Assembly (NCBI GenBank): GCA_022841505.1
Contig: JALHRK010000011.1
Coordinates: forward strand, 1-44,771
Source: Saprospiraceae bacterium
GTDB taxonomy: Bacteria; Bacteroidota; Bacteroidia; Chitinophagales; Saprospiraceae
Reading direction: 5' to 3'
Length of the DNA: 44,771 nucleotides
In this document: in pieces, positions 1 through 44,771 of the stretch
Layout of the letters: each line of letters begins with the position of its first letter
How positions within the stretch are numbered: the first letter of the stretch is position 1
The notes under the pieces: generated by a model
What the model saw: the letters and a program-made list of their open reading frames with translations, nothing else
What the model was told of the DNA's origin: nothing
Databases searched by the model: none
Translations under genes and position numbers: made by a program

Positions 1-214
1 GGGGATGTATGAAAATCCGCTCGATGACCACCTCTGGCATTTCATCGCTTACTCGGCGGGGACGGGGGGCAGCATGCTCATCATCGGCTCGGCAGCAGGC
101 GTCGCAGCAATGGGGATGGAACGCATAGATTTTATCTGGTATCTGAAAAAAATAGCCTGGTTAGCGGCACTTGGATTCATTGCCGGCGCGCTGACTTTTA
201 TTTTGCTGACATAA
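1..214 (+). CDS. NhaD-type sodium/proton antiporter, 3' end of an upstream copy (partial)
   Basis: This is the last 70 or so codons of an antiporter gene that begins before the window. The reading frame is open to the left edge, so the ATG at 5 is internal, not a start. The encoded C-terminus is almost the same as the C-terminus of the complete gene that follows (395-1759): the aligned residues differ at only a few positions, such as L/M, I/L and T/V. At DNA level the first 51 bases are identical to 1537-1587, after which many mostly synonymous differences appear. The protein is therefore a tandem paralogue, an inner-membrane Na+/H+ exchanger of the NhaD/ArsB-like ion transporter superfamily. 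The C-terminal residues form the last membrane segments. The gene ends with TAA and is followed by a 180-base spacer. Confidence 0.85.
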   Translation, partial: GMYENPLDDHLWHFIAYSAGTGGSMLIIGSAAGVAAMGMERIDFIWYLKKIAWLAALGFIAGALTFILLT

Positions 215-394
215 GCACTTTCGGGGTTTCTCAATATATGGTTTGTCCTGAAACCAGATGGCTAAAAAAAACTTGGTAAATTTTGCTTTCAAAGCAATTT
301 ATTGAAGGTGGAATAATGATGAAATATTCTACATTTACCTCCGGTTTTTTACACTTAATTTCCTGTTTTTTATACGAAAACAAAACGACAAACC

Positions 395-1759
395 ATGTTA
401 ACCGGAGTCATTGTCTGTTTCATCATTGGCTACTTAGCGATTGCCTTTGAGCACCCACTTAAATTAGACAAAACTGTTCCTGCGCTCGTCATGGGCGCGC
501 TGTGCTGGGCTATGATTTCCATAGGACACCTCGGCATCGTTGGGGAACACGACTTAGTGGTCACTTATACCGGCGATTCTGAAAAATACTACGACGGGCT
601 GAATGTCATCCTGTTGCACCGAATAGGCAAAATTGCGGAAATCCTGTTTTTTCTGGTCGGCGCCATGACCATTGTAGAGTTGGTGGATCTGCATAAGGGT
701 TTTTCGGTCATTACCAACCGAATCCAAACCAATAGCAAACGAAAGATGCTGATCATCATCAGCGTCCTTGCCTTTTTCCTTTCCGCGGTGCTCGACAACC
801 TGACGACGACCATCGTACTTATTTCGCTGTTGCGCAAATTAGTGCCCAATCGGGAAGACCGCCTTTGGTATGCGTCCATCGTGGTCATTGCAGCCAATGC
901 GGGCGGTGCATGGACGCCCATCGGGGATGTGACGACGACCATGTTGTGGATTGACAAAAAAGTATCCACTCTCCACCTGATCGAAATCCTCTTTTTGCCT
1001 TCTGCGATCTGCCTTGCGGTCCCGGTTTTGGTGCTTTATTTTTCCAAAACTTTTTCGGGAAAATTGGCTGCGCCTGAGCTTGATCCCCATGCAGAAAAAG
1101 AAAAGCAGAAACTGCTCAGCAGCAATGTGATGTTCATTGCCGGAATCAGCGCACTGATTTTTGTGCCGATTTTTAAAGCCCTGACGCACTTGCCCCCCTA
1201 TATTGGCATGGCTTTGGCGTTAGGAGTGGTGTGGCTGATTTCAGAGTACATTCATCCCGAAGAAGATTTTACAGAAGAACGCAAGCAAAAATATACCGCC
1301 CTACATGCCCTGTCGCGCATTGAAATGTCCAGCATTCTGTTCTTTCTGGGCATCCTGCTGGCTGTTGGCTCCCTGGAAACGATGATGGTCGTAGGGCCCG
1401 ACGGCGCCCAAATGGGACTTTTGCAAAGTTTAGCGGTACGGCTCGAAACCGCGGTTCCCGATCAAAATATTGTCATCATCCTGATCGGCGTTTTGTCGGC
1501 AGTGGTGGACAATGTACCCTTAGTAGCTGCGACCATGGGGATGTATGAAAATCCGCTCGATGACCACCTCTGGCATTTCATCGCTTATTCAGCGGGCACG
1601 GGCGGCAGCATGCTCATTATTGGCTCGGCAGCGGGTGTTGCGGCCATGGGAATGGAACGCATTGATTTCATCTGGTACATGAAAAAAATAGCCTGGTTAG
1701 CGGCGCTTGGATTCCTTGCGGGTGCTTTGGTCTTCATTCAATTGTCGAAGCTTTATTAA
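395..1759 (+). CDS. nhaD: NhaD family Na+/H+ antiporter
   Basis: A 454-residue polytopic inner-membrane protein expected to exchange Na+ (or Li+) for protons and so set pH and sodium balance. The family is recognised from the long hydrophobic profile (about ten or more membrane segments) and from conserved stretches: the D-N-L-T-T-T-I segment near residue 133 and the A-N-A-G-G-A-W-T-P-I-G-D run near residues 167-178, both hallmarks of NhaD proteins. The D-N-V-P-L segment near residue 373 is the matching motif in the second half, as expected from the inverted repeat fold of the superfamily. Length fits the family. The ATG at 395 gives the expected N-terminal hydrophobic segment. The gene is preceded by the 3' end of a very similar gene, so this is a tandem pair. 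Substrate is inferred from family only. Confidence 0.9.
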   Translation: MLTGVIVCFIIGYLAIAFEHPLKLDKTVPALVMGALCWAMISIGHLGIVGEHDLVVTYTGDSEKYYDGLNVILLHRIGKIAEILFFLVGAMTIVELVDLHKGFSVITNRIQTNSKRKMLIIISVLAFFLSAVLDNLTTTIVLISLLRKLVPNREDRLWYASIVVIAANAGGAWTPIGDVTTTMLWIDKKVSTLHLIEILFLPSAICLAVPVLVLYFSKTFSGKLAAPELDPHAEKEKQKLLSSNVMFIAGISALIFVPIFKALTHLPPYIGMALALGVVWLISEYIHPEEDFTEERKQKYTALHALSRIEMSSILFFLGILLAVGSLETMMVVGPDGAQMGLLQSLAVRLETAVPDQNIVIILIGVLSAVVDNVPLVAATMGMYENPLDDHLWHFIAYSAGTGGSMLIIGSAAGVAAMGMERIDFIWYMKKIAWLAALGFLAGALVFIQLSKLY

Positions 1760-1823
1760 GAATTACGGCCTCGGGTGGTTAAATTTGCCGCGTCAAGCCA
1801 ACCTTATTCTACTGAACGGCATT

Positions 1824-2237
1824 ATGAACAAGTACACAACCATTCGAAACATGCAGAATTTATCGCTCAGGGGAGCCGGACTATTATTTTGTACACTACT
1901 GCTGGCCAGTGCGTGCGGACCGAAGACAGAGCATCAGATTGTCGGAAACTGGCAAGCCACCGCCGTATTGGAAGAAGGCGATTCGCTTGAAGTAGATCCG
2001 CAATATATCAAACTGAATTTGACAAAAAACAAAGGATATACCTACAACGGGCCGCTCAAATATGAAGAATCGGGCAGCTACTATGTGGAGTCAAAATACC
2101 TTTACACCCTCGATACCCTTAACCAGGCTTCAACCGAGAAGGCGGTTGAAATCGTAAAACTGACGGAAGACTCCCTTCAGCTTTTAATGAAAGAAGGCGC
2201 CCGCGAGCGCCTTCTTAAGTTCGTTAAAGTGCAATAA
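1824..2237 (+). CDS. small lipoprotein, lipocalin-like
   Basis: A 137-residue exported lipoprotein of unknown role. The frame stays open further upstream, but the ATG at 1824 is preferred because it gives a normal lipoprotein signal: a short charged start, a hydrophobic run, and the lipobox L-A-S-A-C near residue 30. The longer start at 1707 would overlap nhaD and bury the signal peptide. The mature part begins with an I-V-G-N-W-Q-A motif followed by beta-strand-rich sequence, resembling the lipocalin-like domains common in Bacteroidota lipoproteins. It lies 64 bases after nhaD and may be co-transcribed. It converges with the next gene. Function is unknown; it is probably anchored in the outer or inner membrane facing the periplasm. 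Confidence 0.75.
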   Translation: MNKYTTIRNMQNLSLRGAGLLFCTLLLASACGPKTEHQIVGNWQATAVLEEGDSLEVDPQYIKLNLTKNKGYTYNGPLKYEESGSYYVESKYLYTLDTLNQASTEKAVEIVKLTEDSLQLLMKEGARERLLKFVKVQ

Positions 2238-2248
2238 GAGGAGGATGT

Positions 2249-2350
2249 AAAAGGTAAAAGGCAAGGGACAATAGGCAAAGTGCAAGATGGCAAAGTGCAA
2301 GTTTGCGTGTTTGCCTATTTGCCTTTTGCCAACTTGCAAATTTGCCTCTT
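2249..2350. repeat. GGCAAA low-complexity inverted repeat between convergent genes
   Basis: The left half holds repeats of G-G-C-A-A-A, including GGCAAAGTGCAAG at 2274-2286 and again at 2289-2301. The right half holds the complement (several TTTGCC and ACTTGCAAATTTGCC). The two halves can pair into a long hairpin between the stop codons at 2237 (+) and 2371 (-). It could act as a two-way terminator, but there is no clear T-run. Confidence 0.6.
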
Positions 2351-2370
2351 ATGACACAGCCACCTCTAAA

Positions 2371-3576
2371 TTAAAGCTCCAGGTCTATATCAAACGCTTC
2401 GTGCCAGGGCAGGCCGCAGCGGTTCAGTTCGGTCATAAACGGATCTGGGTCCATTTGTTCTACATTGAAGACGCCTTTGCCCGACCATTTGCCCTGCAAC
2501 ACCATCATTGCACCGATCATGGCCGGCACGCCAGTGGTGTAGGAAACAGCCTGGGTGCCCGTTTCTTTGTACGCTTCCGGGTGGCTGCAATTGTTCCAAA
2601 CATAATAGGTGCGCTCTTGGCCGTCTTTGATGCCCCGAATGCGGCAACCGATGGACGTAAAGCCAGAATAGTTTTCGCCGAGGTCACCCGGATCCGGCAA
2701 CACTGCTTTCAGAAACTCCAGCGGCACAATATCCACTCCTTTAAACCGCACCGGTTCGATGCCCGCCATGCCAATGTTCTGGATCACACGCAGGTGGGTG
2801 AGGTATTCGTCGCCGAAGGTCATCCAAAAGCGCGCCCGCTTCAGGGTTGGGTAGTGCTTCACGAGGCTTTCCAATTCTTCGTGGTACAGCACATACGAGT
2901 TTTTGGGGCCAATTTCCGGGTAGTTCAACGCTTTCATGACGGAGTGCGGCGGAATTTCCACCCACTCGCCGTTTTCGTAATACCGTCCGTTTTGGGTAAT
3001 CTCGCGGATGTTGATTTCCGGGTTAAAATTGGTGGCAAACGCCTTGCCGTGGCTGCCTGCATTTGCGTCTACGATGTCGAGGTAGTGAATTTCATCGAAG
3101 TAGTGCTTTGCGGCGTAAGCCGTGAAAACATTCGTTACGCCCGGGTCGAACCCGCAACCCAATAAGGCCATAATCCCGCGTTCTGCAAAGCGCTCCTGAT
3201 ACGCCCACTGCCAGTGGTATTCAAATTTCGCGACGTCTTTGGGTTCGTAGTTCGCCGTATCCATATAATTGACCCCCGTTTCCAAGCAAGCGTCCATGAT
3301 GGTCAGATCCTGATAAGGGAGCGCAACATGAATCACGAGGTCAGGTTTAAAAGAGCGGATCAGCGCCACCAATTCGGGCACGTTTTCTGCATCCACAGCA
3401 GCGGTTTCAAAGCTTTTGTGGCCGGTGTCGCGTTTCACCGCAACGGCAATTTCATCACATTTGGATTTGGTGCGGCTGGCAAGCAGGATGTCCGAAAATA
3501 CTTCCGGATGCTGGGCACATTTGTAGGCTACGACCCGGCCAACGCCGCCTGCACCGATAATAAGCGCTCTTGACAT
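2371..3576 (-). CDS. saccharopine dehydrogenase-like reductase, probable carboxynorspermidine synthase
   Basis: A 401-residue cytoplasmic NAD(P)H-dependent enzyme. The N-terminus has a Rossmann nucleotide-binding loop (G-A-G-G-V-G at residues 8-13), and the rest matches the saccharopine dehydrogenase (Lys1/Lys9-like) fold. Features such as H-V-A-L-P-Y-Q-D, the T-G-V-N-Y-M-D-T-A-N-Y-E segment and G-C-G-F-D-P-G-V-T-N are typical of carboxynorspermidine dehydrogenase, which joins aspartate semialdehyde to a diamine in the alternative spermidine pathway. The reading frame extends 21 codons further up, but the ATG at 3576 sits directly before the Rossmann strand and is chosen as start. No decarboxylase partner (nspC) lies nearby in the window, so the polyamine role rests on family resemblance; a lysine-pathway enzyme is the alternative. 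Confidence 0.8.
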   Translation of the reverse strand: MSRALIIGAGGVGRVVAYKCAQHPEVFSDILLASRTKSKCDEIAVAVKRDTGHKSFETAAVDAENVPELVALIRSFKPDLVIHVALPYQDLTIMDACLETGVNYMDTANYEPKDVAKFEYHWQWAYQERFAERGIMALLGCGFDPGVTNVFTAYAAKHYFDEIHYLDIVDANAGSHGKAFATNFNPEINIREITQNGRYYENGEWVEIPPHSVMKALNYPEIGPKNSYVLYHEELESLVKHYPTLKRARFWMTFGDEYLTHLRVIQNIGMAGIEPVRFKGVDIVPLEFLKAVLPDPGDLGENYSGFTSIGCRIRGIKDGQERTYYVWNNCSHPEAYKETGTQAVSYTTGVPAMIGAMMVLQGKWSGKGVFNVEQMDPDPFMTELNRCGLPWHEAFDIDLEL

Positions 3577-3683
3577 ATTATTTTCAGATTTTATTTTTGT
3601 TGAAAAATGAGATGACCATTTCACTTTGCTTTTGACCAAAAAACTCCCTCATGAAACGAATGTTAAAAATGCCCCCTGCCTCC

Positions 3684-3713
3684 TGCCAACTGAAAAACTG
3701 CCAACTGCCAACT
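3684..3713. repeat. GTTGGCA short repeat array at the cca stop codon
   Basis: Three copies of TGCCAACT (3684-3691, 3699-3706, 3706-3713) on the + strand. On the minus strand the array reads TTAGTTGGCAGTTGGCAG, and its first TAG is the stop codon of the cca gene. It is one of several repeat families here that start exactly at a stop codon. Confidence 0.6.
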
Positions 3714-5121
3714 AAGAAAGCCCGAGTTCCTTCCCTTTCTCCAACATAAACGCATGCGCAGAAGCATGGTTGTTTTCGATGACCCCGTCGAGGATGGCAT
3801 CTCGGATGGCGTTTTTGATGATGCCGACTTCTTTGCCGGGCGGGATGCCGAAGGTGCTCATGATTTCTTCGCCGCTCACCGGGGGTTGCCAGTTACGGAG
3901 GTGGTCTTTTTCCTCCACCTCTTTCAGGCGTTGGCGCACCAATTCGTAGTTTTCCAAATACCCTTTGACTTTTTCCGGATTTTTGGAAGTGATGTCGGCT
4001 TCACAAAGCAACATGAGGTCGTCAATGTCGTCGCCGGCATCGAACAACAAGCGCCGGATGGCTGAGTCGGTGATGTTTTCTTTGGTCAGGCTGATGGGAC
4101 GCAGGTGCAATTGTACTAATTTTTGCACGTATTTCATTTTGTGGTCCATCGGAAGCTTCAACCGACTGAAAATGCGCGGCGTCATGGCCGCGCCGAGGGC
4201 TTCATGGCCATGGAAAGTCCATCCCTGATCCGGGAAATAGCGCTTGGTTGGCGGTTTGGCGATGTCGTGGAGAATGGCCGCCCAACGCAGCCACAGGTCG
4301 TCGGTTTTCCGGCAAAGGTTGTCCAAAACCTGGAGGGTGTGGTAAAAATTGTCTTTGTGCCCCTTCCCATTGCGCACTTCCACGCCTTGCAGCGCTGCCA
4401 TTTCCGGAAAAATAATCTGTAGCAGCCCCGTATTGAACAACAATTTAAAGCCCACCGAGGGCTGGTCGCACTGGATGATTTTGTTCAGTTCGCCGGTAAT
4501 GCGTTCGTAGGAAACAATGTTGATGCGTTGCTTAAATTTGGAAATGCCCTGCAACGTCGTTTCATCAATTTTAAAATCCAATTGCGTCGCGAAACGAATG
4601 GCCCGCATCATGCGCAGGGGGTCGTCCGAAAAAGTCTTTCCTGGCTCCAACGGCGTTTTGAGTACCTTTTCTTCCAAATGATGCAAGCCGTCGAAAGGGT
4701 CAATAATGCTGCCAAAGTCCCCTTCATTGAGGCTTACCGCCAAGGCATTGATGGTGAAATCGCGGCGGTTTTGGTCGTCTTCCAGTGTACCTTCTTCCAC
4801 ACTTGGCTTGCGTGAATCCTGGCGGTATGACTCTCTTCGGGCGCCCACAAACTCGATTTCCATGTCGTTGTGCTTCAGCATGGCGGTTCCAAAGCGGCTG
4901 TAAACAGCAACCCGCGGCATGGGGCGAAGTTTGGCTGCTACTTTTTCAGCCAACTCGATGCCGCTGCCCACACAGACAATGTCCATGTCTTTTGAGGGAC
5001 GCGCCAGCAACCGGTCGCGCACATAACCACCTACGACATAAGCCGGGTAGCCCAGTTCGTGCGAAGCCTCGCTGACGATCTGAAAAATCTTTCGCTCAAA
5101 ATCCTGTATCTTAAAAACCAC
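3712..5121 (-). CDS. cca: CCA tRNA nucleotidyltransferase with HD domain
   Basis: A 469-residue class II nucleotidyltransferase that adds or repairs the CCA end of tRNAs. Visible motifs are G-G-Y-V-R-D (residues 31-36), the metal-binding D-M-D at 45-47, R-R-D-F-T-I-N-A at 119-126, and D-P-L-R-M-M-R-A-I-R-F near 167. An HD phosphohydrolase-type domain follows (L-H-D-I-A-K-P near 296), as in many Bacteroidota CCA enzymes. No upstream ATG fits; the start codon is GTG at 5121, which gives the usual short lead before the G-G-Y-V-R-D loop. It begins 11 bases after dusB ends, so the two tRNA-modifying genes are probably one transcript. A poly(A) polymerase of the same superfamily is possible but less likely in this phylum. 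Confidence 0.88.
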   Translation of the reverse strand: MVFKIQDFERKIFQIVSEASHELGYPAYVVGGYVRDRLLARPSKDMDIVCVGSGIELAEKVAAKLRPMPRVAVYSRFGTAMLKHNDMEIEFVGARRESYRQDSRKPSVEEGTLEDDQNRRDFTINALAVSLNEGDFGSIIDPFDGLHHLEEKVLKTPLEPGKTFSDDPLRMMRAIRFATQLDFKIDETTLQGISKFKQRINIVSYERITGELNKIIQCDQPSVGFKLLFNTGLLQIIFPEMAALQGVEVRNGKGHKDNFYHTLQVLDNLCRKTDDLWLRWAAILHDIAKPPTKRYFPDQGWTFHGHEALGAAMTPRIFSRLKLPMDHKMKYVQKLVQLHLRPISLTKENITDSAIRRLLFDAGDDIDDLMLLCEADITSKNPEKVKGYLENYELVRQRLKEVEEKDHLRNWQPPVSGEEIMSTFGIPPGKEVGIIKNAIRDAILDGVIENNHASAHAFMLEKGKELGLS

Positions 5122-5132
5122 GTCGCTTGATT

Positions 5133-6128
5133 TTAGGCAAGTTCGGTTGCCATGCTGAACTGTTGTTCGATTTCATCCAAAATGCTGAAAAGGATTTCGG
5201 GTGAATTTTCGGTGACCAACAATTTCCGGTATTCTTTAATATTGGGGTAGCCGCGGAAATAATTCGTGTAATGCCTGCGCATTTCCACCACGCCTAATTT
5301 TTCACCTTTCCACTCAATTGAACGGCGCAGGTGTTCCCGGGCGGCGTCCACGCGGGCGGAAGTTTCCGGAGGCGGCAACAATTCGCCGGTGGCGAAATAG
5401 TGTTTGATTTCGCGGAAAATCCAGGGGTAACCAATGCTGGCCCTTCCGATCATGATGCCATCCACGCCGTAGCGGTCGCGGAATAATTTTGCTTTTTCCG
5501 GACTATCTACATCGCCATTGCCGAAAATCGGGATGTGGATGCGCGGATTTTCCTTCACTTTGGCAATCCATTCCCAGTTGGCTTCGCCTTTGTACATCTG
5601 TTTCCGGGTGCGGGCGTGGATGGAAAGCGCCTGAATACCAATGTCCTGGAGCCTTTCCGCCACTTCCAGAATGTTGATGGTATTGTCGTCCCAGCCCAGC
5701 CGGGTTTTGACGGTCACGGGTTTATCGGTGGCTTTTACAATAGCCTCCGTCAGGCGTACCATAAGGGGAATATCCTGGAGCAGGCCAGCACCGGCCATTT
5801 TGCAGGCGACCTTATTCACCGGGCAACCATAATTGATGTCAATAATATCGGGATTGTGCGCGGCTATGATTTCTGCGGCCTGCACCATGCTCTCCAATTG
5901 GCCGCCAAAAAACTGGATGCCAATTGGCCGCTCGTAGTCGAAAATATCGAGCTTTTGCCAGCTTGACTTTGCATCGTGGACGAGGCCGTCGGAAGAGATA
6001 AATTCCGTATACATCAAATCGGCGCCCTCGCGTTTGCACAAAGCGCGGAACGGCGGGTCGCTCACGTCTTCCATGGGCGCCAGCAACAGCGGGAATTCTC
6101 CGATTTCGACCGAGCCGATTTTTACCAT
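5133..6128 (-). CDS. dusB: tRNA-dihydrouridine synthase (DusB type)
   Basis: A 331-residue flavin enzyme that reduces specific uridines in tRNA to dihydrouridine. It shows the family opening L-A-P-M-E-D-V-S-D-P-P-F-R (residues 16-28), the D-I-N-Y-G-C-P-V-N-K-V segment with the catalytic Cys at 102, the K-T-R-L-G-W phosphate/FMN-site motif, the S-I-H-A-R-T-R motif, and G-N-G-D-V / G-I-M-I-G-R-A near the C-terminal end of the barrel. Length is typical. It is followed 11 bases later by cca. The 400 bases upstream carry repeats and no gene. Confidence 0.92.
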   Translation of the reverse strand: MVKIGSVEIGEFPLLLAPMEDVSDPPFRALCKREGADLMYTEFISSDGLVHDAKSSWQKLDIFDYERPIGIQFFGGQLESMVQAAEIIAAHNPDIIDINYGCPVNKVACKMAGAGLLQDIPLMVRLTEAIVKATDKPVTVKTRLGWDDNTINILEVAERLQDIGIQALSIHARTRKQMYKGEANWEWIAKVKENPRIHIPIFGNGDVDSPEKAKLFRDRYGVDGIMIGRASIGYPWIFREIKHYFATGELLPPPETSARVDAAREHLRRSIEWKGEKLGVVEMRRHYTNYFRGYPNIKEYRKLLVTENSPEILFSILDEIEQQFSMATELA

Positions 6129-6418
6129 TTTATCTTTTTAATCTCTTTTACCACATCGTTCACAATAGATGTTTTCACATAGAACACATAGCCACCCGCT
6201 TTTTTCAAATCTGATCCTGCTTATGTTCCTGACCCCCCCAATTCGTCGGGGCAAGTGTAAAGATTCTATGTACTTTCGTGGTAGGTAGTTGTATTTTTTC
6301 AAAAACCCTAGTCAAACTTCGCGCAAAAGTAAGGCGAATTGCGCCAAAACCGTCCTTTGTTTTCAAAAAACAATTCTGATCTTGGCTTCTATAAGTTTTT
6401 TTACTGCACATAGGTCTT
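6129..6418. other. intergenic spacer upstream of dusB, no gene seen
   Basis: I find no convincing reading frame, tRNA or riboswitch here. Near 6173-6190 there is a CACATAG-A-ACACATAG direct repeat of a type common in Bacteroidota spacers. The short frames in this stretch have no start context or recognisable protein character. A promoter for dusB should lie in the first 100 bases but I could not pick one with confidence. Confidence 0.5.
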
Positions 6419-6507
6419 ACTCTGTGGGACTCTGCGTTCCTCCGCGAGACTCTGTGTAATTAAAGCGACGCGGAGTTTCCCGGAGTTAACACAGAGTTTC
6501 ACAGAGT
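6419..6507. repeat. ACTCTGTG-type hairpin repeat
   Basis: The arms 6419-6457 and 6467-6507 are imperfect inverted copies built from the unit ACTCTGTG-N-N-ACTC; the loop is about 9 bases. Within each arm the unit also repeats directly. A related hairpin lies at 14078-14160. This is a dispersed intergenic repeat family. Confidence 0.65.
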
Positions 6508-6550
6508 TGGGTTAAAGTTGCTTTTATTCCACTCGTGTCTGGCCTTACCT

Positions 6551-6740
6551 TTTAGTCGGTGTCTGTTTTTTAGAGTTCGAGAGCAAGGCATGCGAAGGGC
6601 CAAAAGTGGGGGTTTACTCGCGTAAATGGCCAATTTTTGTTTCGACTCCGCTCAACAACCGGTCATTGAGCTGGTGGCTGAGCGCAGTCGAAGCCAAGTC
6701 GAAATGAACGCCGCTATCGGACTATAAAAACAGACACTAA
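6551..6740. mobile_element. MITE-like hairpin element, copy 1, with a nested smaller repeat
   Basis: The element starts near TTTAGTCGGTGTCTG and ends CAGACACTAA; the ends are inverted copies (TGTCTG...TTAGAGTTCGA against TGTCTG...ATAGTCCGAT). The middle holds TTTACTCGCGTAAA. A second copy is at 44492-44626. Copy 1 is longer because another inverted repeat is nested in it: TTCGACTCCGCTCA at 6641-6654 against TGAGCGCAGTCGAA at 6679-6692. No transposase is encoded. The right end supplies the TAG stop of the cyclase gene. Confidence 0.65.
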
Positions 6741-8221
6741 GCTGCGGCATCAACAAAAAACATTTCGACATTCCCAATGTTCTTGGCAGGAATTGGACCG
6801 CGGGGCGTAAACTTGAAATGATCTTTTACGAAATTGTAAGTCGTACCGGAAACATTAACCTTACCGGGCTTGCTGCCTTCTTCCATTCGGGCGGCCACAT
6901 TCACGGTATTGCCCCAGATGTCGTAGGCAAATTTATGCGTACCCACCACGCCCGCTACCAAGGGGCCCGTGTGGATGCCAATGCGCACATCGAAGGCTGG
7001 CGTATTGTTGCGCTCTTTTTCTGCTTTCCAGGTTTCTATAAACTGTCGCATTTCCAGTGCTGCCTTTACCACCCGGACGGGATGGTCGTTGTCGTCGGCC
7101 TTCAACCCGCCGGCGCACATGTAGGCATCGCCAATGGTTTTGATTTTTTCCAATTGGTAGCGGCCTGATATTTCATCGAATGCGCGGAAGCAATAATCCA
7201 ATTCTTTGACCAACTGTGCGGGCGTCATGCCGGCTGCCACGCGGCTGAAGTCCACAAAATCGGTGAACAGCACCGTAACCATATCGTGTTGCCGGGCTGC
7301 AGCGGCGCCAGTCATTTTCAGTTCTTCGGCGACCGCGATGGGCAGGATGTTCAGCAGCAATTCGTCGGAGCGTTGATGCGCGGCTGCGATGTCGTGGTTT
7401 TTTTGTTCCAGCAGTTTGTTCAGTTTTCGCAGGGTTCGGTACCGGTAAAACAGGCCAGCTGCAATCACCAAAACTGCAAGGGATATGACGGCGAGCAGGT
7501 TGCGCTGGCTGCTTTGCAGGGCCAACTGGCTGTCGCGTTCGTTGAGTTCCATTTCCTGGCGCGTCAGCAACAGCGAGTCGCCGAGCATGTGGATGGACAA
7601 AGAGTCGAGCAGGTTTTGCTGGCGCGACAACAAAAACTGCTGTCGCAGTTGCGCCTCTGTCATGGCTTCCAATTCTTTTTCTTTGGCGCGCATGGCTTTT
7701 TCGAGCGCAACTTTTTCGACGTTCAGGCTTGCAATTTGTGCATTCATGTCGCTTTGGCGCTTTTCGGCTCCGGGCATCTTGTCGTCTATGACTTTCAGCA
7801 CGTTATCCGGCAATTTAGGCGTCTCCACAGCCATTACGCCGGAATTGTCGGGGGGCTTCGGTACGTTAGGGTTGAGCGAAGCCAGCAATTCCCGGTTTTT
7901 GCTTTTTAAATTGGCATCTATCGTCAGGGTATTGCTTTCTTTCAGCATCCTGAGCGCTTTAGTCCGGCTGCGTACCGGACTTTTACCGCTTTCAATCAGT
8001 GCTTTAGCCCCTTCGTGGAGCGCGATGGCCATACCTTCGTTACTGCCTGCTTTTTGCGCCAGGCGGTAAGCGTCGTCAATCAGGCGCTGCACCTTGTCGT
8101 AATTCTGTGACAAGCGCGCTTCTTCTGCCTGTTTGATTTTTTCAGTAAAACTGGTGGCTTGCGCAACTATGTTATTTGCGCAAAGCAGCAAAATCACGAT
8201 TCCAAAAAAATACTTGCTCAT
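6737..8221 (-). CDS. membrane-bound class III adenylate cyclase
   Basis: A 494-residue protein that should make cyclic AMP. It has a signal peptide (residues 1-21), a helical TPR-like extracytoplasmic region (25-120), a coiled coil (150-235), one membrane segment (242-260), a short coiled-coil signalling helix with the N-I-L-P motif (291-294), and a class III cyclase domain (310-490). Metal-binding Asp residues are D321 (L-F-T-D-F) and D365 (G-D-A-Y-M); the ATP-selecting pair K361 and D434 is present, and N441/R445 supply the transition-state residues, so the enzyme should be active on ATP rather than GTP. It starts 30 bases after the glutaminase gene and is probably co-transcribed. Its TAG stop lies inside the edge of a repeat element. 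Confidence 0.9.
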   Translation of the reverse strand: MSKYFFGIVILLLCANNIVAQATSFTEKIKQAEEARLSQNYDKVQRLIDDAYRLAQKAGSNEGMAIALHEGAKALIESGKSPVRSRTKALRMLKESNTLTIDANLKSKNRELLASLNPNVPKPPDNSGVMAVETPKLPDNVLKVIDDKMPGAEKRQSDMNAQIASLNVEKVALEKAMRAKEKELEAMTEAQLRQQFLLSRQQNLLDSLSIHMLGDSLLLTRQEMELNERDSQLALQSSQRNLLAVISLAVLVIAAGLFYRYRTLRKLNKLLEQKNHDIAAAHQRSDELLLNILPIAVAEELKMTGAAAARQHDMVTVLFTDFVDFSRVAAGMTPAQLVKELDYCFRAFDEISGRYQLEKIKTIGDAYMCAGGLKADDNDHPVRVVKAALEMRQFIETWKAEKERNNTPAFDVRIGIHTGPLVAGVVGTHKFAYDIWGNTVNVAARMEEGSKPGKVNVSGTTYNFVKDHFKFTPRGPIPAKNIGNVEMFFVDAAA

Positions 8222-8251
8222 AGTATATATGGTATATCTGCGTACTGGGTT

Positions 8252-9169
8252 TTAAAAAATAGACCGCCCTGTTCTGGTTGTAAACAATTCCAGCGCCATC
8301 ACGCCCGCCACGGAATTTCCGCGTTCATTCAACTCCGGGCTCCACACCGCAATTGCCAGCAAAGCCGGGATTACGCTGACGATGCCGCCGCCTACGCCAC
8401 TTTTGCCCGGCATGCCCACCCGGAAAGCGAACTCGCCTGCTTCGTCGTAAAAACCGCAGGTCATCATCACCGCGTTCAGGCGTTTGGCCTGGCTGTCGGT
8501 CAGGATGCGTTCGCCGGTTGCGGGAATGACCCCGTGATTGGCTAAATAAAGAAACGCTTTCGCCAATTCGCGGCACGACATCATGATGGCGCATTGGTGA
8601 AAATAGACATCCAATACCTGCTCAATCGGGCTCACGATATTGCCATGGCTTTTTAAAAAATTGACCAGCGCTGTGTTGGTGAATCCCGTTTCGCGCTCCG
8701 ACCGGGCAATGTCAAGATCGTATTCAATATCGGAAATGCCCGATATTTTTCGTACAAAATTGAGGATGTCTGCTTTCGGATCAGGCAGGTGCTGGATGAG
8801 CACATCCGTCACCACCAAAGCCCCTGCGTTGATGAAAGGGTTGCGCGGCTTGCCTTTTTCGTATTCCAACTGCACCAAAGAATTGAAGGCGCTGCCGGAA
8901 GGCTCCAGCCCCACACGTTTCCACAACTCCTCCCCCACCATTGCAAACGCCATTGTCAGGGTGAATACCTTGGAAATACTTTGGATAGAGAACCGCTCGT
9001 TTGCGTCGCCAATGCTGTATTCCTGTCCAGCTAAAGTTTCGAGTGCGATGCCGAACTTCTTCGGATCGGTATTTTTGAGTGCGGGGATGTAGCTGGCTAC
9101 TTTGCCTTTGCCAAAAAGCGGCTGCACATCCCGCCGGATGCTTTCAAGGATATGCTGGTAATCGGTCAT
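8252..9169 (-). CDS. glsA: glutaminase A
   Basis: A 305-residue serine-dependent glutaminase converting glutamine to glutamate and ammonia in the cytoplasm. The beta-lactamase-like fold is recognised by S-I-Q-S-I-S-K-V-F with the catalytic pair Ser64 and Lys67, the P-F-I-N-A-G-A segment, and the G-K-S-G-V-G-G-G-I loop near the C-terminus. The length matches bacterial GlsA (about 305-310). It is the first gene of a likely two-gene unit with the cyclase downstream. A palindrome next to a good -7 box lies about 20 bases before the start. The start ATG at 9169 is well placed relative to family members. Confidence 0.92.
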   Translation of the reverse strand: MTDYQHILESIRRDVQPLFGKGKVASYIPALKNTDPKKFGIALETLAGQEYSIGDANERFSIQSISKVFTLTMAFAMVGEELWKRVGLEPSGSAFNSLVQLEYEKGKPRNPFINAGALVVTDVLIQHLPDPKADILNFVRKISGISDIEYDLDIARSERETGFTNTALVNFLKSHGNIVSPIEQVLDVYFHQCAIMMSCRELAKAFLYLANHGVIPATGERILTDSQAKRLNAVMMTCGFYDEAGEFAFRVGMPGKSGVGGGIVSVIPALLAIAVWSPELNERGNSVAGVMALELFTTRTGRSIF

Positions 9170-9186
9170 GGTTGCTGTTGCTCCGT

Positions 9187-9216
9187 CAAAGGTAACACCT
9201 TTTGAAAAGGTGTCAC
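9187..9216 (-). promoter_or_regulatory. glsA promoter -7 box with overlapping palindromic operator
   Basis: On the minus strand TACCTTTG (9194-9187) fits the Bacteroidota -7 consensus TAnnTTTG exactly. Immediately upstream lies the palindrome ACACCTTTTGAAAAGGTGT (9195-9213), nine-base perfect arms, where a -33 region would be contacted. A second, weaker inverted pair (AAGGTG...CACCTT) extends to about 9229. This looks like a repressor site; the regulator is unknown. Confidence 0.5.
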
Positions 9217-9401
9217 TTTATGTCACCTTGCGGCAAAATTGCTTCTTAATCCTATAAGAACGATCCTGTTATACGTTGGTTTTGGCACTTTGTTGTATTG
9301 GATACAAAATTACCATTTCGATTAAGCTGGCAGGCATTTTTAAAGGCTGGAATGTAAACGGAAGAATAATTTTTACTTTTACTGCGATACAAAGCAACAA
9401 C

Positions 9402-10307
9402 ATGGACACCCTCGACGCAATACAGATCAATTTCAAACCCGAACAATTGGCGCTTTTGAACGCCTGCTTAGCGTTTTTGATGTTCGGCGTGGCGCTGGAT
9501 TTGAAAACGACGCATTTTGAATACGTCTGGCAGCATCCGAAAGCTTCTTTGGTGGGCCTCACTTCACAGCTCATTCTTTTGCCCGCGTTGACGTTGGGGT
9601 TGATTTACGCGTTGCAGCCTCCTATGAGTGTGGCTTTGGGCATGGCGTTGGTGGCCGCTTGTCCGGGCGGCAATGTATCCAATTTTGCGGTACACCTTTC
9701 CAAAGGCAATACAGCGCTGTCTGTGACGCTGACCTCCGTGTCCACCATCGCAGCCATCATCACCACCCCGGTCATTTTTTCTATTGTTGTAAAATTCCTG
9801 CCGGGCGCCGATGCCTTGGCCAAAGACATTGCGGTTTCGCCCGGACAAATGCTGGGCTCCATTGTGCAACTAATTTTGATCCCGCTCCTGGTCGGTATGG
9901 CACTTGCCTATCGCTTTCCGCAATTCACCGACCGCATCCGGCGACCGGTTCGCATCCTTTCTTTGGTCGTTTTTATTGCATTTATCATTGTGGCCATTGC
10001 CGCCAATCTGGAAAACATCTACCAGCACCTTTCGCTGGTATTTTTTATTGTGCTGATCCACAACGGCCTGGCGCTTTTAACCGGCTACAACTTTGCGCGC
10101 CTGTTTCGCTTGCCGGTGACTGATGCACGTGCTATTTCCCTCGAAACGGGCATCCAAAATTCCGGGCTCGGGCTCATCCTTATTTTTAACTACTTCGACG
10201 GCATGGGCGGTATGGCGATGATTGCGGCGTGGTGGGGTGTGTGGCATTTGGTTTCGGCATTTGCGCTGGCGATGTGGTGGGGGAAGGAGGATTTGAAGAT
10301 GAGTTGA
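9402..10307 (+). CDS. bile acid:sodium symporter family transporter
   Basis: A 301-residue inner-membrane protein of the BASS/SBF family (sodium-coupled uptake of organic anions). It shows about nine or ten hydrophobic segments and the family signature around A-C-P-G-G-N-V-S-N-F near residues 85-95, followed by A-L-S-V-T-L-T-S-V-S-T. The E-T-G-I-Q-N-S-G-L motif near the end is also diagnostic. The frame is open from 9276, but ATG 9402 gives the normal length and a proper N-terminus. Substrate cannot be told: non-gut members carry pantoate, pyruvate or other organic acids. The last codons (E-D-L-K-M-S) and the TGA stop are already part of the TTTGAAGAT repeat that follows, so the tail has been altered by the repeat. 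Confidence 0.88.
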   Translation: MDTLDAIQINFKPEQLALLNACLAFLMFGVALDLKTTHFEYVWQHPKASLVGLTSQLILLPALTLGLIYALQPPMSVALGMALVAACPGGNVSNFAVHLSKGNTALSVTLTSVSTIAAIITTPVIFSIVVKFLPGADALAKDIAVSPGQMLGSIVQLILIPLLVGMALAYRFPQFTDRIRRPVRILSLVVFIAFIIVAIAANLENIYQHLSLVFFIVLIHNGLALLTGYNFARLFRLPVTDARAISLETGIQNSGLGLILIFNYFDGMGGMAMIAAWWGVWHLVSAFALAMWWGKEDLKMS

Positions 10308-10392
10308 TTTGAAGATTTGAAGATTGGGGAAGGTGATTTGAAGATTGGGGAAGGTGATTTGAAGATTTGAAAATTTGAGGATTTGAAGATTT
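10291..10392. repeat. TTTGAAGAT tandem array overlapping a gene end
   Basis: About nine degenerate copies of ATTTGAAGAT or TGATTTGAAGATTGGGG. The first copy lies in the last codons of the transporter and the second supplies its TGA stop. The 35 bases at 10356-10390 occur again, inverted and with one mismatch, at 43604-43638. Confidence 0.75.
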
Positions 10393-10430
10393 GGGTGTTA
10401 GGAATGTTCAAATTTGCATCATTCCACGAC

Positions 10431-10513
10431 CCAGGTGCAGCGCACCCAAATATTTGTAGAACCATGGGAATGAGGGGTGGCCAGGTGCAGCGCACCCAAA
10501 TATTTGTAGAACC
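10431..10513. repeat. pair of identical 33-base repeats
   Basis: The same 33-base sequence, starting CCAGGTGCAGCGCACC and ending TTTGTAGAACC, occurs at 10431-10463 and 10481-10513, exactly 50 bases apart. Its core GGTGCAGCGCACC is itself palindromic. It lies 100-185 bases upstream of the Asp-box protein. The rest of 10308-10615 holds no gene. Confidence 0.75.
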
Positions 10514-10615
10514 TGCCAATCCACATTTCCCCCTTTTGGAGGGACTACCATTCCAAAGAATGCCTGTATATTCATGCCCTCAAAGAGAACAGTACCTTAA
10601 TCAAAATACATTGAC

Positions 10616-13600
10616 ATGCGAAAAACACTTTGTTTAGCCCTCCTGGCATTGCTTTTGGCGGTTTCACCCGCTTTGGCACAAAAGAAAAAAGCAGATGCGC
10701 CGGCCAAATCCGAAGCTTCTAAAAAAGAAGAAAAAAAAGATCCTTTCAACTCCGGCACCTTTTCAGGGCTGAGTTTCCGATCCATCGGGCCGGCGGTGAC
10801 TTCGGGCCGGATTTCCGATTTTGCGGTCAATCCCGACAATACGGCGGAATACTACGTGGCCTCTGCTTCGGGCGGCGTTTGGAAAACCACCAACCACGGC
10901 ACCACGTTTTCGCCGATTTTTGACGGGCAAGGCTCCTATTCCATCGGTGTGGTGAAGCTCGATCCTTCCAATCCCGGCACGGTTTGGGTTGGCACGGGCG
11001 AAAACAACAACCAGCGCTCGGTGGCTTACGGCGACGGCGTTTACCGCAGCGACGACGGCGGAAAAAGCTGGAAAAATATGGGGTTGAAAAACTCGGAGCA
11101 CATTTCCGGCATCATCGTTGACCCGACCAATTCCAACACGATCTGGGTCGGCGCTTACGGCCCGGTTTGGAAAGAAGGCGGTGAGCGCGGGGTGTATAAA
11201 TCCACCGACGGCGGCGCTACCTGGACCAACGTTAAAGCGGTGAGCGACTACACCGGCTGCAACGACCTCATCATGGATCCGCGCAACCCGAACGTGTTGT
11301 ACGCGGCTTTCCACCAGCGCATGCGCAAAGTATTTACCTACATCGGCGGCGGCCCCGAATCTGCGGTTTTCAAAACGACGGACGGCGGCGCAACCTGGAA
11401 AAAGCTCGAAGGCGGATTGCCCGGCGGGGACGTAGGGCGCATCGCAATCAACATTTCGCCAGTCAATCCCGATGTGTTGTACGCTGTAGCGGAAGCGCCG
11501 GATGGCAAAGGCGGCATTTACCGATCGGCTGACCGCGGCGCAAGCTGGCAAAAACAAAGTGGCTTTTTCACCTCCGGCAATTATTACCAGGAAGTGACCT
11601 GCGATCCTAAAAACGTCAACCGCATTTTCATCACCGATACGTATTACCAGGTGAGCGACGACGGTGGAAAAACCGTGCGCAACCTCGGTGAAATCAACAA
11701 ACATATTGACAACCACTGTATCTGGATTGATCCGGCCAATACCGACCACCTGCTGGTGGGCTGCGACGGCGGGATTTACGAAACCTGGGATTTTGCGAAA
11801 AGCTGGGATTTCAAATCCAACCTGCCGGTGACACAGTTTTATAAAGTTTCTACGGACAATGCCTTGCCGTTCTACCATGTGCATGGCGGCACGCAGGATA
11901 ACTTCAGTCTGGGCGGCCCCAGTCGCACCCATTCCGGCAACGGCATTGTGAATTCCGACTGGTACGTGACTTCAACGGGCGACGGTTTTGAAACGCAGGT
12001 GGACCAAAGCAACCCGGACATCATTTACGCGCAGGCACAATACGGCTATCTGTCGCGCTTCGACCGGAAAAGCGGCGAAAGCCTCGACATCCGGCCCACC
12101 GAAGGCGAAGGCGAAGCTGCTTACCGCTGGAACTGGGATGCACCACTGCTCATCAGCCAGCACAGCAACACGCGCTTGTATTTTGGCGCCAACAAGCTTT
12201 TCCGCACGGATGACCGGGGCAATTCCTGGAAAACCATCAGCCCCGACCTGACCCGGCAAATTGACCGCAACAAATTGGAGGTGATGGGCAAAGTGTGGAG
12301 CGTGGACGCCATTGCAAAAAACGGCAGCACGGATATTTACGGCCAGTTGACCACCATCGCCGAATCGAAACTCAATCCGGATTTGCTTTGGGTGGGAACC
12401 GACGATGGACTCATCCAGGTATCCAACAACGGCGGGCAGAGCTGGACAAAAATTGACAACATCCCCGGTGCGCCTGCGCAAAGCTATGTACACCAAATCA
12501 TTGCATCGCTGCACGACCAGAATGTCGCCTACGCTTGTTTCAACCACCACCGCTATGGCGATTTCAAACCTTATTTGTTTAAAACTTCGGACGGAGGCAA
12601 AACCTGGAAAGCCATCCAGGCCAACCTGCCCGAACGCGGCAGCATTTACACCATTGCAGAAGACCATGTGGATGCCAACCTGCTGTTTGTGGGTACCGAA
12701 TTCGGCGCGTTTTTCAGCAATGACGGCGGCGGCAACTGGGTGCAACTCAAAGCCGGATTGCCCACCATTGCCGTGCGCGACATAGAAATCCAGCGCCGCG
12801 AAAACGACCTCGTGCTCGGTACTTTTGGTCGCGGGTTTTACATCTTAGACGACTATACGCCGCTGCGCAAGTTGCAAAAAACTGATTTAGAAAAGGCAGC
12901 CATCCTTTTTCCGGTCAAAGACGCCCAGATGTTTGTGGAAGCTTTTCCGCTCGGCGTGCGCGACAAAGGCCACCTTGGCTCCAACTATTTTTCGGTACCC
13001 AATCCGAAAATCGGCGCGGTGTTTTCCTACTATCTCAAAGAAGACATCAAAACCATCAAAGACAAGCGCCGCGAGGCAGAAAAAGCCAAGGCTGACAAGG
13101 GAGAAAAGGTGTATTACCCCAGCATAGACAGCCTGCGGATGGAAGACAACCAGCCTGACCCGTATTTGCAGTTTACCGTGACGGACGCAGCGGGCAATGT
13201 GGTGCGCCACCTGAAAACATCGGCCAAAAAAGGCTTGCAGCGCATCGTTTGGGATTTCCGCTACGGCACGCCCGCACCAACCCACCAACGCTATGTGCCG
13301 CCGGCAGATCAGCTTTTCGGGGGCACGGAATTGGGCTATATGGCCATGCCGGGTCGCTATTCGGTGACCTTGCACAAGTTTGAAGATGGGGTGCTGAGCC
13401 AATTGGCCGGTCCGGTCAGCTTCGAGTGCAAACCGCTGAATTTGGGTGTTCTGCCACCTGCGGATAAAAAAGACTACGACGAATTTTGCAGGAAAGTGGC
13501 GGATTTGCGCCGGGCTACCAGCGCTGCCAATGACATTCGCAACAACATGAGCAGCCGAATCGGCCACATCAAAACGGCCATTCAGGACATGCCTGCATCT

Positions 13601-13927
13601 GCTGCCGAGTTCACCAAGCGCGCCTACGATTTAGAGCGCCGGCTGAATGCGGTGGGCATCCAACTCAATGGCGACGCAACACTGGGCCGCCGGGAGTTTG
13701 AAACGCCACCTTCAATCAATGGTCGGATAGGGCAGGTTGAAGGCGGCATCTTTGGGGTAACTTCCACGCCGACCGAAACACAACGGGAGTCTTACCGCAT
13801 CGCTGCAAAAGAATTCGGACCAGTTTTGAATGACCTGAAGGCCATTTTTGCCGATCTTCAAAAATTGGAAGAAGACCTTGAGATGAAGGACGCGCCGTAT
13901 ACGCCTGGGAGATGGCCGAAATGGTAG
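10616..13927 (+). CDS. exported Asp-box (BNR/sortilin-like) beta-propeller protein
   Basis: An 1103-residue secreted or periplasmic protein. It begins with a clear signal peptide (residues 1-21, ending A-L-A-Q), then a lysine/glutamate-rich linker (22-42). The main body is a string of Asp-box repeats, S-x-D-G-G-x-T-W or close variants: at least nine are visible between residues 80 and 730, so one or two sortilin/VPS10-like beta-propellers are expected. A beta-sandwich-like region (about 740-940) and a helical C-terminal region (about 950-1100) follow. This architecture is frequent in Bacteroidota and is often annotated as glycosyl hydrolase, but no catalytic residues can be pointed out; a binding or scaffold role is as likely. 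No T9SS sorting domain is seen. It stands alone between two repeat-rich spacers. Confidence 0.85.
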   Translation: MRKTLCLALLALLLAVSPALAQKKKADAPAKSEASKKEEKKDPFNSGTFSGLSFRSIGPAVTSGRISDFAVNPDNTAEYYVASASGGVWKTTNHGTTFSPIFDGQGSYSIGVVKLDPSNPGTVWVGTGENNNQRSVAYGDGVYRSDDGGKSWKNMGLKNSEHISGIIVDPTNSNTIWVGAYGPVWKEGGERGVYKSTDGGATWTNVKAVSDYTGCNDLIMDPRNPNVLYAAFHQRMRKVFTYIGGGPESAVFKTTDGGATWKKLEGGLPGGDVGRIAINISPVNPDVLYAVAEAPDGKGGIYRSADRGASWQKQSGFFTSGNYYQEVTCDPKNVNRIFITDTYYQVSDDGGKTVRNLGEINKHIDNHCIWIDPANTDHLLVGCDGGIYETWDFAKSWDFKSNLPVTQFYKVSTDNALPFYHVHGGTQDNFSLGGPSRTHSGNGIVNSDWYVTSTGDGFETQVDQSNPDIIYAQAQYGYLSRFDRKSGESLDIRPTEGEGEAAYRWNWDAPLLISQHSNTRLYFGANKLFRTDDRGNSWKTISPDLTRQIDRNKLEVMGKVWSVDAIAKNGSTDIYGQLTTIAESKLNPDLLWVGTDDGLIQVSNNGGQSWTKIDNIPGAPAQSYVHQIIASLHDQNVAYACFNHHRYGDFKPYLFKTSDGGKTWKAIQANLPERGSIYTIAEDHVDANLLFVGTEFGAFFSNDGGGNWVQLKAGLPTIAVRDIEIQRRENDLVLGTFGRGFYILDDYTPLRKLQKTDLEKAAILFPVKDAQMFVEAFPLGVRDKGHLGSNYFSVPNPKIGAVFSYYLKEDIKTIKDKRREAEKAKADKGEKVYYPSIDSLRMEDNQPDPYLQFTVTDAAGNVVRHLKTSAKKGLQRIVWDFRYGTPAPTHQRYVPPADQLFGGTELGYMAMPGRYSVTLHKFEDGVLSQLAGPVSFECKPLNLGVLPPADKKDYDEFCRKVADLRRATSAANDIRNNMSSRIGHIKTAIQDMPASAAEFTKRAYDLERRLNAVGIQLNGDATLGRREFETPPSINGRIGQVEGGIFGVTSTPTETQRESYRIAAKEFGPVLNDLKAIFADLQKLEEDLEMKDAPYTPGRWPKW

Positions 13928-13938
13928 AGGTGTTTACT

Positions 13939-13967
13939 GGGGATTGGGGATTGGTTATTGGGACTGG
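13939..13967. repeat. GGGGATTGG low-complexity repeat after a stop codon
   Basis: GGGGATTGGGGATTGG followed by the related GGTTATTGGGACTGG, starting 11 bases after the stop codon at 13927. The rest of 13968-14077 shows nothing recognisable. Confidence 0.5.
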
Positions 13968-14077
13968 TGTGGTGTTTGCATTTAGAACTTGGTAGATGCA
14001 AATAGGAGTCATGCGAATCAGGGGGGCCATTGCCCGCGATAAACCTCTCAGCTTTTAAGATTGCGCAGCGTTTCATG

Positions 14078-14160
14078 GCGTAAACATGAGTTTCACTGAG
14101 TTTTTAAACCTAACTCAGCGAAACTCGTGTTTACGCTGTGGAACTCTGTGTAAATTAGAG
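14078..14160. repeat. hairpin repeat related to 6419-6507
   Basis: Arms 14078-14102 and 14112-14136 pair over 25 bases with two mismatches around a 9-base loop; the arms contain GAGTTTC and CTGAGTT. The trailing GAACTCTGTGTAAATTAGAG resembles part of the repeat near 6446-6466. From 14161 to 14360 I see only a small hairpin (TCGAACC-GCTA-GGTTCGA at 14241-14258) and no gene. Confidence 0.6.
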
Positions 14161-14370
14161 GTCATGGGACTGTGCTGCCTCCTATCCACTTTCAGAGAGG
14201 CTTTAGCCCTGCGTTTTTGGAACTAATCTTATCTGTATCCTCGAACCGCTAGGTTCGAAGCCGATTTTGTCATGCTGAGCGCTGCTAATTGAAGGATTAT
14301 GCTGGAGGCCATGCACAAAACCAAGCAGCGCGAAGTATATTAGAGTTTTTCGGAAAATCAAGATTTTAAT

Positions 14371-14378
14371 TATCTTTA
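14371..14378 (+). promoter_or_regulatory. possible -7 promoter box of the sigma factor gene
   Basis: TATCTTTA matches the Bacteroidota -7 consensus TAnnTTTG at seven of eight positions and sits 24 bases before the ATG. No convincing TTTG -33 box is visible, so this is only a candidate. Confidence 0.3.
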
Positions 14379-14402
14379 TGCGAGAGAACCAAGCACAAAG
14401 TT

Positions 14403-15032
14403 ATGAGCAAGCCACATTGGACTGATGAAACATTAGCGCAGGCTATTCGCGAAGGGCGCGAACAGCGACTTTCAGCTTTAAAGCACATCGCGATGGATAA
14501 AACCTGGCAAACCCGGGCGCTTCAGGTGGTTCAGCAACAAGGTGGGAGTTACGAAACAGCTAAGGATATTTACCAGGAAAGTATAATGATTTTAGATGAA
14601 CGTATCCGCAACAACGGTTTCGATGAAAACCGGGGCAGTTTACTCAATTTTTTCCTGGGTATTGTGCGATTCAAATATATAGGTTACAAGAGACGTAAGG
14701 ACAACCAAATCATAGACATCGAGGCAGCAATTGGCATGGTTTCTAACCAGAAGGAACTAATGGCTGAAGTGGAAGAAAAAGAACAAGCCCATTTGGTTAA
14801 TGAAGCGATAAAAAGTCTTGGAGACAAATGCCAAAAAGTGTTGCAATTACAAAAGCTGGAATATAGTATGCAGGAAATTGCGGCATTACTCGAACTGAGT
14901 AGTTCGGGTTTAGCAAAAAAGCAAGCTTACGAATGCCGTAAACGCCTGAGAGCTTTCTTTTTAGCGCGCCCTCAAATTTTGGAAGAAATTGGTATCCGGC
15001 TGGGTGGCTCCAAACTTAGTCCGCCGAATTGA
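14403..15032 (+). CDS. sigma-70 family RNA polymerase sigma factor (ECF-like)
   Basis: A 209-residue cytoplasmic transcription factor. The N-terminal half matches sigma region 2: a helical part with Y-E-T-A-K-D-I-Y-Q-E-S-I (about residues 50-61) and N-R-G-S-L-L-N-F-F-L-G-I-V-R-F-K (80-95). The C-terminal half is a sigma region 4 helix-turn-helix (about 128-180: L-G-D-K-C-Q-K-V-L-Q-L then Y-S-M-Q-E-I-A-A-L-L-E-L-S-S-S-G). Thirteen bases downstream is a membrane protein with anti-sigma features, so the pair probably forms a signal-responsive sigma/anti-sigma switch. Targets are unknown. The pair converges with the TPR-CHAT gene at the end of the large minus-strand block, and such sigma, TPR and CHAT genes are often neighbours in this group (my recollection, not checked). 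Confidence 0.85.
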   Translation: MSKPHWTDETLAQAIREGREQRLSALKHIAMDKTWQTRALQVVQQQGGSYETAKDIYQESIMILDERIRNNGFDENRGSLLNFFLGIVRFKYIGYKRRKDNQIIDIEAAIGMVSNQKELMAEVEEKEQAHLVNEAIKSLGDKCQKVLQLQKLEYSMQEIAALLELSSSGLAKKQAYECRKRLRAFFLARPQILEEIGIRLGGSKLSPPN

Positions 15033-15044
15033 AATGCGAATCCT

Positions 15045-15974
15045 ATGACACTAGAAGATCAATATTTCGAGCAAATAGAACGCTACATCAGCGGAAAATT
15101 ATCGGCGGAAGAAACGGCGCAATTAGAGCGTGAAATTGCTGCTGATCCATCCTTAGCTGATCTGGTGGAATTGCATCGTTTGGAGAACGCAGCCATAGAC
15201 CATGCAATTGCGGAAACCTTGCGTCCTCAAGTTCAGGAATGGGTGGATTCATCCGGTAGCTTTGCCCAAAGCCGCCAACTGAAAAACAAAAAATGGTGGC
15301 TTGGCTTATTGGGGTTAGGATGCCTGATCGCAATTGGCACTATTTACCTGAATATGAACGACACGCCTGGTGAATTATTAACCCCTGAAACACCTTCCTC
15401 AATACCAGAACAAGAAATCGCCATACCTCCTGATGAGCAGAAAAAAAGCGATGAACCTGACTCCCCGCAAAAAGAAGTCCCCGAAAAAGATAAAATTCAA
15501 TCCGATAAACCCCTAAACCCTTATCAGGTGGCGGCAATTGAACGTATAGCACCGCCCTCACTATCAGATATCGAGCTTAAATCGCCCGATGAGGAGTTGC
15601 CATCCAACGATTCCAACCCACTCATAGCAGCTAAAACAGCTTACACGGAAGGGAAATACAATGAAGCACTATATCATGCAAATCGTATTCAGCCTGATCA
15701 TCCGCAATATGATTACGTGCGGGAAATGCAAGCCTTGGCGAATTTCCAATTGGGCAAATTTGAGTATGCCGCCCGTGAGTTTCTGGAGCTTTTAAATAAA
15801 AAAACTTTTGGTTTTAAGGATCGGCTTGAATGGAACCTGGTTCTTTGCTATTTGGCCCAATATCCTGAAAAGAAAGAACAATTCGAGAAGTTCCTGAAAA
15901 TCATTCTGGAAGATCCGGAGCATCCCTACCTGAAGCATGCATTAGATTTGCAACGTAAAATGGAAAAAGAATAA
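15045..15974 (+). CDS. anti-sigma-like membrane protein with C-terminal TPR
   Basis: A 309-residue single-pass inner-membrane protein. Residues 1-60 are acidic and helical with the pattern I-x-R-Y-I-S-G-K-L-S-A-E-E-T-A-Q-L-E, as in anti-sigma factors that lack a zinc motif. A membrane segment follows at 84-103, then a proline/lysine/glutamate-rich linker (107-165), and TPR-like repeats from about 190 (A-Y-T-E-G-K-Y-N-E-A-L, F-Q-L-G-K-F-E-Y-A-A-R-E-F). It is placed 13 bases after the sigma factor gene. I infer that the N-terminus binds that sigma factor and the periplasmic TPR part receives a signal. It ends 15 bases before the convergent CHAT gene, so no terminator space separates them. Confidence 0.72.
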   Translation: MTLEDQYFEQIERYISGKLSAEETAQLEREIAADPSLADLVELHRLENAAIDHAIAETLRPQVQEWVDSSGSFAQSRQLKNKKWWLGLLGLGCLIAIGTIYLNMNDTPGELLTPETPSSIPEQEIAIPPDEQKKSDEPDSPQKEVPEKDKIQSDKPLNPYQVAAIERIAPPSLSDIELKSPDEELPSNDSNPLIAAKTAYTEGKYNEALYHANRIQPDHPQYDYVREMQALANFQLGKFEYAAREFLELLNKKTFGFKDRLEWNLVLCYLAQYPEKKEQFEKFLKIILEDPEHPYLKHALDLQRKMEKE

Positions 15975-15989
15975 ATTACTCCTATTTAT

Positions 15990-18920
15990 TCATGGCCAAA
16001 GCGCACTCATATCACCTACTCCAATAAACCCTGCCCAGAAAAAAGGGTGCGCCTCCTCATTTATCCGATTCTCGTAGTATTTTCTTTTTGCCTGTGTAAG
16101 TGCAGCATCTTTTGTCAGTTTTCCGTGCTTTAAGCCCGTATAAAAATCCACCATTAAATCTTTGCTGCCTTCATCGTCTACCTGCCAGAGTGTGGCAACA
16201 ATGCTTTTAGCTCCTGCCCAGGCAAAGGCCCGCGTCAGGGATATGACGCCTTCACCGCGTTGAAATTCGCCAATATTCGTCTCGCAGGCGCTAAGCACGA
16301 CCATATCTGCATTGAGTATCAGCCCATAAAGGTCGCGGACGAAAATACTGTCAATCCTTGCGGCGCCTTCCTCGTTATTCCAAAAAACAAGAAAACAATA
16401 TTCCCCGTTCTTATCCACAGCTTTGGCATGGGTGTCTAAGTGGAGGATTCTGTATGCTGGCGACAATTTCATAAATTGCTGTGTTGTAGCAGAATCTCTA
16501 AAATAGATATCCCCTTTCTGAAGCAGGCGCTTTATGGTATTCACTACTATTGCACTGTTTTCCAGGGTTTTGAATTCAGAAGATAAAGGACTACTTGTTT
16601 TGGTATTTGCAAGCGCTCTTCCGGAAAAAGGAGCAAAAGCTATCCACTCTTTTTGTGCAGGCGTTTCATGCAGTTTATTTTTCATTTCCTCCCACAAGGT
16701 AGCCGAATAGCAATAGCTGACTTTGTTGTTTTTTACAAGGTAGGGAAATAGGTGAAGCCGCCCCTTATCTAAACTCGACTTAGTCGGTTGTTTACTCAAC
16801 AACGCCTCAAAGGGAACATAATTAAGTATTCCATCGGGAAAAATGATAAGTTCCGGGGTGAGTTTATCCTTCACCGGTTCAATCAGCAGGTCAAACAGTT
16901 TAGCTCCTGCATTGACGTATTGCTCAACAGAATTTTCGTATAATTTCGGACTTTGCGCTGTTTTCGGCGCAGTGTGGTAGCCCGTCAAACCAAAACGCAA
17001 CTGTTTCACTAAAGTATCCAGTTTTTCGGCTTCGGCAATCTGAATATAGCCAAAGGTATCGGTACGTATCCAAAGTAAAAAAGCCAAGCTGTCGGAATGA
17101 AAATAGTTGAGCATTATTTGATTGCTATCCAATTGGTCGCGGCACGCTTGCGGCAACAAGGGCGCCTGGCCATAACGCAGCGCATAAATTTTCGGAAATT
17201 GTGCCTGTATGGTGTCCATCACTGCCCGAAGTTCTTTTTGTTTTGCAGAAAAGGCAAGCGAGTCGTTGGCTGAACCGGTTTCAGGCAATGGGTTTTGGAG
17301 ATTATAAATTTCCCTACGCAGGTCGTATTCTCTTTGGGCCAAATCTTCCGGGAAACCGGGAATGTCTATGAGTTTGTTTGCTCGCAACCGATCTGTCAGT
17401 AAAATTGACCGGGATTGTTCCATATACTGCCATGCCTTGTCGAAGTGAATGGCCTGCTTATCGCGTTCATAAAGCGCCAATCGTATTCGAATTGCCCATC
17501 CGGTTTGCGTATAATTCAAATCGGCCAATTGAATCTGCGAATTGCGATCCGTATACTGGCCTGCAATCCTTTGCTTCACCTGCATGGCGCTGTCAGTGTA
17601 TTGAGCAGCAACTTCCAAAGAAGCGTTGGGGCCACCTTGTTCCCAAAGTTGAAACTCCGTAGTTCCTTTATTGCCAAGCGCTTGTATCAGGTCAACAGAA
17701 GCCCCCATTTCGTCAGAGAATAACAGCAAAGTAGAATCAGCGACTCGTCTGGCAGCTTCGAGGTTGCCCATGAGTTCATAATTCCGGGTGAGTTGGTTGC
17801 CCGGAACAGCGATCACGCTATTGCCAGGCAAGTAAAACTGAAAGGCCGTAGTTTGGGCTTTCCGAAACCAGCGCTCCGCCGTTACAAAGTCCTTTTTTGC
17901 TTGCGCAATTACGCCCAATGATGTGTAACTGCTTACCAGAGCAGGATGCCCTCCGGAAAAATTGTACTGCAACATTTGAATCGTGCGCTGGTGCCATTTT
18001 TCGGCAAGCGCCCAATTTTTCATGCTTATAAAGTTGTTACCGACGTTGTTGTAGATGGTATAAAAAGAAGGATTAAGCGTGTCGCCCCGCATATACTGGA
18101 ACATAGATTCGTAAGCGCTATTGAAGAGCGTTGCAGCTTTTAAATAATCCTTCCTTACATTAGCAATAAGCCCCAAACCATCAAATGAAAGCGCTCTGGT
18201 ATCTTCTAAAGTCCCCGATTTGTATAAAATGTCTAATATTTGCGCATAATATAATTCGCTCTGGCCATAATCCCCCTGCTCAAATAACAATCCTGCCAGG
18301 TTAAGATAAGCAGAAGTAATCTGGGGTGAGGTATTGCCATAATAAGCCTTGTAGTAGTAAATGGCTTTCTGGTAACTCTTTGATGCTTCTGCCAGATTTC
18401 CTTGCTTGCTGTAAACGATTCCTAAATTATTGTACAAACGTGGCAAAGAAGATGGTTTTTTGTCGGCTATACCTTCCAATAAAGACCCGGCCAGGTTGTA
18501 GTAGTACAAGGCCTCGTCCAATTGCCATAAATCAGAATACAAAGAACCGAGTGCATTGTAAGTAACAATGAGTTGCAAATTACCCGGGCCGCCCCAGGCA
18601 ATTTTGGAACCAATACAAGCTTTCAGATGAAACTCAGCAGATTTATAATCGCCAAGACGAATTTTAATCACGCCATTCGTCTGGAGGGCATCGGCCGTGA
18701 GCGGATGTTTCATGCCCAGGCGAAGGTCGCTTTGTTTTACGGCAAGGTCTGCAATGTTAGCCGCCTGATCTAAGTAGCCGGAATCAATCTTTAAGGAAGC
18801 CAGTTTCAATAAACTATCTACATAAATACTATCCGTTGCTCGTTGGGATTGGCCATAAACCAAAGCCTGAAAACTAAACAAAAAAGAGATGATCCATAAT
18901 TTTTTTTTAATACAAAGCAT
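15990..18920 (-). CDS. TPR-CHAT caspase-like protease
   Basis: A 976-residue protein, the last gene of the long minus-strand block. A signal peptide (residues 1-23) suggests export. Residues 30-450 hold at least eight TPR units (for example L-G-I-V-Y-S-K-Q-G-N-L-A-E-A-S-K-S-Y-Q), followed by a helical stalk (450-620). The CHAT domain occupies about 640-976 with the catalytic dyad His831 (H-L-D-T-H-A) and Cys879 (V-V-L-S-A-C-E-T), both intact, and the usual A-F-A-W-A-G-A-K-S-I-V-A-T-L-W motif after the Cys. CHAT proteases are relatives of caspases and separase; some act in cell death and phage defence (Craspase, gasdermin-activating types), others have unknown targets. Here an extracytoplasmic location is predicted, which is unusual for defence roles. 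It starts 56 bases after the preceding lipoprotein gene. Confidence 0.88.
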   Translation of the reverse strand: MLCIKKKLWIISFLFSFQALVYGQSQRATDSIYVDSLLKLASLKIDSGYLDQAANIADLAVKQSDLRLGMKHPLTADALQTNGVIKIRLGDYKSAEFHLKACIGSKIAWGGPGNLQLIVTYNALGSLYSDLWQLDEALYYYNLAGSLLEGIADKKPSSLPRLYNNLGIVYSKQGNLAEASKSYQKAIYYYKAYYGNTSPQITSAYLNLAGLLFEQGDYGQSELYYAQILDILYKSGTLEDTRALSFDGLGLIANVRKDYLKAATLFNSAYESMFQYMRGDTLNPSFYTIYNNVGNNFISMKNWALAEKWHQRTIQMLQYNFSGGHPALVSSYTSLGVIAQAKKDFVTAERWFRKAQTTAFQFYLPGNSVIAVPGNQLTRNYELMGNLEAARRVADSTLLLFSDEMGASVDLIQALGNKGTTEFQLWEQGGPNASLEVAAQYTDSAMQVKQRIAGQYTDRNSQIQLADLNYTQTGWAIRIRLALYERDKQAIHFDKAWQYMEQSRSILLTDRLRANKLIDIPGFPEDLAQREYDLRREIYNLQNPLPETGSANDSLAFSAKQKELRAVMDTIQAQFPKIYALRYGQAPLLPQACRDQLDSNQIMLNYFHSDSLAFLLWIRTDTFGYIQIAEAEKLDTLVKQLRFGLTGYHTAPKTAQSPKLYENSVEQYVNAGAKLFDLLIEPVKDKLTPELIIFPDGILNYVPFEALLSKQPTKSSLDKGRLHLFPYLVKNNKVSYCYSATLWEEMKNKLHETPAQKEWIAFAPFSGRALANTKTSSPLSSEFKTLENSAIVVNTIKRLLQKGDIYFRDSATTQQFMKLSPAYRILHLDTHAKAVDKNGEYCFLVFWNNEEGAARIDSIFVRDLYGLILNADMVVLSACETNIGEFQRGEGVISLTRAFAWAGAKSIVATLWQVDDEGSKDLMVDFYTGLKHGKLTKDAALTQAKRKYYENRINEEAHPFFWAGFIGVGDMSALWP

Positions 18921-18976
18921 ACTATTTGTGTTTTGAATGATCTGTTTATCTATTATATATCATGAAGGCACGCAAA

Positions 18977-19438
18977 TTAATGAATATTTTCACTTTCATT
19001 AAGTTGAATTTCCAGTGCGTCGAAATCATCGCTATAGACAGCGTTTTTGCGGCAGGCATTCCAGCAGGGGCTTTCCGGGGTAAACTCGCTGAGTTTGGAG
19101 AAGTCGTTGTTATTTTGTTTGGCATACTCCACCCCTTCCCGGTAGCGCGCTAATATTTGATCGCAACTGAGTTTGCACAGCGGGTCGTTTCCGACCTGTT
19201 CTTCGACAATATTTTCGCGGGTTTCCTGAATTTTGCGGGCTTTCTCCGTGTCGGGGTGGGTAGGCGCTACAGGAGCTGATTCGTGCGTAACGGGGGGAGG
19301 GGAAAGCGCTGCCAAAAGACTATCCACATTGGGCCGGACAGCCCTTTGTTCAGCTTGATCTGTGCGGCAAGCCGTAAAAAAAAGCAACCCAATGAAAATG
19401 GCGCTCGGGAGCGGCGGTAAAGTGTATGTGTTGCACAT
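18977..19438 (-). CDS. small cysteine-containing lipoprotein of unknown function
   Basis: A 153-residue lipoprotein. The signal sequence ends with the lipobox F-F-T-A-C at residues 20-24. The mature part has a proline-rich stretch (44-65), then a helical C-terminal part with four Cys (P-L-C-K-L-S-C-D-Q, and S-P-C-W-N-A-C-R) that could form disulfides. I do not recognise the family. It lies between the ABC permease gene (24 bases) and the CHAT gene (56 bases), so it is probably an envelope partner of one of them. Confidence 0.7.
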   Translation of the reverse strand: MCNTYTLPPLPSAIFIGLLFFTACRTDQAEQRAVRPNVDSLLAALSPPPVTHESAPVAPTHPDTEKARKIQETRENIVEEQVGNDPLCKLSCDQILARYREGVEYAKQNNNDFSKLSEFTPESPCWNACRKNAVYSDDFDALEIQLNESENIH

Positions 19439-19462
19439 GATTTTTTATTTTGAACATTTCAT

Positions 19463-20983
19463 TTATCGCCCGTAAATTAAATTTCCGGGAGTATCCGAAA
19501 GCAATCGTTCTACTGCTGCCCCTGACAGGATCAGGCAGGCCAAAGCCGCAAAAACGATTGCTCCCGGAATGACCCAATGGAAAAATAAAAAGTGAGGATA
19601 TGCAGGCTTGCATACCGCGTCAGCTATACCAACAAGCAAGCACCCTAAGCCTGCATGAATCACTGCCCGAAACAGGAAAACGGCAATGATGCGGGTATAG
19701 GCTTTTTTCAGAAAATAATCGCTGAGGCCAAATGCTTTGCAAGTACCCAGATCGGGTTTGATTTTTTCTAAATGAGTTCTCAGTAAACTACTAACAAACA
19801 ACACAATAGAAACTATGCTAAAAACGAACAAAACCATCGAAATAACCAAAGTGAGCCGCGCCACGATAGCGAAATTTTCTTTGGACTCAATCTGATCCAT
19901 GCTGATTTCAATGCCGTAGCGTTGCAATAGCCAGTTTTTAAAATCCCGAACGCGATTAAGTTCCTCAAATTGAAAGGCATAGTAATAAGGCGAAGGCAAA
20001 TCATAAAATTGATCGTTGCAGTACACAGGAGTGATCGGTAAAAAGTGGCCTTTTAGGTCGCCTCCGCCTTGTTGCCATTTATACAATAAGGTATCGGGAA
20101 CATGGAATTCCGATAAAATGAGATCGTACTGAAACCCGGGCCTGTTTGCCTGAATATTGAAAGCGGACTGCTGTACATGGTTGAGCGGCAAGGCAGGCCA
20201 GCCCTGTCTCACAAGGTTTTCTACTTCTTCCGGATTGCCGTTATCGCTCCGGATGCTCCATACATTTACAGCACTCCCCAATTTCAAAAAACCAGTTTGA
20301 TCGAAAGGTTCGGTCAACATCCGGAACAACACAGGAGAAGCGGCAAAATCGCACAAATCCGGCAGCGCTTCCACGACGGCCACTATAGCTAACCATACCG
20401 TATTGTTGTCTATTTGTAATGGCACTTTTAATTGGCGCGCAGCCGGCGCATACCCCAAAGACTCCAATGCCTTTCGGGTAATGATGATGCCACAGTTATC
20501 GAAATCAGCAACGGGATCATTGCTGTGTGAAGCCACTAAGTTGCCTGTGGCAGGATCGAGAATTTTGAGCAACAAATCGCTACCGGCTTCAATACTGCGT
20601 CCTTTCCGGTAGAATAATTGTGCCGTCTCATACTCCAAAAACAATTCCTGCCACACTACGTAGGGTTCTGTTCCCACTAATTTAAAGCTGTCGCGAAAAA
20701 AAGGCCGGTCAAGCGATTGCCGGATGTCCTGCAATTGTGCATCCGTTACGGCTGGGCCAAGCGGCAGGTTCACCCAATTGGTGAATGGATCGTTCATCCG
20801 TTGCTCCAATTTTTGCCGGCTGCCCATTGCAAAAGCAAGCGCCAGCAACGTAAGGAAAAAGATGGCGCTTAAAGTCCAGGTACCGGTACCCGATTGACGC
20901 GCCAATGCTGAATATTCGCGCTGCATGAATAAGCGTTCCAATCCATCGTTTCCGGCAGGGTATATTACCAGGCGTTTAAACAT
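19463..20983 (-). CDS. ABC transporter permease, FtsX/MacB-like
   Basis: A 506-residue inner-membrane permease. The frame is open 36 codons further up inside the ATPase gene, but ATG 20983 is preferred: it overlaps the ATPase stop by 8 bases (ATGTTTAA), a typical coupling overlap. The topology is that of FtsX/LolC/MacB permeases: one membrane helix near residues 36-53, a large periplasmic domain (about 60-370), then three C-terminal helices (about 373-395, 420-455 and 465-490). Such permeases do not usually move a substrate through the membrane; they transmit ATPase-driven motion to the periplasm, for lipoprotein release, efflux pumping or cell-wall hydrolase activation. With the preceding ATPase it forms one transporter. 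The sequence is divergent, so the exact subfamily is open. Confidence 0.78.
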   Translation of the reverse strand: MFKRLVIYPAGNDGLERLFMQREYSALARQSGTGTWTLSAIFFLTLLALAFAMGSRQKLEQRMNDPFTNWVNLPLGPAVTDAQLQDIRQSLDRPFFRDSFKLVGTEPYVVWQELFLEYETAQLFYRKGRSIEAGSDLLLKILDPATGNLVASHSNDPVADFDNCGIIITRKALESLGYAPAARQLKVPLQIDNNTVWLAIVAVVEALPDLCDFAASPVLFRMLTEPFDQTGFLKLGSAVNVWSIRSDNGNPEEVENLVRQGWPALPLNHVQQSAFNIQANRPGFQYDLILSEFHVPDTLLYKWQQGGGDLKGHFLPITPVYCNDQFYDLPSPYYYAFQFEELNRVRDFKNWLLQRYGIEISMDQIESKENFAIVARLTLVISMVLFVFSIVSIVLFVSSLLRTHLEKIKPDLGTCKAFGLSDYFLKKAYTRIIAVFLFRAVIHAGLGCLLVGIADAVCKPAYPHFLFFHWVIPGAIVFAALACLILSGAAVERLLSDTPGNLIYGR

Positions 20984-21824
20984 ATCCTTCCGTTTTTTGG
21001 GGGGATAGCAGGGTATTGACAAATTGAGCAGGCGCCCCGAGTATTTGATCGCGGTGATCTGTCCACCCTTCGGGCGTGCGATGCAGCACATATTCAGGCA
21101 ATAACTGCCCGCAGCCCTGACCCGGTTTCGGCGTCAAAATGAGTAGCTGGTCTGCAAAACTAAAAGCCAACTCCACATCGTGGGTGACAATAATAGCCGT
21201 ACGGGAACTTTCCTTCAGAGACAATTGCAAAACCTGCATGAGCCGAATGGCTGTGGCGCGATCCAGATTTCCGGTTGGCTCATCGCCAAAAAGTACTTCA
21301 AAATCTGTAGTGATTGCTCTTACAAAAGCGACCCGCTGCCGTTGCCCGCCCGACAAGTGCATAGTTGGGCGGTCGAAAAGCGCCTCGTCTAATTGCAGGG
21401 CTTGCATCGTTACCGTTACTTCTTTTCTGGCTACGGCCAATGATTGCCCGCCGATCAGCTTGCTGATGCACATGTTTTCTCCTGCCGTAAAATTGGGCAT
21501 CAGGTTGGTTTGCTGAAAAATAAAGCTGTAATACTGATTCCGGAAACTGGATAAAAAAGCATTGCCAATTTGCCAGGCGCCACTTAATTCAATCGGGGAC
21601 GCACCTCCATCCGGAAAAAACCGCACGGACGTATCGGCGCCGGGCAAAATGGTGTCATTCATCAATCCCAATGCTTCAATGAAAGTACTTTTACCAATCC
21701 CGGAAGCGCCAAGCATACAGGTGATGCGCCCGCGATACAAATCTAAGTGAGGGATAGACAGCACCGTGTTCCCTTTGCCATACGAGCAATGCATATTCCG
21801 TATCTCAAAAAGGAGTGGATTCAT
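20976..21824 (-). CDS. ABC transporter ATP-binding protein, LolD/MacB/FtsE-like
   Basis: A 282-residue cytoplasmic ATPase. All nucleotide-binding motifs are present: Walker A G-A-S-G-I-G-K-S-T at 39-47, Q-loop F-Q-Q-T-N near 103-107, signature L-S-G-G-Q at 157-161, Walker B ending D-E-P-T-G-N-L-D at 181-188, and the switch His at 215. The D-E-P-T-G-N-L-D form is characteristic of the LolD/MacB/FtsE group, which agrees with the FtsX-like permease encoded next. It starts 4 bases after the TssR-like gene and overlaps the permease gene by 8 bases, so all three are probably translated from one message. Confidence 0.92.
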   Translation of the reverse strand: MNPLLFEIRNMHCSYGKGNTVLSIPHLDLYRGRITCMLGASGIGKSTFIEALGLMNDTILPGADTSVRFFPDGGASPIELSGAWQIGNAFLSSFRNQYYSFIFQQTNLMPNFTAGENMCISKLIGGQSLAVARKEVTVTMQALQLDEALFDRPTMHLSGGQRQRVAFVRAITTDFEVLFGDEPTGNLDRATAIRLMQVLQLSLKESSRTAIIVTHDVELAFSFADQLLILTPKPGQGCGQLLPEYVLHRTPEGWTDHRDQILGAPAQFVNTLLSPQKTEGYV

Positions 21825-21828
21825 AGCA

Positions 21829-24366
21829 TCAAAGCGTATAAGCTACAGGAATCCAAAAATAAAGCCCGTTTCCGGTGTGGTAGCTAAATTCGTAATTGCG
21901 GCCTTGCTTGTAAATACTTTGAAGCACTTCGAAATTATGAAGAATCCGATCTGCCAATTCCCGAATTTTTGCATCTGGTATTTTGCGTTTGTTCTTCAAA
22001 TCTCCAATAAAAAAATCCGAAATCCCGGCACCGGGCGACAAACCCTCCTTCCCCAAGCCTTCCATACGCGAGCGCAACTCGTCCATTGAAATATGCTGCG
22101 CATCTGCCGCTTCGAGCGCAGAGTCGCCTGTAAACTGGCGCAACAATTCAATCAAAGCATTATAGAGCAGGTCGCGTTGCTGGTCGGGAGAACCATTGGA
22201 AGCATTGGCTAAGCTGCGGAGGGTTTTAATATAATCGCGTAGGTCATTTTCGGGCATAAAAAGCACATAAGAAAAAGCCTCATGCCGGGCGCCACTTATC
22301 ACACGCGGTACAAAAACCTCGGCATAGAGTTTGTATTTGTTTTTGACTAAGTTTTGAAGGTCTACATCCGTAAATGCGCCGGATTTGCTGTTAGCAAGCA
22401 TTTGTAAAACTGAAGCCATAGCTGCCGGGGTGAATGCGCCCATGCTGACGTCTCCGATCGGGCTGCCCATATCCACTATCCGGGAGACCATCTTCCACAA
22501 ATCCTCGGTTTGGGTTTGAACATTTTTGCAAAGCGAGGTCAGTTGTTTTTCAATTTCATTTGCGGTGAATGCAGTTCCTTTTGCCGGCCTGCTCAAATTG
22601 CCAACGGTGGCGCCGCCTGTAACGACTTGAGCCTTTTCTTGTTCTTCTCCTTTGATTTCCGGATTGGCCAATTTGACTTCCGGCACCAATTTGGGGAGCC
22701 CCGAAACCCGGCGATACTGGCAATTGGCATTATTCAAAATAAGGTAACGAAGTTGAGAAATGAAGCGATTGCCGGATAGTTTTCCGTTATTTTGGTATTG
22801 CAAGCCAATCAGATGGATGTCTAATTCGCAGATTTTATCTACCAGTGCTTCCGGATCCACCCGGGTTTTGTTTTTTTCTTTATCTGCCTGGCTTTTGCGC
22901 AGGGCGTCGGCGCTGTAATCGCCATGATTACCAATAAGGATGATGATGTTGGTATCGCCTTTCCGAAATTGCGCGCCAAGAATGCCCTGATGAAGGCCGT
23001 AGTACATGGCGGTGTAGTCATCGTTGTCGTGCCATCGGGCGAATTCAAGTTGATCCAAAAACAGGACAGCAGCATCTGTGCCGGGCCTGAGCGGCTGAAT
23101 CTCAAACAGCTTTTTTGCTTTTTCTTCCGGGGTGTCGCGGTAAGCGGCTACCCCAAAATTCAGGTTTTTTACATCAGGTAACTTGGTGCGAATGCCTTGT
23201 ATGGCTTCCTTCAGGGCTTGCCGGCAAGCTTTCATTTCAAGGGTTGCCTCTACCACAAAAAGGATATTGAAATTGTCGCGCCCCGTTTCGTTTTGCTGCA
23301 AAAGCCCCAGCATACCGGAATAGTTAATTTCGCCGATTTTATCCTGCATTTTGCCTGCGTCGCGCACCAGGATATCTCCGATAACCCCGGTGCGGTAATA
23401 CCTGTCTGCATTGTACAACATGGGAAAGCGAACCACCCCGCCTTTGTAGCGCCGGGGATTGCTTTGAGCAAGCTGATTGGGCGGAATAATTACCGGGTCG
23501 TTGGCCCAAAAAAGCCCGCTGCGCTGGGCAACCCCGTCAAGGGAGTGCGTTTTGGCGCTTTCTTCGCTGGAGTAGGCAGCTACCTGAAGATGCCTGTTGT
23601 TTTTGCGTTCCAGAAAGGCCGCCTCTTCAAAATTAGGCTCCAGCGCTATACGCGTGTTCCATTCCGCAACCCGGTTTTGGCGCACCCACCCCACAATAGA
23701 TTCGGCAGCTTGTCGCGGATTATCCGGATTCAACGCAGCGTCTTTGGCTAATAAATAACGGTTGTTGACCATCTTAAGAATGAAATAAAATTCATAGATC
23801 GTTTTTTCGCCGATGGTCGTCTCTTTGGCTGGGCTGTTGTAGATTTTGACCAATTCTTTTCGCGACCCCTCCCTGATGATTGCTTCTATATCGCCTACTT
23901 TGTTCAGCAGGAACGCCTTTTTGTGAATACCTGTTACTTCATCGCGCAGTCCGCCGGGCCAAAGTAACACATCTCCCAGCCGCACCCAGCCATAGTTCTG
24001 ATAGCTGCCTTTTTCAATTTCCCTGCCCTTTTTCAGGGTAGCTTTTCCGATTTGTATCCAGCCTTTTTTCATGTCGGTCACGTAGAAAAAATCTCGAAAA
24101 TTGAGTTTCCGGAAAGTTCCCTCGCCTAAAGGCTGCTGGTACGTGATAGTTTGATCGTTGTCGGCAAATACCACCCAGGGTGTTTTGGAAGTGGAATTTA
24201 TTCTCTGAAGTGCTTTAAGCAAACGTTCTTCGTCCAACAGCCTGGTATCAGGACGTTCAAGTGCATCTGGCAAGGGCATCACCCTCGTTTGTTCATTCAC
24301 ATATGGAGTTTTCCAAATAAACGCCATGTTCAGTAGAATAAAACCTGCAAGACAATATTTCCACAT
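21829..24366 (-). CDS. large exported vWA protein resembling T6SS TssR
   Basis: An 845-residue protein with an N-terminal membrane helix or signal peptide (residues 4-18). Two SH3-like segments follow, both marked by a G-W-V or G-W-I strand (about 60-135 and 165-230). A von Willebrand A-like domain covers about 365-540: hydrophobic strand N-I-L-F-V-V, then the metal site position, later T-N-I-I-I-L-I-G-N-H-G-D. The metal site is degenerate: the usual D-x-S-x-S is E373-A-T-L-E377, so divalent-ion binding may be lost. The C-terminal 300 residues are mostly helical. Overall order (SH3-like, G-W-V-x-x-x-D-V-L-L-W, vWA) recalls TssR of Bacteroidota type VI secretion systems, from memory only. No tube or sheath gene is near. 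It lies 6 bases after a barrel gene and 4 before the ABC ATPase. Confidence 0.6.
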   Translation of the reverse strand: MWKYCLAGFILLNMAFIWKTPYVNEQTRVMPLPDALERPDTRLLDEERLLKALQRINSTSKTPWVVFADNDQTITYQQPLGEGTFRKLNFRDFFYVTDMKKGWIQIGKATLKKGREIEKGSYQNYGWVRLGDVLLWPGGLRDEVTGIHKKAFLLNKVGDIEAIIREGSRKELVKIYNSPAKETTIGEKTIYEFYFILKMVNNRYLLAKDAALNPDNPRQAAESIVGWVRQNRVAEWNTRIALEPNFEEAAFLERKNNRHLQVAAYSSEESAKTHSLDGVAQRSGLFWANDPVIIPPNQLAQSNPRRYKGGVVRFPMLYNADRYYRTGVIGDILVRDAGKMQDKIGEINYSGMLGLLQQNETGRDNFNILFVVEATLEMKACRQALKEAIQGIRTKLPDVKNLNFGVAAYRDTPEEKAKKLFEIQPLRPGTDAAVLFLDQLEFARWHDNDDYTAMYYGLHQGILGAQFRKGDTNIIILIGNHGDYSADALRKSQADKEKNKTRVDPEALVDKICELDIHLIGLQYQNNGKLSGNRFISQLRYLILNNANCQYRRVSGLPKLVPEVKLANPEIKGEEQEKAQVVTGGATVGNLSRPAKGTAFTANEIEKQLTSLCKNVQTQTEDLWKMVSRIVDMGSPIGDVSMGAFTPAAMASVLQMLANSKSGAFTDVDLQNLVKNKYKLYAEVFVPRVISGARHEAFSYVLFMPENDLRDYIKTLRSLANASNGSPDQQRDLLYNALIELLRQFTGDSALEAADAQHISMDELRSRMEGLGKEGLSPGAGISDFFIGDLKNKRKIPDAKIRELADRILHNFEVLQSIYKQGRNYEFSYHTGNGLYFWIPVAYTL

Positions 24367-24372
24367 GATTGC

Positions 24373-25761
24373 TTAAATTTTATAAATGAGACCTAATTGA
24401 ATGCCCCACTTGTTGAGGCGCATTTCTTTGAGGTAGGTGTCGAAAAAGGTGTTTTGGGGGTTCGAGATTTCTTCCGGTATATTTATATCGCTGAGAAAAT
24501 CGATGACAGTGCCTTCTTTTTTTGCCTGGTAAGCGCTAACCAAGCCCAAACCTGCCTCCACCGACAGTTCTGCAGACAGCTGGTCATTGATTGCATATTG
24601 CGCCCCCGCTCCGAAATAAAGCGAGGTTATTGCAGGATTGACTTTGAGCACTTCTTTTCCCTTTAAATCCAACTTTATCCGGTGTGGTTGTGGATTTGGA
24701 ATCGAATCGTTTAATATCCATTCCCGATAAGCGCCCCACCGGTGGGGATTAATGAACATGCTGAAACCTGCATGCCCACGTATGGACAGGCCGCTATTTT
24801 GCCACAGATTAGCGTAGAGGGCAAGGGTCGGTTCCAAACCTTGCAGGGTGGTCGTTTCTTCCCAATTTAGTTTAATGGTGGTTGCATCGCATTCGATTAC
24901 CTCACCGTTTGGATCCAGACAATGCCTTTCCCCACTAATCCCTGTTCGATAGGAGGCGAACTGAATCCCCAGACCCACCTGCAACTTTCGCTTCTCCCAA
25001 AAAGTAAAGCGCAATTGCGCGCCGTAAGCAGCGTGTTGTGCATTATCAGGTATGAGGTTGAAATGTCGAGTCAGTTGTTCTGCATCATTGCGTTCAAGAC
25101 CATACCACAAACCGCCGAACCGTGCCAGGGCCACGACCGACCAGGGACTGCCAGTGTTTGTCGGGGTAATAGATTTGCCAGCACATGTAGCGCCCCGGAT
25201 GTTGATCAGTTCTGTTTTATCGGGTTGCCCCTGCGCTATATCATATTCCAAAACAAGGCTGAAACAACGCCCCGGGGCGGGATAGGATACGAGGCGATTG
25301 CGGCTGTCCAATGCCTGATTCAATGTTTTATCCACGCCCACCTGTATATGGTAATATCCGCCTGCATCGAAACTGACCGAAAAAATCCTGGCGCGGTCAA
25401 GCTGATGGACTACCCCTACATCGCCTGCCAGGTTAAAAATGCGGCTAACGTAATCTGCATAGTTGACCATAACAGGCTCCGCAGCCATGTCGTCATAGAC
25501 CTTTGCATTGAACCCGAAAAGCGCTTTAAAAGCTTTTACCGATTGTCCGCTCACCTTGCCGGTACGTTCATCCCGAAGGCTGGCTAAACGGGCATATTCC
25601 TGGTAAGCCTGATTGATCGTCTCGTAAATCCGGGGCAGTACCGCAGCATCCACCCCGGCATCTATGCGTACCTGTGTGAAGTCTAATGATTGAGAAAACA
25701 AGGACTGCCTGCACAGTACTGAACTCAAGACGATGCAAAGAAAAAAAAGCTGACGTGCCAT
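24373..25761 (-). CDS. outer-membrane beta-barrel protein with periplasmic N-terminal domain
   Basis: A 462-residue exported protein with signal peptide (1-23). Residues 25-130 are helical, perhaps a periplasmic docking domain. From about 130 the sequence alternates hydrophobic and polar residues with many aromatic ends, as in beta-barrels, and finishes with G-I-Q-L-G-L-I-Y-K-I, a typical outer-membrane C-terminus. I do not know the family. It sits between the membrane kinase gene (33 bases) and the TssR-like gene (6 bases), so it is likely the outer-membrane part of the same machine. Confidence 0.65.
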   Translation of the reverse strand: MARQLFFLCIVLSSVLCRQSLFSQSLDFTQVRIDAGVDAAVLPRIYETINQAYQEYARLASLRDERTGKVSGQSVKAFKALFGFNAKVYDDMAAEPVMVNYADYVSRIFNLAGDVGVVHQLDRARIFSVSFDAGGYYHIQVGVDKTLNQALDSRNRLVSYPAPGRCFSLVLEYDIAQGQPDKTELINIRGATCAGKSITPTNTGSPWSVVALARFGGLWYGLERNDAEQLTRHFNLIPDNAQHAAYGAQLRFTFWEKRKLQVGLGIQFASYRTGISGERHCLDPNGEVIECDATTIKLNWEETTTLQGLEPTLALYANLWQNSGLSIRGHAGFSMFINPHRWGAYREWILNDSIPNPQPHRIKLDLKGKEVLKVNPAITSLYFGAGAQYAINDQLSAELSVEAGLGLVSAYQAKKEGTVIDFLSDINIPEEISNPQNTFFDTYLKEMRLNKWGIQLGLIYKI

Positions 25762-25794
25762 AGACTTTTCTTTTTGGTGTGGATCATGATGGTT

Positions 25795-27774
25795 TCAATC
25801 ATATTGGTATTGTAAATCAAGCAACACGATGCTGTTGTTATATTGCAAGCCTAAGCGTTTATCGCCGGATGCGGCGCCACAAGGGGCTAAGTTTTGTAAT
25901 CGGGGCGGTTCGCCGGATTCACTCTGGGTTGTGATTACAAGGGTGTATTGACTGCCGGATTTGAGCGTGCCGGTCAGGGGGCCCAGTTCTAAACTGGTTT
26001 TTCCTTCCAGAATATAATTGGAAATGGATCCAAGCTCCCGTCCCTTTTCGCTGATGGTGATGCGAACACGCCCTGGTTTGTTGGAAATGACAGCGGCACG
26101 GGCCAGTTTTATGGCAACTTTGGGTTTCAGGGTCATCGTTTGCCGTTCACTCAACCATACGGCGGATCCTCCACAACGATCCTGCATGGCAGCGCGGGCG
26201 CCAACGGAGGCTGAGTAATTGCCGATGACTTCTCTGGCAGGTGCGGTAGTCTGTATGGCAGGAGGAAGAGGCTCGGAATCAACAACAGGTTCCATTACCA
26301 CTGCTGATGTTGCAGTATCTTCAGAAGTATCCATGCGATCCGGAATTTGAAGGATGCCATCCCGATTTAGTGTCGTGGATTTTCCGAAGCGCCATACCTG
26401 GCAAAGGCCATCGCGAAAGTCGCCAACCGAGTCGTAAGTAACCGGAATCAGTACCTCGCCGGTCAGCGGGTCAATGAATCCCCAATTGAGGGAGCCTTCC
26501 CTTTTTTTTGCAGCGGCAGCAATGCCTTCGCTGGATTCGCGTATGATTTCATAGCCGGCTAATTTTTGTAATTGCCGGTTTTTTTCTTTTTTTTGCTGCA
26601 CTTCTTCTTCATTGGCAAAGATGCTGCCAAGCGCCTGCCGGTAAAGATTATCGGCATTGGCATAGTCGCCCTTAGCCGACAGTTGATCTGCCTCCTTCAC
26701 CATTTGGCGGTATGCGCCGGAAGCCACTACAATGCTGCCTGCAACGACGACAAGTACTAACACCACTGCTGCGCCCCACCATATAAAGCGCTTTTGATTG
26801 CTGCCAACCTGTGAACCCGTTTCTGGCGGAGCCAGAATCGGCCTTTTTGGCGAAATGTTCGGCGAAGGTGACTTTGGTGAAGGTGTTACCGGCACCCTTG
26901 GAACCGGTATATCAATAGCAGGCTTTGAAAGCAAATCAGGTTCAAGGATCAAAACTCCTGCTTCAGGTCGCTGTTCGGGCTTCAACGCCAAACATTTAAA
27001 AATCAAGCTTTGTATGTTTTTATTGTAAATTGCAGGCAACGGCGCCAATAAATCTTCAAGCACAGCCTGGTGCGTCACCATGCCGAGGTATTGGGTAAAG
27101 CCGCCTTGTCCGTTGAATGGCAGTGTACCCGTAGTCAGTTGATAAAGTGTAGCCCCGAAGGCCCATACGTCTGTTGCCGGTTCCGGAGTTTGCTGCATCT
27201 GATCGCGAAAAGCGAACAGCTCCGGCGCGCGATAGGCAATCGGCGTGGCGCCGGTATCCCCAACATCCGGATGCACAGCGGTCATGGTTCGGGTAAGTTG
27301 CACCTGCATATACCGGCTGATGCCAAAATCGCTGAGCAGATAATTGCCTTCGTCGTCTATGAGGATGTTGTCAGGTTTGATGTCGCTGTGAACGAGGGGA
27401 ATACTGCGCCCGTGGAGGTATTGTAATGCGCTGCCAATCTGTGCAACTAACCTGGCTGTTTCGGCCTGGCTTATTGTACCGATTAGGGAAGCAATTGAAC
27501 CCCGCCGGCAATAGGGCAATACGAGAAAGGGCGCGCCTTCATGGTCGTCAAAAAATAAAGGGCGAAGAATATTCGGATGCACTAAATGGTGCGCCTGCTG
27601 ATACTCCTGCCTGCAAAGAGCAATGCCGGTTGGGTCCTGCCGGTTAAAAATTTTAACTGCTACTTCCACGCCCGCTTTTTCATCACGGGTTCGCCACACT
27701 TGCGAAAAACCGCCCATGCCTAATTGTTCAACCAGGCGATAACGCTGAAAAAATAAATCATCAGGCTGGTACAT
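25795..27774 (-). CDS. membrane Ser/Thr protein kinase with extracytoplasmic WG repeat
   Basis: A 659-residue Hanks-type kinase. The cytoplasmic kinase domain spans about 10-285: glycine loop L-G-M-G-G-F-S (19-25), ATP lysine K41, catalytic loop H-S-D-I-K-P-D-N with D131, and D-F-G at 149-151. The loop is H-S-D rather than H-R-D, so the kinase is of the non-RD type and may not need activation-loop phosphorylation. A proline-rich linker (285-325) leads to one membrane helix (330-352). Outside are a TPR-like helix pair (355-400), a WG-type repeat (N-W-G-F-I-D-P-L-T-G-E at 430-440) and a beta-rich C-terminal domain (about 530-659) of unknown type. It lies 10 bases after the PP2C gene, giving a kinase/phosphatase pair in one transcript. 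Confidence 0.87.
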   Translation of the reverse strand: MYQPDDLFFQRYRLVEQLGMGGFSQVWRTRDEKAGVEVAVKIFNRQDPTGIALCRQEYQQAHHLVHPNILRPLFFDDHEGAPFLVLPYCRRGSIASLIGTISQAETARLVAQIGSALQYLHGRSIPLVHSDIKPDNILIDDEGNYLLSDFGISRYMQVQLTRTMTAVHPDVGDTGATPIAYRAPELFAFRDQMQQTPEPATDVWAFGATLYQLTTGTLPFNGQGGFTQYLGMVTHQAVLEDLLAPLPAIYNKNIQSLIFKCLALKPEQRPEAGVLILEPDLLSKPAIDIPVPRVPVTPSPKSPSPNISPKRPILAPPETGSQVGSNQKRFIWWGAAVVLVLVVVAGSIVVASGAYRQMVKEADQLSAKGDYANADNLYRQALGSIFANEEEVQQKKEKNRQLQKLAGYEIIRESSEGIAAAAKKREGSLNWGFIDPLTGEVLIPVTYDSVGDFRDGLCQVWRFGKSTTLNRDGILQIPDRMDTSEDTATSAVVMEPVVDSEPLPPAIQTTAPAREVIGNYSASVGARAAMQDRCGGSAVWLSERQTMTLKPKVAIKLARAAVISNKPGRVRITISEKGRELGSISNYILEGKTSLELGPLTGTLKSGSQYTLVITTQSESGEPPRLQNLAPCGAASGDKRLGLQYNNSIVLLDLQYQYD

Positions 27775-27784
27775 GATATAGCGG

Positions 27785-29224
27785 TTAGTGGCTTTTAATA
27801 TTAGCGGATGATAGCAGCGGTTTCTCCGATTTGGAGTCGGCGGCCTTTAGGTTTTCAGCTTCTTCATTCGATTGAAACCCGGTGAGCACCACTTCCCACT
27901 TTTCGCCGGAAGAAGAAGGCAGGGAGGTTCGAGCTACGCTGTATTGAGGGTACCGCTTGCGCAATTCGCGTTCTAATCTCCGAATGTTGTCTTTGTTTGC
28001 AAAAGCGCCTACTACGATATAATGCGTTCCAGCTTTTACTTCTCCGGTTGCAGCATGCGCCGGAAAACTGTCCGGGACATATGCCGCCGCCACATTTTGC
28101 AGGGTATCTGTCCTGGTTTCCACCGCTATAATCTTCCCATACGAGCTATCTGCCGGCTTCGTTTGCGCTTCCGGCTTCTGTTCCGGTAAATTTTGCGAAA
28201 GCACTTCCGATGAATTGTTGCGGGAAAACCAGAAACACAGCAGGGTTGCCCCCGCGCCCAGAAGCATTAAAAAGCAAAGCACGAACAACCTGCTTTTTTT
28301 TGAGGTGCGGCTTGATCTTTGTTCGAGCGAGGTTCTTTTTGTGCTTCCTTCAAAAGTAAAAGTACGGCCTGAAGCCGCCTTGTCTATAACCGGCTGTGGC
28401 GCCAAGCGCGCCACAGCCAGGGTAATATTGTCATGTCCGCCTGCATCGTTGGCCGCTGTAATCAACCGGGTAGCAAGCTCCGGAGGCGATTCATAAACAC
28501 CTTCTTCAAAAAAAACGGCCATCTGTTTGTCAGACAACATTCCATTCAGTCCATCAGTGCATATTAAGAGGCAATCATTTATTTGCAAGGTTTGCCGGAT
28601 ATAGCCAGGGGATATGGGGTCACCGGTCATTCCCAGACACTGTGTAATCATGTTGCGCTGGGGGTGTATGACGGCTTGTTCATGCGTGATTTTTTGCTCA
28701 TCAAGGAGTTTTTGCACCAGCGAGTGGTCTTTCGACAACTGCCGCAGTCCCTCTCCTGTACGCCACAGATAACATCGGCTGTCGCCAACCCACAGCAGTT
28801 GTAATTCCTGCCCGATGACCCAGGCCATTACGAGCGTCGTACCCATACCAGCCAGGTCTTCTTTTCCGGCTGCCAGTTGCACGATTTGCTGCTGCGCATA
28901 CCACATAGCTTCCAGAAGCGATTGCTGTGGCGATTGTGCGGCGGGGTCGGAAGTTTCCTGCACCAATTTTTCAAAATACCGCCGAACACTGTCCACTGCC
29001 ATTTGCGCTGCCACTTCCCCGGCATTCATGCCTCCCATGCCATCTGCGACGACGAGCAGGACGCCCCAGTTATCAGTGGTGCCAGCATTGCTGCCTTCCG
29101 ATACCCAAACACCTCCGGCCAGATTAGCTGCGGCGAGCATCCGGTCTTCCTGGTGTTCGCGAGAGCGGCCAACGTCGGTATGCAGCGCAAAGTGGAGTGA
29201 TATGGAAGCCACTGTTTCAGGCAT
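27785..29224 (-). CDS. PP2C protein phosphatase with membrane anchor and SPOR domain
   Basis: A 479-residue protein phosphatase. The cytoplasmic PP2C domain covers about 8-275 with the metal-binding aspartates visible in H-Q-E-D (D27), D-G-M-G-G (D61), C-T-D-G (D224) and H-D-N-I (D265). After a basic linker there is one membrane helix (312-333), then a disordered periplasmic stretch and a C-terminal SPOR-like domain (about 399-460, H-Y-I-V-V-G-A-F-A-N ... W-E-V-V-L-T-G-F). SPOR domains bind peptidoglycan stripped of stem peptides. It overlaps the stator gene by 8 bases and precedes the membrane kinase by 10. It should reverse phosphorylation made by the two kinases of this cluster, perhaps in response to cell-wall state. 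Confidence 0.9.
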   Translation of the reverse strand: MPETVASISLHFALHTDVGRSREHQEDRMLAAANLAGGVWVSEGSNAGTTDNWGVLLVVADGMGGMNAGEVAAQMAVDSVRRYFEKLVQETSDPAAQSPQQSLLEAMWYAQQQIVQLAAGKEDLAGMGTTLVMAWVIGQELQLLWVGDSRCYLWRTGEGLRQLSKDHSLVQKLLDEQKITHEQAVIHPQRNMITQCLGMTGDPISPGYIRQTLQINDCLLICTDGLNGMLSDKQMAVFFEEGVYESPPELATRLITAANDAGGHDNITLAVARLAPQPVIDKAASGRTFTFEGSTKRTSLEQRSSRTSKKSRLFVLCFLMLLGAGATLLCFWFSRNNSSEVLSQNLPEQKPEAQTKPADSSYGKIIAVETRTDTLQNVAAAYVPDSFPAHAATGEVKAGTHYIVVGAFANKDNIRRLERELRKRYPQYSVARTSLPSSSGEKWEVVLTGFQSNEEAENLKAADSKSEKPLLSSANIKSH

Positions 29225-29978
29225 GTTCGCGGTGGTAAATCCTGTTGATTAAATTTTCTATCACATAGCTTTCGGTTTGCGTGTGCATTTTTTCCAAACG
29301 TGCCTGCAAATCGTGAAAGAAATACATCAGAATTAGGCTGAGCGCCAACGCCACAAGGGTCGTATCAAAAGCGATATTGAGCAGGGAGGTCATTTTCCCG
29401 ATGCTCGAAGCGTTCGCAAACTCATTGGCGACGCCCAAAGAGGCAGCGATCCCGATTACGGTGCCAATAAACCCAACAGAAGGAATGGCCCAGGCGATGT
29501 AGCGCGTCAGTTCCAGTTCACTCTCCGATTCGCGGCTGTTGATGCCTGATTGGGCGCTGACTACCTCCAGCGCTTCGGATACGGATTTGTTGGAACGGAA
29601 TTTCGTACAGGCTTTTTTGATAAGGTCCACCAGCAACAGGGGATTTTGTTTTTCCACTTCCACCATTTTCAGGCGCAGTTGAGCCACATCGTCTGCCGAA
29701 ATTACATAGTGTTCTTTTTCAGGCAACAACTCCATATTCAGCGCGCGAAGCTGGTAGCTGACATACCCCCGCAACCGCATCAACTCCAGTACTCCGAAGA
29801 AGAATAGCAGGTAGGTCAGCGCCTGAATGATACCCGAAGGAAAACTTCCGCCCAGCATGACCAAAATGCGTTGAGCCATGCTGCCTGCGGGTATAAAACT
29901 TGTTAATAACACCAGAACAGCGCTTAGTGCAATCGTCAGGCCCAGTGCGATTAAAAAATTGGTTTGTCTGTCTCTCAT
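29217..29978 (-). CDS. MotA/TolQ/ExbB-like proton channel subunit
   Basis: A 253-residue inner-membrane protein with four predicted helices (about 8-28, 47-66, 160-183, 198-221) and a cytoplasmic loop between helices 2 and 3. The third helix has W-A-I-P-S-V-G-F-I-G-T-V-I-G-I and the fourth N-I-A-F-D-T-T-L-V-A-L-A-L-S, which is the conserved pattern of MotA/TolQ/ExbB channels. Such subunits form a pentamer around two MotB/TolR/ExbD-type helices and use ion flow to turn or move. The partner is encoded directly before it (12-base gap). The stop overlaps the phosphatase start by 8 bases. It could also be compared with ZorA of the Zorya defence system, although the long ZorA tail is missing. Confidence 0.85.
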   Translation of the reverse strand: MRDRQTNFLIALGLTIALSAVLVLLTSFIPAGSMAQRILVMLGGSFPSGIIQALTYLLFFFGVLELMRLRGYVSYQLRALNMELLPEKEHYVISADDVAQLRLKMVEVEKQNPLLLVDLIKKACTKFRSNKSVSEALEVVSAQSGINSRESESELELTRYIAWAIPSVGFIGTVIGIAASLGVANEFANASSIGKMTSLLNIAFDTTLVALALSLILMYFFHDLQARLEKMHTQTESYVIENLINRIYHREHA

Positions 29979-29990
29979 CTTAATTTATTT

Positions 29991-30968
29991 TTAGATTGCC
30001 GGTATGAAATTGAAGTTTGTTTCGGTGATCTGAATTTCGCCAATGAGGGTGCCGGAATCAGGCCGGTTGAGATGCGGCGGCGGAGTAGCCGTAATCATAA
30101 TGCCTTTTCTGTTAAAAACCTTAGTGCCTTCGCCTTCCGCAGGGTTGAAAACAATGAGAATATCAACCGGAGTTGCGGGGATGTTCTTTTTTCCGATATT
30201 GGCGTAAATCTTATAGGTTCCGGGCTTCAGCTTTTCTTGTATGATGGCCTGATTTGGTTTGGGGTTGAGTTTTCGCGGTATGCGTTGCCAACGTCCAAAA
30301 CTCATTTTGCGGTTGAAGTAATCACAAAAAGCACCCTTTTCATTTTGGAGGTACAGGTCAACGTTGGATTTGGTGTTTTCCCAGGAAACCATGATCGCTA
30401 AAGGCGGATTGAATCCAAAATAAAAACTGCCCTCCGACTTGATTGGGGGTTTATTATCCTTGATAGTATCTGTTGGGGATACCGGTGGTGGTTCTGTGGG
30501 CTTATCCCTTTTTGGATCCTTTTCAGCAATGACCGGTGGCGGTTCTGTTTTTGGAACGCATTTCTTCAATTTTTCCGTTGCCTCTTTCAGCGCCTTTTCA
30601 CATTGTCCCAGATCATATATTGCTTGTGCAAGTGCCTGTTCCAGCTCGCCTTTTTCTTTCACCAATTCGCGGTTGTGAGCCTCCGTGCGCCGCTGCGACT
30701 CCTCTGCTGCCCTGGCGGCTAATTGCAACCCCCTCACTGCATCAAGGATTTTGTTATACTCCTTTTCAGGAATGCTGCCCTTGAGGCTTACTGCCAACGA
30801 ATCGAAGGAGGTGAATTGCCTGCGCAACTCTTTGTAAACTTCAAAATCTTCTTCCGAAACAATGTCGAGCTTGGGCACAATGACGAACAGCAGAATGACC
30901 GCTGCCAAAGCCCCCGACAAAAGATCGAGGAAGGAAATGTTGAAGACGTTGATTTCTCTCTTTTTCAT
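29991..30968 (-). CDS. MotB/TolR-like single-pass stator subunit with C-terminal beta domain
   Basis: A 325-residue bitopic protein. The N-terminus reads N-I-S-F-L-D-L-L-S-G-A followed by a membrane helix (13-32); D15 is in the place of the proton-carrying Asp of MotB, TolR, ExbD and ZorB. A long coiled coil (about 40-130) and a proline-rich linker (135-170) follow. The C-terminal domain (about 180-325) is beta-rich with V-S-W-E-N-T-K-S-N-V-D-L-Y-L and K-P-G-T-Y-K-I-Y-A, resembling the YfaP/DUF2135-like folds, not the OmpA peptidoglycan-binding domain of MotB or ZorB. It probably pairs with the next gene as an ion-driven stator and uses the beta domain to touch a periplasmic partner. Confidence 0.78.
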   Translation of the reverse strand: MKKREINVFNISFLDLLSGALAAVILLFVIVPKLDIVSEEDFEVYKELRRQFTSFDSLAVSLKGSIPEKEYNKILDAVRGLQLAARAAEESQRRTEAHNRELVKEKGELEQALAQAIYDLGQCEKALKEATEKLKKCVPKTEPPPVIAEKDPKRDKPTEPPPVSPTDTIKDNKPPIKSEGSFYFGFNPPLAIMVSWENTKSNVDLYLQNEKGAFCDYFNRKMSFGRWQRIPRKLNPKPNQAIIQEKLKPGTYKIYANIGKKNIPATPVDILIVFNPAEGEGTKVFNRKGIMITATPPPHLNRPDSGTLIGEIQITETNFNFIPAI

Positions 30969-31007
30969 AAAATGAAAGATTGAATGGTCAGGAATGGTGC
31001 AATTGGG

Positions 31008-31523
31008 TTACTTTTTTGAAGCGTCTTGTATAAGGATTTTGCATTTCTTCCTCAATTGTTTTTCCTCGATTAATTGATTGAGTTGTACTTCCACATCCGT
31101 AAAAGCCTGCCGGTGACCGCAGTTGCACAATTCCGAAAAAGGAGCCTTATCCACAATCAATTCCTTTAGTTTTTCCAAAGAAGGCGCTGAAGACAAACCG
31201 GCATACGCTTCATAAGTCAAACTCAGGAAAGCCGTTTGCGCCCCAATGCCTCTGTTGTCGAGCAGGTAACCGTTTTTCAGTTGCGTGGGCAGGGCATACC
31301 CGGTTTCCGTTTTCAAATCCGAAGGATGCGGATAAGCAATGATTTCATCGCCCTGCTCCGAAAGCAAAACCGGCACTAAATTCCGGTAGTCGGCTTTTGT
31401 TTTGTAAACCATAACCGGCGGGCCAGGCAGAAATTGCGGCTCGAAGACAGGCGCCTCCGGTTTGCGGTTTGTTTTACAGGCGAAAGCTGAATAAATAAGC
31501 AGCAACAAAAGGGCCGTTCTCAT
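31008..31523 (-). CDS. conserved Bacteroidota lipoprotein of unknown function
   Basis: A 171-residue lipoprotein; the lipobox is S-A-F-A-C with Cys at residue 16. The mature part contains Y-K-T-K-A-D-Y, P-V-L-L-S-E, A-Y-P-H-P-S-D and G-Y-L-L-D-N-R-G-I-G, a pattern I remember from conserved hypothetical lipoproteins of this phylum; no function is known to me. Two Cys in C-N-C-G-H may bind metal or form a disulfide. Its ATG overlaps the stop of the C10 protease gene by 4 bases (ATGA), so it is translationally coupled to that gene. The next gene starts 39 bases on. Confidence 0.75.
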   Translation of the reverse strand: MRTALLLLLIYSAFACKTNRKPEAPVFEPQFLPGPPVMVYKTKADYRNLVPVLLSEQGDEIIAYPHPSDLKTETGYALPTQLKNGYLLDNRGIGAQTAFLSLTYEAYAGLSSAPSLEKLKELIVDKAPFSELCNCGHRQAFTDVEVQLNQLIEEKQLRKKCKILIQDASKK

Positions 31524-34162
31524 CGAGTCAGGATTATTTTTTTGGTTAACAATCCTTTATCTGTTCTGAATCTGGCAAAATAGACGCCAGCTGGCAAATG
31601 GTGCAAAGGCAGTTGCAGCATTTTTTCATTTGGTTTCACCTCTCCCGGTTGCACCACCTGCCCTTGCGTGTTCAGCACGTCAAGCTGCAATACAATTCCT
31701 TCTAATTCGCGCCAGTCGAGGTTGATAAAATCGCTTACCGGGTTCGGAAAAGTCTCAATACGCGCTGCCAATTCCTGCTGTTCCTGCGTACCCACAACTG
31801 GTGTTCGGCTCACATTCATGCTGAGCAGGTAGGTGCCTGTTTCGCCCGTGAAATAAGGGGAAACTAAGAAGTAAAGCGTGCCGCCATTGTTGACCGTGAA
31901 GTTTCCGGGAGGAACATCATCGTAAGAATCGGACCAGGCACTGCCGTTGGTGGAAACAGAAAACAGCGCATCGAGCGTGTAGGTATTCCCGTTGCCGCTG
32001 TCGTAGGAATCATGCAGCCTTGCTGAAATGGTGTAATTGTATCCGGAAGGCAACACGATCTTGTAGTTATCGTAATCATTGCCTACATGGCAATTAGACC
32101 CCGTGGTGTGCCGCGTAGCGTTGTTACCGGAAAAAGTCAGAGGCAGGTTATAAGCCTGGGCTGACGAATTATTGTTTTCGTACTGGTCGGGTTGTATCGA
32201 AGGTACCTGTACGATCACCTTGAGCGGATTGGGATGGTTGGTGCTGCCGACCAGTTGCCAGTTGGCGCTGTTGTTAGGTTTGTGAATGACCGCCATGAGG
32301 TAAGTTCCCGGATCTACAGTCACTGTGTTGCTGAACGTCAGGAACGGAGCGCTGTAGATGAAACCGGACGGCAGGCCGTTGTTTTCATTAATCGTACCAA
32401 TTGCCTGAGCAAAAGAGCCGTCCAAATTGTAGAGATTAAGCGCATACTGCCCGGTGTAAGTGAAAGCGCCGGTATTTTGCAGGTTCAGGTTCACAGAAAC
32501 AGACTGGCCTTTGGTGAGGGTCGTTCCAGGGGAGAGGGACATGGTCGAATACATCTCGATATTGTTGGCATTCACTACTGTAATGGGCGCCAGATTGGTA
32601 TAGATGCCGCTATTGGCCACCTGTATCCAGTTGCCGCCTGTGGGCCGATAGAAAATGCCAATATAGTAACTACCCGGTAACATGCTGAACAATCCTGGAT
32701 TGGAGAAGGTAAGTCCGTTGTTATAAATAAATCCAGACTGAAGCGAGAAGCCGGTTTTGATTTCTACATAATCAATAAAAGTATAGGTGTTGTCAAAAAC
32801 AGCAGCGCAGTAGTCTCCCGAAAAATTGCTCGTGCCATTGTTCAAGATATTGGTAAATACACTGAACGCATTGCCATAGCCAATCGAATTGGAAGAGGGA
32901 GAAACGTAGGTGTAGAGCTGGAGGTTTTGCGGCGCAGTGTTGCCCCCGCCCGGCGGTTCTATCCCAATGAGTATTTGTTGTCCGCTGTTAAAGCCTCCGT
33001 TACCCCCGCCAGCTCCCAATGTACCGGGATTGAGCGCATTAACCGTGAAATATCCGTCCGAATTGCCACCCCAACCCCAGTTGAAATGAAAAAAGTTGTT
33101 GTCATCATAGCCATCGCAAACAAATGCATGGCCGCCGCCGCTTCCAAAGCCTGTGTGCAGAATTGGGCGACTTGAATTGAGTTCCGCTTTCATCAGATTG
33201 ATCCATTGCGTCTGGTTGTAACTGCTGCGGTGTACACCCTGCATCGTGTTTTTATAGCCAAAATAGGTTTTGAGTGCATATTCGGAGCAATGCTGCACTG
33301 GACTTCCGGAGGTAATCACGTAAGCCCCGCTTCCTCCCGTAGAAGCAACGCCATAGTCCATATCCACACTCACTCCACAGTGGTACATCAGGGTTGCCAC
33401 AGCGCTGTTGGCAGAATTGACGTTATTGGGCATCGAATTCCACTGGTAGGTCGTGCTTCCAAAATTTGCGGAAAGCGTACCATATTTTTGATGATTATAG
33501 GAATGGAATCCGGCGCCTGTGGCCGGGTAATTCCAATATTTCATGATCTGCGCCATGGCTGTAGCCACGCAACCGCTTACGGTGCGTTGGTTGGCCTGGT
33601 TATCGAAAGGGCAAAGCGCATTGTAGTGGGGGGACTGGTTCCAACGGGTAGTGACAAGTGGGTTGACGCCCATTCTTGGACCACTACCCTGCCCTCCTGT
33701 TACATCCTCCCTTAGTAAAGTTTGCCAGGCTTCTACAATTTCCTCCGTTGCCCGAATGTTATTTTCAAGCACGTAGCGGATTTCGTTTTTATAGCCTTCC
33801 AGCCATTTGGCTACACCCTGCGGAATATTGGATGCATCGAAGGCGCTTTCTAAAGAATAGCCCAATATAGGCATCACTTCGTCGTCAGCGGCGACAATAA
33901 CAAAACCTTGCGCTGAGGGGATATTAAAAACATAAAACCAGACTGCCCCATCGGGCGAAAGCGCTAGCGCTTCGGTGTCGTGGGCACTGGAACCCGCTGT
34001 ATAAACCAGATCGAGGTTGCTCACCTCCCTGTGGGGCAATGGCATGGCGCGGGTATTGATGAAATTGCGGCCAACTGCCAAGGCCGTTTGCACATCAATC
34101 TGTTTTCCGAAAGCAAGGCCGAAAAACAGCATTAAAGCAAGAAGGGTAGCGATCTTTTTCAT
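31520..34162 (-). CDS. secreted C10 (streptopain-like) cysteine protease with T9SS sorting domain
   Basis: An 880-residue protease exported by Sec and then type IX secretion. Signal peptide 1-19; a propeptide of the Spi/streptopain type (about 25-165); catalytic domain about 170-385 with Cys198 in G-C-V-A-T-A-M-A-Q, His345 in G-G-H-A-F and the N-W-G-W motif at 361-364, all as in SpeB and interpain. Then come beta-sandwich domains (about 390-670), a PPC-like domain (about 670-785), and a C-terminal Por sorting domain (F-P-N-P-V-S-D-F-I-N-L near 805 and the final L-T-K-K-I-I-L-T-R). It lies 48 bases after the FHA kinase gene. A surface or secreted protease inside a kinase/stator operon is unexpected; it may be a regulated effector. 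Confidence 0.9.
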   Translation of the reverse strand: MKKIATLLALMLFFGLAFGKQIDVQTALAVGRNFINTRAMPLPHREVSNLDLVYTAGSSAHDTEALALSPDGAVWFYVFNIPSAQGFVIVAADDEVMPILGYSLESAFDASNIPQGVAKWLEGYKNEIRYVLENNIRATEEIVEAWQTLLREDVTGGQGSGPRMGVNPLVTTRWNQSPHYNALCPFDNQANQRTVSGCVATAMAQIMKYWNYPATGAGFHSYNHQKYGTLSANFGSTTYQWNSMPNNVNSANSAVATLMYHCGVSVDMDYGVASTGGSGAYVITSGSPVQHCSEYALKTYFGYKNTMQGVHRSSYNQTQWINLMKAELNSSRPILHTGFGSGGGHAFVCDGYDDNNFFHFNWGWGGNSDGYFTVNALNPGTLGAGGGNGGFNSGQQILIGIEPPGGGNTAPQNLQLYTYVSPSSNSIGYGNAFSVFTNILNNGTSNFSGDYCAAVFDNTYTFIDYVEIKTGFSLQSGFIYNNGLTFSNPGLFSMLPGSYYIGIFYRPTGGNWIQVANSGIYTNLAPITVVNANNIEMYSTMSLSPGTTLTKGQSVSVNLNLQNTGAFTYTGQYALNLYNLDGSFAQAIGTINENNGLPSGFIYSAPFLTFSNTVTVDPGTYLMAVIHKPNNSANWQLVGSTNHPNPLKVIVQVPSIQPDQYENNNSSAQAYNLPLTFSGNNATRHTTGSNCHVGNDYDNYKIVLPSGYNYTISARLHDSYDSGNGNTYTLDALFSVSTNGSAWSDSYDDVPPGNFTVNNGGTLYFLVSPYFTGETGTYLLSMNVSRTPVVGTQEQQELAARIETFPNPVSDFINLDWRELEGIVLQLDVLNTQGQVVQPGEVKPNEKMLQLPLHHLPAGVYFARFRTDKGLLTKKIILTR

Positions 34163-34210
34163 TTGAATTAGATATTTAATTAATTTTAAAATCTTTGTTA
34201 AATTAAAATT

Positions 34211-35518
34211 TCACCTTATAGAATTCATTTTTAAACCTGGAATTTCCACCCGGAGCGTCGTATCCCCGATGGCAATAATGTCGTTTTCACAAAGCGTCCA
34301 TCCTGTTGCAGCATCCAAAAACTGGCCATTGACAAACACGCCATTTTTGGAAAACCGCCATTCCCGCAACGCATTATTCCATTGTCCGTCGCGAAGCCGC
34401 CAGGCCGGTGGCGATTCGTTCCACTCCAAAGTAGCGTGCATGCGCGAAATGTAGGCCGACCATTCTTCCCGGATGGCGATGTCGTTTTCACTATTTGGCG
34501 CCAGCCTGCCAATTCTTAAAAAATTGCGGTTTAAGGCGCTGATTAAATGATCGGGGCGATAAATTTTACCGTTTTCCTCCCCCTGCAACACACACAGGGC
34601 CAATTTCCGCCCTGAATGCTTCCGCCTGAACCCTTCGGAACGATCTGGCAACAAGCCAAGATCGGCCAGTATTTCCGCCACTTCCTGATAGCGGTCTCTG
34701 TAGTTGGGAGCAAGACACCGTTCGACTATTTGGATCCATCGGACATCCATACCCGGGCAATAGTGCCGGATCGGATCCAGCTGCCCCTGACTTGCCCGCT
34801 CCAAATACGGCCCAATATCTTGCTCCAACTCCCAGGGCCCGAAGGGATAGCGTCCTGCAAATAATTCGTAGCACAAAACGCCAAAAGCAAAAATATCTAT
34901 GGTTGGCAGCAACGTATCCCGACGGGTAAAGGGGTTGATCTGTTCCGGCGGCATATACGCGTAGCTGCCCAGAATGACATCGGGCTTTCCGGCTTTGCCC
35001 ACCTTTGTGAGTTGCGCATTCAGGTGCCCGGCGATGCCAAAATCCGTTAACCGAACCCGTTTGCCCTCGTCAAGCAGCACGTTTTCAGGCTTGAGGTCGC
35101 GGTGGATTTTACCGTTTTGGTGCAAAACCCTCAGCCCATACAGGATTTCTACCGCTATTTGTTCTGCTTCTGACTGCGACAAGCCCCGCTGGATTTGCTG
35201 TTGCAAATTCCCGTTCGGATAATAATCCATCACGAAATAGGGATTGCCATTCCAAACTCCGAAGCCCCGCGACTGCACAATGTGGGGGTTGTCTATCAGC
35301 CCTGTTTCGTATTCCAAGCGAAAGCGCCGCGTCATTTCGGCGTGCACAGACACAGGCGTTTCCCAAAGTTTCAATATTTTCAGAGCACGCAGCGCGCCTC
35401 CTGGATCTTCTTCCACCAGCGCCACGATGCCGTAACTTCCTTCGCCCAATTGCCGGTGTACATGATAGCGATCTACCTGCATACCCGGAACCAATTTTAT
35501 GGATTGCGGAAGCGTCAT
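34211..35518 (-). CDS. Ser/Thr protein kinase with C-terminal FHA domain
   Basis: A 435-residue soluble kinase without membrane helix. Kinase domain about 15-290: G-E-G-S-Y-G-I-V loop (25-32), ATP lysine K47, H-R-D-L-K-P-E-N with D141, and D-F-G at 159-161, so all catalytic residues are present and it is an RD kinase, unlike the second kinase of the cluster. The C-terminal FHA domain (about 335-428) shows the phosphothreonine-binding elements L-R-I-G-R, S-R-M-H and N-G. Kinase plus FHA in one chain allows the enzyme to bind its own or a partner's phosphothreonines. It is preceded (8-base gap) by a zinc-ribbon/FHA-like adaptor gene and followed by the C10 protease. Confidence 0.9.
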   Translation of the reverse strand: MTLPQSIKLVPGMQVDRYHVHRQLGEGSYGIVALVEEDPGGALRALKILKLWETPVSVHAEMTRRFRLEYETGLIDNPHIVQSRGFGVWNGNPYFVMDYYPNGNLQQQIQRGLSQSEAEQIAVEILYGLRVLHQNGKIHRDLKPENVLLDEGKRVRLTDFGIAGHLNAQLTKVGKAGKPDVILGSYAYMPPEQINPFTRRDTLLPTIDIFAFGVLCYELFAGRYPFGPWELEQDIGPYLERASQGQLDPIRHYCPGMDVRWIQIVERCLAPNYRDRYQEVAEILADLGLLPDRSEGFRRKHSGRKLALCVLQGEENGKIYRPDHLISALNRNFLRIGRLAPNSENDIAIREEWSAYISRMHATLEWNESPPAWRLRDGQWNNALREWRFSKNGVFVNGQFLDAATGWTLCENDIIAIGDTTLRVEIPGLKMNSIR

Positions 35519-35526
35519 TTGGCCAT

Positions 35527-36297
35527 TTATTTTTCAAGGAACTCGAACAAGCGGTCGCCCATCAGGATAACATCGCCGGTTTTTAATGCCACCGGCTGAT
35601 CTACCCGGATGAAAGTCGTTTGCTGCTGGCTGTCGTTGCGAATCAGCCATTGGCCGTTTTCGTAATAAATGGTCGCCTGTTGTTTTCCGGTGATGGCCAT
35701 ATTGGCGGGTTCCAGCATTTCCCGGTTCAGCGCCACAACTTCCCCTGAAAAAGGCAGTTCGGCCAAAGGCTCCTCTCCCGGACGCGCCAGGGGTTGCAGA
35801 CAAAACGAGGCTGCTTTTACCGACTGGCGCATCCATGGATTCACGGTGCCGGATGCAATTACCCGTTCCGGCGCTTTGGGTGGAGGCGGCGGCGCAACCG
35901 GTGAAAGCGCTGGCGGTGGTTCCTGAATGGCTTCGCCACCGGGCAGGGGCGCCTTGCACTGTACGCAAACAGATGCCGTGAGCAGGTTGGGGTAGCCGCA
36001 CCGCGCACAACTCAACGCTTTGTCCATGCTCACTGTGGCGGAGCCAATCACCGGAGAATCGGATGGCCTTGCGCCCGGTTTGCGGATAACAGAACCTTGC
36101 AGCGGCGCATTACACTCGATACAGCGCAACGCGCCAGCTACATTGAGTGTCGTGCAGTTTTGGCAGCGCACCTGGCCTTCGGGCAGTTGGTCATCTCCGC
36201 CGCGTGGCGCAATCATGGAGCCTTGCAGCGGCGCATTGCACTGCTCGCAGCGCAGGCGTCCGGCAGGATTATTATGTCCGCAGTTTTTGCAGGTCAT
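35527..36297 (-). CDS. triple zinc-ribbon protein with C-terminal FHA-like domain
   Basis: A 256-residue soluble protein. Three zinc-ribbon units C-x-x-C ... C-x-x-C are visible at about 3-20, 44-61 and 95-113 (C-K-N-C-G-H-N-N-P-A-G-R-L-R-C-E-Q-C is the first). A proline-rich linker (120-150) leads to a beta-rich domain (about 160-256) with R-E-M-L near its start, G-Q-W-L-I-R-N-D-S and L-K-T-G-D-V-I-L-M-G-D, which reads like an FHA domain although the canonical S-x-x-H is missing. It is probably a phosphoprotein adaptor for the FHA kinase 8 bases downstream. The gene follows a beta-barrel gene by 45 bases. Confidence 0.72.
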   Translation of the reverse strand: MTCKNCGHNNPAGRLRCEQCNAPLQGSMIAPRGGDDQLPEGQVRCQNCTTLNVAGALRCIECNAPLQGSVIRKPGARPSDSPVIGSATVSMDKALSCARCGYPNLLTASVCVQCKAPLPGGEAIQEPPPALSPVAPPPPPKAPERVIASGTVNPWMRQSVKAASFCLQPLARPGEEPLAELPFSGEVVALNREMLEPANMAITGKQQATIYYENGQWLIRNDSQQQTTFIRVDQPVALKTGDVILMGDRLFEFLEK

Positions 36298-36342
36298 GGC
36301 GTGGTGTGGTTGAGGATGGTGAAGTATTGTAAAATCGGATGT

Positions 36343-37143
36343 TTAATCCCAGCCACCGCCAAAGCTTTGCATATAGCCTAGCGTAACCTGGGCAGAGCGA
36401 TTTTTGAGCGAATTATTTTCGTTATCACTATTGTCAATATTGGATAAGCCGAGTAAAAAACGGGCGTCAAAAACAATGCTGCCGCTGCCGAGATTGTAAT
36501 TAAGGCCAAAACCAGCTATTGCTCCAAAATCGAAAGATTTATACTGATCTCTGCTTCCGCTGCCAAAATCTAAGATGGTCTCTAATATTGGCGAGTTGAA
36601 AGTACCTCCAAAGAAATTTTCTATTTTACTTAGTGTGCTTTGACCTGATGATGGGTCTTTAAAATCGTCCAAAGTGAATTTAGCTTTGCTACCAAAACCA
36701 AGGTTTGGACCAACGAATATATTACCACCTAATGTAGTTCCCCTAAACTTGTATTTAAACAAAATCGGAATATCAATATAACTTAATATAAAATTACGAA
36801 CACTACCGTCCGTAACTGAGACCAAAAACGTTTGGGTTCCAGAAGGATCAGTCATTTCAATATTATCAAATGTCTGCACCAACCCCTTCTCTGTTTCGCG
36901 CCGGTCTCCTCTTTGTGAATATAATATTTCAGGTTGGAGCGCGAACCTCCCCCCCATAGGTATCTCTAAAGCAATTCCTGCCAAAAATCCTACCTTAAAG
37001 TAAGAATCAAAATTATCATTTAAGCCATCACCCATGCCAAACCTCGAAAACGTCACTCCCCCCTTCACCCCCAGCGAAATCTGTGCCTGAGCCATTGGAG
37101 TCAGCAATACAGCAAACAATGCAAAAAACAATACCTTTTTCAT
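36343..37143 (-). CDS. PorT-family outer-membrane beta-barrel protein
   Basis: A 266-residue exported barrel. Signal peptide at 1-20 (ending A-Q-A-Q), then the typical first strand I-S-L-G-V-K-G-G-V-T-F-S-R-F and further strands such as P-E-I-L-Y-S-Q-R-G, Y-I-D-I-P-I-L-F-K-Y-K-F and F-V-G-P-N-L-G-F, all characteristic of the porin-family eight-stranded barrels of Bacteroidota (PorT/OMP_b-brl_2). Function is unknown. It follows the LytTR gene by 50 bases and opens the structural part of the block. Confidence 0.82.
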   Translation of the reverse strand: MKKVLFFALFAVLLTPMAQAQISLGVKGGVTFSRFGMGDGLNDNFDSYFKVGFLAGIALEIPMGGRFALQPEILYSQRGDRRETEKGLVQTFDNIEMTDPSGTQTFLVSVTDGSVRNFILSYIDIPILFKYKFRGTTLGGNIFVGPNLGFGSKAKFTLDDFKDPSSGQSTLSKIENFFGGTFNSPILETILDFGSGSRDQYKSFDFGAIAGFGLNYNLGSGSIVFDARFLLGLSNIDNSDNENNSLKNRSAQVTLGYMQSFGGGWD

Positions 37144-37193
37144 GGTTGTCGTTGTTATGTATTAAAAAAATAAGACCTTCTTTAAAATCTAAG

Positions 37194-37547
37194 TCAAATT
37201 ACATTCAACCGTTTCAGCAGGGCTTTCCGGCGAGCGCGGGCCACTTGTACAGCAGATCCATCAGAAAGCACCAGTGCGTGATCGCCGCGCCGGTTCCAGT
37301 GCTGAAGGTGATGCAGGTTGACTAAGCACGAATTGTGAACCCGAAAAAAAAAAGCACTGCCCGACAAAGCTTCCTCCAAAGCCCGCAGGCTTCGATTCAC
37401 CTGAATTGGAGGGTTTCCTGTCCGGTGTATTACAACTGCCGCGCCCACTACCCGGCAACAAATAATTTCACTGTGGCGCAGGGTGGCATATCCATCCGGT
37501 ACAGGCAGTGTAATTATGTCGTTGCTATCTTGTGAAATCATTGGCAT
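37194..37547 (-). CDS. stand-alone LytTR DNA-binding regulator
   Basis: A 117-residue transcription regulator made up only of a LytTR domain; there is no receiver domain, so it is not a classical response regulator. The pattern A-T-L-R-H-S-E-I-I-C-C, the R-S-L-R-A-L-E-E-A-L helix and the F-F-R-V-H-N-S-C-L-V-N-L-H-H-L motif (about 68-82) are diagnostic. It is the first gene of the long minus-strand block: the next gene starts 50 bases on. Two direct repeats with 21-base period, the spacing LytTR proteins prefer, lie 18-49 bases before its start, which suggests autoregulation. A second in-frame ATG lies two codons in. Confidence 0.88.
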   Translation of the reverse strand: MPMISQDSNDIITLPVPDGYATLRHSEIICCRVVGAAVVIHRTGNPPIQVNRSLRALEEALSGSAFFFRVHNSCLVNLHHLQHWNRRGDHALVLSDGSAVQVARARRKALLKRLNVI

Positions 37548-37564
37548 TCGGTTTACTTTTGCCT

Positions 37565-37596
37565 GTAATTGGTCGTTTTGGGCTTGTAATTGGTCG
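37565..37596. promoter_or_regulatory. candidate LytTR operator: two direct repeats, 21-bp period
   Basis: GTAATTGGTCG occurs at 37565-37575 and again at 37586-37596. The distance of 21 bases equals two turns of DNA, the known arrangement for LytTR sites (AgrA, ComE type). Related but weaker copies are GCAATTGTCGTTTGG at 37641-37655 and CAATTTGTCGTTTG at 37731-37744. All lie in the spacer between the LytTR gene and the divergent gene at 37770, so both could be controlled. Confidence 0.55.
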
Positions 37597-37650
37597 CAAG
37601 ATAGCGCCGCACTTTCCCAACTGACAAGGACAATTTAAGGGCAATTGTCG

Positions 37651-37684
37651 TTTGGTTTTTGCAGGCGCGTTTTTTATATATTTG
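37651..37684 (+). promoter_or_regulatory. Bacteroidota-type promoter for the gene at 37770
   Basis: TATATTTG at 37677-37684 fits the -7 consensus TAnnTTTG, and TTTG at 37651-37654 lies 22 bases upstream as a -33 box. The expected start of transcription is near 37690, giving an 80-base leader. The -33 box overlaps one of the GTCGTTTGG operator-like motifs. Confidence 0.5.
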
Positions 37685-37769
37685 TTTTAAAGTATTGAAA
37701 ATTAACAAAATAAGAACATTTTATCTTAGTCAATTTGTCGTTTGAAAAATTTCTGAAGCCCGCTATACT

Positions 37770-39260
37770 ATGGCAAATTATAAGTTATTTTCGACGCTCA
37801 GAACGCTTCGCGAAGAGGAATTCAAAGACTTTGGGCGTTGGCTGGAATCCCCGATTCACAACACAAACGTGCAATTAGTGCGCCTTTTTGCTTATCTGCG
37901 TCGTTACCTTCCAGAATTAAAAGATGCCAAAGCACTAACCAAAGAGCGCCTTTACACACACCTGTACAAAGACGAATTCAAGGAAAAGCGCATCCGGGAT
38001 CTGATGTCTCATCTTAAAAAGCAAGCAGAAGATTTTATTGCCTGGAAACAAATGGAACACCATCCAACCCTGTACACAAAAGCCCTGATTGAAGGGTTGG
38101 AGCAACGGGAAGCGTACGAGTTATTCCAACAAGTCATCGAACAGCAGGAAAAAGCCATCGGGGCAGAAAAGCGTCCGGCGCTTGGGGTGCAGTATTTTGC
38201 AGACCAATACGAGCTTGCTCACCGGTTGTTTTTTCATCCGCATACGGATAAATCGGCAGAAAGCACCCCACTCTTTCACAAAATGGGTAATTACCTGGAA
38301 ACTGTTATTGCAATATCAGCCCTTCACCTGCTTTGCGAATCGCGGATCAGGAGCTTGAGCGTAGGCGATACAGCATCCTGGGATTTAGCCAGCCGCATTC
38401 AACAATTCATTGGTGATAACAGACAGGCCATTCATCCCTTAGCCCTATTTTTTGCAGATTTGCTAGACCTGTTCGATTCCCCTGATTTGGATGCTTTTAT
38501 TGTGCATTGTAGCGCATTGGAACAATTGGAAAATCAAACGCATTATTTCGATTACGGTATGGCCTCCAAAATGCTGCTCAATTTTGCTAATTTACAATTG
38601 CGAAACGGGCAGGTAGCGTATCTTCCGCACTTGCTGAAGCTTCACGAGCAAACCTTAGATGCGCAATTACGCCATATCGGGCCACAGCTTTCCTCCATTC
38701 GTTTCAGCAATATTGTGATTCATGCTGTGCTGAGCCGGGAGTTTGACTGGGCAAACCGCTTTATCGAAAAGTATCAGGCTTATTTGCCGGAAGGCAAAAA
38801 AGACCCTGCGGTAAATTTTGCACACGTGTATTGGCATTTCCACTATGCCTGGTCTAACGGACAAGCAGCGCACTATTCCAAAGCCTACGAATATGTCAAT
38901 AAAATTAATTATACCAACCCCATGTTTGATATTCGGTTGCGGGCCATTGAGCTGCGTATCGGTTTCGAATGCCTTGGCCGCGAAACCAATGACGAATGGA
39001 TAAAAAAACGCCTGCTGTTGTTTCAACGCTACCTTCGGCAACGGGAAGACCTTCCCGCGGATCATAAAAAAGATTATACGCGCTTTGCTCAATTGTTTGG
39101 GCAATTAGTCAATGCCCGTTCCTCTAAAAGCCAATTGATGCGGGTTTATGATGCCGTTCGGAAATATCCTCCATTCGCGCTGCAACAATGGCTGGAAGAT
39201 CGGGCGGCACAACTGCTGGAAGCTATACCCTCGAACACTAAAGAACAGAAACGGGGCTAA
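37770..39260 (+). CDS. helical-repeat protein of unknown function
   Basis: A 496-residue cytoplasmic protein with no signal peptide and no membrane segment. It is almost entirely alpha-helical and rich in aromatic and leucine residues, with pairs of helices resembling degenerate TPR or HAT repeats (for example A-H-Y-S-K-A-Y-E-Y-V-N-K). The N-terminus (L-F-S-T-L-R-T-L-R-E-E-E-F-K-D-F-G-R-W-L-E-S-P split over residues 6-29) seems a distinct domain of about 95 residues. I do not recognise a catalytic motif. It has its own promoter and is transcribed away from the LytTR operon. Downstream, on the other strand, lies the double-glycine peptide gene. Confidence 0.75.
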   Translation: MANYKLFSTLRTLREEEFKDFGRWLESPIHNTNVQLVRLFAYLRRYLPELKDAKALTKERLYTHLYKDEFKEKRIRDLMSHLKKQAEDFIAWKQMEHHPTLYTKALIEGLEQREAYELFQQVIEQQEKAIGAEKRPALGVQYFADQYELAHRLFFHPHTDKSAESTPLFHKMGNYLETVIAISALHLLCESRIRSLSVGDTASWDLASRIQQFIGDNRQAIHPLALFFADLLDLFDSPDLDAFIVHCSALEQLENQTHYFDYGMASKMLLNFANLQLRNGQVAYLPHLLKLHEQTLDAQLRHIGPQLSSIRFSNIVIHAVLSREFDWANRFIEKYQAYLPEGKKDPAVNFAHVYWHFHYAWSNGQAAHYSKAYEYVNKINYTNPMFDIRLRAIELRIGFECLGRETNDEWIKKRLLLFQRYLRQREDLPADHKKDYTRFAQLFGQLVNARSSKSQLMRVYDAVRKYPPFALQQWLEDRAAQLLEAIPSNTKEQKRG

Positions 39261-39287
39261 ATGGAAGGCGGCTAAAAATGGTCCAGC

Positions 39288-39333
39288 TAAAAAAGGCGGG
39301 CGCTGCCTGAAAATCAAGGAGTTTCAGCGCCCG
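39288..39333 (-). terminator. Rho-independent terminator for the double-glycine peptide gene
   Basis: On the minus strand a stem GGGCGCTG (39332-39325) pairs with CAGCGCCC (39305-39298) and is followed by GCC and six T. It lies 10 bases after the peptide stop codon at 39343. In the other direction it has no T-run, but may still stall transcription from 37770. Confidence 0.65.
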
Positions 39334-39342
39334 GCCTGGTGC

Positions 39343-39468
39343 TTAGCCGTCGGCGATATCGTCGCTTCCGATAAAATCGTCGCCACCTTTTATTTGATCT
39401 AATTGTTCATCGGTGAGTACTGTAAAGGCATAGGATGCCCGGTCCGCATTGAATGGCAGATTGTTCAT
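39343..39468 (-). CDS. 41-residue double-glycine leader peptide, possible RiPP or bacteriocin precursor
   Basis: A small gene not covered by usual length cut-offs: 41 codons, ATG at 39468, TAA at 39345-39343. The sequence is M-N-N-L-P-F-N-A-D-R, then a leader-like part L-T-D-E-Q-L-D-Q-I-K-G-G ending at residue 29, then a very short acidic tail (D-D-F-I-G-S-D-D-I-A-D-G). The L-x-x-E-x-L-x-x-I-x-G-G pattern is the hallmark of leaders cut by C39-type peptidase transporters and of Bacteroidota natural-product precursors. The tail has no Cys and only one Ser, so classical lanthipeptide chemistry is unlikely. No maturation enzyme or peptidase transporter is encoded in the window. A terminator follows at once, which supports a real transcript. 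Confidence 0.6.
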   Translation of the reverse strand: MNNLPFNADRASYAFTVLTDEQLDQIKGGDDFIGSDDIADG

Positions 39469-39986
39469 AACACAACAGATTAAGGGTTAAGAAATGAGAT
39501 TCCGAACCGGCACTCGCAAGAGTAACCGGCCAACCCAGTGTGTTATCCGCGGCCAACACGCTGGCGCCCCCGAACGGGGCGGAAGCCAGATTGCGCAAGT
39601 GGCTTCAAAATACTATTGCTGGCAAAGTCGTTAAGGTGACTACGGAATAAGGAGTTTTTTTCTGACTATGCCTGCGGCCAATATTTAGCCAACATGGCGG
39701 TATCCCGAAGTGAAGCCAGGTAAAAATTATTCACAATCACTGACAATACCTGGAGGCAAACTTATTGCAGGAAGTGTAGGGAATCATTAAAAAATCCTTT
39801 GCAAAACAAGTCTGCAAAGGATTTGCAAAACAACTTCGATGAATTGTTGGGCATCTTCGATTGAATTTATGTTAAACCTGTCACTTTAGGCGGCTGAAAT
39901 TATTCTAAAAAAACAGCGTAGCTTACCTTTATTGCCTGTATAACATTGTGTTCGATACAACATTAAGAAGAAACAATCATTACAGT
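39469..39986. other. 537-base intergenic spacer with one strong hairpin
   Basis: No convincing gene is visible; the longest + frame (from 39494, about 46 codons) has no protein character. At 39792-39803 and 39813-39824 the perfect 12-base arms AAATCCTTTGCA and TGCAAAGGATTT form a hairpin with 9-base loop; on the minus strand it is followed by TTTTTT, like a terminator, though no minus-strand gene ends there. TACCTTTA at 39924-39931 is a possible -7 box for the gene at 40006. Confidence 0.5.
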
Positions 39987-40006
39987 ACTAGTCTTAACTA
40001 GTCTTA
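39987..40006 (+). repeat. tandem ACTAGTCTTA duplication at a start codon
   Basis: The 10-mer ACTAGTCTTA occurs twice without gap; the last A is the A of the ATG start at 40006. Each copy contains the palindrome ACTAGT. It occupies the ribosome-binding region, where no Shine-Dalgarno sequence is seen. Confidence 0.6.
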
Positions 40007-41358
40007 TGAATGCAATAGAAAAATTTTGGATAGAAATAGGAGCGTTGATCACCACTAAATTCGGGAATGGCCATCCCAAGGACTGGGATAAGTTTAAAAT
40101 TGATGTCTTCCTCCGGGGGTTCCAGAAAAAACTGGAGTCCGTATGCCAGGAAGATTCACAAAAAGCAGCCTTATGCGGGGCATCCAGGTCAGCAAATGGA
40201 AAAATGCAAAGCCCTGGTTTGTCTTATCATTCTTTCCGGCGAATTTTTATCACAAAAGAGAGTATGGGAAACCGCACCACCAGAGAGATGTTTGCCATCT
40301 ACTTTGGTTTTGATTCAGTGGATGATTTTCTGACTCGAAAAAGAATTGACGGTGACCCTGATCCGGAACAAACGGAGTTTCAGAAAATGTCTTCTGATAC
40401 GGTTGTTAAGGGAAATTTCAAGTTTTACCCACTCCTACTCATTGCGTTTGCCGTGGTGATCGGCGGCATCATCGTTTTTATTCAAAATCATTTCGAATTC
40501 AGTAATCCCTTCTTTGGCTCTACTATAAAACCATCTGTGACAAAGTACATGCTCGTTAGACATGACGGCGGCATCGCAATAGTAAACCTTAAAAAAAAGA
40601 CCTTAACAGAATTGGTCCGAAACAATCCTAATATTATTGGTTTTGATTTTGACCCAAAAACAAGAATGCTATTTTGGGCTAATGTAAATCCAGAATACCG
40701 ATGCATCTCTCGCGTTCAATTGAACAACACCTTTACGGGAATAGAAAGTGGAACCCTGAATACCCGGCTTACCCAACGTATGGGATTTCCTACCGGGGTT
40801 GTTCTTGACACCGAAAAAAAATTGATTTACTGTGCCGACTTAATCAATGCTATCATAGTCGTATACGACTATGATGGTATTGTACAATCCCCGTCTCTGA
40901 TTGGCAAAATAGAAGGCAAGCTCTCTTCAGTTGAACTGGACGCAAAGCAACAGGTACTTTATTGGACAGACATAAAAAACAATAAAATTGGCCGGATATC
41001 TTTAGCCGATGGACGGAAGGATCCCGATTTCATTACCGCAACGGACAGCTTTCCAGATGGGCTGTCTATTGATACACTTCATGACAAAATTTATTGGGCC
41101 AGTTACCCATCTAATAAAATTGGTTGGGCTTTTATCCCGGAGCCAACGCCCAATTTGGTGCCTGTTAACGAAAGCCCTGCTGCCATTGAAGTAGATCCAA
41201 CGGATGGGACATTATTCTACTCCTTACGCGATGGGGAACACTTCCGTGAGGTTAGTTTGAATGAAGAGAAAGTTACGCTTAGCTTCTCAAATAAAAATAT
41301 TTTCCCCGCCGGAGGAACCAGTCCCGGCGTTTTGAAAATCTTCCAAGTAAAAAATTAG
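40006..41358 (+). CDS. membrane protein with N-terminal helical domain and YWTD/NHL-type beta-propeller
   Basis: A 450-residue single-pass protein. Residues 1-125 form an intracellular helical domain with L-S-Y-H-S-F-R-R-I-F-I-T-K and F-A-I-Y-F-G-F-D-S-V-D-D-F-L, a pattern that could be DNA-binding or oligomerising but which I cannot name. A membrane helix follows at about 145-165. The outside part (about 180-450) contains repeated strands like L-F-W-A-N, L-I-Y-C-A-D, V-L-Y-W-T-D, K-I-Y-W-A-S and L-F-Y-S-L, typical of low-density-lipoprotein-receptor YWTD propellers, six blades by count. The structure suggests a membrane sensor or adhesion protein. It stands alone, with an unusual repeat at its start codon. 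Confidence 0.75.
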   Translation: MNAIEKFWIEIGALITTKFGNGHPKDWDKFKIDVFLRGFQKKLESVCQEDSQKAALCGASRSANGKMQSPGLSYHSFRRIFITKESMGNRTTREMFAIYFGFDSVDDFLTRKRIDGDPDPEQTEFQKMSSDTVVKGNFKFYPLLLIAFAVVIGGIIVFIQNHFEFSNPFFGSTIKPSVTKYMLVRHDGGIAIVNLKKKTLTELVRNNPNIIGFDFDPKTRMLFWANVNPEYRCISRVQLNNTFTGIESGTLNTRLTQRMGFPTGVVLDTEKKLIYCADLINAIIVVYDYDGIVQSPSLIGKIEGKLSSVELDAKQQVLYWTDIKNNKIGRISLADGRKDPDFITATDSFPDGLSIDTLHDKIYWASYPSNKIGWAFIPEPTPNLVPVNESPAAIEVDPTDGTLFYSLRDGEHFREVSLNEEKVTLSFSNKNIFPAGGTSPGVLKIFQVKN

Positions 41359-41393
41359 ACTCGCTTCAATGGCTCAGCCATTTCCTAAACTAA

Positions 41394-41446
41394 AAGATGC
41401 ATTCACCCCCGAGCAGCATTAGCATCAATCGGAATGAATGCATCTT
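41394..41446. terminator. hairpin between convergent genes
   Basis: AAGATGCATTCA (41394-41405) and TGAATGCATCTT (41435-41446) are perfect 12-base inverted arms with a 29-base loop, 35 bases after the stop at 41358 and 25 bases before the GH3 remnant. There is no proper T-run, so terminator function is only inferred. Confidence 0.4.
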
Positions 41447-41471
41447 AAGTAAAAAATATAAACAGAAATGT

Positions 41472-42007
41472 TTATTTACCCAACTCAAACCCCATCTCCC
41501 CAACATCCCACGAATTCCCACCCACAAACACCTTAAACAACCCAGGCTCCGCCACAAAACCCTGCCCTTCGTGCCAGAACGCCAGGTCGTTTTTGCATAC
41601 AGTGAACGTCACCGTTTTCTTTTCGCCAGGCTGGAAGCTTAGCTTTTGGAAACCTTTCAATTCTTTTACTGGTCTGGTGATGCTGCCCACGAGGTCGCGG
41701 ATATAGCGTTGCACTACTTCTTCACCAGCGTATTTGCCCGTGTTGATCACGCCAACCGTCACTATGAGGGTTTCGTTCATGCCAATTTTGGATTTGCTCA
41801 GGCGGATGTCAGCGTAGGAAAAAGTCGTGTAGCTGAGCCAGAAACCGAACGGATACAAAGCGTCGGTTTTTACGTCGCGGTATTTCGACAGGTAAATGCG
41901 GTCGCTGGCTGGTTCGGTATAATTGCCTTGATATGGGCGCCCCGTGTGTTTGTAGCTGCAAAGGAAATGCCCAGCGTGAGCAAGCTGAGACTTGTGAGTA
42001 ATTTCAT
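41472..42007 (-). pseudogene. GH3 beta-glucosidase remnant with large internal deletion and frame shift
   Basis: The ATG at 42007 opens a signal peptide (M-K-L-L-T-S-L-S-L-L-T-L-G-I-S-F-A), but about 20 codons on the frame is lost. In the neighbouring frame a clear C-terminal part of a GH3 beta-glucosidase (BglX-like) runs to 41472: T-G-R-P-Y-Q-G-N-Y, L-Y-P-F-G-F-W-L-S-Y-T-T-F-S-Y, then the fibronectin type III-like domain (G-E-E-V-V-Q-R-Y-I-R-D-L-V-G-S-I-T-R-P) and F-V-G-G-N-S-W-D-V. About 550 residues including both catalytic residues are missing, so the signal peptide was joined out of frame to the last 175 residues. Family members have G-Y-G-L-S-Y-T-T-F; the W in F-W-L-S-Y may be further decay. 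It fits the glucan locus upstream. A misassembly is the alternative. Confidence 0.75.
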
Positions 42008-42121
42008 TATTAGACTTTCTTCGTAAAGTTAGGCTGGCTCCTGTTTTCGAGAGGGGGGGTATGGGCCAAATAAGCGGGGGATTTGTTGGGGCAGAAAATT
42101 TTCTGCCCGTTGGCATATATT

Positions 42122-42255
42122 GTCCCCGTAGGGGTTGAAAATATTCAACCCTTACGGGGAGGAGGCGGGGTTAAAGATTATCAACCCTTATGGGGGCCAG
42201 GGTTGAAGGTTTTCAACCCTTATGCGGTGGCGGGGTTGAAGGTTTTCAACCCCTA
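42122..42255. repeat. array of four 20-base palindromes
   Basis: Four units of GGGTTGAA-N4-TTCAACCC type lie at 42132-42151, 42168-42187, 42200-42219 and 42233-42252. The spacers are 12-16 bases, G-rich and contain TTAYGSGG; the outermost unit extends to a 16-base arm (CCCCGTAGGGGTTGAA). The last unit ends at the stop codon of the GH16 gene, whose TAG is part of the GTAGGGGTTGAA edge. Spacers are too short for a CRISPR array. Confidence 0.7.
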
Positions 42256-43476
42256 CTGTTGTTGAAAAACCCGCACATAATCCACAATCATCCGTTGCGG
42301 GAAGACCGTTGTTGCATCGGGGGAACCGGGTAAATTTCCGCCCACCGCGACGTTGAAAATGAAAAAGAAAGGCTGATTGAAAGGATACGGTTGTCCGTTC
42401 AAATTTGCTGGCGTGATGGTATGGTAAAGTTGGTCGTCCATATACCACTCGATCTGGTCTTCTTTCCAGATGATGGAAAAGACGTGGAACTCCTGGGAGA
42501 ATTTTTGGCCGGCAGGCAGAAATTTCGCGGCGGTGCGAAACTGGTGCTGGCTGAGGTTGGCGCCAAAATGCGCTGTGCCGATAATGCGGTTGGGGCGTTC
42601 ACCGGTCAGCTCCATGATGTCAATTTCGCCGCAAGCAGGCCAGCTGGTGTTGTCAATGTTTTCGCCCAGCATCCAGAGCGCAGGCCACAGGCCCTTACCT
42701 TCGGGCAATACTGCGCGGATGTCAATCCGGCCATATTTGAATTCCCGCTTGTTTTTGGTAATGATGCGCGAGGAGGTGTAATTTTTACCTCCAAAATTTT
42801 CCTGTTTTGCTTCGATGACCATGTGGCCTCGCGTCATCAGGGTGTTTTCCGGGCGGTAATACTCCAGTTCATTGTTGCCCCATCCGCAATTACCCGGGCA
42901 GCCGTCGCCAAGTTCGTACGTCCAGTTCGCCGGGTTCAGGGTTTCGCCCGCAAACTCGTCCTGCCAAACCAAATTGTAGCCATCATAACTTTCCGGCGTC
43001 GTGTAGCCCGTTTCCGGGATATTGATAAAATCGGCTGGATTGATGTCGTCGTTGAGGATGGTAATGGTGATGCGGTCGTTCGACAAATCTGCGTTGGCCG
43101 CATCGAAAAGGCGCAATTCAAAAGTTTCGTCCTCTTCTTTCACTAAATCGCCCCGAATGGTGAGCGTAATTTCCTTCTCATTTACCGAAGGTCCAAAAAG
43201 CAATTTTTGATTGTCTATCAAAATAAAATCATTGCCGGCTACAGCCGTGCCATTCATGGTGGCGGCGGTCACCACGACATTGGTCAGGTTCAGCCCTCCC
43301 AGCTTCACTTTGAAAGTGAGCGTCGTATCGGCATTGCCTTCCGTGATGACAATATTCGCAGCGTCTAAGGCAAGGCTGGGTTTGGCTGTTTGCGGCAAAC
43401 CCGTATCGTCGTCTTCCTTAATGCAGGACCAGCAGGCCGTTGCCAATAAGAGCGCAGACAGGATATAATTTTTCAT
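42253..43476 (-). CDS. surface lipoprotein endo-beta-1,3-glucanase (GH16) with Calx-beta domain
   Basis: A 407-residue glycanase. The signal sequence ends at Cys18, followed by I-K-E-D-D-D, the acidic export signal that sends Bacteroidota lipoproteins to the cell surface. Residues 33-144 form a Calx-beta-type domain (A-N-I-V-I-T-E-G, D-E-T-F-E-L-R-L). The GH16 domain covers 165-405; the catalytic signature E-I-D-I-M-E is at 284-289 with nucleophile E284 and acid/base E289. The W-x-x-E-L-G-D-G-C-P-G-N-C-G-W-G-N-N-E-L-E-Y-Y segment is typical of laminarinases. It cuts laminarin-type beta-1,3-glucan outside the cell. A second GH16 gene starts 160 bases upstream, and a GH3 remnant lies downstream, so this is part of a glucan locus. 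Confidence 0.9.
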   Translation of the reverse strand: MKNYILSALLLATACWSCIKEDDDTGLPQTAKPSLALDAANIVITEGNADTTLTFKVKLGGLNLTNVVVTAATMNGTAVAGNDFILIDNQKLLFGPSVNEKEITLTIRGDLVKEEDETFELRLFDAANADLSNDRITITILNDDINPADFINIPETGYTTPESYDGYNLVWQDEFAGETLNPANWTYELGDGCPGNCGWGNNELEYYRPENTLMTRGHMVIEAKQENFGGKNYTSSRIITKNKREFKYGRIDIRAVLPEGKGLWPALWMLGENIDNTSWPACGEIDIMELTGERPNRIIGTAHFGANLSQHQFRTAAKFLPAGQKFSQEFHVFSIIWKEDQIEWYMDDQLYHTITPANLNGQPYPFNQPFFFIFNVAVGGNLPGSPDATTVFPQRMIVDYVRVFQQQ

Positions 43477-43506
43477 GTTTTTAGTTTTAGCCCCCTAACC
43501 CCCTCC

Positions 43507-43638
43507 TTCGACTGCGCTCAGGCAGCGAGAGGGGAATAAAGGCCGTTTCCGAAAAAGTTTATAATTTGTTGTTCGTTGTCGGTTGTTCGTTGTTCGTTAT
43601 CACATCTTCAAATCCTCGAATTTTCAAATCTTCAAATC
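43507..43638. repeat. spacer repeats: TTCGACTGCGCTCA and TTTGAAGAT family
   Basis: TTCGACTGCGCTCA at 43507-43520 is identical to the complement of the right arm nested in the element at 6679-6692. At 43604-43638 a 35-base inverted copy of the repeat at 10356-10390 occurs with one mismatch; on the minus strand it begins with the TGA stop of the second GH16 gene. Between them is a TTGTTCGTTGTCGG-like run of simple repeats. Confidence 0.7.
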
Positions 43639-44458
43639 ACTTCTGGTACACCCTTACATAATCCACCTCCATCCTTTGCGGCCAGATGCTGTCGTCAACG
43701 CCCTTTTTACCGCCCCAATTGCCGCCAACGGCAATATTGAGCAGCAGGTGAAAAGCTTTGTCGAAAGGCCAGACTTCAAAACCGTTTTTTTCATCGGTAA
43801 AACTGTGGTAGCGTTTCCCATCCACATAAAAATCTAAGCGTGCTTCGGTCCACTCCAGGGCATAGCGGTGAAATTTCTGGTGTGCGTCGGTCAACAAAAT
43901 CCTTCCCGCACTTTGTGTTCCAATGTTGTGGTTATAGCTTTTGGTGTGCACCGCCGCAAAAACGGAATCAGGTTCATACCCTACGTATTCCATAATGTCA
44001 ATTTCACCGCTGGAAGGCCAGCCGCCGTATTCCCAACCGGTGGGCAGCATCCAGATTGCCGGCCACACGCCCCGGCCGCTCGGTAGTTTGGCGCGCACTT
44101 CAATTTTGCCATATTTCCAGTCACCTTTGTGTTTCGATACCAACCGGGCCGAAGTGTATTGTCTGCTTCCAAAAGCCTCGCGGTGCGCCTCAATGATGAG
44201 GTTCCCGTTTTCCACGCGGGCATTTTCGGCACGGCTTTGCGTATAGTATTGCAACTCGTTGTTGCCCCACCCGCAGACGTTCGGACACCCGTCACCGAGG
44301 TCATACCCCCAGCGCGTGCTGTCAGGTAAGCCTTCGTATTGGAACTCGTCGGCCCAGACTAATTGGTATTTAGCGGTTGAATTCACCTCACCCAAAAGCG
44401 ATGTGCCCGTCATTGTCAAGGAGATCCAGGCGCTTATCAAAGTTAAAAGGTGCATCAT
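43637..44458 (-). CDS. secreted endo-beta-1,3-glucanase (GH16)
   Basis: A 273-residue single-domain glycanase with a signal peptide (about 1-24) and no lipobox, so it is probably periplasmic or secreted. The GH16 signature E-I-D-I-M-E is at 152-157 (E152 nucleophile, E157 acid/base), preceded by W-P-A-I-W-M-L-P and followed by the conserved V-H-T and final P-Q-R-M-E-V-D-Y-V-R-V-Y-Q-K. It is a paralogue of the downstream GH16 protein, with the same G-D-G-C-P-N-V-C-G-W-G-N-N-E-L-Q-Y-Y segment, but without the Calx-beta domain. It is read in the same direction, and the two probably act one after the other on laminarin. The stop codon belongs to a TTTGAAGAT repeat. Confidence 0.9.
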   Translation of the reverse strand: MMHLLTLISAWISLTMTGTSLLGEVNSTAKYQLVWADEFQYEGLPDSTRWGYDLGDGCPNVCGWGNNELQYYTQSRAENARVENGNLIIEAHREAFGSRQYTSARLVSKHKGDWKYGKIEVRAKLPSGRGVWPAIWMLPTGWEYGGWPSSGEIDIMEYVGYEPDSVFAAVHTKSYNHNIGTQSAGRILLTDAHQKFHRYALEWTEARLDFYVDGKRYHSFTDEKNGFEVWPFDKAFHLLLNIAVGGNWGGKKGVDDSIWPQRMEVDYVRVYQK

Positions 44459-44491
44459 ATATTGGTTATTTGCGCTAATTAGCGTCTGTGC

Positions 44492-44626
44492 TTTTAGTCG
44501 AGTGTCTGCTCTTTAGAGTTCGAGAGCAAGGCATGTTTGGCCCCAAAAACGGGAGTTTACTTGCGTAAATGACCGATTTTGGGGCCGAACATAACGCAGC
44601 TATCGGACTATAAAGACAGACACTAA
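44492..44626. mobile_element. MITE-like hairpin element, copy 2
   Basis: Second copy of the element at 6551-6740, sharing TTTAGAGTTCGAGAGCAAGG, the TTTACTTGCGTAAA core and the end TATCGGACTATAAAGACAGA. Here it is uninterrupted: the two halves pair along nearly their full length of about 55 bases each, with GGCCCCAAAA against TTTTGGGGCC in the stem. As in copy 1, its right edge (CACTAA) supplies the stop codon TAG of the adjacent minus-strand gene. Confidence 0.7.
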
Positions 44627-44771
44627 TCAGCCGCTTCAAAATACAATTCAAACCAGCCGCCACCATTCAGAAACGGGGTGCGCACGATCAATTCCGTCTC
44701 CGTCAACACAACGATGTCGTAATTGTTGGAAGCATCCCAAACCCCCATAAAAGCGCCTACTGGCAAATTGA
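44623..44771 (-). CDS. C-terminus of an exported glucan-locus protein (partial)
   Basis: The last 49 codons of a gene whose start lies beyond the window. The frame is open to the edge and ends in TAG at 44625-44623. The visible sequence is beta-rich: V-G-A-F-M-G-V-W-D-A-S-N-N-Y-D-I-V-V-L, then L-I-V-R-T-P-F-L and G-W-F-E-L-Y-F-E-A-A-D. This resembles the end of glycan-binding PKD-type lipoproteins that often precede GH16 genes in laminarin loci, with the pattern G-x-Y-x-G-x-x-x-Y-E-I-L. I infer a surface binding protein of the same locus; too little is visible to be sure. Confidence 0.55.
   Translation of the reverse strand, partial: NLPVGAFMGVWDASNNYDIVVLTETELIVRTPFLNGGGWFELYFEAAD

Follow-up and report, generated by a model that had tools for sequence, protein, structure and literature searches.

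A family of MITE-like hairpin elements in a Saprospiraceae genome lies in most sampled copies with its right end on the stop codon of a neighbouring gene

The window, which is the whole 44,771-nucleotide stretch of Saprospiraceae DNA analysed here (contig C11 of a 7.50 Mb draft genome in 999 contigs), contains two copies of a short repeat, each lying directly against the 3' end of a gene. Both copies had been recognised in the initial annotation, and both were confirmed, although reading their ends from the sequence moved the bounds to 6535-6737 for copy 1 and 44482-44623 for copy 2. As had also been proposed, the right edge of each copy provides an in-frame TAG for the adjoining gene, which is the ORF at 6737-8221 in the first case (ending in NIGNVEMFFVDAAA) and a gene cut by the contig end in the second (ending in GWFELYFEAAD). 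The parts of the two copies are as follows.

6535-6558, plus strand: left terminal repeat of copy 1, degraded, with six mismatches against the left repeat of other copies
6559-6737, plus strand: hairpin part of copy 1, from GTGTCTG to CAGACAC, right terminal repeat included
6640-6704, plus strand: REP-like hairpin of copy 1, TTTCGACT...AGTCGAAA, in place of part of the right arm
6737-6739, minus strand: TAG stop of the guanylate cyclase-domain gene at 6737-8221, its G being the final base of copy 1
44476-44481, plus strand: left copy of the target duplication of copy 2, TAATTA, the 6-bp length being taken from flank statistics
44482-44499, plus strand: left terminal repeat of copy 2, two mismatches to the pattern
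44502-44623, plus strand: hairpin part of copy 2, right terminal repeat included
44623-44625, minus strand: TAG stop of the gene that runs off the contig, with the final base of copy 2 as its G
44624-44629, plus strand: right copy of the target duplication of copy 2, TAATCA

The inverted repeat by which copy 1 differs from copy 2 is present, with the 14-mers TTCGACTCCGCTCA at 6641 and TGAGCGCAGTCGAA at 6679, and the further occurrence reported at 43507 is the reverse complement of the second. It is not simply an extra segment, however, as about 13 bases of the right arm have been replaced by it (L046 compared with L031). Two other features were noted in the window: sequence resembling ACTCTGTGGGACTCTGCG / CGCAGAGTTTCACAGAGT at 6395-6510, near copy 1, with similar sequence in L141 and L230, and a palindromic repeat of 30 nt, GGGTTGAAGGTTTTCAACCC, which is present in four imperfect copies at a spacing of 32-36 nt (42125-42255) and adjoins a gene for a glycosyl hydrolase of family 16.

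Two copies only in the genome, the outcome that the initial annotation had named as speaking against its reading, is not what we found. At up to three mismatches the 25-base core matched 206 places in the whole genome (100 forward, 106 reverse) and the reversed pattern none, so the family is beyond chance; the right-end pattern matched 187 places and was likewise set against a reversed-pattern control. All counts that follow refer, unless stated otherwise, to 132 copies having both the left core and the right end (at most six mismatches each) in a sample of 120 stretches, 1.34 Mb or about 18% of the genome, picked for holding a listed copy; besides these, 20 left cores and 44 right ends in the sample are unpaired. 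Since it was selected on core and right end, the conservation of these two parts is not fairly comparable with that of the rest.

The element is about 142 bp long, or up to about 200 bp with inserts, and has no transposase gene within it. It consists of a left repeat, GTGTCTGTCCATTTAGTC, one or two bases, and a long imperfect hairpin running from GTGTCTG to CAGACAC, the last bases of which are the right repeat, GACTATAAAGACAGACAC; the end-repeat motif is written as GTGTCTGTCYWTWWAGTC. The terminal inverted repeats expected of a MITE are thus present, at 18 bp, and the left one has at most two mismatches in 30 of the 132 copies and more than six in 54. In the 78 copies with a recognisable left repeat, the two flanks agree above shuffled pairing at a length of 6 (z 4.7; identity 0.571 versus 0.496 shuffled), the next best length being 5 (z 2.2), and exact 6-bp agreement occurs in 11 of the 78 compared with a mean of 3.2 and a maximum of 9 in 300 shuffles. 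The duplication has the consensus TAWWTA, with TATTTA, TAATTA and TAAATA as the commonest right flanks. One short version of about 55 bp (L254, C23:23373-23427) has both ends and hardly any interior. A different dispersed repeat, of the GGGACCTAATGCCGGTAG / GTACGTAATATT type, was seen at L166, L262, L272 and L387, in this genome and in a second one, G001.

Two assignments were considered for these elements and rejected. An IS630/Tc1-mariner origin, to which TA beside both ends might point, fails on a duplication of 6 bp rather than the 2-bp TA, and DDE_3 (PF13358) is absent from the host genome. A REP element is a single short palindrome that lacks a target duplication and has a tyrosine transposase to serve it, and the 6-bp duplications found here do not fit this.

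A simple trace of insertion came from one pair of loci. A 142-bp element on contig C161 (L177) is missing from the orthologous place in JABWAJ010000002.1, Saprospiraceae bacterium MAG_1 (L101); the gene of the empty site ends AAA TAG, and that of the filled site AAA TA|G, with the G supplied by the element. An element-free ortholog ending at the same TAG had been put forward as evidence against a stop shared with the element, and this is in part what we see, in the single pair found. Because the ortholog ends at the same TAG, the element slots into a pre-existing stop and keeps it. The 19 stretches of G001 contigs examined for further empty sites gave no usable ortholog, and a search for gapA in G001 did not find the gene. 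Both genomes have a copy at the typA end (L156 on C64, and L092 on C455 of G001) with different left flanks, and the left flank in G001 aligns to contig C61 of the host genome beside a solo right end; read from these alignments, the difference suggests rearrangement through copies.

Terminal repeats, 6-bp duplications, some 200 copies and one filled/empty pair together support the classification as MITE-like, the part of that proposal left without a counterpart being a transposase with matching ends. None was found by the search for DDE_3 in the host genome or among the DDE_Tnp_1 and rve hits examined in it and in G001. Of the G001 hits, L283, L285, L286, L287 and L289 (DDE_Tnp_1 or rve) were scanned for the ends and gave no match, the weak hits L291 and L292 being left out. 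Nor did a paired-end scan of 140 stretches yield a transposase: nine spans had facing ends 0.6-4 kb apart, and the ORFs read in two of them (L328, L331) were not transposases. Two genes of the host genome were rejected as partners: the DDE_Tnp_1 gene on C76 (L284), a single insertion sequence bounded by different terminal repeats, GAGCTTGTTCGGGAATTT, and the rve gene on C20 (L288, C20:1-2490), whose product is followed by an ATPase-like ORF in what looks, by eye, like a Mu-type transposase A/B pair.

The hairpin varies in sequence but stays paired. Among 97 copies of 117-128 bases every one is different, and 20 of 46 pairs show more Watson-Crick pairing than any of 200 shuffles. In 50 copies hand-picked from 73 of length 121-123, 97.8% of the cells of 43 pairs are paired compared with 90.7% after shuffling, and 16 pairs have changes on both sides compared with 7.9 in shuffles; none of 500 shuffles reaches any of the five pairing measures and slid structures pair at 26-46%. 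Two reservations apply: the slide control is biased towards the structure, which was derived from these very sequences, and the shuffle control is inflated by relatedness among the copies. There is hardly any variation in the basal and middle helices; helix 3 varies but remains paired. As single-stranded DNA, copy 2 folds at -39.5 kcal/mol (z -10.8) and its complement at -31.9 (z -8.1). G.U pairs outnumber A.C pairs by 189 to 74, favouring the strand antisense to the abutted gene, a test that is only suggestive, as a single, almost invariant pair accounts for 91 of the 189.

The inner part of the hairpin is inverted in two copies (L155 and L175), lies in the usual direction in 105 and is unclassified in 25. 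Such an inversion requires exchange between the arms, and so one arm copied onto the other could give covariation without selection; the arms might stay complementary by such copying, by a need for the folded form, or by both. One of the two inverted copies (L175, C155, about 2129-2300) lies between the GAPDH gene and the next gene, flush on the GAPDH stop, and the start of the gene beyond it reads like phosphoglycerate kinase.

A fixed orientation behind genes, a covarying stem and fixed inner mismatches would also suit something other than a transposon, either a structured RNA in dispersed copies or a recombination site of the attC kind. We regard this as very improbable given the 6-bp duplications, the terminal repeats and the simple filled/empty site, and Rfam gave no match in the window at gathering thresholds. 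Integron attC sites belong to an array of cassettes with an integrase; the copies here are scattered over many contigs and not arrayed.

The REP-like sequence of copy 1 is itself recurrent. The 1.34 Mb contain 72 occurrences of TTCGACTNCGCTCA or its complement, against 0.04 expected at equal base frequencies, and 49 of the 72 lie inside paired elements; by pattern search 32 of the 132 copies carry such sequence, 18 as a full hairpin and 14 as parts. In 14 (L031-L044) of 60 compared loci, a sample partly chosen with copy 1 as query, the REP-like hairpin has the same junctions as in copy 1, which indicates one subfamily that spread; in other copies the motif lies in the loop or closer to the right end, and this variety of positions indicates several separate exchanges. 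The insertion of another repeat, as first described, therefore holds as to the presence of a REP-like hairpin and not as to a one-off insertion: parts of the element have been replaced at several positions, and one arrangement recurs.

We then considered the position of the copies relative to genes, called crudely by taking the longest ORFs of 80 aa or more that do not overlap (together covering 89% of the sequence), an end being termed facing when the nearest gene on its side points toward the element. Right ends are facing in 99 copies, away in 30 and without a gene in three; left ends are facing in 56, away in 70 and without a gene in six. Within an interval of -10 to +6, chosen after the distribution was seen, a stop codon was found at 84 of the 99 facing right ends and at 11 of the 56 facing left ends (Fisher p 7e-16), so that the stop shared with the right edge, first seen in the two window copies, is a general property of the family. 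The offsets of the 84 are -1 in 38, +3 in 19, 0 in nine, +2 in eight, +4 in four, +1 in one and others in five, and 36 of the 38 stops at -1 are TAG, formed from the flanking TA and the G of the element. The right end is not flush in 48 of the 132 copies. An earlier run with another edge treatment had 92 facing right ends and a similar picture, with 55 antisense and 14 sense tandem copies and four copies within an ORF. No further motif was apparent in the 40 bases on each side of the element.

In one frame an ORF that enters the right end meets the TAG of the junction, and the stops could then be new ones, made by insertions that truncate genes. The abutted proteins, however, end where their families end. 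From 76 proteins we hand-picked 20 for comparison with NCBIfam models; six had no model at the cut-off, and all 14 that had one reach within five positions of the model end. Eleven of these end at most 10 residues after the match (RpoN, GAPDH, TrxB, LptB, NuoD, malate dehydrogenase, TypA, DnaJ, a GlmM-like protein, a T9SS plug protein and a sodium symporter), and three continue for 19 to 50 residues (a ClpB-like protein, HMG-CoA reductase and an OPT transporter). In convergent pairs, where no gene remainder is expected, 31 of 38 right ends are flush, and the element-free ortholog already ends at the same TAG. The tested genes are not truncated, the element preserves a stop and does not create one, and truncation is the least credible of the explanations weighed here.

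Nor does a plain MITE with a preference for TAWWTA appear likely, the hits on stops then following from their A+T content and from the loss of genes struck at other places. The motif does contain a suitably placed TAA, and exact gene-sparing TAWWTA sites fall at a facing stop, in the interval from -1 to +4 nt, in 47 of 222 cases; when facing sites that spare genes are weighted by the duplication profile seen in the copies, 11% would fall there. The observed figure is 79 of 99. Furthermore, the flush share is unlinked to the motif (24 of 39 copies with a fitting flank, 60 of 93 without), and an asymmetry of 84 of 99 against 11 of 56 between the ends is beyond the reach of a near-palindromic target. 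Docking on stop codons in a nearly constant orientation is not explained by chance and target-sequence preference alone.

What speaks for the plain preference is a relative that behaves in this way. G101, a genome of the same bacterial family, has a 160-bp sister element with nearly the same ends and 186 matches to the end pattern; of 29 copies located, 18 have an exact duplication of 6 bp. Its facing ends lie at -1 or +3 in 10 of 31 cases with no end preference: a first sample had hinted at one (6 of 13 versus 0 of 13), but the second, partly overlapping, with the 29 located copies, gave 3 of 13 versus 7 of 18. As this sister element lacks the orientation, strong oriented docking belongs to the hairpin family and not to all elements with such ends.

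A DNA search of 60 genomes found the hairpin element in its own genome and in G001 only, and the end pattern matched in 21 of 199 genomes of the bacterial family, many of the matches being single and at control level. Among fifteen loci read, which cover part of these genomes, those of G001, G117, G203 and G157 show elements, and those of G101 and G171 show sister forms; a Flavobacteriales MAG has related hairpins on two contigs. Among 14 copies scored in other genomes, the right end is at a stop in five of seven in G001, two of four in genus g116 and one of one in genus g32, while a third copy of g116 has its left end at a stop and the two Flavobacteriales copies lie 48 and 378 bases away from one. 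Three of the five G001 cases (L092, L095, L096) are not independent, because their segments align with copy-bearing loci of the host genome; the few copies in g116 and g32 behave alike.

Whether the elements are directed to gene ends or kept there is a question on which the data lean to targeting. In the explanation we prefer, taken as a whole about evenly poised between right and wrong, this is a family of non-autonomous transposons presumably mobilised in trans by a DDE-type transposase. In most sampled copies one target TA is shared with the stop codon of a gene, and it is the right end, not the left, that faces this gene. TAG is left by insertion after TA, and the gene stays intact, because the last base of the element on that side is C, which reads as G from the gene. 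We infer that insertion itself, rather than later selection of copies, prefers gene 3' ends with the right end toward the gene.

The other possibility, which we consider less probable but by no means negligible, is that insertion is untargeted and that flush copies with the right end inward are retained as a gene 3'-end element acting in mRNA stability, termination or insulation. Consistent with this are the hairpin pairing, retained although the sequence varies, and the 54 of 132 copies whose left repeat is no longer recognisable while the core and right end persist, the sample having been picked on the latter. A review reports that ERIC copies alter the stability of upstream transcripts according to their orientation (PMC2229807). 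If the decay of the left repeat is taken as a rough measure of age, with the best repeats as young, flush copies are 17 of 18 facing ends in the best class, 33 of 38 in the middle and 34 of 43 in the most decayed; that the best-preserved are at least as biased as the decayed speaks against selection. Copies with a verified duplication are flush in 18 of 20 facing cases. Against selection, too, unpaired right ends with at most three mismatches (n=21), in which the normal interior has been lost or exchanged, are flush in 13 of 16 facing cases, and the mRNA of the abutted gene carries the less stable strand of the hairpin. Flush copies without a duplication do exist, and for these selection for flushness is possible. 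None of the 14 flush copies at offsets other than -1 or +3 has at least five of six duplication matches, and eight of them retain a TAWWTA-like left flank; the simplest reading of these 14 has them inserted at -1 or +3, with small indels arising later.

If targeting is right, a further step may be suggested, and only tentatively: the choice of target would read the 3' end of a gene and its direction, so that the element is guided into the stop codon with always the same end toward the gene, perhaps through a state of DNA or RNA where translation ends, such as an R-loop, which would make insertions beside essential genes nearly harmless. Tn7 offers a parallel, as it inserts just past a gene with one fixed end toward it; it does so at one site, by means of a DNA-binding selector and with 5-bp duplications. 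The fixed end is common to both, whereas the present element is found at many unrelated genes and carries no transposition genes.

Comparison with known bacterial repeats, drawn from the parts of the cited papers available, places the family close to bacterial MITEs such as RUP, Correia/NEMIS and MITEAba12, which are short, present in many copies and provided with terminal inverted repeats, target duplications and stem-loop transcripts (PMC2229807, PMC6382973). Shortness, the lack of an ORF of its own, the repeats, the duplications and the copy number are shared; the differences are a TAWWTA duplication of 6 bp, where those MITEs have TA or 9 bp, an exchangeable hairpin interior with no partner IS found, and a strong orientation on stops, where MITEAba12 is described as without orientation preference (PMC6382973). 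ERIC/IRU of enterobacteria, an imperfect palindrome of about 127 bp with an orientation-dependent effect on upstream mRNA (PMC2229807), is alike as a many-copy imperfect palindrome, but its sequence is unrelated by eye, its host group is another one, and docking on stop codons is not mentioned for it in what was available of that source. The inserted TTCGACTNCGCTCA hairpins resemble REPs as short dispersed palindromes (PMC2817692, PMC3733652), while the host element differs from REPs and REP-associated tyrosine transposases in its terminal repeats and target duplications. Among the titles and abstract openings listed from the open-licence PMC literature we found no report of oriented stop-codon docking, which may be in print elsewhere, and the term stop codon does not occur in the main text of PMC10969869 as available.

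A mobile element that settles on stop codons in a single orientation and leaves the stop working would, if this is true, be a clear bacterial example of targeting that does little damage. The covarying, exchangeable hairpins amount to about 100 natural variants for the study of how the arms of a palindrome are kept matched, and whether dispersed palindromes at gene ends were placed there or kept there is an old question that the family makes testable.
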